Positions 1 through 64,000 of a DNA stretch of 64,000 bases are shown piece by piece. The DNA comes from Deuterostichococcus epilithicus (taxonomy: Eukaryota > Chlorophyta > Trebouxiophyceae > Prasiolales > Stichococcaceae). Location of the stretch: NCBI GenBank assembly GCA_033439295.1, contig JAVTLE010000013.1, positions 1,612,001 to 1,676,000 of the forward strand, read 5' to 3'. A program made the position numbers and the translations under genes. A model generated the notes under the pieces. The model was given only the letters and a program-made list of their open reading frames with translations. It had not been told where the DNA came from and ran no database searches. Position 1 is the first letter of the stretch. Every line of letters starts with the position of its first letter.

Positions 1-414
1 CGTCGCCATACTGTGACGCCAGCGGGTCGCTGGGGTCCGGCTGTGTGGGTACCTCCGCCTGCTTGCCCCGTGCCGCGGCCTGGAAGAACATCACATGACG
101 AGACACTTGGATTCAGTGTGGATCGATGCCACTGCGATGCCGCCACACAGCCTGTGGTCGTGCGGCGCTGTGTGGTCTGCGCTAACTCATGGCATTGTGC
201 GTTGGGACTGATCGCAGAACTTCTGCCGCACCCTCTCAGCCTTCTTATCGGCCTTTTTGTCGCCCTTGCCCCCTTTGCCCTGCAGTCCGAAAACGATCTT
301 TGGTCATGTCTGCGATGTGAAGATTATTCATTAAGCGCGTGCACTCGTAATGCATGCATTGCAACTCACCGAAGCCGCAGGCTCCGGCAGCGGCTCCCGC
401 TCGTCCCACCACAT
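1..414 (-). CDS. Probable cytosolic aspartyl-tRNA synthetase, N-terminal exons (partial at window edge)
   Basis: Three small exons can be joined in frame: 414-370 (ATG at 414, beginning MWWDEREPLPEPAAS), 279-232 (lysine-rich, GKGGKGDKKADKKAER) and 79 to beyond base 1 (AAARGKQAEV, then DPLASQYGD). All joints use GT-AG and are phase 0. The lysine/alanine-rich leader followed by a DPLAxxYGD motif is typical of the N-terminal extension of eukaryotic cytosolic aspartyl-tRNA synthetase, which charges tRNA-Asp. The catalytic domain lies outside the window, so the assignment rests on this extension only. Other eukaryotic aminoacyl-tRNA synthetases have similar lysine-rich leaders and remain possible. 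Confidence 0.5.
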
Positions 415-828
415 CAGCGCAGTCTGCCACTGAGTTTGTGTATCGATCAACGCCCAACACACTTAGTTGTGTCCGATGTGCCGTGCAATGCGTCGGCAGA
501 GTATCACCAGGTCGAATTTTTGTGCAGGACACCAAAGCCGCAAGTACAATGGTGCCTTCTGCACTGTGAGCAGTCGCGATACGAAGGCCGCCTCCGTCGC
601 CGCCCTGTGGTGATGCACAGTCACCATGACATGCACAATGCCCTGACCTGATGTCCTGACCCAGATGCTACACCTCATCTGATCCTCTTTTACATAGCAT
701 TGCCGAAGTCACACACAGGCAAAGAATTGGCATAGCTACCTACGCGACCCTCAAGTTTATTGACTGCCTGCGCCGCGCACGCGCCGCGCTTTCAAGACCG
801 CATGCTTTCGCCGAGTAGAATCACCTTC
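415..828. other. Intergenic: promoter of the left-edge gene and 3' region of the transporter
   Basis: No supported gene here. It lies between two minus-strand genes. The plus strand reads TTACA at about 690-694, which is TGTAA on the minus strand, the usual green-algal poly(A) signal, about 135 bases past the transporter stop. Confidence 0.5.
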
Positions 829-3494
829 TCAAATCCGCGGCCACAACAGCGGCTTAAGGGCCAGCACCGACACACCCGTGCCGATGACGAGCACCATCAC
901 CGGCAGCACGACCTCGTGCAGCGTCTCGTGCCAGGAGCCGCCCCGCCACCTGACTGCCGGCTGCTCCATGCTGCCCTCAGCGTCTGTCGGCAACGCCTGC
1001 GCAGTCCATGTCCAGGGGTCCACCAAGGGCGATCCCAACAAGAGCAATGTGGCAATGGCTGAAAGCCCACTGATGGACGCCAGATCCCTCGGCCCACCGG
1101 ATCCACAGGACAGCAGACTCCAGGTCGTACAAGCTGTGGCATGGTGAACAGCAGTACACACTGCGTCCGCCCACCTGCTGGCGGGCCTGCCGCCGCAGCA
1201 TGAGGTGCAGCGCGACCGGGATGGCGTAGCACACGGCCGCGACGGCGGTCGCGCCAGTGATGGCGAAAATTTTCTCTGCGTAGTCCGGGAACGCGAGCGC
1301 CACGCCGAGGCTGCTGCCCACGATAAGGGCGGTCAGGGCCGTGTGGCGGCGCCGGGAGAAGGGCGCATCCTCGCCGGCCAACAGGCAGTCCAGGGTGTAG
1401 CGCAGCGACAGCTGCGCCGGCAGCGAACCCAGGTCAGCGGGAGCTCGCTCTTTCGTTAGAAGATTCGACAGCAACGACATCATGGCAGCCTTGGCGGCTG
1501 TCATGGCGCTCTGTCTGCAGGCGCTGTGATGCTGAGCACAGCCTCGGTGGGCTCTCGAAGCACAAGGCAGTGTCAACCCATGCGCCAGAAAGCCACCCTG
1601 TGTGCTGGCGAAGGCAGCGGCGCCCGGCAAGTGGCCCGCAGTCCATATGCACCGGTCACACCTGTATCGGCGGTATGCTGATCGCCAGGTAGGCGACGAG
1701 CACCGCATCAAGGACACCCTCAGCGTGCCCGCCCAGCCAGGTGTTCTTCAGCAGGTCGCCCTGCGTCGCCAGCCCGAAGCGCGCCGCACCAAAGATGCCG
1801 ATCAGGCCATACACCGCCAGCGCAATTCCTGCTCGATTACACGAAACAGCCTGTCCAGAGTTCCCTGGTGGCCAACGATTCTGCGACCCATCGGAGGACA
1901 ACTAAAGGGTCTGGCTCTCCAAACAAGGAAGGAACGCCGCCTGCTGACGCATTGCCATAGTCCAAAAAAGCGCTGCCAGAGCTGCGCACCCATGACGACG
2001 ATGTTGACGGCCTGCTTGGTCAACCGAATGCCCAGCTCGCCGTGGGGCATCTCGTGAACCAAAGGCATAAGCTGCGCAGACGATTGGGCAGCTCAAGCAG
2101 CCAGGCACTGTTCACAATGCCCCGCATTAGTCAGCGGCATAATCGTTGCCAAAGCGAGCTGCGCCTACCATTGGATGCAAGTAGAAGGCGAAGCCCAGGA
2201 CGGCAAAGGCCTCGGGAAGGTCCGGCGTCCACTGCGATGAGAATGGATAGCCCTCATTGCGCCGAGAACAAGGCATGCCGTGGCAAAGCCAAGCAAGCGA
2301 GGTCAACCACTCCGCTCACACCTCCGCTGTTCAGACTCACATTCATGGACCACACTTCCAGCTCGCCAGAGCGGATGGCCGGAAACCCGGCCGCCCATGC
2401 AGCATGGCTGACAATAGCAATGATGGCAATGACGACGAAGAACCCCATGTAAGAGGCTGTTTCCAGCTGCAACACAAGACCAAACCAGTTGAGCAAGCAC
2501 CATAAAGGATGTGGATGCTGATCGTTCTGCTGGTCTTTATGATCTCATGGGAGGATGCAGCAACTGATTGTCGAATCAGTGGAAGACAGGCATCTCACTG
2601 AGCGCATTCGGCGGAGGCAGCACAGCGGGAACACGAGCACGACGGCTAGCAGCGCGAGTATGAGGCGACCGTTGGCCACCAGCACCCAGCCTGCAATGCA
2701 GTGACGGAGCGCTCATGGCGCACGAGGCATTGCCTTGCGGTGATGACGGCCGCTGGAGTCAGTCATCATGCAGAGCAAGTTCGCAATGCCATGCGTCGTG
2801 CTTCGACCACACCTGGAGGCGAGCCAAGCCAGAGCTTGTTGACGGCGCGCAGGCTGGCGTCGTGCAGCAGCGCGAAGTCGCCGCACAGCGTGCCGAACAG
2901 CAGCAGGAACAGCGACGCCTGTGTGATGACCTGCGCCGGGTGCATCAACGACGAATCAGGACATGTTGCTGCTGCCTTGACGTTCTCAAGCATACGGCAT
3001 CGAGCGTCGGCGCCTCCCACATCTTCAAGTGGCATTGTGCCTCTGCCCACACCTTCCACGGCCTGCCGCCAATCGCCTCCGCGACACCCTCGTAGCTGTC
3101 GTGCCCAGTGGCGCCGGCCGCGCGCAGCAGCAGCGCGGCCGTGTGCGCATTGCAGTAGCCGACCACCAGCATGGTGGCTAAGCCCAGCAGGATGCCGATG
3201 CGCGAGAACGCAAACGGCAGCGGCAGCACCGAACTGCATGGCATGAAGTAGGCTGGCTTGAATATTTGCTGGCGCATGTCCTGCCATTGGATGATGTCAC
3301 TGTCGAAGATGTGTACATCAGCCTTGACGGGCAGGGCTTCCAATGCCCCTCGTGCACCTGCCGAGGATCGACAACGTCAGCGTCGCTGTTGCGGAAACGA
3401 GTGCCCTGTGCGGCGTCTCGGCCGGCTTGCCGCAGCCATTGCCGCCTGCTGCTGATGGCGGTGCATCTTCCAGCAGCGGCTGCGTGTCTACCAT
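829..3494 (-). CDS. Amino acid transporter, AAAP/SLC38 family
   Basis: A polytopic membrane permease assembled from about ten exons. Exon 1 is 3494-3358 (ATG at 3494, MVDTQPLLEDAPPSAAGG, a short hydrophilic cytosolic leader). It joins in phase 2 to an exon starting at 3233, giving LSILGSSVLPLPFAFSRIG, the TM1 signature of SLC38-type transporters. Later pieces are GYCNAHTAALLLRAAG, QVITQASLFLLLFGTLCGDF, PLCCLRRMRS near 2605, LPEAFAVLGFAFYLHPM near 2200, the TM segment GIALAVYGLIGIFGAARFG near 1800, and FPDYAEKIFAITGATAVA near 1290. The last exon ends in PLLWPRI with the stop at 829. The family moves neutral amino acids with H+ or Na+ across the plasma or vacuolar membrane; substrate and membrane cannot be told from sequence. 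It is divergent from EMC4. Confidence 0.88.
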
Positions 3495-4084
3495 GTTCCG
3501 TGCAGCCCGCTGTGGAGGCTGCTTGCGTATAGCACTATGGCGCCATGAGGTGTTGCGCTTCAGTCGACGGTGCTCGTGCTTATAGCCCTTCCGGTGCTAT
3601 GGGAAGCATTCCAAAATGCTGAATGAGGCTCAGCGCTGCATTTCAACTCAATCTCGCCAAGCGTGATAGTTTTAGGTCTGCAAAGCACTCTTCCACTTCC
3701 TGAATTCAGGCTGTCCGATCGCTGAGTGTCTCGATTGGTACAGCACACTTCTCGCTGTTGGAAAGCAAACAACAATTGGCAAACCGGTGTAGAATTCAAT
3801 GCATTCACAGCCCCTCGTGCGCAGCTGACTCGGCATCATGCACAGACAGCATTTCACAAATGGGCAGCGACCGCATGCGCTTTCAGGTGCACTCTTGCAT
3901 ACTGCGACTTGCACGTTTCCCATCAGTATCTGGCGCGATCCAACGAGGCAGCCCTTGAGCCGCTCAGGCCCAGAAATTCGAGACTGACAAAAGGTTGCTT
4001 TGGCTCCCAGCACCAGAACCAGAGTTTCGGACACAGTATCGCAAGCTGCTGGTGCAACGAAAGCTTGGTGCATTAGCAGACACA
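3495..4084. promoter_or_regulatory. Divergent promoter region, transporter / EMC4
   Basis: About 590 bases between the ATGs of two head-to-head genes. No convincing ORF or clear TATA box was seen; it should hold both 5' UTRs and promoters. Confidence 0.4.
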
Positions 4085-5229
4085 ATGGCAGACTTCAAGA
4101 AGTGGAGGGTAGATTTTGAGGACCTAGGCGCGACTCCGAAGCACCTGCCGTCACCGCCCGGCTTCGACCCTGCCGCAGCCAGGGAGCTGGTGCGTGCATC
4201 GCTACGCGGCAACATACGGGCGCACGCACGCACACCTGTTGAACGCCTGCCAGTCCTGCACAGTTGTGCCAGCGGCACAAGTACAACAAACCTATGAACG
4301 GCAGTCGTGCGCATGCAGAGCTCCCGGGCTGCTGGCACACGCGGCGGCGAGCTGGACAGCGGCATCCTGCGCAGAGCTAAGCAGCAGGTGAGGCGCCTGG
4401 TTCTTTTCCGACATCGCGGCCAAAAGCCATCCTGTCACACACCGCCAGCAACTGTTAGCTGCAGATGCCGGCGTTCCCAGTCAAGGTGCAGCTGCTTGAG
4501 GAGCGACACAATTGCACCGCAACTCCCCCCGCGTGCGCGCAGGCGTTGCTGAGCAAGGCCACGGGTGCCTTCAAGAGCATTGGGCTGCTGGCCTTCATGA
4601 TGTGGATGAGCGGCAGCCAATTGCACATCTTCAGCGTCATGTCCACCATGTCGGGCGTCTTCCAGCCGCTGTCTGCCATCCTGTCCTCCGGCAAACGTGC
4701 GAACATCTGGAGACCTTAACCTGCACCTGGTCTGGCAGTCGAGGGGACCATTCGGTGACATGATGTTTTAGCCGTGGCAACGTCCTGTGGGTGGTGACAC
4801 ATGTGTGCAGCTGCGGGCTTGGACTCCCCAGATCAGCCTTCCTCAAGCAGACCAATAGATTTGTCGCGCTTCTACTTTTGCAGTGTTTCACGAGGACGAC
4901 GAGCAGCTGGAGACGTTCAAGCCGCAGGTCATCTTCTGCGGCATACAGGTGCCTCTGACCATGCAATGCACAAAGCTGCGTTGCCTGCACCGGGAGCGTG
5001 GTGCATCTGCAGTAAAAGTTGTGCATCCTCGCTGCCTGCCGCAGATGTTGCTCCCAGGTTCGCGCGACCATCGCCCAACCTGGTATCACATGCGCTACAG
5101 GCTGTGGGGCTGGCGTATGCGCTGTACAAGCTAAACGGCATGGGGCTGCTTCCAACGCACTCGTCGGATTTTGCATCCCTGTTCACAGCGCCAGCCCCGC
5201 TGGAGTACTCGTCTGGTGTCGTGTTGTGA
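4085..5229 (+). CDS. EMC4: ER membrane protein complex subunit 4
   Basis: Five exons were worked out with consistent phases: 4085-4189, 4319-4387, 4543-4696, 4884-4948 and 5101-5229, giving about 173 residues (human EMC4 is about 183). The N-terminus starts MADFKKWRVDFEDLG and contains PPGF. The central exon carries the hydrophobic core LLSKATGAFKSIGLLAFMMW and SGSQLHIFSVMSTMSGVF. The last exon has the family signature YKLNGMGLLPTHSSDF. EMC4 is part of the EMC insertase, which places tail-anchored and multipass proteins in the ER membrane. The ATG at 4085 was chosen because the conserved N-terminus follows directly. It converges with the HECT gene. Confidence 0.92.
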
Positions 5230-5840
5230 TATTGCCCGAACCGCGTCACCACCAGGAAATCGTGAAGGCTGCATGCCATGGTAGGGATTGGATTATTCTT
5301 GCATGCATAGCGACCCAGCTTGATCAGTGTGCGCAGACCCTTCGCGCTTGAATTTGCTGCCAGAACCTCCGCCGGTTGCTGCCATGCCCTCACTGATCAG
5401 CTCATGCACTGCTGAGCCTTGTGAAGTCGTGCCTTAAGGAGCGAAGCAAGATTTTTGAACGTGTAGTGCACGTGAAGAAAACTACACATTCCAGACATGT
5501 GACTGTGTGACGTCTAGCGGATTTATACGTACCTACACCAAGGGAGCCTCAAATGTCAACTCAAGCTCATATACACCGAAGTTTGCACACAGCTACACAC
5601 AGCGTACACCGCGTCAAGGTAGAAGACATAAATTTCGGGGAGATGCTGAGCCGAAAGAGAGGCTGTCGGTCCGCCCGAAGCGCCAATGCAGCGCAGGGCA
5701 CATGGACGGCAATACCCACCCTATGCACTGACTCACTGCAAGCCAAACCCCTACAGCAGCAGTGTGCCTTTGTCAGCTCAAAAGTCGCTGGCGCGTACGC
5801 GGCTTGACTCTCAACAGAGCCGCGGTATGGGCAATGGTGC
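5230..5840. other. Intergenic between convergent EMC4 and HECT gene
   Basis: No coding region or repeat is supported; it should hold the two 3' UTRs. Short ORFs here resemble no family. Confidence 0.4.
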
Positions 5841-8800
5841 TTAGTGGCAGCCTTTCACTTCAGGTTCAGCAGATGGTTCCAGCGCACAGGGATGGTAGGC
5901 CCAGGAAGTCACCTCGGAGTGCTCGATGGCGATTGTCAAAAGGCGCTCCAGACTTGCCTTGTCCTTGACGCCGGCCGAAATCATGAGCGCGTTGAAACAC
6001 GTGTGCGCAGAAGGCACACGGTGGCTGCAAGCAGGAAGCAAGCGCTCATGCGGTGTCCGAAAGGAGTCGGCGTACGTTCAAAGGGCAAGGGATCAAGACC
6101 ACTTGCGACACATCTGCACCTGATTGGGTGGAATGGTCGAGTCATCAGCGTGTTGCTCAACTCCGTGGAGGCGCAAATGCAGACATCGGTCGCTACGAGT
6201 GGCGACACTCACCTTGCATCACCGTTCTTGTGTATCACGAGCGGCGGAGTCAACGCGCCAAGGCCGTTGATCGGGACCCTGTCGCTGCCGGTCACAAAGG
6301 CCAACAGCTTCCTGCGCGGTAAACGCAAGAGACATCAAAGCAGGGTGTATGACCTACTGCATAACCTGCATGGCTCTCAGGTTGTCGGGGGCATGAAGGC
6401 GCTGTCGTCAGATCCTTGTGGCACCAGATGTTGACGGCGGGCCGAGACCCACGGGCGCACCTCTGTTGCTCTTCCGAGTACGAGTGCACGATCTCCCAGA
6501 ACCACCTGCGCCATTGCACGGCCCCTTGAGCAGGCGCCTGCAGCTGGCCTTTGCCAGGCGGCGCGGCGAAAAACTGGGGGGGTGAGCAGGCGCAGTTGCC
6601 CAGGCATGGAGAGCGCTCCAAGGCCTGTACAAACTAGACGCATGGTAGAGGTGAGCTGGTGCGCAACACGGTAGTGATTGCCGCGCCTGACAACGTCGGC
6701 GTCGGGCTCGAAGCCTTCCACCCGCGAGTTCTTCTCCAGGGCATGGAAGTCCATGTCTCGGCCTGCATGTGCGCTACCACAGTTTAGTCGATGCCGTATG
6801 CTTGACTTCAGGGGCGTACAGGATTGCCTGGGCTCGTGCGCCTGCTGCTCGCTCTGTCCGGTAGGACTGGAGGATTGGATGGAAGTTGGGGGTGTCAAAG
6901 GGTGCAAGCACCAGCATTTCCTATAGGGGTTCAGCACTGCAGCCAGCTGGCAGGAGAGGTCTTGCGAGCTCAGGGTTTTGCGAGCTCACCACCGCACACC
7001 AGCAGCTCCAGCTCCTCGGGGAAGAAGAGGGACATCGCAGGGCCGTCACAGACCTGTGGACAAGCATGCCGCGCAGGGCATGTCAGGCATGCACATTCCA
7101 TCTCGGGTTGCCATGTCGCAGGTCGGACTCATACAGGCAGGCAGCGGCTATGCGGTGCGGACCAGCCGGTAGCACCCATGCCGCTGTCCCGCCATGCACC
7201 GAGGTGCTGCTCAGCCGACCCACCCCCCAGCTGCTACCCGATTCATTGTCATCATCAGCCAGGATGGGAGCAGCCAGGACCAGAGCCAAGCAGAAGTAAA
7301 GGGAAGCATCAAGCTGCGAGGCAGGCCTCGCCTGCTGGAAGCCGGCCAGGAAGGCGTCAAATTGCGCCTCCACCGAGTCCGTCAGTAGGAAGTGTGCATA
7401 CGCCTGCGCAGGCCAAAAAAGAACTCCAGTACAGACGCCGGGGCCGGTGCTGGAAACGGGCAGCGCTTCCACATGCGGGCGACATGGCAGCGGCGCACAG
7501 GTCACCAGCAGGCTGATCGGCGCTGCGGTTCTGTCGCGGCGGCAACCAGCAACAGTCACAGCTTTTAATCCACTTGCCTCGATGTACTCTTCCACATTGC
7601 CGGCAGTAACTGCCACGCTGCCGCCGTCTGGCTTGAGGTCCACCAGGTTGAAGCCGTCGCCCCACTCGTTCTCCTGCTCCGCCTGCCGCATGCATGAGAG
7701 AGGCAGCGGGGTCGAGCCGCTGGACTTGGGTGCCGCGACCCGACAAAATAATGTGCCGACTGGCATCGAGGACACGAGTCGAGGCTGCCTTGAGACGGAT
7801 CACTCAAGCTCGTCGACCTGGTGATTTGGGATCGCCATCCCTAAGGGGTGATGTGCCCGGCGTCCTCGCAGGGTCCCCCAACCCCCATGCCTGCCTGGTA
7901 GATTCAAAGGGGTTTGCGCAACATCATGGCACACCTGGAACACGAGGCCCAGGTCCTCGAAGGAGCCGGTGTGCGAGCGCAGCTTCATGAGGTTGGCGTG
8001 CACCGCTGGCCGCAGCTCCTTCAGGTCCTCAAACGACAGCTCCTCCCCCAGCAGTTTCCTGCAGCGGCAACAGGAAAGGCATCTCCTTCAACCCCTCGAA
8101 GTGCGCTACCGACTGCAGCTCCTTCAGGTCCTGCATCGACACCCTCTCACCCAGCAGCTTCCTGCTGCAGCGGCGTCCCCACCCTCAGTGTGAATGGTGT
8201 GCGGTCTTAACGGGCTGACAGCAGGCTGTCGCGAGCCGCAGATCCCATAAGTCTCAAAAGACCGTTCCTCCCCCAGCAACTTCATGCCGCGGCACACACA
8301 CGCCGCGGTCTCCTCAGCGCGCAGGCTGCGCGTCGCTGTGCTGTGACGAGCCGGCGGCACGCTGCGGCAACTGGCGGCGGGCTGCAGCTCTATGACGATG
8401 GGCAGTACGTACTTACCCGGCGGGACCATGTTTCTGGGGACGCGCGGCACACGGCCAGGGTGAGGAGGCGCCAGCAGGCAGTGCTGGGCTGGGCCATGGG
8501 TGCGCTCACTTGTACAGCACGATGGGGAAGGTGACGTCCAGGATGACGCTGTTGTAGATCGCAAGGCCGACAAGGTTTCCGACAAGCTTGAACTCCTCCA
8601 GCTGCAGCAGCTGCTGTGACGCCCTGCGCGCAACGCAAGGGCAGCTGACTAATGCTGCATCAACACCACTGCTGACGGCCTGCCTCCTGTGCAGACACAG
8701 GCGTGTCGACGGCGTCCGGTCGGTTGCTCACCAACGATACTTTCACCGCTCTCGTACATGCGCACCCACATGCTCGCCCCCGCAGTGCCAAAGAGCGCCC

Positions 8801-11800
8801 TTTAGGGGGCTTGGGAGAAGGTCGAATGGGGGTGCAATGCAGCAGCAGATCCTGGCGCCGCACCTGAACCACAGCTGCCGCGTGTCTGGCTCCACAGTGA
8901 ACATGCCGAAGTCGGGGTTCAGGAGCTGCGCCGTCAGCAGCTGGAAGAACTCCTGTTTCGGGTTTAGGGTTTAGGGTCAGGCCTCAGGATGAGGAGCATC
9001 AGCTAGCAGCGCCGTCCAGACAGCAGCGCTGACTTGGACACTCAGGTGTAACACCAGATATCCCGTCAAGTGGAGCCGTCAGACGATGCTGGCTCAGTGA
9101 CGCTTGATAAGCCACCATGCAGTAACGTGAGGCGTAAGACGTGCGTGAACCAGGCCGCACTGATGGAGACTGCCCTGCAACTTGCCTTGGTGACGCCTCC
9201 CTGCAGGCAGGAAGCGCATCTTCAGTCTCAACACCATGCCAAAGGAGAAAGATAAACAGAGCGACCGTGCATTGTAGCCAGAATAGCGATGCGAGCACTG
9301 CAACTCACATGCACATTCTGGCGCACCCACCTCGTCGACACCCTCCTCGCCAATGAACTTGATGCGTAGCGGCCGCTTCAGGCTCTTGTGCGCCCGCCGC
9401 ATCTGCAGCACCGTGTCGTTCAGCAGCTGTTGGCGGCGCACCTGCGAGTGTACCAGGAGTGAAAGCCTTGCCCGATGAAGAGAGCCTCGCCCAAGAGAAC
9501 GTTGCTGTGCTGCATCCAGGTCCGAGAAGAGCTGACGCCGGGATCAGCAGCGTTGACACGGTGGGCAACAACGCAACACAGTGGAGGATGTTCCTCTGCC
9601 GGCCGGTCGCAAGCGTCAGGCATCCAGCAGCGATGCAACGTTCACAGGCACCTTCAGCACGAAGAAGGGCAGGTGGCGGACGAGCCCGCGCATCATCTCA
9701 CTAATGACTGCATCCCGCATCTCGTTCGCCCTGCAGTCGAGATGCGCAGCAGTTCAAAAAGCTTGAAACAAACAAAGCTGGAGGCAGACGGGATGTGCCG
9801 TATGTAGGGTTTGCCGAATGGAATCTGTTTGGCAGCAGCTTTGCAGGTCGCTGGAGCAAAAGCCGACTTACATCTCCAGCTGGTTCTCGATGCGCAGCAG
9901 CCCCGCTTTTGCGGCTGGCTCGTACATGAAAGCATATGCTGCAAAGGAGAAGCTCTTCCTCCGCCACCGGATGTAGTCCGACTTCAAATCAAAGTCCTCC
10001 TGTGTCACAATCCCGGGCAGCAGTGAGCAGCTCCGGAGAAAGGTCAGTGAGTCTGGTGCACAAACTTTGCGGCCGTTCATCTCCCCCATCCCTTCCATCC
10101 GCATCCCCAAATCATACAGTAAGATGCTGAAAGAAAGCAGACTCGTTCCGATGGCATGATTGTAGCGGTGACCATGGAAGGCGCCGGGAGGCAGATACCA
10201 GGCGCAGTCACGCACTGCCCTGCGCCTGAGGGCATCTGCCTCCCAGCAGAGGTCGATACAGGCATGGCCACAAGATCCTGACCTGGTTGATGGCGTCGCA
10301 GTGGAATCGGCTCCGCTCTATGAGGCCTGCCCGCACGTTGGCCTGCACGCAGCACCACTGGGAGATCAGTGTCTTCGCCTTGCCGAGGCTCCATCAGGGG
10401 CAGTCGCACTGAGGCTGCGCAAACACTTGCCTAGTGACGGCAGCCGGCATAGGGGACTGTCGTCGCATACCCAACATTCGAGAAGCGGCACCTGGAAGGC
10501 GAGGCCCAGCACCTCCACCGCTGAGATGACGCTGTCGTCCAGCATTGCCGTCGCCATCAGGCGCAGCACAATGAACTGCGCACAGTACGCGGCGTCACAT
10601 TCCCATGTGCTGCATCACGCCGGCATAACGGCAGCGACGTCGTATTACGCTGCTGCCACTGGATGCCCTGCCTATGGGGATCTGCAACTAGCCGCATGCA
10701 CTGTCAGGCGGGCTTCCGGGATGCCAAGGCGCCATCGTCACCGCTGCGCATGGCACGAGCGCTGCCCACCTGCAGCAGCTTGCTGCCGACGAGCTCGGCC
10801 ATGTGGCGCGGCGTGAGGAGCGACAGCGCCTCCACGAAGCTCTGCTGGTGCGGCGCTGGCCAGGCGCTGAGCATGGTCGTCAGCAGCACGAGCAACTCCT
10901 CGTGCAGCGGGTCCGCCATCCATGGCATGCAGCACAGCGCCACAATCGCCTGCAGGCAATTCGAAGCTGGTCAACAGGCTTCGCAATCGATACGGCCACC
11001 CTCCAGGCTGGGTCCGCGGCGAGCCTGTGCTGGCAGGCTGGCCCACCACCGGGGGCTGCGGCGCGACTGCCGGGGCCGCGGCCAAGCGCACGAAAGCCTT
11101 TCAATGCGGCGCGGGCCCAAGGCAGCGCAGCCGCCCGTCGGCATGTGAAGGGGAAACCACACTCTCCTCTAGTGGCTTCTGTCTTGCTTTGCGAATTGCC
11201 TCAGTGCTGCCATTTGGGTGCAATGCAACATTGGAACAAAATACTTGCCTGTGCATTAAGCCACCAGTCCGGCCGGCCGTCGTCAACCGACAGCATGGAC
11301 ACCAGCTGCACGGCGCAGTTCACTGCCTCCAGCATCGCCGGCCTGCTAGGAGAGCACAGACGGTCCTCAAGGACGACAGGTTGCAACGCATGTAACACCG
11401 GTGCTGTGAAACCGTGTGGTGTAGCTCGCAGTGTGTTGCAGCTAGCTTGCATTGTGTCCTAGGTTGCAAGGATGTGATGCCAGCGATCTCTCGACACCTG
11501 CTGCAAGTCTCATCGAGGACAGCCGCAAGGCGGTCGACCAGCGCCCAGTCCAGCGCGACGCAAGCGTCTGGGGGCGCCAAGGGGGCCTCCTGCGTGCCAC
11601 TCGCGGCACACGCCCGCGCCAGCGACAGCACCAGCGTCGGCGCGCTGGAGAATAGGTCCTGTAAGCTGGCGGACGTCCCCGAGTCCAGCGGCGAATCGGT
11701 GCCGCCGCCGTCGCCGCTGCCGCCACCGACGCCGCCGACGCCACCGCCGACGCTGCCGCCATCATGCTGAGCACTGCCGGACTCTATGGCGTTTGCAAGC

Positions 11801-12302
11801 TGCGCGACGTCCACTGGCGCCTTGATCTGGCCAGCCTCCACCTGGATGATGTTCAAAACTCGGCATTGGCGGGGGGTATACAGGCTCATTCGGCGCAACA
11901 TATGAGGCATGCATGAGGAAGTCATTGCGTTGCCGTTCTACCAGGCGGAGGCGTGCCATACCGCTGCAAAACATGAAGCCGCAAGCACATCAGGGTGCTG
12001 CGGGAAATGCTGAGTAAATCAGCTGCTGGGGATGCACCTTGAGGCTTAGCCCTGCCGCATCGCTCTGGTTGAGCCCTTTGCTCCGGAACTCTGTGAAACG
12101 CCTGCGTGTGCATCCCAGAAGAAGAGTCCATGAGAATGACTTGTGGTGTTTCAAAGTTGGCAATCCGAAAGGCACGCCAAGGATGTGTCTGCACCTCCAT
12201 GCGTGGTCGAAGGCTTTGAAACGCAACTCAACCCGCAGCACGAGACACGAACCTGGTGATTCGCTGCTGGAATTCCGTGCGATCATCTGCGCCTGACGCC
12301 AT
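5841..12302 (-). CDS. HECT-domain E3 ubiquitin-protein ligase (HECTD2-like architecture)
   Basis: A long multi-exon gene. The C-terminal half is a full HECT domain in order: MRDAVISEMMRGLVRHLPFF (near 9680), RRQQLLNDTVLQMRRAH and LKRPLRIKFIGEEGVDE (about 9330-9440), EFFQLLTAQLLNPDFGMF (about 8900-8952), AMSLFFPEELELLVCGGEL (about 6980-7030), DFHALEKNSRVEGFEPDADV (about 6690-6750), and the catalytic-Cys loop VPSAHTCFNALMISAG (about 5980-6010). The Cys in HTCFN is the expected thioester residue. A preceding exon (about 9870-10010) reads DLKSDYIRWRRKSFSF and AAKAGLLRIENQLEM, as in HECTD2-like ligases. The upstream part (10.3-11.9 kb) is Ala/Gly/Ser-rich and poorly conserved. The start is tentative: ATG at 12302 (MASGADDRTEFQQRIT) followed by a donor; ATG at 11925 is the alternative. 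The stop at 5841 follows AIEHSE without the usual GFGL tail, so a final intron may shorten it. Confidence 0.82.
8960..8977 (+). repeat. Two TTTAGGG telomere-type units inside a HECT-gene intron
   Basis: Perfect tandem TTTAGGG at 8963-8969 and 8970-8976, preceded by GGG. On the coding (minus) strand they read CCCTAAACCCTAAACCC and end a few bases before the acceptor cag|GAG at 8952. Confidence 0.85.
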
Positions 12303-12785
12303 GCGGCAGGCAGGTGTTGCCAGGAGGATGAGAACGAATTTGGAGAGTTTTTGAGTCAGTGTGTGAAGGTCAACGCCATGCGTACGAGAACAGAGCGGAT
12401 TGGATTGCTCTGGATTGGATGTCACCAGTTGCTTGCACGAGTTGCATGCGCGAATGTTGCCGGCTTTGGCCGAAGCTTGGCTTGGGGCCAGGACTCACCA
12501 GGTACCAGAGGACTCCGTGTTCTGAAGACGGGCCGGGTCCCGGTACGGTGTGCTGATGTGCTCGCTTTTGAACGCTGCCACCCATAGCTGCGGTTTCATG
12601 TGCGTGTTGCAGTGCTTCCGTCGTGATGCGCTGTCTGTAATGCAGTGAACGCCCCTGCTGTGACGCCGGTGGTCCTGTCCCCGCTGAAACAGCAGATGTT
12701 CAGAATCAGCCCTGCAAGAATGCAGTGCATTTGCGATTGCAGTCTTATGATGGACCGCTGTCGCCTTTGATTTGGAAAGTTAATC
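12303..12785. promoter_or_regulatory. Divergent promoter region, HECT ligase / SET2
   Basis: A gap of about 480 bases between two head-to-head genes, if the HECT start at 12302 is right. No ORF is supported. Confidence 0.35.
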
Positions 12786-15700
12786 ATGGCAGAGCTTGCG
12801 AAAGCTCGCAGCCAGACTGCAAATGGACATTTGCCAGGCAGTGCTTTGGCAGGGCTGCAGACCTGGGCGCAGTGCGACCGCTGCAACAAGTGGAGGCGCA
12901 TTCCCAAGAGCGTGGCCGACCAGCTCAATGAAGATGCCCCCTGGTGAGTTGTTTACCTTCTGAACTGCCGATTGAGCTCGAGTGCCGCCCTTTACCGCAG
13001 CCATCATATGCTGTCCTGTTGATGGAGTGCACCATGCAGCCACAGTCTGCCTGGAGGGCCCACAGAAGGAACGTCTATGCGTTTCAAGACGTTGCAGCCC
13101 TGGCAAAGCGGCTCTTGCCGCACGCTGTACTGACGCTCACTGCACCCGGGCGCATGGCGGCTCAATTGTGGCTTGACTGGCATGCAGGTACTGCGACCAG
13201 AACCCGAACGCGGCGTTCTCGAACTGCGAGGTGCCGCAGGAGTTGTCGGACCGCGAAATTGACCAGGAGATGGACAGTGAGGAGGTGCGCAGAAATTTTG
13301 GGACGATATCTGCGACTGCGCTGGCGTGGAGGGTGGTGGTGCTGCTGTACTTTCAACGAACCGCATGCCACGCTGAGGACACGAATAGTTTGGGCTTTGC
13401 AATATCTGTGGCGCCACAGGCCTGTGAGCCCTGATTGGTGCCTGCCGCGTCAGCTGCCGCGTCAGCAACAATTGTCCTGGTTGTGAACAACAGGAGGACG
13501 CGCTGGACAACGAGCGGGTGCGGCGCAAGAAGCGGCCGGCGGTGTGGCAGTTGGTCAAGGACAACATCTACACACACCGGCGGCGGAAGGAGCAGGACGA
13601 GGACGACATCATGATCTGCCAGTGCCGCCGGCCGACGGACGGCGGCGCTGGCTGCGGGCCTGACTGCCTCAACCGGGTGCTCAACATCGAATGCGTGCCG
13701 GTGAGTTTTTCTGTTGCTGTGTCTCGTGTTGAGCGAATGAATTTCTTGACAAGCTGCGCATGTTTGCAACTGTCATCGTGGACGCCGGCTTCCATCCTGA
13801 GCTGACTGGCTCTTCCGCTCTTCTGCAGGGCTACTGCCCCTGCGAGGAGACGTGCAGCAACCAGATGTTTTCGAAAAAGCAGTATGCGCGTCTGGAAAAG
13901 GTGAGCACCTGCCGATTGAGCCATGCAGGAGCAGAAACGCAGCTGACAGCATGCGACCTAACGGCTGGCCGGTCACTGAGCCTTGTGGGCGCGGCAAGTG
14001 GTCCCTGCCGGGCAGCGAGCATGTACGTGCAAGCCATTGCACTGGTGTCAGCCAGACAGAGCCATTCTGTCCACCCTGCAGCGGCGCGCGGGCGCCAAGG
14101 GCTTCGGCCTGTTCGCGGCCCAGGACCTGGAGGAGGGTCAGTTCATCATTCAGTACCTGGGCGAGGTGAGCGGCAGCCTTGTCGTCTGCATTGTTGTGGC
14201 CCGATCTCTCGGACCAGCTTTCGAGCCGTTGGAGAGCTGTCCTGCAGCATGCGGCAGAAGCGCGGTGCGGGTGAGGCACCACCAGCGAAGGAGACTGCTG
14301 CATGCGGCACGCCGGCCGGCCTGCGTTCCGCCAGCAAAGGGGCCATTCATTGGGCAGACGCCTGGGGGAGGGGCATCCAGCAGCAAGTGTGCCACACCGA
14401 TATCAGGAGCAGTAGTGGTGCAAACCCTGAAACCCAATCCGCAGGTGCTGGAGGAGGAGGAGTATGTACGACGCAAGGTGTACTACCAGGCAGCTGGGCA
14501 GCGGCACTACTACTTCATGAACGTGGGCAACGGCGAGGTCATTGACGCCTGCCGCATGGTGAGTGGTCTTTGGAGCAGGACAGTGGCGCGAGGAAATGCC
14601 TGCAGCCGACACATCGTCGCTCATGATGTAAGCTCGGTGCAGCAGTCCCAGCGGTGCAGCAGTCCCAACGGTGGCCACACCCCTGACGGCAAAAGTTGAC
14701 ACCTGTGCTGATTCACTTCGTGGCTCTGCCTCGGCAGGGGGCGCTGGGGCGTTTCATCAACCACTCGTGCGAGCCCAACTGCGAGACGCAGAAGTGGCTG
14801 GTGCAGGGCGAGCTGGCCATCGGGCTGTTCACACAGCGCTCCATCAGGGCCGGCGAGGAGCTCACCTTCGATTATAACTTCGAGCGGTATGGCGACAAGG
14901 TGGGAAGCATCGACACCCAGTTGGAGTGCTGTGCCTGAACCAACTGTGGCACAGCCAACAGGCGCAGATGAGTGCCCTGGGCGTCTGATGGTTCCCACTG
15001 TGTCCTGAGTGGCATCTGCGCAGTAGCAGTGGCTAAGCCGCGTCGTGTGGTGTGCTGTGCTTCTGCAGCCGATGAAGTGCCTCTGCCAGGCGAAGGGCTG
15101 CCGCGGCTTTGTGGGCGGCACGCAGGAGACCATCGCAGCCAGGTGAGCGCACGATTCTGGTCCACGGAATGTTGTCAAAACCTGCAGTCCCAGCGCTGGC
15201 TGGGAGCGCTGCGATGTCAGCGATGAAGCGGGGATGCGCAGGCCCCGCAGTGCTCATGCTGGCGGCGCGCATGCGCTGTGGCTTCTAGGGGCCGGCCAGC
15301 GCGGTGCAGAGGGCAGGCCCAGCCATCAGGGCACAAGGGGATGCTGGCAAGCTGCGCCTGCTGGGACGTCCCTCGACGCAACGGTCTCGCACAGCAAGAG
15401 ACCGGCCCCGTCTACCTTCCCGTTCGCGTGCCGCTCACTCCTCGACGCAACGGTCTCGCACACCAAGCGACCGGCCCTGTCTACCCTGCCGTCCAAGTGC
15501 CGCTCACTCGACATTGTGCACCCGGCCGCAGCAACTTTGAGGAGACGGAGGATGCGTCGCTGGACCCGGAGCCAATCATGGTGACGGAGGAGGAGCAGGA
15601 CGCGGCGCTGGCCGCCATCCTGGACCAAAATATCGGCATCGGCCCCAACGGCTGGGACCCCAAGCTGGAGCGCCGGTGCGCCCTACCTCCCGCTTCGAGA

Positions 15701-18700
15701 TTGGCCGGCGGCGTCGCGGCGTGCGAGTTCGCGAGTGGCGGCACTGACATCCAATGCTGCCTTGCGGACTGGAGCATCGGAGGGGGAAGGGGACATGTTC
15801 TGGGGCTCGCGCACCTGCAATGCCCGTCGGCGCCGTCGCACTGTGCCGTTCGCCCTCCAGTGCGTGCAGCAAGGGCATTGTCAGCAAACCAGCGCTCGAT
15901 GCACGGCAGGCTGGCGAAGCTGGCGAAGGACCATGGCGTGGCACTGTGGGAGACAATTATGACCGCCGACGGCAGCGATGCCGAGAGCTCCGGCCGGCCG
16001 GTGAGCGGGAGCAGCCAGTGGCTGTCATATCTCGTGCCACTGTCACGTTGTTGCCATTCACATGTGTGGCAGACCTGCCTCGCCTCGCTCTGCAGCTGTC
16101 CAGGTTGATGTGGTGGCAACAAGCAGTTCCGTGACCTTCATTGCTGTGCCTTGCGTGACAGGATGCCGACGGGTTTGGCGCGGCAATCCATGGCATCAGC
16201 AAGCAGCATTCCAGTAGCGCACGGAAGGCAGCAGCACAGGGCGCCAAACGGCCTCAGGCAGTCAAGTCAGGTGAGTGGCGACCCGACTGTCGATTCCTCC
16301 AGCTGCACAGCTGCTGAAGGCGCGTGCCTGATGCAGCTGAGTGCCTTGCCACACGCCTGAGGTACTGGAGCAGCGATCCCTCTTGCCACGATGCTGCGGT
16401 GGCTGTGCACAATTGGAACAGCAGCCGCACCAAATGAAAAGCTGACCTCGACATCGTTTCGCTGCAGCCTTGGCCGCAAAGCAGGCCGTCGCGTCGGTGC
16501 CGCCCCGCAAGCGGCTCAAGCACGCGGTGGCCGCGGCGGCTGCCGCGGCTGCGGGAGCGGAGCCCTCTGCATCCGGCGCTTCCACCAGCTCCCAAGTGCC
16601 CGCGGCTAAGGCGGGCGTCGCCGCCAGGCGGCCGGGCTCGGCAGCGGAGCTGCCGGCGCTGGCGGCGGAGGCGGCGGCAGTGGCGGAGCAGCAGTCAGCG
16701 GCGGAGGCGTGCGCCGCGGAGAAGCCGCTGGTGCTCGTGGAGAGCGCCCCAACGTCCGCCACCACGGCGCCCGCGTCGCCGCCGCTGCAGCGCAAGCCCT
16801 CGAGGTGAGTTTGGGGGAAACTGCTGTTCTGGATGCTGCAAAAACCCCGCGCTTTGGAGGAACATGTTGATCGACTCAGGGTTTTGCGAGTACCCTGACC
16901 GGCCAAGCTGCAGGGCTGCTCCATGCAGTTTTTTGCAACTCCATGCAGTTCCTGCGCAATGGGTCTTGAAACATGTGTTGCCCCCCGCAGGGTGGTGCTG
17001 TCCATGCTGTCGAGAGAGATGCAGCGCAGCGTGCCGGTGACGAAGGTGCGGCGGCGCTCCGAGATCGACCGCCGGTTGGACACCATGGTGCCTGCCGGCC
17101 GGCTGCGGGAGGCCAACACCACCACCATCGTTAAGGTGCTGCGGTCAACCCTTAGGCATTCTGTGCGGTGCAGCTGTGCAGGCGGTCGCGGATGGCTGCC
17201 GCTTGCAGATATCTGCCGAGAGCAATCTGCATCGTTTCCGGCACACATCGCCTCTGTGGTGGTGCAGAGGTGCGCTCGTAGCAGTACCGCGCCCAGGGCG
17301 CCTGGTGCTGTGATGCCGCAGTCCGCCTCAGGCTGGAGTGCCCAGCCTGCCTCACGCCGCACGCCCGTGGCCAATCGCAGGTGCTGCGACTGTTCAACCT
17401 GTGCGACATCGGCGCCGCTGGGCAGCCGCCGCAGGGGGCCGCCGCGCACCCGCGGCGGCAGCACCGCAGCCCGGCACGCGGCGGCAGCCCCGGCAGCTCC
17501 CTGGGCCGGCCCTCCTCAGGCGGCGCCGAGCGGAGCCCAGCTGCCAGTCCCACAAAGGACGCCGCGAGGTGGGCTCCTGCTGCAGGCACCGCACCCATCA
17601 CAGCATGATATTGCGGCGCTGCTGGGCGTGCGGCTCTACTGCTTCTTTCCATATCCTCGCGCAGCAGGTGAAGCCTTCCTGGATTCATGTGCGCAGGCAT
17701 TCGGCGGATCGGGACGGCGCCGGCGGCGCTGCAGAGCCGGGCGAGATTGCAGACGAGCCGCAGCCCGGGGGGCGCGATGGCGACCGGCCGAACGGCGATA
17801 AGCGTGGCTCGCGCCGGCACGCCAGCCCGCCGCGGCATCGACGGCAAACGCCCTGGTGCTGCCCTCAGACCTGCTGCCTTCTGCTGTGTTTCGCAAGCCA
17901 TGTGTTGGCTGTGGACAGGTGTCAGAGCTGGCTCGAGGATGCAGCTGAAACAGAATCAGCTTCACCAGCGGCGACCGCCACTCAAGACAAAGTGCGCATG
18001 TGAACTGAGTTTGATCTGCTTGCCCTTTGCAGGGAGGTGGAGGTGGAGAGCGCGAGGCAGGAGGCGCCGCGCCCGGAGCTCACGGCGAGGCAGCGTGCCC
18101 GCATGGCCGACCTGTCGCTGCTCCTGGATGTCATTGTCAACACCACCTCAGCCGCCGCCAAGCGGGTGCGTCGTCTGTGTGACGCTCTGGTGCTCAGCAT
18201 TGCGACTCGTCAGCGGCCGGGATACAGATCTTTGCCTGCGCGAGCGTCTCCAGCAGCACCCCACTCTCTGCTTCATCGCTTCATATGCTTACATCTGGAC
18301 ATGCTGCAGCTTCCATCTTGTCCCCTCACCTATCTGGTGCGCCTGCCTGCAGGAGCTGGTGAGGTGCGGGCTGCTGCGGCAGCTGCACAGCACCCTGGGC
18401 CGCAACGTGGCACCCACCTACCAGGTGTGAGTGAAGTGCCCCACTCGCCTGCAGGAGTTGCAAGTGCCAGGGTACAGAGGTCGCCCTCGAGAGACGTGCT
18501 TTCTGCACGATACGTGTCGGAGCGGTTGGCAGCAGGCGTTGTGGCACCTTCTAGCTGAGGCTGTCAGCCCGACAGGCCCAAGCCTGCGTGCGGCGAAGCC
18601 GACCGCATGTGCTGAGGCATTCCGGCGGCGCCCGCACAGGTGGTGCTTCGGAAGATGCTGCGGGGAGTGGAGGGCCTGCCGCTGACCGCGGACGATGTCC

Positions 18701-21313
18701 ATCTCACCCGCTCCGCGCACGGCACCTTCGGCGACATCCTGCAGCTGCTGACCTTCCACACCGACCCGGAGGTGCGCCGCTCAGCCTTTCAATCTACGTT
18801 TTCCATCTGTGTTCACCTTCCAGCCTCCTGTGACATCCACGTTTATGAAGACCACACAAATTTGACAGCACTGAGTCCCCTGTGTGGGCTTCATGGAGAC
18901 TAACCTGCCGCTGACTGCCAAGTCCTTCTTCTAACGCTACTCATCATCTTTGCAGGTGCGCACGAAGGCGATGGCGCTGCTGCGGCAGTACCCCATGTCG
19001 GCGTGCACGCGACCGGTGGTGCGCAGCAGCGGCAGCCTGGCGGGCGCCGGCTCTCCCGCCTCGGGCAACTTTTCCGGTGGCGGCCGCTTCTCCTCGGCAG
19101 CCTCCTCCTCCACCGGCTTCCACTGGTCTGGCGGCGGCGGCGGGCCCGGTGGCCCGCGGCCACGGCCGCNCTNGNGCCTGCACAAGCGCGGCCCCGGCCG
19201 CAGCACAGGCATCTATGGCGGCAATGGCGGCGGCAGCGGCGCCTTTGGCAGCGGCTGGCCTGGCGGCGGATGCCCACTGCCGTCCGGCGGCCTGGACGGC
19301 AGCGGCTTTGGCNCGCTCCCGCCGCCGCCAGCGGGCGGCGCCTTTGGCAGCTCCGGGGACCATCTCGGCGCCCGCCGCCGCCGCACCCCCACCGGCACGC
19401 CATCTGCGCAGCGCCCGGCGCCGTCGCCGGNAGCGGGCGGCGCGTTGGCGGGGCGCTGCCCCGCGCTGGCTGCCGGCGCAGCGGGCCTCGCCGCGGGGCC
19501 CCCACCGCCGTCGACGCCGGGCTTCTCCACGCCCATTGGTCTGCCGCCGTTGGCGTCCGGCGTCGCCTCAGCTGGGTACGACCCCGGCAGCTGGGGCGTC
19601 GCGGCGTCTCCGGCCGCCTGGGGAGTGGCGGCCTCGCCGGCGCCCGGCGCCCTGGCGCACTGGTCCGACGTCACGCTGCGGTCCACGCCCAGCTTTGGCG
19701 GCGGCTCAACAGCACCGGGGGCTCTGGCGGATGATGCGCCGCAGCTGCCGCCGGGCATCGGCGCCACGCCCGGCAGGGCGCACACGGTGCCGCCGCCGGC
19801 GCCGCCGCCGCTTGCTGGGCCGGCTGACGGGCCGCTGCACCGGCTGGCGGGCCTCGCCTCGCCGCCACGGTCGGGCGACCTGCCACCAGGCTTTGTGCGT
19901 CCCTCAATCTGTTGTTCTTGATTGGTGTCCCGTGTTGTTGCATCTCGGTGGTTTCACACCTCTCCGATGCGCCTCTGCAAAAGGTGCACTCTGGTTTGTT
20001 TTAGGATCGCTCATCACGATCTGCTGGGTGGAATTTTGATGGAAGCTGACGATTTCCAGTTGATTCCCCTGCGCAGGCCCGCTCGCCCGGCGAGATTGAG
20101 GATGTGCAGATGTCGGACGTGTCGGACGGCGAGATCGTCGACGAGGCGGTGCTTGCCAAGGGCGAGCCTCCAGCGGCGGTGCCCAACGGCGCCGGCGCCG
20201 CGCCGCCGGCGCAGAATGGCAGCGCCGCCGCGAGGCCGCCGTCAGGCAGCCCCGTGTCGCCGTGTCGCGACGAAAGATTCTTCGATGTCGACCCGCACGA
20301 CCCAGGTGCTCGTCTGTGGCAGCAGCAAATGTTGCGGCAGCAAATGTTGCGGCAGCCGTCAGCACCCAGTGGTACACCTGGCGCCGCCGGCGTGTGCTCT
20401 TTGACAGGTCGCACGGATTCACAGGAGCTACAGGGCTACATCCCGAGGATCAGTTCTTGCTCAGCAGGCTGCTACATTGAGGCCAGCATGAAGCTGCACC
20501 CAGCTCATGAGTCAGGCAGCGCATCGTGGGCAGTCGGCAGCGCGGCACTGGAGGCGGCGGGGACCGACTGGAAGGCGCCACGTGACAGAAGCGCCTTGTC
20601 AGGCCTGTCTCTCTTGACTTTACCTTGAATTGTAAGCTGCAGTCTGATTGCAATTCCCATTGTCTCCCCTGCAGCCGGCAGCGCGGCGCTGGAGGCGGCG
20701 GCGGACGACTGGGAGGCGCCAGGGGCAGAGTTCGAGGCGTACGTGGGGGAAGTGGTGCGGGTGCGGCTGGGGCGGCACCTGCTGGCGCCGCCCGGCCCCG
20801 CTCGCGTCGGCCTGCCCGACGCGCGCGCCCTGTTCGCCAAGGTGTCCGGGGAGATCCTGGACAAGGAGCGTCAGGTGCGTCCACAACCACATGCGGCTGG
20901 CTGCCACCATGCACCGCTGTGCTGTGCCACAACAATGAGTGCGACCAGTCCGGTGGTCTGGAGCGAATGCTGCCTGCCATTGATTGCGCAAGCTGGAGAA
21001 GGCGGAAGCCATACTCGCGGCGTCCAGCAGGGCCGCAGCGTCCTGGCGCCTGAGCGCAGCAAAACACGGGCGCCGGACGCTTGCCAACACTCCAGGGCTG
21101 TGAGACGCGCTCAACCCCGCTGCCAAAGCTGTCCCAGTGGTGCGGCGCGAGCGGGCGTGATCCATGTCGCCTGCACAGGCGTATGCGGAGCGGGAGCGGG
21201 TGGGCGCGCACAAGCTGATCGAGCGCCGCAAGCTGGAGCTCAAGATCAAAGAGTTCATCCGCGACAGCATCCGCCGCCTGCATGCGCAGCGCGCCGCCGC
21301 CGCCGCGCAGTAG
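12786..21313 (+). CDS. Histone H3 lysine-36 methyltransferase, SET2/SETD2 (ASHH2/SDG8) type
   Basis: A very long multi-exon gene. ATG at 12786 (MAELAKARSQTANG) leads into a CW zinc finger (WAQCDRCNKWRRIP, then YCDQNPNAAFSNCEVPQEL near 13190). An AWS domain follows (CQCRRPTDGG, GPDCLNRVLNIECVP, GYCPCEETCSNQMF). The SET domain reads AKGFGLFAAQDLEEGQFIIQ, YFMNVGNGEVIDACRM and RFINHSCEPNC, then GEELTFDYNFERYG; the NHSCEPN and FDYNF motifs make SAM binding and catalysis likely. The post-SET Cys cluster is MKCLCQAKGCRGFVGG near 15070. Beyond come Ala/Pro-rich linkers, a TFIIS-N/LW-like helical region (about 18.1-19.0 kb), a long Gly/Pro/Ala low-complexity exon (18956-19891), and a C-terminal SRI-like region (FEAYVGEVVRVRLG, FAKVSGEILDKERQ), ending at 21313. 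The family methylates H3K36 behind elongating RNA polymerase II. Five ambiguous bases fall in the low-complexity exon. Confidence 0.9.
15371..15508 (+). repeat. Tandem duplication, 2 x 69 bp, in a SET2 intron
   Basis: Units 15371-15439 and 15440-15508 both begin cctcgacgcaacggtctcgc and end ccgctcact, with a few mismatches. They lie between the post-SET exon and the exon starting near 15532. The length is a multiple of three, but translation resembles nothing in the family, so I read them as intronic. Confidence 0.8.
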
Positions 21314-22303
21314 TGTTCAGCAGGGTTTCTGGGCTCGGCGGCGCAGGCTTAATCTCGCCACGGCGCACGTCTGCCCGCTGCGCCGGGCGCAGCAGCGGCG
21401 CAGCCGCCGTGCTGCTGCAGGGCTGTGCTGCTGCACCCGAGTGTATCAGGGGCGCAGTGCTCTCAAGCGGCGATTCCTGGTCGCGGGGCATGAGCCCTGG
21501 AGCCGCACAGTGGCTGGCCGGCAGGAGAGGCCTTGAATGTCAGCCATGGCGAGCAGCGGCAGCACACTCGCTGCACGCCGAGTGAAAGCGGCCTCGCTGC
21601 GGTGGCGCAGCGGGCGCCTCACCCCTAGTGACCCGAGTGTACCAACAACGGAAATGGGTGTTGCCCTTCAAAGTATGCCACCCATGTCTTGACCCTGCTC
21701 CTCTGCTCTGAGGCAACGAGTTCGGTGCAGCAGCTGTCTGTGGACTTTGGTCATCTGCGTCGCGTCCTCCTGACGACCCGCGTCTTCAATCAGATTCGTT
21801 GGTCAGCCTTTGCGGCTGCAACATGGTGTGAACGAAGTTGTACTCATTGTTTGTCATATGGTTATGCTGACGCCTGGTGCGGGTGTTGGACTCTGCCATA
21901 TGATGTGTTACTCACGCACTTCAAAATCCAAACAAATCAATGCATCGTACAGGCCACGAAGCACTGGATTGCCAAGTCGAATTCTACAACGCTTCCTACC
22001 AGACCTCGCTCCCTCGCTTCGCGGAACAATATTGGCACAGTCAAAGGTGACCAGACCGAGACACGTTGACCAGCAAACCTCGGCAACGCATATCTCCCTC
22101 CAACGACGAATGCTGTAGGACAGGATCCGCATCACGAAATGTGTGTCTGCATTGGTGCTGGTATGCAGTCGCAACCAGCTGTGCTGCTCGCCATCGCTGC
22201 AGCTGCTGCTGTTGCGGGCGCCCTGCCTTCAGATTGGCATTGCCTGATGTTGTGCGGCCTGCTCCTGGGCTGCTCCGCCTGGCACCACCCGCCCGTCCTG
22301 TGG
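21314..22303. other. Intergenic between convergent SET2 and ACHT genes
   Basis: About 1 kb with no supported gene. It holds both 3' UTRs; 21.7-22.1 kb is less GC-rich than the flanks. Small ORFs here match nothing I recognise. Confidence 0.4.
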
Positions 22304-24114
22304 CTACACAGGTGGGGTGAGGTCGGCATGTTTGCAGACCAGAGCGCACTGGCAAACATTCGGCATCGACAACAAGCTGCCACCGCTGCCGTGGAGGCGC
22401 CTGCTGTAACAGTGAATGGAGCAGCAGAACCCGCCGAGCACTCGGTGGCGCAAGCACCACTGCCACAACACCATAGTGCTCGCCTCGGTGCTGAGCAGGC
22501 TCGACAGCTCCGACACGATGGGGCTGTTGCCGACAGAGCAGCGGGGAGACGAGTACAGCTCCAGCGCGTCCCGAAGCCGCTGAACCTGCAGTCAGGAGGT
22601 ACCAACAGGGTTCAGTATGTCGCGTCAACGCCCAGACATACTGCGGGTCCGCTGCCGCATGCCACGCCGCCCGGCCTTGCTGACTGACCCTGCTGCTCCG
22701 TGCAGAGGTGCGGGCTGCATGGCGCCAGTCGCTCAGGTGTGAAAGCCGCACCTTCGCCACAGACGCACTGAAGGCGGCGACGCGTCCCTCGGCTCCTCTG
22801 TACAGCTGGAAGAAGGGCAGCACCTGCGGTGGCGGCGGGTAGCGGCAATGGTCACTGTGCGCAAGCCAGCGCCGCCAATGGCGTCCCGCACCGGCAGGGG
22901 AGGTGCACGCAGACGGTTCTGGTTCAGGCAGTCGCTATCCTGCAGTGCATGTCTGTCAGCGGTGTCCGGTGTGAATGCCAGGCCAGGCGACAGCAGCGCA
23001 CCTTCACATCCAGCGCCTTGCACCTGCATTGTACAGGAGATGCCACGTCTGAGCCAGGTCTCACAGGCATGCAGGCACTGCAGAGCAGCCAAACAACTCC
23101 CAAGCAACGTCGCATGCCAACCCCTGCACAGACGGGGAGGTCTACTCACAGTTTCTTGTTGGAGTCGAAGTCGATCTTCAGGACGATGCACTCCGGATTT
23201 GACTCCGCCAGCTTCACGAGCTTGGGGTATAGCGCCCTGCAGGAGCCGCACCTGCAACGACAGCAGACTGATGTTACACCGCCTTGAAACACTGGCAGGC
23301 CGAGTGTTTGAGCCCGATTGCACAGGAAGGGAGGCAGAGTCGACTATGGTGTGCAAAGTGGGCCCGGAGAGGAGGGGGGCGGCTCATGTGCAGCATCTCG
23401 CACCAGCGGGCAAAGAAGTCGACCACAACCAGCTGGTCTCGCGCCTGGGACTGCAGGACGCAGTGCCACAGGTCGATGCAAGGGGCAACATACGAGCACT
23501 GACTGCACTGACTGTCGGTGCATGTGTGTTACAGGCTTATTGAGCTGTGCAGCGGCAACAAGCACAGGGTGAGATGGCGCATAGCAGGTATCGTGGACAT
23601 GACCATTGCAGGCTCTCGTCGTGCTGGCAGCACACCAGCTCTGTGATCAGCTGGTCCACGCTCTCTATGGTCTTCATGTTTGGCGCCGAAGCTTTCTCCC
23701 ACCAAGGCTCCTTCACATCAATCCGCCCTGCGATCGCTGCTAGGTGCCTGCGACATGTGAAGGAGCTTGATGCGTACAGCAGACCTACAATGCAACATCT
23801 CAACGACCTGGCGCTCATGACAGGGCTCGTGCGCTGCACCGGGCGGCGTCGGTCACGACTGCGCAGCCGTGAGTCTGGGGCACCGCAGAATCATCCAGAC
23901 TCGTTGCTGCAATCATAAAATCGACACGGACGGTGCAGGAGGTATGCCACCTGCATCGGCGGCGCTGGCTGCTGGATGGAGTGGGAACCGCTGCCGCCAG
24001 GCGTGTCCGAGAAGGACACAACCGCGCTGTGCTGCTGAGGCGGGCCGCGCATTGATGCCAGGCCCGCTGCTGCGGTGCTGTGCAGGGCGCTGGCACCAAG
24101 TGAGCGTGGGCCAT
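22304..24114 (-). CDS. Atypical Cys/His-rich thioredoxin-like protein, plastid-targeted (ACHT type)
   Basis: Seven exons with consistent phases: 24114-23951, 23747-23636, 23450-23404, 23251-23150, a 22-base microexon 23023-23002, 22823-22752 and 22585-22304; about 266 residues. The first exon is Ala/Arg/Ser/Pro-rich with almost no acidic residues, as in chloroplast transit peptides. The mature part has DVKEPWWEKASAPNMKTIES and VVVDFFARWCGSCRALYPK, with active site WCGSC, then VLPFFQLYRGAEGRVAAFSA and RLRDALELYSS. The WWEK lead-in and LPFFxxYRGAxGRV are hallmarks of the ACHT family, which passes oxidising equivalents to plastid enzymes and 2-Cys peroxiredoxin in light/dark switching. The tail after LYSS is Cys/His/Leu-rich and not conserved; an unseen intron could end the protein earlier. 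It is divergent from rbcS. Confidence 0.85.
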
Positions 24115-24564
24115 TTTCACCAGATCACATGGAAGGCTTCCGTGAACGTGAGGGACCTCGCAACGGATATATGCTGCAAATGGATGGCCGACAGATGCGA
24201 ACAGATGATCTGACTTAAATGAAGGGCTCTGCACGCTGCACGCGTGTTGAAGCACCGCTGCCCTCTGACTGACAGACAGGGGCTGCAAGGGAAGCTCGGG
24301 CCAGGTCGGTATATACCCTACACATGAGTCACAAGCCAGAATTGCTGACGACCAATAGTCGTCAGGTAGCGACGACCAATCCTGTCTTATCCTTTCTAGG
24401 GTTCAGAGTCCCCTCCAAGGTCCCACAACGATTGTGGCCCTGAAAACGGCGAGCCGGCCTCACCTGTTCACTCTCCCACATTCTCATTCAAAAGCTTCGT
24501 CGCCGCACGAGTAGCCGACCGACTGCTCAGTCGCGCGTCTCTAGCAGACCGAACAGCAGCCACC
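24115..24564. promoter_or_regulatory. Shared divergent promoter of ACHT and rbcS
   Basis: A 450-base gap between head-to-head ATGs. TATATA lies at 24310-24315 and, being palindromic, could serve either direction. Two copies of GACGACCAAT (24347-24356 and 24371-24380) give two CCAAT boxes 24 bases apart. CTTATC at 24386-24391 is GATAAG on the other strand, the core of the plant I-box of light-regulated rbcS promoters. Function is inferred from these motifs only. Confidence 0.45.
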
Positions 24565-26119
24565 ATGCAGGCCGCTATGTCCATGAACGTGGTGCCGGTC
24601 CAGGCGCCGCGCGTCTCCAAGGCGACCCTGTCGCGCCCGGCAGCCCGCTCCGCCTCCTTCAAGGCGCGCACCGTGAGCAACGGCGCCGTCACGAAGGCGA
24701 TGCAGGTGCGCCTTGCCCCGCCCAGCCCAGCATAAACCTGAAAACCGTCGGGGCTCCAACAAGTGATCTGGTAGGTTGCTCCGGCGCCGACGGCGGGCTG
24801 GCGCCCCGCGCGGCGGCTCGCACGGCGCCTAGGCTGCCTGTTATGCACCGCTATTGCCTGCTGCACAGCGATCATGTGTTAGTAGCGCAGCGGGGTGCGG
24901 ATTGGGTGAGTACATGCAAACGCGTGGTCGCCACAGCCTGCGGTCACTGGCGGGCGGCCGCCTCCCGGCTGCAGCGCTCCACCTTGCTGCGCCCAATTGT
25001 CCCTCTCACTCGTCCTTGAACCGTCGCTGACCCGATGTGCGCGCTGATCTCCCGCCCAGGTGTGGACCCCCATTAACAACAAGTTCTTCGAGACCTTCTC
25101 CTACCTGCCGCCGCTGACGGACGACGAGATCGCCAAGCAGGTCGACTACATCGTCAACAACGGTGAGCCTGCACTGCGGGGCGGTGCCTGCCTGCCGCGT
25201 CTGCTGTTCGCCGTCGCGTTCTGAGGAGCTGGCCGGGGTCCTGGCACTACGAGATGCTGACGGCTTGCCGCGAACGTCACGCGCAGGCTTCGTCCCCACC
25301 CTGGAGTTCGCTCAGCCTGAGGAGGCGTACGCCCAGAACATCAACAACAAGAACTTCGGCAACGGCGAGCCCAACTACGTCGACAACCGGTGAGAGCTCT
25401 GGCGGCGGCTTTTCGACTTTCCGACACCCTTTCGGAACAGAATAAACCCCTTTCATGAAGGCTTCCTGGGCTCGTGCACCGCGCAATTTGTGCAGCCGAT
25501 CGGCTGGTAGGGGTGCGTCAGGGAGGACGGGCATGCTCTTGGCACAATCAGCCCAAGACCAGTTGGCCAGCAGCCCTGTCACTAAGTGTGCATACTTGGT
25601 CGAGACTGAGCACAGCCACTTTCAGGCCTCTCGCACCCTGTTGCCACTCTACAATCACACTCCCGAGGCTGTTGCGCAGATCAGCGGCAGACTGGCGCCA
25701 GGTGCACTCTTGTCACAGGGCGGCAGAGTCGCGCCCTGCCTCTACCATATGGTCTGACCCCTTGCTGTTTGCCGCACTGCAGTTACTGGACCATGTGGAA
25801 GCTGCCCATGTTCGGCTGCAGCGACCCCAGCCAGGTCCTGGGCGAGATCCGCGCATGCGAGAACTGCTTCCCTGAGAGCTACATCCGCATCGTGGCCTTC
25901 GACAACGTCCGCCAGGTGATTACACGAGCCGTAGCTGCAATTGCGGCATGGCACGATGTGCTTGGGGTAAACTCTGAATTAAGTGCTTTCGCCGCATGCT
26001 GCGTGAGATTCTCAAGCGTGCTGGCTTGTGTGCAACAGGTCCAGTGCGCCGGTTTCCTGGTGCACCGCCCCAAGGGCGCCTCGGAGTTCCAGAAGCCGGG
26101 CGAGCGGTCGGTCTCATAA
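24565..26119 (+). CDS. rbcS: Ribulose bisphosphate carboxylase small subunit, chloroplast precursor
   Basis: Five exons in consistent phase: 24565-24705, 25060-25162, 25287-25389, 25783-25915 and 26039-26119, giving 186 residues. Exon 1 encodes the transit peptide ([20 protein letters not shown], then a basic [15 protein letters not shown]). The mature chain starts at about [20 protein letters not shown]. It continues with [29 protein letters not shown] (the conserved [11 protein letters not shown] block), [20 protein letters not shown] and [11 protein letters not shown]. The insertion with [16 protein letters not shown] corresponds to the longer betaA-betaB loop of green-algal small subunits. 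With plastid-encoded RbcL it forms Rubisco in the pyrenoid/stroma. TGTAA motifs follow at 26172 and about 26250. Confidence 0.98.
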
Positions 26120-26171
26120 GTGTCTCTGCCCGCCGCTATCGCTGCAACAATGCTATTTTGACCGGAGCAGT

Positions 26172-26176
26172 TGTAA
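26172..26176 (+). terminator. Candidate rbcS poly(A) signal TGTAA
   Basis: TGTAA 53 bases after the rbcS stop; a second copy lies near 26250. TGTAA is the usual near-upstream poly(A) element of green algae. Confidence 0.55.
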
Positions 26177-26685
26177 TTTGCAGCTAGCACAACGTTCATC
26201 AACGTGGCTTTAGTCAGCTGGTCGCCACTCCAACAAAACCTGTTGTTGGTGTAACAGTTCGGTCTGAGAATTGCTTCCGGATCACCGGCAAGCAAGCTGT
26301 TTGTGTTTGTAAACGTCGTCCCTGCTGCTGCTGCCCCAGCCTCTTGCCTGGAGCCGACACAGCACTGCAAAAGCAGCCCACCAATGCTCCCTTCTAGGGT
26401 CTCGAGTTCTACTTGTGCCAATACATTGAAACGGCCATGGGCATGCCTGTTTGGCCAGTCTACGCCTTCCCGGGGGTCTGGATGGCAATAGCCTCCTTCA
26501 TAAAATGATAGCGGACGGCAGGGCAACTGTCATTCTCAACGAAATCGCTCAGCCTGAGCGTACAGGTGGTCTCCGCTCAAAAGCGGTAGTCGACAGTGGA
26601 AGCTCGTCAGTCTTCCTCCAAAGAGAGTTCGCTTTTCCGCTCTTCCTTTCCCTCACGCCGACAACCTGTCTCGCACACGCCATCA
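26177..26685. other. Intergenic between convergent rbcS and NUP88
   Basis: No gene is supported; it should hold the two 3' UTRs. Confidence 0.4.
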
Positions 26686-29600
26686 TCAAGTGTCATGAAC
26701 CAGACACTCCGCGATGGCTTCCGCCTTTGCCCTGTTGGCGGCAATGATGCTGGCATCATCGCTGAGGGCTTCCCGCACTCTCCGCATCTGCGCTGCCGGC
26801 ACTGTCGGCGGCACCAGGTGCTGCTGCTGTGGGGCTGCGAGGTCCACCGGCGGTGACCCTGCTGCAGCGTCCCAGCGGGCGACCGCATCCTGCAGAAGCC
26901 ACAGTGCATTGGCTGCTTCCGCTGATTGTGTCCATGCCTGACTGACTCCGCTTGAGAGCATTCCACCCGCTCACGCTCTTGGGACGCTCTCCGTACTTGC
27001 GGGTGCCGTGGTGCGTTGGCTGCTGATGGAGCCTCTCCGACGCCTACTGTACGACACCCCACATTTGTGAGGATTCATCCAGCATACAGCTCTTGCACCT
27101 CGTGCTTGATGGTCGACAGCAGAAGTCTGACCTGGCACTTGCGCTTCAGGTCGGCAGCAATGCGCTCCAGGGAGGGCAGCTCCTGCGAGGCGAAGGCCGC
27201 CTCCGCCGCGCTGAGCGGCTGCGGGAGCGAACAGTGCAGGCTGGCCAGTAGCTGGAACCGTGCCGCCAGGTTGCGGTTGAACACCATCACTCTGCAACGG
27301 CACTGAAACTGCTTTTTGCGATTGACAAGTCTTGCAAGCCCACAGAGCTGCCGCAGCCAGCTGGGCCTGTCGGCAAAGCGCTGGAAACCAGCCTAGGACC
27401 TGGTAGTTGTCTCGTGACACAAACTGGCACGTGGTAGGCTTGTGGCAAGGCTCTGACAGCGTCCCAAGGTCTGCACAAGGAAGGAGTGTCGTCCGTGGGC
27501 AGCGGCACTCGGCGCACCGCTCCAGCTGCCGCTCTCGGTCCCCTGCAGCAGCCTGCAGTCGTGCTGCCTGGCGGCGCAGCGCCGCCAGCTGCCCCGCCTG
27601 GTCTGCCGCGTTGCCCTGAAGCCGCTTCGCGTGCTGCAGTACACCACACCCAGCGACATTGCATTGGCAAGCGTGAAGGCGGTCGCAGCCTTGGCGCGAA
27701 GCAACACTGCAGGGACGCCCACCTGACCACTTGCCATCGGTAGTGCATTCCTGGTTCGTTCAACGCAGCACTCGGGCGGGGCGGGGCGGGGCGGCGCAGG
27801 AAGCAGCAGCCGGAAGCAGGAGGGCGCCACCTGCAGCAAGTCGTGGTGGCCGGTGTGCGCAAACTCGACATGGCGCTCCCGCAGCGCCGCAGTGGCCTCC
27901 GCCAGGGCGCGCTGGCCGTCTGGCGTGCCGGCATAGCGTGGGCCACACGCCGGCGTGACGCCGGGCGGCGGCCCTCGCAGCAGCTGCTTGAAGCGCTCCG
28001 CTACCGCCGCCTCCTGCGTGCAGTGGCGGCGCATCTGTATGGCGGCGAAGCAGCCTACTGCGCAGTCAGGCGGCAGAGCTGAGGCGGCCCGCTGGCCGCC
28101 TCCAAGACAGCACTGCTGGCAGCAGCCAACCAGATGGCCCTCCATGACCTTGCGTCCCAGGCGACACGATGCTCAAGACCGCGGTCAAGCGCCTCACCGC
28201 CTGTGCATCGGGCGCTGAGTTGGCGTGTCCCAGGGCCGCCTCGGCAGGTCGGTTGACGAGCTGGCCGGCTGCCCAGCTGGCTGCCGGCGAGTGACAGTGC
28301 GTGCGCCCAGAGGCCTCCACGGCTGCGACTGCAGCGCCCAGCAGCGTGTCGCCAATGACAGTGACGCCTGCAGGTTGCACATGAAATCACGTAGGGTGAA
28401 CCTCACAAACTTCTTAATCGTACGAATGGAGATGACCACTCTGCAGATGTGCTTTAAATCCAGGCACCGAGGCTATGTGAGCATGTGATGCCCAAGGTGC
28501 TTCGGAACACAGTACAACCAGTCCGGGTGTCCCACTCAAGCCTGCCCCTGCGCAGTTGGCGAACATTGCTCCACCAGCGGCAGGATACGCAAGGGAGGCG
28601 ACTTGTGGCCTGGGCGCGAAGGAGGGCACGGTGGCACCTGCCAGGGGCGAAGGGGTCGAGAAGACCTGCTCCACACCGGTCGCTGGCAGCGCTGCCCCCT
28701 CGTCTCTGACGCTTGCGCCGCCACTCCTGATGAGCGCCGCGACGCGCGGCAGCCAGGGCAGCTTGACGGCCAGGACGCCTGCAGCAGCCAGGCTGGAGGA
28801 TCACAGGGCTGAAAGGGTGATGCGGCAGTGCGGTCCGTCTCGGGAGCGGCCTGCGGTGCAGCCACTCTGCGTGTGCTGCCTCGGAGTTTGCAGCTCAGCC
28901 AGCACATGCGATACGAGACCTGATGCACAGCACGACAGTGCGCCTCGCAACTCACCGCACGGGAGCGCAGCATACAGGCACTCTGTGTCGGCGGGCGACG
29001 GCAGCAGCTGCAGCGGCGGGCTGTCGGCATGGGCATGGGGTTCTGAGTGTCCGTCCTGAACAGGAGGAGGCACATGTCAACAGACCAGATGAAAAAATGG
29101 GCCCCCGGCTCACATCGACTCGGTCGAGATGTCTCGCTTGTCAGGGCATGTATCATCAGGAGCTCGCACCAGAACAAACCGCGTGCCATGCCGTTGGCTG
29201 CGTCGACGCTCTGGGCGCTGGCCAGACACCAGCGACACCAGCCGTGATGCAAACCAGAGCACACACACACACACACTCGGCACACCTCCAGCAGCACGAG
29301 GTCCAGCAGCAGCAGCCGCGGCGCGCCGCCCGCCCGGCGCATGCTCTGCAGCCGCGTACGGGCGACGCTGCCGCCGGCGCCGAGCGACACCTGTGGCGGC
29401 TGTGCCGCCCAGACCGGCTCCACCGCGTCCGCCAGCACCGCCAGGCCGAGCGCGCCGGCCGCGGTGCCCACCGCGAGGCAGGTCGCAGAACCCCTGCGCT
29501 GCGCGGCAGATGCCTCTCAGGCTTGCCAGGGCAGGTCCACAGCATCGCAGATCGGCCAGCGCCTGCGCGCTGCAGCAGTCGCGGAGCGCTGCCTGCTGCC

Positions 29601-32452
29601 TGCCTGCGCCTGCTTACAGCGGCCATCGAGATTGACGAGGATGCATCGTTGCCCATCAATTCAAGGGAATTGTCTCATGTTTGAAAGCTGAAATCCGCAC
29701 CCCAGCACGGCGCTGGTGATGACGTCGCCATCGCCCTCGAGGAAGTCCAGCAGGCTGGTGCGCTGCTCGCCGCCGTACGCAACCAGCGGCAGCGGCCCCG
29801 CCAGTGCCGGAACGTGCTCGTCCAGCGCTGCGGGCTGGCAGGCGACCGCCTGCAGTGCCGCTGCGGTGCCGGCACCGGCGCCGCCGGCCGCCCCATGGCG
29901 TAGGTCCGGGAACGCCTGCCAGTTGCAGGCGGGCAAAACCATCAGCGTGCAGCACGGAGCTCACCAGTCGGGTGAGCACATGATTCGGCTGCATCTCAGG
30001 CAGGAAACGGCTGTCCACGCTTTCGTTCGGATCACCATGCGCGCGCGTGCGGCACCCGTGCCAGGCTCAGCGCCGTGCAGCTGGCTGAAGAGCGGGCATG
30101 GCAGAGGTCTGGGACACACTCTGAACAGACCCCTTCGCCCTCCGAAGGGAGCCACAGACGTGACCAACGTGACCAAGGGAGGGTGCACACCTGCTGCAGC
30201 CAGGCGCGGGTGCAGGCGCGGGCCGACGCGTCGTCTACCAGCTCTGTCTGGGCGTACAGCCTGTGCAGCGCCGACGCCGGCACGACGCAGCCTGCAGCCA
30301 CCAGCGACTCCATCAGTCATGCACGTTCACGTGTTTGGTGACGTTATTGCCTGTCGCCCGCAGTCGATCACCAGTCGCCTGTTTTCAAGTGGGGCCTGGG
30401 TTCAGGATTGAAGCTTGGAGCACAGGCTCTCAGAGGGGCGAACCGAAGGGGGCGAGCGGCGTCAGCAGGAAGACCGTGCCGTCCGAGCATGTGAAGAACA
30501 CCGTAAACCGCTCCCTGCAGGCGCAGCATTGGCTCCCGCTCGCTGGCATCGGATGACGCACATCAGACACCGCTGTCAAACGTGTCCGTCTGCCACTTGC
30601 CCACATGTTCGTCAACAGGCGATGCAGGAGGTGCAGGGAACCACATTGCAGCAGGGAACTGATATAGGAGATGGCCGCGCAGCGCCGCACCACAGGCGCG
30701 GGGGGCCAAAGGCGAAGGACACCGCATGGCTGCCCTCCATGTCCATGAGGCCCAGCGGCTGCCGTTCCCGCAGCCGCAGCTCCACCTGCTGCTCCTGCGG
30801 GTGTCAAAAGGTCGCGGTCTTGCACTGCTTCTGTCACTCGCCCGGAAGCACATCAGCTGTACTTGTAGTGCTCATAGCTGACGTGCTGTTCGAGTAGGGC
30901 GACAGGAGAGCACAGGCAGGCAGTGAGGCAATTGCGATGACGGTGCCGCCATACATATTCGGGGCAGCGCCACCCATCGGAGTGTCAACCTCAACCTCAT
31001 TCCAAACCCTTGATCTTGGACGAGCGAGTCAAGCAACCCACCGGAGTCGTCATGTCGTCTACGTGGTACAGACGGAGGACATTGTCGGAGGCCAGCACTG
31101 CAAAGTGCACGTCGCTGCCGGGGTGCCACGCCGCCTGCGCAGCGACCGTTCCAATGAGCAGCTGCTTACCTTTGGCAGCTGGCCTGCCAGCAGACAGTTG
31201 CATGCAATGATATGCAACCGACTGCTGCTGCTCCAAACTGCTGCCGCAGGGTGCCTGCCCGACACCGCAGCACCAAACATACAACGCGCAACGGTGCTGA
31301 GGTTCTGCTGCAGCTGCCGAAGTTGTGCTGCAGCTGCCGCGCACAGCTGGCACTGTGGAACAACGAAGCCCGGCTGCGTGAGAGCGTGAACACGAGAGCT
31401 GCGCCCCACCTGCAGAACCTGCAGCCCGGGGCGTTCCACCACCAGCGGGTCTTCCAGCGCCGCCGCCACCGTCTCCTCCTCCCTCTGCGTCAGGCTGATC
31501 ACGTGCAGCGACGGCAGTCCCCCCTCCTGCGCCGGGATCGTTGCGAGCTTCAACGCCTCCCGTGGCAGGGATGAGACCAGGGGGCAGGCAGTGAGTGTGC
31601 TGTGCGCCGACATGCTGATTGTCATGTGATCCATTGCAAGCCAACACGTTGATTGTTGCATGCAGTGTCATCAGCATGCCCAGAGTGGCGGACATGCCTT
31701 CTCCTGGCTCGAGTCAGGATTGTCTCATAATGTGCCGTGAATTCCTTGCGCATATGGTCACCACAGGGTGCAGCTGATTCCACTTACCTGCTGCCCATGG
31801 CCATAGACCAGGGCGTACGTCCCGGCGCGGTTGATGTGCAGCTGCTGCGCTGCGATCGGCAGAGCCGGCTCCGGCACGGCCGCTCGCGGTTGACGGCCCT
31901 CCTCCTCCTGCTGCTGTGCGTCTGCTGGCGACGCCTCCTGTAAAGTAGACGCCGTGCTCCTTCAGAGTATTGAACCGAGCTGGATGTGGGGTCACAGAGT
32001 GCAGCGAGTGCGCATGCCCCAATGTCCTGGAGAGCAGACCTGAGCTGCAAGCTCGCCGGCATGGGCTGCCGCAACCAAGGTTCCAGGCTTTTCAGAGTTG
32101 ATGCTGTCTGAGAAGAGGCTGCGCACCTCGGACGCAGCGGTGAGCAGTTGGTCCCTGACGCTCACAGAGCGCAGCACATGGTCCCAGCCATATGCGTACC
32201 TGAGAGCGTGCGCGCAATCATCAATTCGCTGCACTTTTTGGTAGACATTGCATCCAAATCAGCGCCAAGGGGAACGGTGACTAGATTTTGTCCGAGGATG
32301 CCGAGACGAGGTAGGCTGGGCAGGGGCGCGGCAGCGTCTCACAGGCGGCCGGCGCCGTCATACGCCAGAGGCAGCCGCGTGCCGCGGTCGCGGCTGTCGC
32401 CAGTCAGTCCGGAAGCCTCCAGCAGGCGCTCCAGTCCCTTGTGGCGCTGCAT
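26686..32452 (-). CDS. NUP88: Nuclear pore complex protein NUP88 (plant MOS7)
   Basis: Many small exons. ATG at 32452 has an in-frame stop eight codons upstream, and exon 1 includes RLPLAYDGAGRL, matching the first beta-propeller blade. Then come LHINRAGTYALVYGHGQQ (near 31800), AWHPGSDVHFAVLASDNVLR followed by LYHVDD (31.04-31.14 kb), ERFTVFFTCSDGTVFLLTPL followed by APFGSPL (near 30450), ACTRAWLQQV, and a Ser/Ala-rich middle. The C-terminus is coiled-coil: AFASQELPSLERIAADLKRK (near 27180), VRLLLSTIKHEVQELYAG (near 27090) and QMRRVREALSDDASI, ending at 26686. The WHPxSDxHxxVLxSDN and FxDGxxxxLxPxxPFGS pattern is specific to NUP88. It is a cytoplasmic-face nucleoporin involved in CRM1 export. 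Some middle exons are unresolved. Confidence 0.85.
29259..29276 (+). repeat. (CA)n microsatellite in NUP88
   Basis: About nine CA units just before an exon of NUP88 on the minus strand, probably intronic. Confidence 0.7.
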
Positions 32453-33317
32453 GCTTATGTTGCCCGTGACGGCTCAGGCACCGCGCCGCGAGAGCAGCGC
32501 GCTGCAGGTGCTTGATCACCACACGGAGCACGACCGGCGTGACTCTACGACAGTGAAATACGTACAATCAGTTCCATGATTCCATCGCAGCCGTGATCAG
32601 CACCTGACAAGCCGGGTGTCAGGATGTGTCGCAATCGCATGTAAGTGTCAACAGGAACCAGAGTCCGCCGTACGAGCTTCATCGCCTGATGAACAAGGCT
32701 TTCAATCAGGCAGGATATAGCGGTTTGGACCTGTCTGTTACCGAACAGCCTTGAGAACCTCCTCCCGCATCGCAAGAACGCCCCCTGTAGCGACTTGAAA
32801 CAAGGGGTGATGCATCTTGCATCTTAGCAATCCGAGGGCGCATGGTACTATGATAAATTCTCACGGCATCCCTTCACTCATCGCATCCGGTGGCAGGCTC
32901 CCGGCAGCTCCCGCACGAACGTGCGATACCTCTGGGCATCACCGCGCAATACCCCTACACCACAGTGAAAGTGTCTAAAGCAGGCGTGGTCGAGTCCTGC
33001 GGTGCGCTCTGAACAAACAGCTTCCGCCCGTGCACCTGACCACAGGTAGCCAATCTTTTGTGGACTCGTCCGAGGTGGCTGCGCAGGCGGTGTCGCCGCC
33101 GACGCCACCGCTCCTTCTTGCTTGATGTATCGACTCTCGCATTCAAACAGCAACTTTGGCTGCTCGTGCTGCCTGTTTCGCGAGTACGACACGTGCATCA
33201 CTCAAGCTCTTGCTGCAGAAGCCGGGACCGTGCCTGCATGCGTCACGTGCAATTCATCAACTCTCTGCGCTGGCTCTTGCTGCAGAAGCCGGGACCTTGC
33301 CAAACCCATCTCCAAGT
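32453..33317. promoter_or_regulatory. Divergent region NUP88 / GYQ-rich gene
   Basis: 865 bases between two head-to-head ATGs. Short ORFs show no family resemblance. Near the right end is a 24-base direct repeat, annotated separately. Confidence 0.4.
33206..33296 (+). repeat. 24-bp direct repeat upstream of the GYQ-rich gene
   Basis: gctcttgctgcagaagccgg plus gacc occurs at 33206-33229 and again at 33273-33296, 67 bases apart, just before the ATG at 33318, probably in the 5' UTR or proximal promoter. Confidence 0.85.
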
Positions 33318-34393
33318 ATGGGAGCCTGTTTTGGCAAAGTACCACAGCCGCGGCCAGGTCAACCAGGCTACAACCCTCAGGGCCAGCAGTGGGGCAACGG
33401 CGTGCAGCAGTACGGGCAGCAGCAGCAGTATGGCCAGCAGAACGGCCACAACCAGCACGGCGGCTACGGTCAGCCGGGCCAGTACCAGGACGCAGGTGAC
33501 CACCAAGCTCGCACAGGTGTAATAGTCGACGTGCCCCCACATCACTGCCGCATGGCTGCCATGCTGCATGCAGTGTTCTGGAACCATGGTATGGCACCAG
33601 CGCTGGACCGAATCCAAATTTCTACAGCCGCTGCATTCGAGTGATTTTCCACCTTGACCAGTCGTCCATGTTTCATGTGCAGACCCAGTGAAGGGTAGCG
33701 GTGCAGCGACAGGCTATCCGGCAGGCAGCTACGGCGCTGGCGGCTTCAACGAGCAGCAGGCCTACCAGCAGCAACAGGGGCAGTACGGCGCCCCAGGACA
33801 GTACGGCCAGCCGGGCTATGGCCAGCAGCCATATGGGCAGCAGGGCTATGGCCAGCCATACGGCGGCGGGCCGCCGGGCTACCCTCAGCAGGGCCCTCCT
33901 GGCTACGGTACAGAGCTTTACCACACTCACATGTCACTTCGTACACTTGCAACCGAGCCGTGCGCGCAACTCGCCCCAGGTGTTCATGCACCTGCCCCAG
34001 TTTGTACTGACACAGCATGACACCACGTGCCAATACCTGGCTGCAGCTCCAGTTCCTCCGCGCAAGGCCGGCGGCGGCGCGGGCAGGGGAGCGCTGCTCG
34101 GTGGCGGCGCAGGTCTTCTTGGAGGTGAGAGTCGTGTGCTCTCTTCTGCCTTGTATCTTCCCTCTTCTCTAATGACAACGCCCGAGCTAGGCAGACATTG
34201 CGATTTGTGACTGCATCCTGCTGCTCATGTTTGCAGCGGCTTGCTCACATGATGCCTGCTGCGAGCAGGATTGTTTCTGGGCAGTGCCCTTGCCGACGGC
34301 GGCGGTGACGGCGGCGGCTGCGGAGGAGGCTGCGGCGGCGGCTGCGGCGGCGGTGCGTCTTTCCAACCTGACGACGACATGCTCTGTGACTGA
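33318..34393 (+). CDS. Gly/Tyr/Gln-rich protein with N-myristoylation motif
   Basis: Four exons in consistent phase: 33318-33495, 33683-33907, 34047-34124 and 34269-34393, giving 201 residues. The N-terminus MGACFGK is a classic Gly-2 myristoylation plus Cys-4 palmitoylation signal. Residues from about 10 to 135 are low-complexity Gly/Tyr/Gln/Pro repeats (GYGQQ, QYGQQ, QYGAPG types), resembling prion-like or type-A3 glycine-rich proteins. A short basic PPRKAGGGAGRG linker leads to a small hydrophobic GLLGG/LFLGSALA stretch. The tail is (GGGC)3-like repeats and ends ASFQPDDDMLCD. I infer a membrane-anchored scaffold or stress protein. No enzymatic domain is visible, and its function is unknown. 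Confidence 0.75.
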
Positions 34394-34774
34394 ACGATGC
34401 ATCTGCAATCTGATGTATCAGGCCTAGTTTGCTGAAGCAATGGCTTGCGCGACAATTTAATGGGTCAGCTGTGCACCAATTCTCATGCTCTGGATGCAGG
34501 TGACTGATTGCTGGATCGGCAGCGTCACTCAAGTCAGTAACGTGCCAGAGCAATACACAGTAGAATGTCGTGCTTTGTCCCTGCCCTCATTACCTGCAAT
34601 GCTCCGTGTTACCCGTGATGCCCGTGAATATGGTGGAGCCCGTCAAACCGTGACGCTTACACTTCGCTGCGCAGTGTGCTGTCAACTCAATATTTCAATT
34701 GTCCCTGTAAACTATGCGAGCAGCTACCTCAACAAGCCTGTCAAAGCTTTACGAAACCCTCCCGCCTCGTCGTT
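34394..34774. other. Intergenic between convergent GYQ-rich gene and PELO
   Basis: No gene is supported. TGTAA near 34704 on plus and TTACA near 34650 (TGTAA on minus) are possible poly(A) signals for the two converging genes. Confidence 0.4.
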
Positions 34775-37700
34775 TCAAGCTTCATCTGCCGGTATGAGTG
34801 TACCGTCCGGCTCGAACTCTGCATTCTCCAAGTCAGGCAGAGGGAACCGCAGAATTGCCGCCACACCCGTCAGCTGGTCCAGCTGCTCCCCCGTCGAGTG
34901 CATGCCTGCAGGTATGCAGCGTGCACAACTTGACGTTCAGTCACACCCCAGTATCGTGCAGGATCCATGCCTGATGAACATTGACAAGCTTCAACAGACT
35001 GCAGTCCGCCACACAGGGGAGATCTGCCACGCGGACAGGGTCCGTAAAGCCCCTAGCCTCGGCAAGACACACCATCCGTGCCGAGTGCTGAAGTGCCAAA
35101 CAGACACCATGATACACAATGAACACCTTGTGCACCCCGAGACCCAGCTGCAGTGTGTGCAGTGTGCACCTTACACCACGACGCAGCGCCGCTGGAGTGC
35201 AGCACGCAGCTGTGATGCATAATATACAGTGCGCATCTGAAGCACGACCGCAGCACACTGTGCTGTGCACAACCGTGCACCTGAAAACACGACCGCATTG
35301 CCGCCGCCCGCCTCCACCTCCTCCACCAGCGAGGCATACTTTAGCCGATCGATGACGTTGTTGATGCGGAACAGCGAGTCGGTGATGAGCAGCGTTTGGA
35401 TGGCGCCCAGCTCGTGCGCTGCGTTGATGTGCCCTGCGAAGCAATGGCAGGTGCTCGGACCGATACTGGTGTAGAACACCATTCGAAGCGCCTGACCTGT
35501 GGCAAGTTGGGCTACTCGCTCCGTGTCATCAGCTTATGCCGTCGCACACCTCCACCTGCCAGAACAACAATCCAATTGGTTCCGCCTCGCCTCCACAGTT
35601 CTCATCAGCACAAGCTCCGTGGTGGGGGGCGCGCTCAAGTTGGACGACGGCATTCGATTGGCTGACTTCCGTGCTCTCCTGTCGCCCTCGATTCACCTCG
35701 TCTTCGAGTTCGCACCTGGCCCATAAAAGGCGCGCGCAGGGTCGGAGGACAACATATCGAAGAAGTCCTGCAGCACCTGCACCTCCCTTGCCGCCTTGGT
35801 GTCCTGTGCATGCAGAGACACACGACACAATTCGCTGGAGACTCTGTGAACTGTGGACCGGCCGGAACACCGGCGACCTGCACCTTTGAGGGCTCGTTGC
35901 ACTGGCGCACCAGGCACCGCTGGGACAGTCGCACCTTGATCTGCGCTGCGAGGCCGGGCGCGGCGAACAGCTCCTTCAGCGAGTGCTTGTAGGCCGACGA
36001 CACCGGAAACGTGAGGATGTTGCGCTTGTGCGTCTGGAAGGCCCTGCCAGTTTCGCAGCAGTTCTGTCAGTCACATGCTGCCTGGACGCCACCAGCGGCA
36101 GAGTGTCAACCTCGTCCAAAAGAGCAAAGCGATCGGTCATTATGTGTTTCAATGGCCATGTCTGCATCGAAGTGTTCACAAACTCGTCGGGACACAGCTT
36201 CGTGAGCGCACTTGAGCTCCCGCTTCATGGCTTCCGCATTCAGGTACTCCAGGAACTTGTCCTTGGCAAAGCCCGGGCCCCCGATGACCAGGCACTTGAC
36301 AATCTCCCAGTCCACATGTCGCACCGTCGCCAGCAGCACCTGCATACGATTCAGGCGGCGGATGACTCGACGCAAGGGACGAAAGCATGTTTCAACAAGC
36401 CCTCAAACAGTCTTCCTCGAATGGCAAACCATGTGTCCTCAAGAGAAGCGCTGCACTGCGTTTCGTGCTGGCAAGCGCACACACAGGCAGGGACGGGAAG
36501 CTGAGCCGACAAGCCAGCTAAGCTACGGCGGCTCTGGATGCACCAACAAGCAGTCCCGACGGGGCACCTTGTCGAAGAAGCGGTCGAGGGCCTTGTCATA
36601 GCCGGCGGAGGCGGCGCCGCGCTTGCGTGGGATGTTCCCCTCCACTTTGGCGGCCACCACCGTGATGTTTGCGCCCACCAGGCAAACGTTCGCCAGCCCC
36701 TCCTGCGCACACCGGCGAGAACTGTTCAGTCAGAGCGCTGGCGCCTCAACGTTGCGCGTGCGGCCAGCGGCAGCCTTGGCCCCGGCGGCCACGGCGGCGC
36801 TGCTGGGCATTGCTGAGCGGCCCTGCCGTGGGCGCCAGCGACTGATGAAGGGGTGTGGCCAGGAGCCACCACCATGTGCCAGCATTGCTCCAGCTGGGTT
36901 CAGACTGGCCACAACTCAGGCCTCCATGCTGATGCCCGGACTGCTGGTCACAAGGCCGCACGAGGCCCCAAAGTCTCGGCGCTGCACACGGCTGGGGCAA
37001 CGGCTCTCTCGCCTATACAGGCAAAGTGTGCTCACCGTGCGGAGCACAACATCCACTGTACATGTAAAAGTTTGCTCACTGTGATGAGCACCACGGCCAG
37101 GTCTGCGGACACCGCCGGGTCACAGGCCTCCTGGATGCGCGCCAGGTCCAGGCCGTCCCAGGCGCCCTTGTGCAGCTGGAAGGGACGGTGCGGCTCCAGC
37201 TGCAGCGTGTGGTGCGCGCCCAGCTTAACGTGCTCGTTCTCTGTCAGGTTGCGCCCGCTCAACCGGATCTCCTGGCCTGCGCAGCCAGCACGTTCTCGTG
37301 CATCGTTCCCTGGTTCGGCTAGCTTTGTCAAGCGAAGTTGGTCCGCTTGGTTGGCAGTTCGGGTCCTTCAAGCGTCCTTCAAAGGTACGTCAAAGGAGGA
37401 GCCATCAGTGGGGGCACAGAGGTCCGTCAGCAGGAACTCGGCGCAGTGCAGCCGCCGGCCTGTGCGCACCCTCCGGGTCGAAGTCGATGCCGTCGACGCT
37501 GATGCTGAGCTTGAGCTTGACCTTTTCGCTCTCCTGCCCGGCGCCGCTCTCGCGCTGCACCTTGCGGAAGGTGGTCGCAGTGACGGTGTCGCCCTCCCGC
37601 ACCAGGTTATACACATGCCACAGGTCCTCGCCTGCGCGCCAGCAAAGTGCCATCAATGTTTACCGCCGTAGAATCTCACACCAAAAGTCCGTTGGTTTGC

Positions 37701-37912
37701 TATTGAAACTCGCACGTGAGTATCCAGACGCCTGAGGGCATGTGCACCAAGCTGTCGTGGGGGAGCCAGAGGCTATGCAGTTCAGAACGAGTGGATCTGC
37801 ACATGGGGTGACGCTTCAGATGGGAGCGTGATCCAAGCCGCCCACCTTCCTCCGGGATGAGCTTGACAGTGCCCTCCTCGCCGTTGCGGGCCTTGGGCCC
37901 AACCTGCTTCAT
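34775..37912 (-). CDS. PELO: Pelota/Dom34, ribosome rescue factor
   Basis: ATG at 37912 gives [20 protein letters not shown], then [19 protein letters not shown] after a phase-1 splice, a near-perfect Pelota start. Next come [33 protein letters not shown] (near 37230), [20 protein letters not shown] (near 36590), [16 protein letters not shown] (near 36260), [13 protein letters not shown] (near 35730), then a splice to [20 protein letters not shown] (near 35400). The end is [20 protein letters not shown] followed by FPLPDLE, stopping at 34775. The eRF1-like N, central and C domains are all present and the GGQ hydrolysis motif is absent, as expected. With Hbs1 it splits stalled ribosomes in no-go decay. 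Its ATG lies only 43 bases after the stop of the upstream small gene. Confidence 0.92.
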
Positions 37913-37955
37913 TGCGCGCTGCTGCTTCTGCCGTTCAGCGCCCTCCCGTCGCAGC

Positions 37956-38332
37956 TCAGCTGTCCTTCGGCATCAGCAGGATGATGGCCCAATACAAGAA
38001 GGCTGCGAAGACCAGGCCCACAGCAACGAAGGAGCACAGCGTCTGTACGATTCCGACGCTGGCTGAATTACGCTGCCTCCGGCTGCGCGGCGTGCCACTG
38101 CTCTGCTGCCGGGACAGCCGCTGCACCTCGTGCTGCTCGTGGTCGCCCAGCACCTTCCGTCTGTCGGACACCCGTGTTGCAGCCGCGTTTTCTGCGTGGC
38201 ACAGGAACGTAACAGGCTTGGTGCATGGAGCCGCGCAGCTGCACACCCAAGACGTTGGCTTTCAGGGCTGCGATTATCAACCGGCGACGCACCTCGCCTC
38301 TGTGAGCTTCTCGTGCCGTCAGCTCGCGCCAT
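37956..38332 (-). CDS. Small C-terminally anchored membrane protein, 91 residues, unknown function
   Basis: Two exons: 38332-38293 (MARADGTRSSQRR) and 38191-37956, joined in phase 1 at GT-AG. The N-terminal two thirds are hydrophilic and basic (VSDRRKVLGDHEQHEVQRLS, SSGTPRSRRQRN). A single hydrophobic helix follows (TLCSFVAVGLVFAAFLYWAI plus ILLM), ending PKDS. The topology suggests a tail-anchored or single-pass ER/organelle protein, the kind of substrate EMC or GET would handle. I do not recognise the family. It is divergent from the BIRC6-like gene and in tandem with PELO at very close spacing. Coding support is the clean splice, the strong TM segment and synonymous-looking GC3 bias. Confidence 0.65.
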
Positions 38333-38724
38333 GTCACGCAGATGGAGTCATGCTGCTGACGCGTGCGAGCGGTGTCAGATCGCTTTCGAGATGGTCGGCT
38401 TCGTATTGTCGGATCACCGTTTCTGGCAGATGAATGACACCTGAACGGATCAGCAAAATTGCATAATGGCCGGCGTGTTTGCTTGGAGGTTGGGCTTGAA
38501 AAGGGCAGGCATGCACGGGGTATGTGTGTTCCGGAGATTTGAGTGTGCAGGCCTTCTGGCATTGGCGCTCGCACTCAGAGCCCGGCAAAATCCGTTGAAT
38601 GTGCAGAACATGCTGAGGATTTGATCGCGCTGGCGTCGGAAGCACAGCTGCCTGTAGTGTTGGGCGCCTCGTAGGACGGGCCTGAAACTGCAAAGGGCGA
38701 GCAGCAGCGCCAGCACAGACAGCC
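38333..38724. promoter_or_regulatory. Divergent promoter region, small membrane protein / BIRC6-like gene
   Basis: 392 bases between head-to-head ATGs. No motif stands out. Confidence 0.35.
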
Positions 38725-41700
38725 ATGGCGCGGCAGCTGGCCCGCGACGCCATCGAGCTCAATGTTCGGTTGGCGGACTCGGCCATCGCCATCAGCAGGG
38801 ACGAGAGCTGCATCAATGTCGCTGTCCAGCGGGATGCCCAGCGCACCAGGCTGTCCATATACTACCTGGACGCGGACAGCTATCCGCATGGGCCCTGCGT
38901 CACATCTACGGTGAGCCTGAGACCGGCACTTGCCCTCTGCGGTGTCTTGGGCATCGACGTGCTGCGATGTTCTGATGCATGCTTTGCTAATTGCCTGCTG
39001 TCCTGATCCTGCAGGAGGATGAGGCCATCGAGCCGCTGCTGCAGCCCGTCAACGCGAAGCACGAGTCGCACTCCCGGCTGGAGGACGTGCTCATGTCCGT
39101 CTGCGCCGCGCTGGGCGTAGAGTGCCCAGTGCTGAAGGCCAGCTCCGCCGACGCCCCCCAGCCAGAGGGCGCCCATGTCGCCGCGGACATGGAGGACGAC
39201 GACGAGGATGAGGAGGAGCAGGATGATGACGACGAGTCAGAGGCATACGACATGGCCGAGGACGACGACATCGAAGTCACGGTGGGCAGCGGCTCCACCC
39301 ATCCTGTCCCCAGCACTCAGGCTGATCCGAAGTCGCTGACGATGCTACAAAACTGTGGTGGGCAAGGCGTTGCGGCGGCCGGATCTGGATGTCGGAGGGT
39401 ACGTGCTCTGTGTTACGGGGGCGCCTGTGCGTGCAGACGTCTATCCTGCAGAAGCTGTCGCGCTGGACCGCGCTGGAGGAGGCGCTCATGCCCAAGGCGG
39501 CCTCAGACGACGAGGACGTCGACGAGACGGTGTATTTCGGGGTCCTTTCTCTTGGCTAAGCTGCATGTGTGAGGCTGCATGTGTTACCAATGTCCGCAAA
39601 TGCAGTGCGCCAAGATGGTTACAGAACGAATGCAGGCTGCTTGGATCGCGGCTTGCCATAGACGGCAATGTGAGATGACACATTCCTTGCGCCTCGTACG
39701 GCCTGCTGCCTCAGTGGTTCAGTTTGTATGCTTCGTTGGGCATGCTGGATCGCAATTTGCCACACCTGCGAGTGCAGCCGGTGGATGCGGCGATGACCAC
39801 GGAGGAGCGCCTGGCAGCCAAGCGGCAGCTGTTCAACCCGAAGGAGGCGTTCCAGATGCTCAGCAAAGAGCTCATGGACATCATGCGTGGCACGGTGCCC
39901 TGGCTGTCAGCAGACGCCATTGCTGACGACGTCTACAAGTGGTGCGCGCTTCAAACCCACACGCCCTCCCTGCAGACGTCCGGCTGTTTGGAAGTCTTGA
40001 CACAGACTCTCGCAACAGTTCTTCATTTGGCCCGCCTGGAATTTGCCACGACTGCTTCAAACCCTCCATCGAGGTGGGCAGTTGTGCAGCCGGGTGATAG
40101 GAACAGTTGTACCTTGGTTGCAGGGATCTGTGGATCTCTGAGGCGGACGGCAGCTCGCCCCTGGCGCAGGTGAGGGCCGCCGTACGCGCCTGACCATGGC
40201 CACAGGTCTGCCACCATGTCCAGGATGTGTTGTTGGGCTCAGTGAAAGCTGTCCTGCAGCCGAGCAACGACGTGCCAGGGCTCGAGTCCAGTGGCATGTG
40301 TACAGGATCTGCGGGAGCTGGAGCGCCGCACCGGCGACGGCCGCGTGCACCTGCAGCTGACCTTCAAGCGGGGGCTGCACCCCTTCTTCCCGTCAGCCGT
40401 GCAGGCGCGGCTGCCGTCGTGCTGTGCTGCTGCAACACGCACCGGTTCGCTGCACCTTGTATTGCATGCAAGCATACCAGTGGAAGTGCGTGCATTCACA
40501 ACATCGGCGGTCGAGACACGCAGGATGTGGATCTCAGCTGAGGGCAGACTTCGGGCTGCCATGGAAAGTCGTGCTGACAGAGACATGCATGACCGTGCTC
40601 GATGTGCCTATCCAGGTCGTGGGCCCGAGGTTTGTGGGCCCGCTGGCGGGCGCGCTGGCCAGCCACCCCATGCTGCAGCTGCAGGAGTGGGACCCCTGGC
40701 GCCCCGTCAAGGACCTCGTCCAGCACCTGAGGAACTTCCTGGAGGTGTGTCGCACCCTGCTGGTGTCGTCACGGAGGGGCTGCCATGGTTGGCAGAGGCC
40801 AGCCCGCGGCGACCACCGCGGAGCTTGCTCCTGACTGCTCCGGGCCAGCTGCACACGCAGCGCTGACTGCCCGGACCGCAGCCGACCATCTGTGCCTCGC
40901 ACGCTGCTCGAGGCATGAAGGCTGACCTGTGACGGCAAGGGACGGCGGCTGCTGCCTCGTGCGTCGCTCCGCCTTCAAACCCCTTGTGGCCTGATCCGAA
41001 CACCGACCCCGCGTGGCGGCGCCCGATGCACAGGAGGTGGGGCGCGCGGACCTGCCGGCGACGCTGGCGTCCATCTCCCGCGGCGAGGAGTGCGCATACT
41101 CGGAGGTGGAGGCGTGCCTGTCGCGCATGGAGGCACTCACTGGGGCGCGCCCCGCCTGCGCCGCTGCCTACCAGGACATGTACAGGTGGGCCCGCCAGCG
41201 TGGGGCACACGCGTAGCCAAGGTCTGTGCACGAGACCATGCGCACGCGGCATGCGAGGCGAGGCGTCCGATTGAGCTGTAGTGTGACGTGCGATCAGACA
41301 TCCATGCATGGCCCGAGCCGCGTGACGCCAGCAGGCAGGTTGAACAGCGTGCTTTGCACGCTTTCGACATCCGTGAGAGGCAAGGCTTCCTGTGCAGCAC
41401 TCGGGACGCGGGCGTCGACTCAGCACGCATTGATGCGCTCAAGCCCTCCAACAAGCGAGCCAAGACCGACTCGAAGCAGTGCGCACCCAGTCCCTTGCGT
41501 TCTTTGGCCTGAAGTTGCATGCATCAGGCTGCGAGAGTTGGTTTTCGTTTTAAACTAACTGCAGTGCCTTTTCATATGTGGGCTCCAGATGTTTATGAAG
41601 GATCCCCGACTTCTGTTATAATCCCTGCAAGGCTTTTCTTAAAAAAAAAAAAATTAATAGAAGCAGACGTATAAAATAGTAAAATAAATAATACAATTTT

Positions 41701-44700
41701 TATGGATTTAGTTAAATATCTTGCAGTTTCAATGACTTTATTTTTACTAGAAATATGAAATCTCCCTGTCGGCGCCGATCTTGCCGCGCTTCAGTGCTCT
41801 TGCGCCCTGGACTGTGGCTGTGGCCGTGGCCGTGGTGTCCGCTGCAGGCTGCAGACGTAAGCTGCTAGGCGTAGAGTACCAATCACCTGAAACACTGTCG
41901 CTGCAGGCAGTACGCCTGGGCGGCCGGCACGGGCTACGGGCATGGCCACCGGGGCGGAGGCGGCGCCGAGGTGTGGGACTCGCGCGCCTCCGCCGCGGCG
42001 CAGGCCGCCCACGATGCCGAGCTGCAGGTGCGGCTTCCGCCTCGCGTGCGGCTCCTGCAGACCTTGCTTTCGGCTTAGTACCGGCTGATGCTCTGCGTCC
42101 TGCACTTGGCGTGCATCGACATTGTTCATCTGCCCTCCCACGCCCTCATACTAATCAGTCCGAGAGGGCTCGGCAATCAGAGCCTCATGCTCTGCATGGT
42201 CGCATCCTTCGGGTATTTTTGTGAAAGGAAAGGCCGAAGCTGCAAGGTGGGTCCATGTGTGCAGGCGCTGGCGAGCCGCCTGGCGGAGTTGCTGCCGGCC
42301 AGCCTCGACTGCGGCAGCGGCAGCGCGGAGCGGCCCATCTGTCTCGAAGGCGATGGCAGCGCTTGCACGGCGGACGCGAGCGGCAGCCCGCCCGGCGACA
42401 CCCTGGCGGCGATCGGCGGCTCGTGCCTGCTGCCCCTGCTGCTGCGAGAGCTGGTTAATGCCACCTTCACAGGCGAGGACCATCATTGTGCATGAGCATG
42501 TGCCTGCGGAGTCGGTGCATGCGAGAGGCCGCCACCAACACCACCTCGACAGTTGGCTTGCGAAGCTCTTGCTCGGCGATATCTGTAGGCATGGGTGGAC
42601 CGGCGAATGCCTACCGGCCTGAATGCTGGGCCGCGTACGATGTCATGGGTAGACATGATCCGCTGCATGCAGACACGGCGAACCGGGCGAAATACCGCAA
42701 GGCGCTCGTTCACATGTTGTTTGCAGCGCTTGCACAGTGTCGTCAGTAGACCTGGACCGATGTCGAGTGACAAGAGGCGCTGTGTGCAGACATGGCAAAC
42801 CGGGGGGCATACTACGAGGCGCTCCTGCAGGTCGCCCTGCAGCTGGCGTCCCACCCGCCGGCGGCACGCCTCTTCATCCAGCCCCACAGGTCCGGCCCCC
42901 CGTCACACGCCTTGCAGGACCTCGGTCTGATGCACATCATCGGGAGGAGGTGCAACGAGTTGTCGGCCAGTAGTCCTCAGTATTCAGGAGCAGTATTTGC
43001 ATACTCAAATATACCCATAAGTAATCTAGTCGGCCAGTGTTGATCTGTATCCTGGAACAGTATTCGCAAATGACCATACTATATTTTATTCCACTTATTG
43101 CTTGCATATTCAATCATTCAAGTGTTCTGTCCGTGGACAACCATGGCGATGTTTTTAAATTGATCCCGATGTGAGCATGACCCAACCGCGTGGTTTCAAA
43201 CGCTGCAGAGAGGTCTTTGCCCACCACTTGAGCCGCTGCGTTCATGCAAAACTTATTATGCTTGCAACTGCACGCTGCCGCTGCAGCCTGTCGGCCAGCA
43301 GCCCGCCGCGCGATGCGCGCTCCGTGGTGGCGGAGCTGCGGTCGCAGGCGGACAGCTTCCTGCGCGTGTTCCGGCCCCCGGAGGAGGGCGGCGCCGCCCC
43401 TGCCGCCGCGGGCCCCAGCACCAGCAGCGCCAGCTTGCCAGGTGCGCGATTCGCGTCCTCGGCCCCCGAAAACCACAAATCAAGAGCACAACCCGCACGC
43501 CCCGTGTCTGACCTGCAGGCAGGGAAGACGGCAGCTGACCATCGTGTCAAACCCCCGATGCCCCCTGACAGTGACTCCTGATCTGCCTGGCGGCCATCTG
43601 GACTGCATCACATCGACGCAGTCCGCTAACAGCGCCGTTTGCTGCGCTGCGGCAGGGGTGCTGCAGGCGGCGGCTGAGGCGGCACAGCAGGAGGAGGCCA
43701 CCAGCCTGCGCCTCGCGCGCCTCATCGTCGACGTCGCCGGCAGGTGCGCGTGGGTCGGCCCTGATGTTGCAGCGCTGCTTGCGCGCGTTGATCAGGGAAA
43801 TCGAGGCGCAGGGCTGCTTCGCGCCCCCGTCTCTGCGCCACCAGCCGGACGTTTCTCGTCATTGCACCCCACACATTCGGAGCATGGGATGAGAGATGGG
43901 CAGCAGGGTTTGAAGGAATTGCAGCGCAAGGACATGCCCGCCTCTCATCCCCATGGCCATCCCATTGCCTGCTCTTGTGTGGTCAGCCGAGAGCTTCGCC
44001 CAGGGGAGGAGTCTGTAGTCGTTTGTGCTGCTGACAGCCGCACAATGCTCGACCTGCAGGATCAGCACGCTGGCAGAGGGTCTGCAGGCGGGGGCAGCCC
44101 TGTCGCCGGCCGCGCCGACGCCCCCGCCGCCCGCCAGCTCCAGCGGCCGCCGCACACGCAGCGGCGCGGCGGCCGGCGCTGGCGCGGCGCCGGCGCAGCC
44201 CTCGGCGGAGGACGCCGACCGAGCATACCAGCAGACCATGAAGGCGCACCAGGTGCCAGAACAATCGAGGCGGCCAGCTGCCGCCGACTTGACACGCGGC
44301 AGGGCGCCTTGGCAGAGTGCCGCTGCAGGGACTCTCCGCTGCGCTTCTGTTGCTCGGCGAGCGGGCAGTCGCTCGCGGCCGCAAGACGGATGCAATCAGC
44401 AACGACGTGCCTCAAAGCGACGCGCACCGCTCTGACCCGGCTGACTGTCGACGTGGAGTTGCCGCCCCCCTGCCGCACAGATGGACGCGGTCACGGGGCT
44501 GGCGGCAAACCACATGTATGCCAAGCACGCGGACAAGGAGACTGTGGCGCCGCGGCCCCGCATGCTTCGCGTCAGCAAGGAGCTAGCCTCTCTCACGGTG
44601 TGCGCCCCGAGCCACCATCTGCGGCCCTCCACGGCAGCGCCGGGCCCCGCTGCAGCACCTGCGCCTGCTGGTCTGTGGCGCCCAAGTCCTGTCGCGCTGC

Positions 44701-46861
44701 CCTGGCATTGGCCTGCCTGCTGCCTCGTCCCCACCGAGTGAGCATGCGTGCCTCTCACGTGGAAGGCGCTGCACGGTCGTCTCTTCACGGTTTGAGATCC
44801 TTATGCTTTTCATCAGAATTTGGAGTTTGATGCCCGCGCGACAGGCGTCGCTGCCGCTGAACTACTCGTCATCAGTGTTTGTGCGTGTGGACGAGAACAA
44901 CCTGGCGCTGTGGCGCGCCATGATCACCGGCCCCGCTGACACCCCATGTGCGAGTCCTTTCTGCCCCTTCGCATTGGCATCGCTGCATGCAGCAGGACAT
45001 ATGCAGCAACACACAGCAACACTGTTGCAGCACATACCGAGGAATTTCCTGTTCCTCAACAGCGACCGTCTTGAGAGAGGCTCGTGAGGGCTCATAAAAA
45101 CGTTTGCGGCCGCAGACTCCGGGGGCGTGTTCATTTTTGACATTTACTTCCCGACGGCATACCCGGCCGTGCCGCCGCAAGTGCTGCTGAAGACGACAGG
45201 TGGGTGCGCCCGCAGCGTCGCAGCCGCGTCGCGGCTGCGCCGCGGCCGCCCTATCCTTCTCCTGCTGAACGAGTGTGCCCATGGTGACGTCGCCCGTGAC
45301 CGACCCTGACCACACCCTGAGACCCCTGCAACAGCCTCAACCCCTGCCTGTCTGCCCCGCAGGCGGGGGCCGGGTGCGCTTCAACCCCAACTTGTACAAC
45401 TGCGGCAAGGTGTGCCTCTCGCTGCTGGGCACCTGGGCCGGCGACCGCGGCGAGAGCTGGGACTCCGGCGTCTCCTCCATGCTGCAGGCGCGTGGTTCCA
45501 CAGACACGCAATCCTACAGACACGTGGACCAGTGAAACCTCAGAGGCCTGACACCTATCTTCTTTCGCCGCTTGCCCTGCACCCAGCCGCGCCTGGCCGC
45601 AGCCCATTGCAGCCTCGACAGTAGCGTCTGACCTGCCCGCCAGTCAACTCATCAGAGCCAGTGCAGCTCGGCGTGAGACGCCGCCCAGCGTCGGGCCTGT
45701 GCTGCAGGTGTGCGTGCGGCGTGTGTCCCTTTTGGGGAACAGGGAAACCGGCACAGAGGCAGCTCATCTGCAAGCTCGCGAACCCCAAATCTCGCTGCTG
45801 ATCGCGTCATAGACCCACCCCGCTGCTGGACTATCTGCCCGACCGCGCGCCAGCGCCTCACTGGCATGTCCCTTCGTGCCGTCCTTTTCGTCAGCGCAAA
45901 GTCAGCGCGCCCATCTACCGCCTCCCAGCGGGCCCCCCCTGCACCACCGTGCAGGTGCTGGTGTCCAGGGAGTCGCTCGTCCGGTCAAAGATCCAGCTTC
46001 AGAGCTGGACACACATTCCTGCCGCAGGTGCTGGTGTCTATCCAGTCGCTCATCCTGGTGGACCAGCCCTTCTTCAACGAGCCCGGCTACGAGTCGTCCA
46101 TGCACTCGGAGCAGGGCCGCCAGCAGAGCTGCGACTACAGCGCCAACATCATGTGCGCCATTTCGCCCTGATCACCCCGCCGAGCTGCTCCTTTACGTCG
46201 GCCCCTCCGCAGGGGCGCCTTCTATCTGGGCAGGCGGGGGATTCATCATCTGCTGCATGCTTGTGCTATGCAGGCACAGGCCATCGAACCACCCGACCGC
46301 CGCTGTGGCCTGCAGGTTGCCTGTGATGATGTGTGACCTGTGTTGACGAGCCGGCCCCCAGCGTGGCCTGCTTGTGTCGCGCAGGGAGCAGACGATGCGG
46401 TATGCCATCGAGGAGCAGCTCAAGCTTCCGCCGGCGGAGTTCCGCGACGCCATCAATGAGCACTTCCGGTGACACTGAGTTGCCGCAGTCTTCCCTCCGC
46501 CTCTGCTCTGCGCACACAGCTGTCAGCGACTGTGCCAGGCACGACCAGCGTCTGCGCTAGGCGCTGCGCTTCTCCAGCTCTGGGCATGTCAGAGCGGCAG
46601 CGAGGCCGCCACGACTCTGCTGAGACTCGCCGGCTCAGCGGCGCACGTGCCAGGATTCCCGACTCTGCTCGAAGGACAGCGCAGCTGGCCGTGTCAGCGT
46701 GTGTTGAGCAGGGTGCTGCCCTGCCTCGCAGGCTGCAGAAGGCCTCCGTGGTTGCCACCTGCGAGAAGTGGGTGGCAGACACGGCGGCACACGACTTGGC
46801 GCGCTCAAAGCGCATGCGCGGCCACCTGGACAACATCCGGCAGTTGCTTGCTGCCCTGTGA
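38725..46861 (+). CDS. Large BIRC6-type E2 ubiquitin-conjugating enzyme lacking a BIR domain
   Basis: A multi-exon gene. Exon 1 is 38725-38910 ([20 protein letters not shown]), exon 2 starts at 39015 and contains a strongly acidic stretch (near 39190-39260). Middle exons include [40 protein letters not shown] followed by [10 protein letters not shown], and several helical Ala/Leu-rich segments. The C-terminus is a UBC fold very like the end of animal BIRC6/[67 protein letters not shown] (active-site Cys codon near 45413), [36 protein letters not shown], ending [12 protein letters not shown] at 46861. The role is attachment of ubiquitin to substrates as an E2 or E2/E3 hybrid. No BIR zinc motif was seen in the N-terminal exons. 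One intron carries an AT-rich insertion and another region has a duplicated exon. Confidence 0.85.
41640..41764 (+). other. AT-rich insertion resembling mitochondrial DNA (start of nad4L), candidate NUMT
   Basis: About 125 bases of very AT-rich sequence with a 13-A run in an otherwise GC-rich region, inside a BIRC6-like intron. From 41702 it reads [18 protein letters not shown] then TGA at 41756-41758. This closely follows the start of NADH dehydrogenase subunit 4L, where Trp stands at the TGA position. Upstream is TA-only spacer typical of organelle DNA. Confidence 0.55.
42664..42840 (+). repeat. Duplicated exon segment in the BIRC6-like gene
   Basis: Copy A (about 42664-42710) and copy B (about 42783-42830) align over roughly 47 bases at about 75-80 percent identity, including the acceptor tgcag|ACA(T/C)GGC. 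Translations are [13 protein letters not shown] and [13 protein letters not shown]. Confidence 0.6.
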
Positions 46862-47358
46862 CGCGCCTCGTGCGCGCCCTTGCTCACTGGCGGCGCGTCG
46901 GCGACTGGCCGTCAGCTGTCTCGTGCGCAGGTGGGCGCGGCATCGCTGCCGAAAGCTTTTTGCGGCAGCGTGTGTCAAGGCTGCTGCAATGCATGCATCA
47001 TCCACGCCAAACGCGGCTGTGCATCCCCATTTTGCGGTTGTCTGGTGTACAACAGTTATCAGCGACTTGTTAGATCCGCTAGCCTGTGTCAGGTCCCCCC
47101 GACTCGACGACAATTCCAATTTAACAGGTGAACAAATAAACCTAAATATGGCAAATAACATCCAGATACACAAGCTCACAACAATTGGCATGCCAACGCA
47201 ATCACACTGCAATGAACTTCAGGGCATAGTGAATATACAAAACCCGCCTCCTGGAGTGAGGCAGTCACAGCTGCAATGCTCCCAGGATGTAGCACAATGC
47301 ACACGCTGCTAAGATTCTTACCGTCCCATGAGATCTCTCATTGTCATTGCGCCGCTGC
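46862..47358. other. Intergenic between convergent BIRC6-like and dioxygenase genes
   Basis: No gene is supported; 47.1-47.25 kb is AT-richer than average, as expected for 3' UTR and intergenic DNA. Confidence 0.4.
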
Positions 47359-50300
47359 TCATGACGCTGGTGCATGGACCGTGTCTGACCACAGGCAGTG
47401 GAACGCAAAGGGCAGCACGTTTCTCAGGTGCAGCTGTGCCAGCGGCCCGCCAGCAGGGTTCCGCGCGTCGAGGATCACGACGCTCGATCGATCTCGGCTG
47501 CCATCATACCTGCAGTGCAGCAGGTCTCCCGTCCCTAAAGACAATTGTGATCAGCACGCCCCGGTGGTCTGACGTCAGCAATTTCAAGCAGGATGCTCCA
47601 CCCGCCGACCAGGCACCCGCCCAACTACAAGCTGGCCTCTCGACTCTGCCAATGGGCGACTGCAAGTTGTTGGTGGCCGAACAGGGCGCACATGGGGGTG
47701 AGTAGGAAGCCATCGTCCTCATGCTGCCGCTGGTGCGCCGCCGCCTTGGCTCCATCGCTGCCGCCATTGGCGCCGTTACCACTGCCGCTGCTGCTGCCGT
47801 TACCGTTGCAGCTGTGGCTGGTGTGACCGCTGTCATGAATTACCTCAGCTGTTGACGGTCCACGGCGCGGCACGAACACAGCCTCCCCCACAAAGCAGCC
47901 TGCGCACACAGATTGATGTCGTGGTTTCATACACTCAGCGCCAGTAATGTCTCGACCCATGATAGGTCGCTGGCCCCAGGCGCCAATGCTGTCGCCAATG
48001 CTGTCAAGCGGGACGCATGATGAGCAGCAGCCTCGCACAATGACTTCAGTGCGCCCATTCAACAGCGTCGAGTTTCTGCAGCCCACCTGCAGGCGCCTTC
48101 CACTCTGCCACCTCCCGGCTGTGCACGTCCACTTTCACAACGCTCTGAAACGGAAATGCAGCATCCGGCTCGGTGCACGCGGCCATGTAACAGTAGCGAT
48201 AATCAGCAGACCCTGCAACGCAGTAAGCATTTGCTGATGAGTGAGGCCTGTAATGTTCTTCAGTGCAGGCTCTGGGACTCACATTTTTTAGTCACTCACA
48301 CGTTCTCTGGTCACACATTCATGCAACCCCTCTTGGACGGCTGCGCCAAGATATTTAAGGGTTTGCTGACCTGCAAATGCGGGGTTGATGGTGGGGAAGT
48401 CGCTCGCAAAGTCTGACAGCTCCATCTGCGTCGCCGTCATCCGGCCAGGGTCCACGAGGCACCTGTTGGTTGTCGAGTCAAGAGCCCTTCGCGATGCCCG
48501 CCTGTCGTTCGCACAGGCAGCGGCGGCACCCCCATTTCACGTGCTCAAGTGCAGTTTGCAGCAGTGTCCCTGGCCCGGCGCACCTGCGCAGCGTGGACAT
48601 GGCAGAAGCGGCAGGTGTCGTCTAAGAAGGCAGCTCGCAGCGGCAGCTCGCAGCAGCATTGTAGCGCATCTCACCGGCGCAGGTTGGACTTGGACAGCGT
48701 CGACGGGTCCTGCAGGTCGAAGGACCCCGGGCTGAAGGTGTCGAACACGCACGCGTCCAGCGTCAGCACGCCTTCGGCACCGGTGCAAGACGTCTTCTCA
48801 GGGGAGCGCCAGGAGAAGGTTCGTAGATGAGCATGTCTGGCAGTCACTTGGGGTTGGGGTACTTAAAGCCTTCTCTTCCGTCGCGCCTTCTTCCGCCGCG
48901 CGACATGCAGCTTGGCGTGTGGCATGGTCTCAGGAATCTAGCATTCCCGGAGGTGACGGCGCCGTCCGAGGCAGTCTGCAGTGCATTGCCAGGGCAGATC
49001 CAGATTTCTCCTCCCGCACGTGAGGCACCTCGAAGCACGGGGCGGCACCTGTGGCAGGGTTCTCCTCGGCCGCGGCGTAGTGCCAGATGAACTGCGGCGG
49101 GGTGTCCACCTCCAGGCGGGGCCCCTCCGGGTCCCGGGACACCAGCAGCCACTGCCCCGCCCTGCCACTGTCAAACTCCACCTGCAGCGACGGCGGACGG
49201 CTCAGGCGTCGACCTGGGAACCCGAGCCACACCTGACCAGGGCGGGCAGGTCTGCAGATCTGCAACCTCTGACAGTGCGTCGTTTGCATCGTTTGCATCG
49301 CCTTCGACAGGGCATGGGCGCCAAGGCACAGGGTGTTCCAGCAACAGAGCTGGCAAGCGATGCAAGTGCGGGGTGCGGTGCCGCAGCACCGGCAAAGCAG
49401 TCACATTCCGAAAGCCTGCTTCCCCGACTGCTGCACCCACCATCTTGGTCTGGTCCTCGACGCCCAGCAGGTACATGCCCAGCTTGCCGAACTGCACCTT
49501 CAGCGGCGGCCGGTGGAACACGTACCTGATGAGAGAGGAGCCCGTGAATGAAGCCTCGTGGCAATGCCTACCGCGGCGACTGGTCGGGTGCCAGTGCGGC
49601 GCAGACGGCCATGCGCTGGTTCAAGGGTGGCAGGCTGCTGGTCAACGACCGACATGTGAGGCATGACGGTGCTTCAAGGAATGGTGGGACCGGGGCACCA
49701 GTTTTCGGTGACGACGAAGTCGTGCAGGTAGGTCAGGGGGTTGAACACGCCGGGCAGGGTGATCTTCTGGTGCACGCTGCCGTCAGGGTTGATCTCCATG
49801 ATGTGGAGCTTGCCTGCATCCGACGTGCAAAGAGTCAGCTGGCAAGAAGTTCGAGCGCCTGATCCTTTGAGCGCCTGTCCCGTGCAGCAGCACAGGCTGG
49901 CAGCTGCACAGCATTGAAGGTTTCGAGGGGAGCGCGGTGCCCTGGATTGAGGAATGTCACAGCTCAGGTGCACCTTCTGCGGCGCGCAGGCCGAGGCTGA
50001 AGGCGACCAGGCGGCCGGTGCCTGCGTCAAGTTTGGGGTGCGCACAGAACGCCTGGTTCTCCCTCAGAGCGCCGTCTGCATGCACAGATGCAGAAATATC
50101 TCGCCCAATCAGTGCCTGCATCGTGCCTTGGTCATATAAATCCATCATCTATCCAGCGGCCAGCACCTCCAGCACAGCAGACGCATGCATTGGCCTGGTC
50201 ATCAAGCGAGTGGGGAAACGGGGGCGCACCCAGCGTTTCCTCTCCCTGCGTCTCCAGAGTGACCGGGTCCAGGATGAAGGGGCGGTGTGCCTCCCACAGC

Positions 50301-51022
50301 GCCCACAGCTTGCCGTTCCACTCCGCCAGCGAGGTGTTTGCCACCGGCTTGTCCCTGCGCAGGCACGGTTGGTCACGTGCATGGGACAAGCTGGCGGCCG
50401 GCCACCTTGACACAACTGACGACATGCTCTCGGTCGTATTCTTGTGAGCTGCTGTGACACGAACACTCGCACCTCAGCCGCGAAGTGGTGCAGTCCATGC
50501 AGAGAAACGAACAGCGAGGCACCTGATGTCGAACACGTTGGCGAGCACGCCGCCGGGCTTGGTGGTGCCGAAGCCGCGGAACAGCACCTTGTTACGCGCC
50601 ACCTCCTCTTCGAACACTGGTGTGCGCACGAACCTGGCAGCGAAGTGCGCCGCGCCGCCAGCGAACGCGACGCGACCCACGAGGCCGTGGCCGTCAAACA
50701 CGTGCATGGGCTGGCCGCCGAGTTCGAACATCCCGGGCCCATTGCGATACCACGTGCCCTGAACAAGGTGTCACAGGTGTCGGCACCGGCTGAGATCGTT
50801 GCCGGTGCGAAGCGGCTTTAGGCATGCTCGAACCCGCGCCTCCGCCGCCGCCGCCTCGACATGTCTCACGCACAGTGCGATGCACTGTAGCAGAGATGCT
50901 GTGTACCTTCAGGTCGGCCGGGATGGTGCCCTCGATGTCGTCGATCCAGTAGCTCTCCTCGACAGCGTTGGATGCCCACATGCCGGCATACTGCGAGGGC
51001 GTCCATCGCGGCACGCTGCGGC
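47359..51022 (-). CDS. Carotenoid cleavage dioxygenase (RPE65/CCD family), 5' end unresolved
   Basis: A multi-exon gene reading, in order: VPRWTPSQYAGMWASNAVEE (near 50990), IDDIEGTIPADLK, FELGGQPMHVFDGHGLVGRV (near 50700), ARFVRTPVFEEEVA, VLFRGFGTTKPGG, EWNGKLWALWEAHRPFILDP, TLETQGEETLG, AHPKLDAGTGRLVAFSLGL, ITLPGVFNPLTYLHDFVVTE (near 49720), KLGMYLLGVEDQTK, FIWHYAAAEENP, TLDACVFDTFSPG, FPFQSVVKVDVHSREVAEW, VFVPRRGPS, EDDGFLLT, VVILDARNPAGGPLAQLHLR and VLPFAFHCLW. All four iron-binding histidines are visible (AHPK, HDF, WHYA, FHC). Such enzymes split carotenoid or apocarotenoid double bonds with O2; the exact substrate cannot be given. The exon at 51022 starts in mid-codon at an acceptor, so at least one 5' exon, perhaps with a transit peptide, lies upstream. 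An intron near FHC could alter the C-terminus. Confidence 0.88.
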
Positions 51023-51913
51023 GGGTGCATACAAGATGTCACTCCCATTTTCCACGCATCAACCGTCAAAGGAACAATGCGAGTGGAATGCGGAGCCTTT
51101 TGGAAGCATGGCCACGGTACGATGCGCTCCAAGGCAGCATGAGGGGTACCTGTGCTGCAGAGCACCCAACGGCGGGGATGCCTCTTCGGTCGCCGCTCTC
51201 CCCAGACCTGCTGCGACGGTGCTCTGCGGACGACCTTCAAAACGTCTCAAGTCTGTGAACTGTTGCAGCGATGTTCGCCGGGGCGATGCACCCTGCAAGG
51301 TTGGTCGTCCGCACACGTCACCAAACTGACTGATGCAAGCAGAGTTCGTTCGATGCAAATACATGTAGGCCATGGCAACAGAAATTGCCGGCATAGGTGG
51401 CGTTCAGAAAACCGACATCCACGTTACACTGCAGTCCGTATGCCGCTGGACGACCACTGGCCCCCTGCCAGCTAGGTTTTCGTACACTTTATGGTATGTG
51501 ATCATTGGTCAGAACAGCTTGATGCTGGCAGTGTTTTGCATGCAGGTAAGATTGATCTGAATTGCATGTGCACCGCACAAGAGTGGGGTGGTCTACCCAT
51601 CTCCTTGATGCGCGCTTACTTTTTTCTACTGATGGCGGCAAATCATCTGCTGATGATGCATGCCTGGCAGCAGAATAGTCATCGCTAACAAGGGCAGCAA
51701 TTGCATGCCAAAAGAATGTGTGGAATTAGCGGGGCAGAGTGCGAAGCACGCTCTCCCCCTCAAGCGTGCGCTTTCCTGTCGTAACCTACTGTTACAAGGC
51801 GGAAGGTGCATCGCCTCAATGCCTTTAGTGTCATCCGCCAACCTCCAGCGACGCACACTGGCTCGACCGCCAGGCTGCTGTTATCGGCACGCCGAATCGG
51901 TCGAATCGAACTC
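51023..51913. other. Region holding the unresolved 5' end of the dioxygenase gene and 3' UTR of the UBX gene
   Basis: Probably contains the missing first exon(s) of the dioxygenase, but no ATG exon could be chosen. TTACA at 51792-51796 (TGTAA on minus) is a good poly(A) signal for the UBX gene, about 120 bases past its stop. Confidence 0.4.
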
Positions 51914-54900
51914 TCAGCCCTTGGGCTCCAGTAGAAGCATCTCTTGCCGGGAGGAGAGGCCCGCCTCCGCAAGCGTTTGCCTTGAGCTCTCCTCGTAGAC
52001 CTGCCATCATACAAACCGAACTCGTCAGGGCTGTCGTCCTCCATCACGCAGTCAGATATCTGCTCACGGATCCTAACGCCGCTCAGCCATGTGTGGCGAA
52101 CAAGCTGATCTCAGCTTGGTCGCCGCAGGAGAGCCCTTGCAGCGCATGCTAGCATTAGGACGAACATGGCGATGCACCACCGAAACCACACCTTGCGCGG
52201 CATGTTGGTGACCAGCAGGTAGCTGCCTGGCGGCAGCTCCTCGCCTGGCTCGCTTGTGTCCACGAAATCGTACAGCGCCTGCACCTGGTCGCTCTTCAGG
52301 AACCTGGCGCAGAGCACAAGACTGCTGTTCTCAGATGTGTGCATGTTAACAAGAACAAGTGGCTCCGACATTTACAGCGAGCCGCGAACCCATTGCAGTT
52401 TTGAGTATAAGCTCTGCTGCAATTTGAGAGAAAGCTCTGCCGAGCGCAAGGAATAGGCACTTTCGACCAGCTGTTCACCCCTTGCTCGTGCAATGACTGG
52501 CCGCTGCACACCTGCGGCTGAGGCGCTGGCCGCCAGGCAGCTTGACGAGCACCTGCACCGACTCGCCGCCGCCCGCGGCCGGCTCCGGCGGCAGCCGCTC
52601 TGCCTTTGCTGCCAGTGCCTCGGCGCGGCGCCGCTCGGCGTCCGCCGCCTCAGCCGCCGCCGCCTGTGCCTCTGCCGCCATGCGGGCAGACTCCTCCTGT
52701 GCAGCGCGCTGCACCGCCTCTGCAGCAGCCGCCTTCTCACGGTCTGCCTGCACGGACAAATTGGCAACCATTGTTGGGTGTCAGCTTGTGTTCGACAAAA
52801 CTGGCGCCAGAGCTGCTTGGCAGAGGCGCAGAGCGGCTTCTGTTGGACACCAGGTGCACAAGGTGCACTCGGCAGGCTTGTGGCGGTGCCAGTAGAAACC
52901 CTGAATAATAGCTTGAGACCAACTCATGTGAGCGCCCATGTGCACTTACATGCATTGCATGCCCAAACCGTAGGTCGTCTTCCCAACATCAGCCAAGCGG
53001 CTTCGCTGGCAATGCAACAACAAGGGCAGCACACCAACGACTGCACACCTGAAGCGACTCCTGGTAGGCCCAGTCCTGCTCCTCGCGGATTGCGCGGTGC
53101 GCCTGCACGCCCGGGCTGAGTGGCTGGCCGCCGCCGCCGCCGCCATAGCCAAATATGCCGCCAAATGCGCCACCACCGCCGCCACCGCCGCCGCCGCCGC
53201 CGTTGGTGTAATCTGGCATGCGCCCGGTGTAGGGAATACCCAGCATGGCAGCTTCCAGCATGCGTGCCTCCTCCACATCAACGCCCGCTGGCATGTCCGG
53301 CAGCCCCGCATCCCGGCCGCCGTCAAAGCCGCCTACATGGCGGCCGCGATGCTCAGGGTAACCTTCCAACCTGGGTTTAACTTGCTGCCGCCGAGAATTG
53401 CCGGCTTGTGAAGACAAACGACCAGGCACCCCTCAGCAACAAAGAGCGGATGGCCCCAGCGCGGCTGCTGTGGTGTGTCTGTAGCAGATTAGGTGATGCA
53501 TGAGTGCGTCCTGACAGTGCTAAAAGAAGCAGGATGCAGGGGCGGCCAGCTGCCTCACCAAAGCCCATGCCCAGTCCTGATGGGCCCGGCCCATCATCGT
53601 AATCCTCGTCCTGTTCATCATCACCGGGCAGCCCTACCGGCCGCAAGGGCGGAGGGCCAGCGCCCATGCCGCCCGGCATCGGCGGCATCGGCACTCCTAG
53701 CCGCTGGCCTGCAGGCGAGTGCAGGCTCCGACTGTCATGGCCCGCCTGTGACGGTATCAATACGTTATCAATAGGGTCTGCCTGCCTTGCAGACCGCCCC
53801 ATGCCCCCACCAGCAAGCCCTCCGCTTTGTCGTTTGCTCTACAATTGCAGCAGAACCTGAATTCAGCAGCAGCAGCAGGAGCATGGACTCACTGAAAGCA
53901 TTGAGATCCTGCAGATGTCGTGCAGCAGCAGCGGCGGCGCCGGAAGGGCGATTGCCGCGGATGCGCGGACCAGAGTCATCGTCCAGCCCACCAAACGATG
54001 ACGGGTGTGGCCCAGCGCCTGTGCCACAGGGTGCCGGCGACACTGACGACAGTTCAACTTCTCGCGGCGCCCTCCGTTGCACAGAGCCGTCTCGTCACAC
54101 GCACTTGGCTTTCTGCATTTGGCCGAGCCTCGGCTGTGCTACATGCATTCCTCGAGCCATGGCCCCAAAGGTGTGCATGCGCACAGAGGCTCAAGGACGC
54201 TGGCTGCATGGCCCAGAGTCGATGTCTTGCGCAGCCTTGGCTCTGCAGCGCATGACTGTCTCTATGCTGCCGCACTTCAGAAAAAAAGTGGTGTCAGAAT
54301 CTTCGGTACTCGGTACCCCTCTGGCTGACAGCCCTTGGATACAGGAAACAGGCTTCTGCTCCAACAGCGTGCTCACACAGAGTGGGCCGCTCACCGCTGG
54401 AGGGGCCCGCGCCGCCGCTGTCGAGGGGCGGCGAGCCCTGTGCGCGCCGCTGCGCTGCCGCCTGCGCCACCGCCAGCTTGGCCATGTACTCCTCCTCTGT
54501 GTCCATCTCGATGTCCGACTCGACGTCCGGTTCATACTCTTCCACATCTGAATCGCTGCCGGCCTGCGCACATGCCGCTCGCTGACATGCCGAATTCTGG
54601 CATTGCATTGCTGTGATGGATGACATGTGCTGATCTCTACATGGCTCAATAGATAGGCGCAGGCTGAGTCCGAGCATCGCATGTGTTCCCGTTCAGCCAC
54701 ATGACGCCCACACATGGTCAAACCCTGCAAGTGCACACACATACACACATGCACTATGTGCAGTTGTGCTGCTTGGGCGGTCTCTCGCCCGTTAAGACGT
54801 ACGTGCCCAGAGACGCTGTGCCGCAGCGATGCTGACCCTCCCGGCGTCGATGCGCCGGTCCCACCACGTGCGCTGCTGTGCGTGTCGCCGCCTGCACCGC

Positions 54901-55393
54901 CTGCACCCGCACAGATGAACCAGCAATGTGATTCAAGTGATTGTAGCTCAGTTGCACCCCAGTGCGCTTTTATTTTGAAGCACAGCGTGCACAGCAAGGC
55001 GCACACACCTGTCCTCATTTTGGACGCCTCAAGCGCCTGCTGCAGAGCCGCCTCCTCCTCGAGCCAGCCCTGATTGCGCCCGGAGCGCGCTGCTGCTGCC
55101 GCTGCCTGGGACGTTGCTGACTGCCCCTGGGCTGGCTCGGGGCTCTGGGATGGCACCATGATGGGATCCTCGTCATCTAGGTCGATAGCGCCTGGTTCTT
55201 CTGGTGCAGCTGGCTCTGGATGCGATGGCGGGCCGAAGGACTGCAGCGTGGCGACGCCCCGCTCGCCGTTTTCCAGAAAAAAGTTCACTGCACGGTCCAA
55301 ATCCCCACCGAAGCTTTCGACCACATGCTGCGCTGTCTCCTCATCGGCCCCTGTGATTGCCTGAAATGTTCCAAGCTTTTCTGCATCCGCCAT
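51914..55393 (-). CDS. UBA-UBX domain protein (p97/Cdc48 cofactor, plant PUX type)
   Basis: ATG at 55393 gives MADAEKLGTFQAITGADEET and then the UBA-like three-helix segment HVVESFGGDLDRAVNFFLEN. An acidic linker follows (AIDLDDEDPIMVPSQ), then a UIM-like helix EEEAALQQALEASK (near 55040). The middle holds SDSDVEEYEPDVESDIEMDT (54.5 kb), a Gly tract of about eleven residues (53.2 kb) with FGGIFGYGGGGGG, and a long Ala/Glu-rich coiled coil (52.6-52.75 kb). The UBX domain reads VQVLVKLPGGQRLSRR, FLKSDQVQALYDFVDT, PPGSYLLVTNMPRK, then VYEESSRQTLAEAGLSSRQE, ending LLLEPKG at 51914. Such proteins bring ubiquitylated clients to Cdc48/p97. It lies in tandem with EFTUD2 and the dioxygenase. Confidence 0.88.
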
Positions 55394-55847
55394 CGTGAGT
55401 TCTTGACCAAGTTCTGCAAGCGACACAGCATCGGCACTGCTTCTGCAAATCATTTGCCCTCGGTTGCCTGGTGGCAGGGGGCCGGATTCCGCTGCTGACA
55501 CAGGGAGATTACACCCTTTCTCACTCAGGCTGATTAGGGCTGAAGAACGGTGCTCAGCGCCTGCTAGAATTACACCTTTGCACGGTTTGCACTGGGTTTA
55601 CATGGATTGAATAGGTGTTCACGCTCGTAGAAGCTGTGCCTTGTCAATCCTGCCGCTGGGGCACCCCAAGAATGTTGAAATGCGCTGCGGCATGAGCCAG
55701 CGGCCGTGCCTGGGTGTCTTCAGAAGATCTGCTGCAGATCTGCGTCTTGCCGGGCCTGCGCGAATGAATGTGATAAGTCTGAGAGCTTCTGCCACGGAGT
55801 AGAGGTACACATTGCATCGGTTGCCTGCAAGCCCTCAGCACAGGCAT
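55394..55847. other. Intergenic between EFTUD2 stop and UBX gene start
   Basis: Contains the UBX promoter and the EFTUD2 3' UTR. TTACA motifs near 55506, 55570 and 55597 (TGTAA on minus) are candidate poly(A) signals. Confidence 0.45.
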
Positions 55848-58800
55848 CTACCACGGCAGCGCAAACTGTGTACAGCTCACCAGCTCCAGCAGCATGGGGT
55901 CGTCGAAGAACCTGCAGAAACCCAGAAAAGTCAGCTTGTGCAAGAAACAACGAAGACCGCCCTCGTCATATGCTGTAAAGACCGGAACAGAGAGTGCGTT
56001 CAGGGCCGCAGCACGAACGCACCTGTTGATTGACACATCCTCGCTCATGCCCTGCGCGCACAGCCAAACAACTGCTGCAGGGCCCTGAAACTTGATGATG
56101 CTCAGACTGATGATGAGTACATGCAGTGGGAAACATTTCTAAGTGCTCAAAAATTGGTGCAGTCAACACGAAGTCAAATCGAAAGTCTGGTCGCACCTTG
56201 CGCCGCCGTGTCTTGACCATGAACTCGCGTGCCAGCGCCTGCACGGGCGCCGGCTCCAGCGGCCGCAGCACCACGCTCTTGTCCAGCGGGTCGCCCGGAA
56301 CGATTTGCCAGTGGTCGAAGACGCTGAGGCAGAACGCCTGGCCCTGAGGCGAAGGAAGCGGTGCCGACACGTCAAATTAGCTCTGCACAACGCCGCTCCA
56401 GCACATTTCAATGGTGGAAGGATGAGCGTGCAGGCTTCAAGTATGACCAGCTGCAGACAAGCCTAATTGCGCAGCTTGGCACCAAAGACAGGTGACATAT
56501 GGATTGCACATCTCGCAACATTGTGCAGCAAACAAAGAGGAGACACCCGGGGCTGCTACCGGGCGGCATGACCGAGGCAGCAAAAGCGGGCAAACACATC
56601 AGGGGCACCTGGGTGTGGTACCGCAGGTCGGTCTCGAAGCCGAAGGATTCCACGACCGGCAGCAGCGCCTTGACCAAGTAGATGGGCGTTCCCGGTCGCA
56701 GCACATCCTCCGTCACATGCCCCCGCCTCTTGCCCAGCACATTATAGATCGCGCTGATACAGTCTGCAAGGAGGAAAGGCACGCACGAGCTTCAGAGGCC
56801 GGGCGTCACAGAGAGATCCTAGACAGAGGTTTGCGACGAGGTCTTGCCACGAGAATTTGGTCTGATTTGGATCGCTCACGTGACTCGACCACGAACTCCA
56901 CGAACTGGGAAGCACATCTCCCAGAAACGTCGGCATGGCAGCCAGCCACATCAAACTTTAAACTCTGAAGAAAGCCTCACCTGCCGGCGTTTGGATCTCC
57001 ACATAGTAGACGGGCTCCATGAGGCGGGGGGTGGCCATCAGGAAGGCGGAGTAGCAGACACGGCGGGCGGTGGGGATGAGCTGCCCGCCGCCGCGTGCAA
57101 GCGGCTCCTCTGCGATCGACGCATCCATGATCTTGAACTTGACGTTGCGGATGGGCTCGTCGCACAGGGGACCCTCTCGCGTGCCCCACTGGAAGCCCTG
57201 CGCGAGCAAGCACAAGGACCATATGAGGACAGGTGCGCAGTTTCTGCCCCAATGGTGACGGAGCTTCTGGACGACCAGCAGTGGGCTGCGCTGCAGGGGC
57301 CCCAGCGGCCCCCAGCGAGCAGCAGCTGAAGCTTCTCAGAGACGGGAGAGGGTGATGCTTTTGTCCCCATGCACTGCTCCGAGCCAGAAGGCGAGCAGCT
57401 GCCCCATGCAAGTGTGACGCACCTGGACGATCGAGTCCTTGACGGCGTTGAGCAGCGACTTGTCGACGCCCTCCGACGACAGCGTGTCGTCCACCAGGAT
57501 GTTGGGGCCCTGTGACAAGCGCAATTCTGTGTGAGTGATGGCTTGTGCATCGAAATCCGCCCTCAACACATGCCGCATTCTGATGCCGGTGTGGTGTTGT
57601 GAACCGGCCAAGTACGCAGAAGATACCATCTCGCGAGATGGAGCACACAAATGCTGCTGGCAATGGGTGCCATGATGCATGGCGCAGGCTCGGGCATGCT
57701 GGTCGGCCGGACCGCACCTGGCGTTCCGGGCCGAAAGCCCAGATGGAGCGCGCGGCCAGGAGGTCCCACTCGTACTTCTCCTGGAAAAAGGCACCCAGCT
57801 TGCGCCGCGGCCAGTCGATGCTGACGGTTCCGCCCTCTGCATGCACAGGAACACCAAACGCTCACGGCCCCAATTTGCACTCTGCAATGCGTGCGCTGTG
57901 AAGGATACACCTTGATGTACAGTCCAAATCACCAGAGCCCGCAGCACCGGCTGCTCAGTACAGTGAGGCAATATTCGAGTGCTGAGTCGTTTCGACTTGG
58001 TCTGGGTGCCCGCATGCTGCAAACGTCCCGGTCGGACAGGCCCGCAAGGGCACGCACCGATGTCCTCGGCGAGCCCCCGGTCCAGGGGCTCGGCGACCAT
58101 GGTGAGCTTGTTGCGCTTGTTGGGCGTCTCCGCAAAGCACTTGAGCTGGCTGGTTTCCACCACCGTCTCGCAGAAGGAGACCACCGGGTCCGCCACCTTC
58201 ACCTCGATCTCCGAGTACAGCTCCCGCAGGTCCTGTTGGAAGCGCAAGCCATGGCAGTCTCCAATCCGTGGTAGTCAGCGACAGAATTGCGATGTGAGGC
58301 TCAGCGACAGGCAGAGCAGCTCTGTTTGGGTGAGGTTAGGCGAGATGCCTCCGTCCGGGCGAGGCCCAGGTGCGTGCATCGGGCGCCGTCGGGTGCCGCC
58401 GCCTGTATGCAAGCTGGTGGACCATGCCCCTTGCCATAGGTAACCACCACTGGCGGGGTTTCCACTCGTCGCCCAGTACCACTGCCCCCTCAACAACAAG
58501 GCACAGAAGGCAAGAATGCAGCCACAGCTCTCAGCTGGGGCACAGGTCACATGAATACACACAAAACAAACTCCAGAGCTATGAAGCTGTGCCGCCGTCT
58601 CATGAGCGAGTCGAGGTACAGCTCCCCATGCCAAGGCAGATGGAACACGGTAGGCCGGCAAACAAACACTGCTCGCGCATGATCCACACAAGCATCTCGT
58701 CGCACCTCAACTGGAAGAGTTAGGAACAGCTTCCTGGGCCCAGCTTAAACTGGTTCACGAAGAATCAAGCTTCGAAGAAGAACAGCAATCCCGCCGCGCC

Positions 58801-61800
58801 TTCATGAGAGAGTCGAGGTACAGCTCCCCGGTGCCCAGGATGGCGTGCTCCCCCGACTCCTCCACCTTGGTGGTGGCCAGCGGGTAGCTCTTGTTGATGC
58901 AGCGCAGCCCCTCCACCATCTTCGGCAGCTCCCGCGGGTTCAGCGGCTCCACCGCAATCTTCACCACGCTCTGCATGGCATGCGGACGAGCGGACGTATA
59001 AAACTTTGCACAATGTCAGACTCCGCGGCAGACGCGGGTGACGACAATATTTGCCCTGAGACAAGACTCCTGCCCCAGCCGCCACGCAAGCCGCACACAC
59101 TCCCCGCGGTTCCTCTGTGCAGTGCAATCTTCAAAAACTTGCAAGCAGGCACCGCTGGAATCACTTTGCACACATGCGAAGTCGGCACGCGGACGGTCAG
59201 CGCTGCCAGCCAGCTGGTACGGCACCTGGGTGTGGAACTGCAGGGGGCGGATGATGTGGACCTCCTCGTCCAAGAACTCGGGCACCAGCGTTGCCGTCTT
59301 GGTGATCGTCGCGTCCAGCCCCTCCAACAGCACCCAGTTGCCTGCAAGCACATTTGTGATGGAGCCTCAGTTCGTCTGGTCTGCAGCATTGACGGCAAAG
59401 CGGCGCCAGCTGCCGCTGTAGGGCTCCTGCTTGCTGCTGCAGGCTGGGATGTCGCAGGAGGTGATTGAAACCACGGTGCCAACAACACACCGCCGCCATT
59501 GTGACAGAGCAGTGGAAGGTTCATCCCGGGTACACGAGCAAGCGAACCAGCAACGCGAGCGCACCGGCGACGGCCTTGGGCAGAGGCACCCTGTAGCGTG
59601 CCTGGTACACCCACACGTTGGTGACCTCCGCCACGGTGCTGTCCTCCTCGTCTTCGGGGGTGTACGACTCCCCCAGCACCCGCACCTGGCGGTATGAGCA
59701 GACATGTGCCACGTGTGCGAGCGCATATCACCACGCAAAGCTGATACATGTGCATGGTAGCGGCAGCAGGGCTCCGCCCACGGGTCCTGAGCAGACGATG
59801 GCTGCATCAGTACGCAGGGCACACCACGAGGGCCCTCAGCACGCAGATCCCTTCATGTAGCCTCTTACCCAGGGCACCAGCAGCGCGGATGTGGCTGTGT
59901 GTGAGGTGGGTGACTGTCAAGCCGCAGCACGCACCCGGTCGCCGGGCTTGACGCTGCCGGACAGGATGCGGCCAAAGGCGTCGAAGGCTGAGCAGTCGGA
60001 CTTGGGGAACAGCTTGGCGATGTGCACCACCAGCGGGCCCGCCGGGTTGCAGGCGCGCATGTGCGCCGCGATGTCGGCGTCCTGCGGCCCCGTGTACAGA
60101 CGCTCCACCTGCGCGAAGCAGCAGGTTTGTCAGTGTGATGGTGTGCGCATCCTGCCTCCCTCAACGATGAGCACCTGAGCACGCTGGGCGGTGCACCCTG
60201 ACCGCGGGGGCGTGAAGCTCGCGGCCGACGCAGTCGGCACAGCTCGAGGCTGTCTGCAGGCCCTTGGCGCACTGCGGATTGACACTGACCAGGTGCTGCC
60301 GCGAGCCGCTACCAGCCAGCCTGCTCTCAGCGAGCCTGTCTCAGCGAGCCCCGCAAGCACCGGTCGTGGCAGCGTTGCCGTGCCTTGGTGGCGGTGCCGG
60401 CGCGCGACAGCGGCAGGTGCGCCACCAGCATGTCCGTCAACCCGGTGGCGGAGCCGAAGACCGCGGAGCAGCTCTCCTTGAGCAGCGGCTTGACGTCCTG
60501 CTTGAAGGCGCCCGGCTTGAGGTACACGCCAAACTCCTCCAGCATGCCCTTCACGCTCACGTCCGCTTCCCCCAGCACCTGGGTGTGTGTTGAAAGATGT
60601 CAGGGAGGTCGATGCGCCGTCGCGGACACCCAGCACAGGTCGAGCTGAGTGTCTCGGGTACTTCTGTACTTTGTCGTGAAGGCCAGGCGCCGTCTTTGCT
60701 GTTAGGCGTGCACTGACCAAGCGAATGAGTCGCTGCCACGGCAAACGTTTTTGGGGCGCAGCAGGACAGCACGACTTGAGGCGGCGGCTGGCAGTGGACA
60801 TGCCCGTGAGCATGGACAGCAATGCACACACCTGGCTATAGATCTTGTACAGCGGCTCCAGGATGAAAGCCACGAAGGTGCGCTCTGCGCCACCGGCCGG
60901 CGGCTTGCGTTTGAAGGTGCGGCTGTCGGGGTGAAAGTAGACGTCGCCCCACAGCCGTCGCGCGAATTCCGCGGTGTCAAAAGGCACACCGAAGACGTCG
61001 GAGTACAGCTGCGCGAAGGAGCGCAGCGTGAAAGACCACCCCGACTGCGCAGAGGAAAAGGCGACGTTGCCCTTCACCGGGTCCACCTGCATTGGAGGAC
61101 ACGGAGCGATTTCAGGGCACTCGGGAGAGGCGAGGTGAGGAAAGTGCGGGGGCAAGGTGCGATTGCATTCTTCTTCGGGGACATGCGTCTTGGGAGGACG
61201 TGCGGTCTCCAGCACACTTGAGATCGCAGGCAGAAAGCCAGGCTTCTGTCGCAGGCGCAGCAGCACGTGAGGGTGCAGTCGATCAGCGCTGACGCGTCAG
61301 AACACATGCTGCTGTCTGAAGACACGTCCGCACTCCGAGAACCGAACACCGTGCTATTTCCAGCTGAGACACAATGCAGCTCATGCTGTGATGCAGGAAC
61401 GATCAGTGCCGCATGGCAACAACACCGTGCCTGCTCAGCGTCCTCGCCGCCGTACTTGACGATGAGAGCGTTGACCTCCTCGATGGTGTGCCGCAGCTTG
61501 TGGTACGCGTCGTTGGGCGGCAGCTTCAGTTCCGTGATCAGTCGGTCCACCTGCGCGCCGCCGATGGGACATCACAAGTCAAATTGAGCGGGAGGATGCC
61601 GCATGGCGGACTTTACCAGTACTCGACTCGTTCTTGGACTTGGGCGGCCCACTTTGGGCTGCAATGCTGCAATTGTCGCAGCAGGAGCAGGCAGGTAGGT
61701 GCAGTGGTCACCGCCTGACAGCCCATCCGTGCGCCTCTGCCGTTGCAGACTGCATGTGACCCAGGAGCCCGCTCTGCTGCGGCTGCTTCCAGCGAGCCGA

Positions 61801-63643
61801 GGCAGCGGCTCTGACGACATGGCATTTGGAGACACTCCAGCGCGCAAACCAGCTCGGATTGATTTTACCAAATTCCGATGCTGCACAGCCCCTCAGTGCT
61901 GCACAGGGCCCACCTTGGACAGCAGCAGGCAGACGGGCAGGCCGTCTGCGGCGGCCTGCTTGAGCGCCTTTTCGGTTACCAGCATGACGCCCTCCACCGC
62001 GTCCACCACCAGCAGCACCCCGTCCGCCAGCCGCAGCCCCGCCGTCACCTCGTCGTTGAAGTTGATGTGGCCTGCCGGACGTGATATCAGGGTGACGCTT
62101 CCTCAGCATGGGGTATCCTCCTCTGGTTGCAGCTGCCTGGCTGAGACAGGCTGCTGCAGATGGCAGCGCGCCAGCCGCCGTTCAGCCAAAGTCCAGACAG
62201 AAAGGCTGACCTTCGAAATGACACCCCCTCAGATCAAACACGAGCAGCAGTCCAGCACAGTGATTCTAACTACTCCATCCCGACGGCGCACCAGGCGTGT
62301 CGACCAGGTTCATGACGTAGCTCTTGCCGGAGGAGCCCTCCATGACGAGGGACATGGGCACCATCTTGAGAGACACGCCGCGCTGCTGCTCGTCCAGCCG
62401 CGTGTCCGTGAACCGCATTGGCCGCTCGTTGGAGCGCCACTCGTGCCGCACGTCGTGCGTCTGCTCCACCAGCATGTCCATGACCTGCGGGTTTGCAGGG
62501 TTTTCTGCTCGCGAATTTGCGTTGTTTACTGTCATCTCAGCCTGCCTGCTGGCTCAATAAAACATGAAGGCAGCGGGCGTGGGCCCAAGCAACAGGCAGG
62601 GAAGCGGTCCTGTGCGCCGTAGGCTAGTGGCAACATCAAACTGGCAGGCTGGAGCAGCAGCCGAATGCCTCACGCTGCAGGAGCCCTTAGTATCCTCCCT
62701 TGATCTGTTAAACATGACGCTGCTGCCAAAGCGAGGGCGGCAGGGCAGGGTGCGCCAGAGGGAGTGCAGGGTGAGGAATGCACACCGTCGTCTTGCCGTG
62801 GTGCAGGTGGCCGACAACGGCGATGTTGCGCGTCACGTCGGCACTGGAGTTGAGCAGCCCCGTCAGGAACTCGTTGGTGTAGTTGGTGCGAAGGGCCTCC
62901 TTCTCCAGCACCTCCACCTTTTTGTGCTTGACGGGAGCGATGATGGGCACCTGCGGGAAGACGGCGATCGATGGTACGATTGTGTGGTGCACATGGATGG
63001 CATGTATGCCGCCAGTGCTAGGCCTTGCCGCCCGCGAGGCCTTGTGCCCATCCTGGATCTGCCTGCTGGCTGTACGAGACGCCAGCAGGCAGTGCCGCCA
63101 GAGCAGCGCCGTCACAAGCCTTCAGTTGCTGCTCTTCTGGAGCGGCGCTGCGGTCCCGCAGCCCCGGCTGGTCCAAGCTCCGCCGCCGGTTGACACGGGC
63201 TGGCATAATTGCCCGTGCATGACAGAGTGAGACAGCCCACACATCCTCCTCCAGAACTAGCGAAGCGGTCGTCCGTCACCAGCTGGCACGAGCCGAACGT
63301 CAGAAGAGCCACACACTCTGCTCCTGCCCAGCGTTCACATCAACAGATAGCAATTACAGCCTCAACAGCCCACCTCGAGGGGCTGGGCGTCCTCTTCCAT
63401 CACCAGTGTCTCCGTTTCGGCACCAAACGTCTCCTCCGCGGTGGGGTAATACTTCTTGTCCTCGTGCAGCACGATCTGCGTGCCGGCCTCCTCGCCGCCG
63501 TCCTCGTCCATGGCGTCGACGCCCTCCGTTGCGTCCAGTCGGGCGTTGGCGGCCGCCTCTGCGGCGTCGAGGTCGTCGTCCGGGCCCTGCTGCTCCACCT
63601 CCTCCTCCTCGTCATCCTCCTGCGGCGGCGTCGTAGGTCGCAT
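55848..63643 (-). CDS. EFTUD2: U5 snRNP GTPase EFTUD2/Snu114 (116 kDa)
   Basis: An EF-2-like spliceosomal GTPase in many exons. The N-terminal acidic region ([18 protein letters not shown]) precedes [18 protein letters not shown] and [10 protein letters not shown] domain: [16 protein letters not shown] (P-loop, near 62800), [23 protein letters not shown] (switch II), then [19 protein letters not shown] and [20 protein letters not shown]. It continues with [144 protein letters not shown] and [20 protein letters not shown]. The end is [20 protein letters not shown] and [10 protein letters not shown], with the stop near 55848. It controls U4/U6 unwinding and spliceosome disassembly with Prp8/Brr2. 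ATG 63643 is the only visible start, but the conserved YDEFGNYIG N-terminus is absent, so a first exon may lie past 63700 or outside the window. Confidence 0.93.
58599..58829 (-). repeat. Exon-end copy inside an EFTUD2 intron
   Basis: The true exon end (58801-58829, encoding ELYLDSLM) is repeated at 58599-58627 with two mismatches in 29 bases, within the following intron (58799 down to about 58234). Confidence 0.8.
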
Positions 63644-64000
63644 TGCAACGTGGCGCCCTTTGACAGTGGCGCAGAGGCGGTCCGCTCGTCAGGTACTCGG
63701 CTCTGGCAGAGCGACCCCTTGAGGATGGCGGACTTTTATGGAGCATTCAGCGAACTGAACCCTCCGCATCGACGGCCATCGTGCCCCTCTGCAGAGACTC
63801 CTCCCCTCTCTGTTGCGGTGCCCTATTGAACACTGCTTCTGCTGGTGACATCAGTGGGAGGCATCCATGATGTGCAGCGGCCACACGGAGGCGACACGGC
63901 GGAGGACTTCCGGGGGGTGTGCGTGCCATATGCCGCGCTGAGTCATGCCTCTTGTATCAGGTAGCAGACGACAAGCTGCCCAAAACCATCTGCGGCGTGT
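63644..64000. other. Right edge, upstream of EFTUD2
   Basis: May contain EFTUD2 promoter or a missed first exon. No ORF here could be tied to a family. Confidence 0.35.

Follow-up and report, generated by a model that had tools for sequence, protein, structure and literature searches.

On the minus strand of a 64,000-nt stretch of the Deuterostichococcus epilithicus genome (the window: positions 1612001-1676000 of contig C11, in a 46.8 Mb genome of 21 contigs), a predicted two-exon open reading frame of 91 codons, which we call ORF1, is followed by a nine-exon gene for Pelota (Dom34/PELO). The features of the locus, in window positions, are the following:

38333-38724, no strand assigned: 392-nt stretch between ORF1 and a probable divergent gene, candidate promoter region
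38351-38334, minus strand: five-codon upstream ORF (uORF, MTPSA), with its stop one base before the ORF1 ATG
38332-38293, minus strand: predicted ORF1 exon 1, start context CGTGACATGG, placed by the splice model only
38292-38192, minus strand: predicted ORF1 intron, 101 nt, GTGCGT..ACGCAG, donor Pelota-like, acceptor low-scoring
38191-37956, minus strand: ORF1 exon 2, encoding the basic part and a C-terminal transmembrane segment, stop TGA at 37958-37956
37955-37913, minus strand: inter-ORF gap, 43 nt, GC 72%, without ATG
37912-34775, minus strand: Pelota coding sequence, nine exons, 1170 nt, 389 aa, intact
37912-37846, 37631-37470, 37276-37080, 36702-36568 and 36339-36212, minus strand: Pelota exons 1-5
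36043-35935, 35803-35716, 35433-35281 and 34905-34775, minus strand: Pelota exons 6-9

The ORF1 stop, the ATGs of ORF1 (38332-38330) and Pelota (37912-37910), and the 43-base spacing all lie on the minus strand where the original prediction had placed them. After splicing, 319 nt separate the two ATGs and the ORFs do not share a frame, which gives no indication of a fusion or of simple readthrough. The sequence around the gap (37880-37990) showed no unusual RNA structure when folded (z -0.76), and Rfam at gathering scores gave zero matches across the window.

Pelota frees stalled ribosomes. By homology, the assignment of the second gene to Pelota is firm: in phmmer its 389-aa product matched Pelota in PDB 5lzw, which we take to be a mammalian complex, with E 7e-114 over residues 7-378, and Pfam found eRF1 domains 1, 2 and 3. 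The protein is full length, with three eRF1-like domains colinear with those of known Pelota. Scans with Pelota of viral contigs and of prokaryote genome contigs found no algal relative.

Both starts had been described as well supported. That holds for Pelota, where the two proteins align colinearly from residue 7 onward in each, making the start firm, but not for ORF1, where the start depends on a splice model with a low-scoring acceptor. The ORF1 coding sequence (276 nt) requires removal of the predicted intron, and 234 GT-AG or GC-AG splice combinations leave the frame open between its ATG and stop. The intron at 38292-38192 was picked among these because its donor resembles those of Pelota. 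On matrices built from the eight Pelota introns, a small sample, the ORF1 donor scored 7.6 (6.5-11.2 for the eight training donors), whereas the acceptor scored 1.7 (9.0-13.4 for the training acceptors). The first exon is the weak point of the gene model, and the ATG is best read as that of the best model.

The composition of ORF1 is gene-like. Scored with a codon model trained on 1694 codons of mitochondrial carriers, stop codons being excluded, its own frame reached 0.107, compared with -0.434 and -0.315 in the other sense frames and -0.214, -0.06 and -0.448 in the antisense frames. None of 3000 dinucleotide shuffles matched this score, and none of 3000 matched the Kyte-Doolittle hydropathy peak of 2.62, which belongs to a 19-residue window beginning at residue 68 of 91. 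Among the 546 stop-to-stop frames of at least 79 aa in the window, 13 had a codon score as high, the ORF1 exon-2 frame included; three others exceeded the hydropathy peak, all with negative codon scores. With its basic N-terminal part and a transmembrane segment at the C terminus, the product would probably be a basic, single-pass, tail-anchored membrane protein.

Homology searches with ORF1 gave no family at its Pfam cut-off, and we treated the matches to UL45, Ctr and Orf78 (E 0.019-0.085, all below cut-off) as noise. Solved proteins gave no match below E 1. A search of its own genome returned its own locus and one match with two stops (E 0.59), and no paralog; a scan of viral contigs found no credible relative. 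In the prokaryote genome contigs, one locus in an archaeal MAG matched residues 10-37 at 54%, which we attribute to chance because the match includes an exact search word, is antisense to a longer ORF of 247 aa and does not cover the transmembrane segment. RAMP4/SERP1 was considered and rejected: RAMP4 is absent from the ORF1 Pfam matches up to E 10, and a RAMP4 match over the cut-off was found elsewhere in the genome, on contig C14. Sec61 beta, also sought in the genome as a candidate for ORF1, was not found, which decides nothing on the identity of ORF1.

On the other side of the candidate promoter region, a probable divergent plus-strand gene begins with an ATG at 38725 and includes an acidic stretch, judged by eye from the open frames; Pfam gave no match in the three plus-strand ORFs scanned. 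Far from the pair, on the minus strand of the window, 63365-63688 matches the family of EFTUD2 N-terminal domains (PF16004, E 6.3e-18), with a weak GTP_EFTU match downstream of it (E 0.0033, below the cut-off, 62711-63121), so this is probably the U5 snRNP GTPase EFTUD2/Snu114. Five single N bases occur in a G+C-rich stretch at 19170-19431.

The locus is a same-strand pair of ORFs with a short gap, in which Pelota is recognized as coding by homology and ORF1 by composition only. Nuclear bicistronic genes of green algae have been described by Gallaher et al. 2021 and by Duenas et al. 2024/2025 (PMC11291117/PMC11892635). The medians reported from Auxenochlorella protothecoides Iso-Seq data are 291 nt for ORF1, 1185 nt for ORF2 and 40 nt for the gap, while colinear monocistronic genes have a median same-strand spacing of 2518 nt (PMC11291117). 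The values here (276, 1170 and 43 nt) are near the bicistronic medians. If monocistronic gaps were exponentially distributed with a median of 2518 nt, which is our own assumption, about 1.2% of them would be 43 nt or shorter.

Two endogenous bicistronic loci reported as tested in vivo, TOM22-SDHAF3 and OST4-FAM32A (PMC11892635), served as positive controls. Both are present in this genome, each on one strand: TOM22 (PF04281, E 4.2e-9) lies 227 nt ahead of SDHAF3 (PF13233, E 1e-9) on contig C7, and OST4 (PF10215, E 1e-10) lies 61 nt ahead of FAM32A (PF08555, E 9.9e-9) on contig C19. FAM32A gave its match as a hand-spliced protein, a six-frame search having found nothing. Since both pairs are retained, the lineage keeps gene pairs of this kind, and the Pelota pair fits the type. 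The two pairs are typical of green algae and, with genes rich in introns and in G+C, point to a green-algal genome. A third control, CDC26-TTM3, was not established; the single PF10471 match (E 9.9e-4) was left unused because its ORF looks by eye like another protein.

The motif TGTAA, tried as a poly(A) signal, occurs about 113 nt beyond the Pelota stop and at 35175 in the last Pelota intron, and the minus strand from ORF1 to that intron has no TGTAA ahead of the 35175 copy. This pattern looked supportive of a single transcript but failed its control. From 110 rows of mitochondrial-carrier matches, 24 terminal ones were chosen by eye; four were dropped for an open frame of more than 60 aa beyond the match, and 20 were kept, some with possibly intronic stops. 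TGTAA was found within 300 nt of the gene end in 3/20, and TGTAA is thus of little use as an indicator here.

With Pelota beginning 43 bases behind ORF1, one shared mRNA is probable, and we regard a single nuclear bicistronic gene with a dicistronic mRNA as the best explanation of the locus, with a little better than two-thirds confidence. The transcript put forward in the original prediction thus stands as the best-supported reading, given the gap, the ORF sizes, the frame offset and the two retained loci, and it remains a candidate. Its accompanying argument, that 43 nt cannot house both a poly(A) site and a promoter, is incomplete, because Pelota could be driven from a promoter within ORF1 and ORF1 transcripts could be polyadenylated within Pelota. 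Two overlapping monocistronic genes of that kind, Pelota then having a very short 5' UTR, are compatible with the sequence. The one poly(A) motif tried is unreliable in this genome, and internal promoters are the predicted source of many alternative isoforms in Auxenochlorella (PMC12633428). We nevertheless think this arrangement unlikely, roughly a one-in-six proposition, given the agreement of the gap with the published bicistronic median (PMC11291117) and the two known bicistronic arrangements intact in the same genome.

Less likely still, at around one chance in ten, ORF1 would be a long uORF or leader and not a protein gene, its translation serving only to repress Pelota. The lack of a family or credible homolog in the scans made and a start that comes from a splice model would suit such a leader, whereas the shuffles, none of 3000 of which equalled the codon score or the transmembrane peak, and a length of 91 codons, near the published ORF1 median (PMC11291117), argue for a protein. 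It seems very improbable that ORF1 and Pelota have separate mRNAs with a common first exon, joined to ORF1 exon 2 in one and directly to an acceptor within the gap in the other. Five AG dinucleotides do lie wholly within the gap, but each scores 0.0 or lower on the eight-site acceptor matrix, a small matrix on which the accepted ORF1 acceptor itself scores just 1.7, and each would put the ATG at 38332 out of frame with Pelota.

If the pair is a bicistronic gene, a single promoter, most simply in 38333-38724, would drive one capped mRNA that loses nine introns and has its 3' end past 34775. Most ribosomes would translate ORF1; a minority, slipping past its AUG by leaky scanning, would initiate 319 nt further on, at the Pelota AUG, so that Pelota would be made at a lower level than ORF1. 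For bicistronic loci in Auxenochlorella, leaky scanning is the supported mechanism; reinitiation is considered rare after a long ORF (PMC5972666). The Pelota gene, the gene-like composition of ORF1, the spacing and the frames are observed here, whereas ORF1 exon 1, one shared transcript and the way in which ORF2 is initiated are inferred.

The sequence gives a mixed picture of leaky scanning, and several features count against its being easy. The ORF1 start context has G at -3 and G at +4, and that of Pelota (CGCGCAATGA) has G at -3 and A at +4, so the ORF1 context appears to be the stronger, not the weaker, of the two; a weaker ORF1 context is a statistical trend in the published bicistronic set and not a requirement, and in this genome TOM22 and SDHAF3 have their contexts in the same order as ORF1 and Pelota. 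The adjacent uORF would be part of the mRNA if the 5' UTR exceeds about 20 nt. Ribosomes ending there would be in a poor position to initiate at ORF1 and might scan on as far as Pelota. Depletion of AUGs leans in favour of leaky scanning but is not significant: the 319 nt before the Pelota start contain one other ATG, which is in frame with ORF1 and opens its last five codons, against an expectation of 3.46 (P 0.14), and neither control locus is significant on its own (P 0.22 and 0.47). Also in favour, the gap is ATG-free at all three loci.

The identity of ORF2 makes the pair unusual in that the downstream ORF encodes a factor acting on post-termination ribosomes. PELOTA is reported to remove unrecycled ribosomes, and start-site choice on the CEBPA mRNA to depend on it (PMC11109482). 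Since Pelota removes such ribosomes and alters start choice on another mRNA, one can imagine a self-regulating circuit, which we offer as a long shot: some ribosomes left unrecycled after ORF1 would move over the 43 nt and begin again at the Pelota AUG, and Pelota would remove them. Were this true, plentiful Pelota would repress its own synthesis, Pelota would be made when ribosome rescue falls short, and the five-codon uORF would let more ribosomes bypass ORF1 and reach Pelota. The CEBPA case (PMC11109482) is parallel in that Pelota would act on unrecycled ribosomes of a message carrying an upstream ORF; it differs in that the target there is another gene, while the downstream ORF here would be Pelota's own. 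A ribosome-rescue factor as ORF2 would be a natural test of leaky scanning versus the use of post-termination ribosomes, which Pelota removes.

With this pair, the algal bicistronic genes gain a further candidate; automated annotation is reported to misread such genes often (PMC12633428). The words 'pelota' and 'Dom34' are absent from the main text of PMC11291117, as are 'pelota' and 'PELO' from the main text of PMC11892635. A literature search for algal bicistronic or polycistronic Pelota, with subscription papers and data sets mostly outside its scope, had no Pelota bicistron among the matches listed.

Like the described green-algal bicistronic genes, the locus has a small ORF1 and a larger ORF2 on one strand, in different frames, with a short, ATG-free gap. 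In contrast to the published trend, its ORF1 start context is not weak. It shares its architecture with OST4-FAM32A and TOM22-SDHAF3, both found in this genome. OST4 and TOM22, the ORF1 products of those pairs, are small single-pass membrane proteins, as the ORF1 product here would be. The proteins are unrelated, however, and those two pairs differ from the Pelota pair in having bicistronic mRNAs and conservation documented in other algae.
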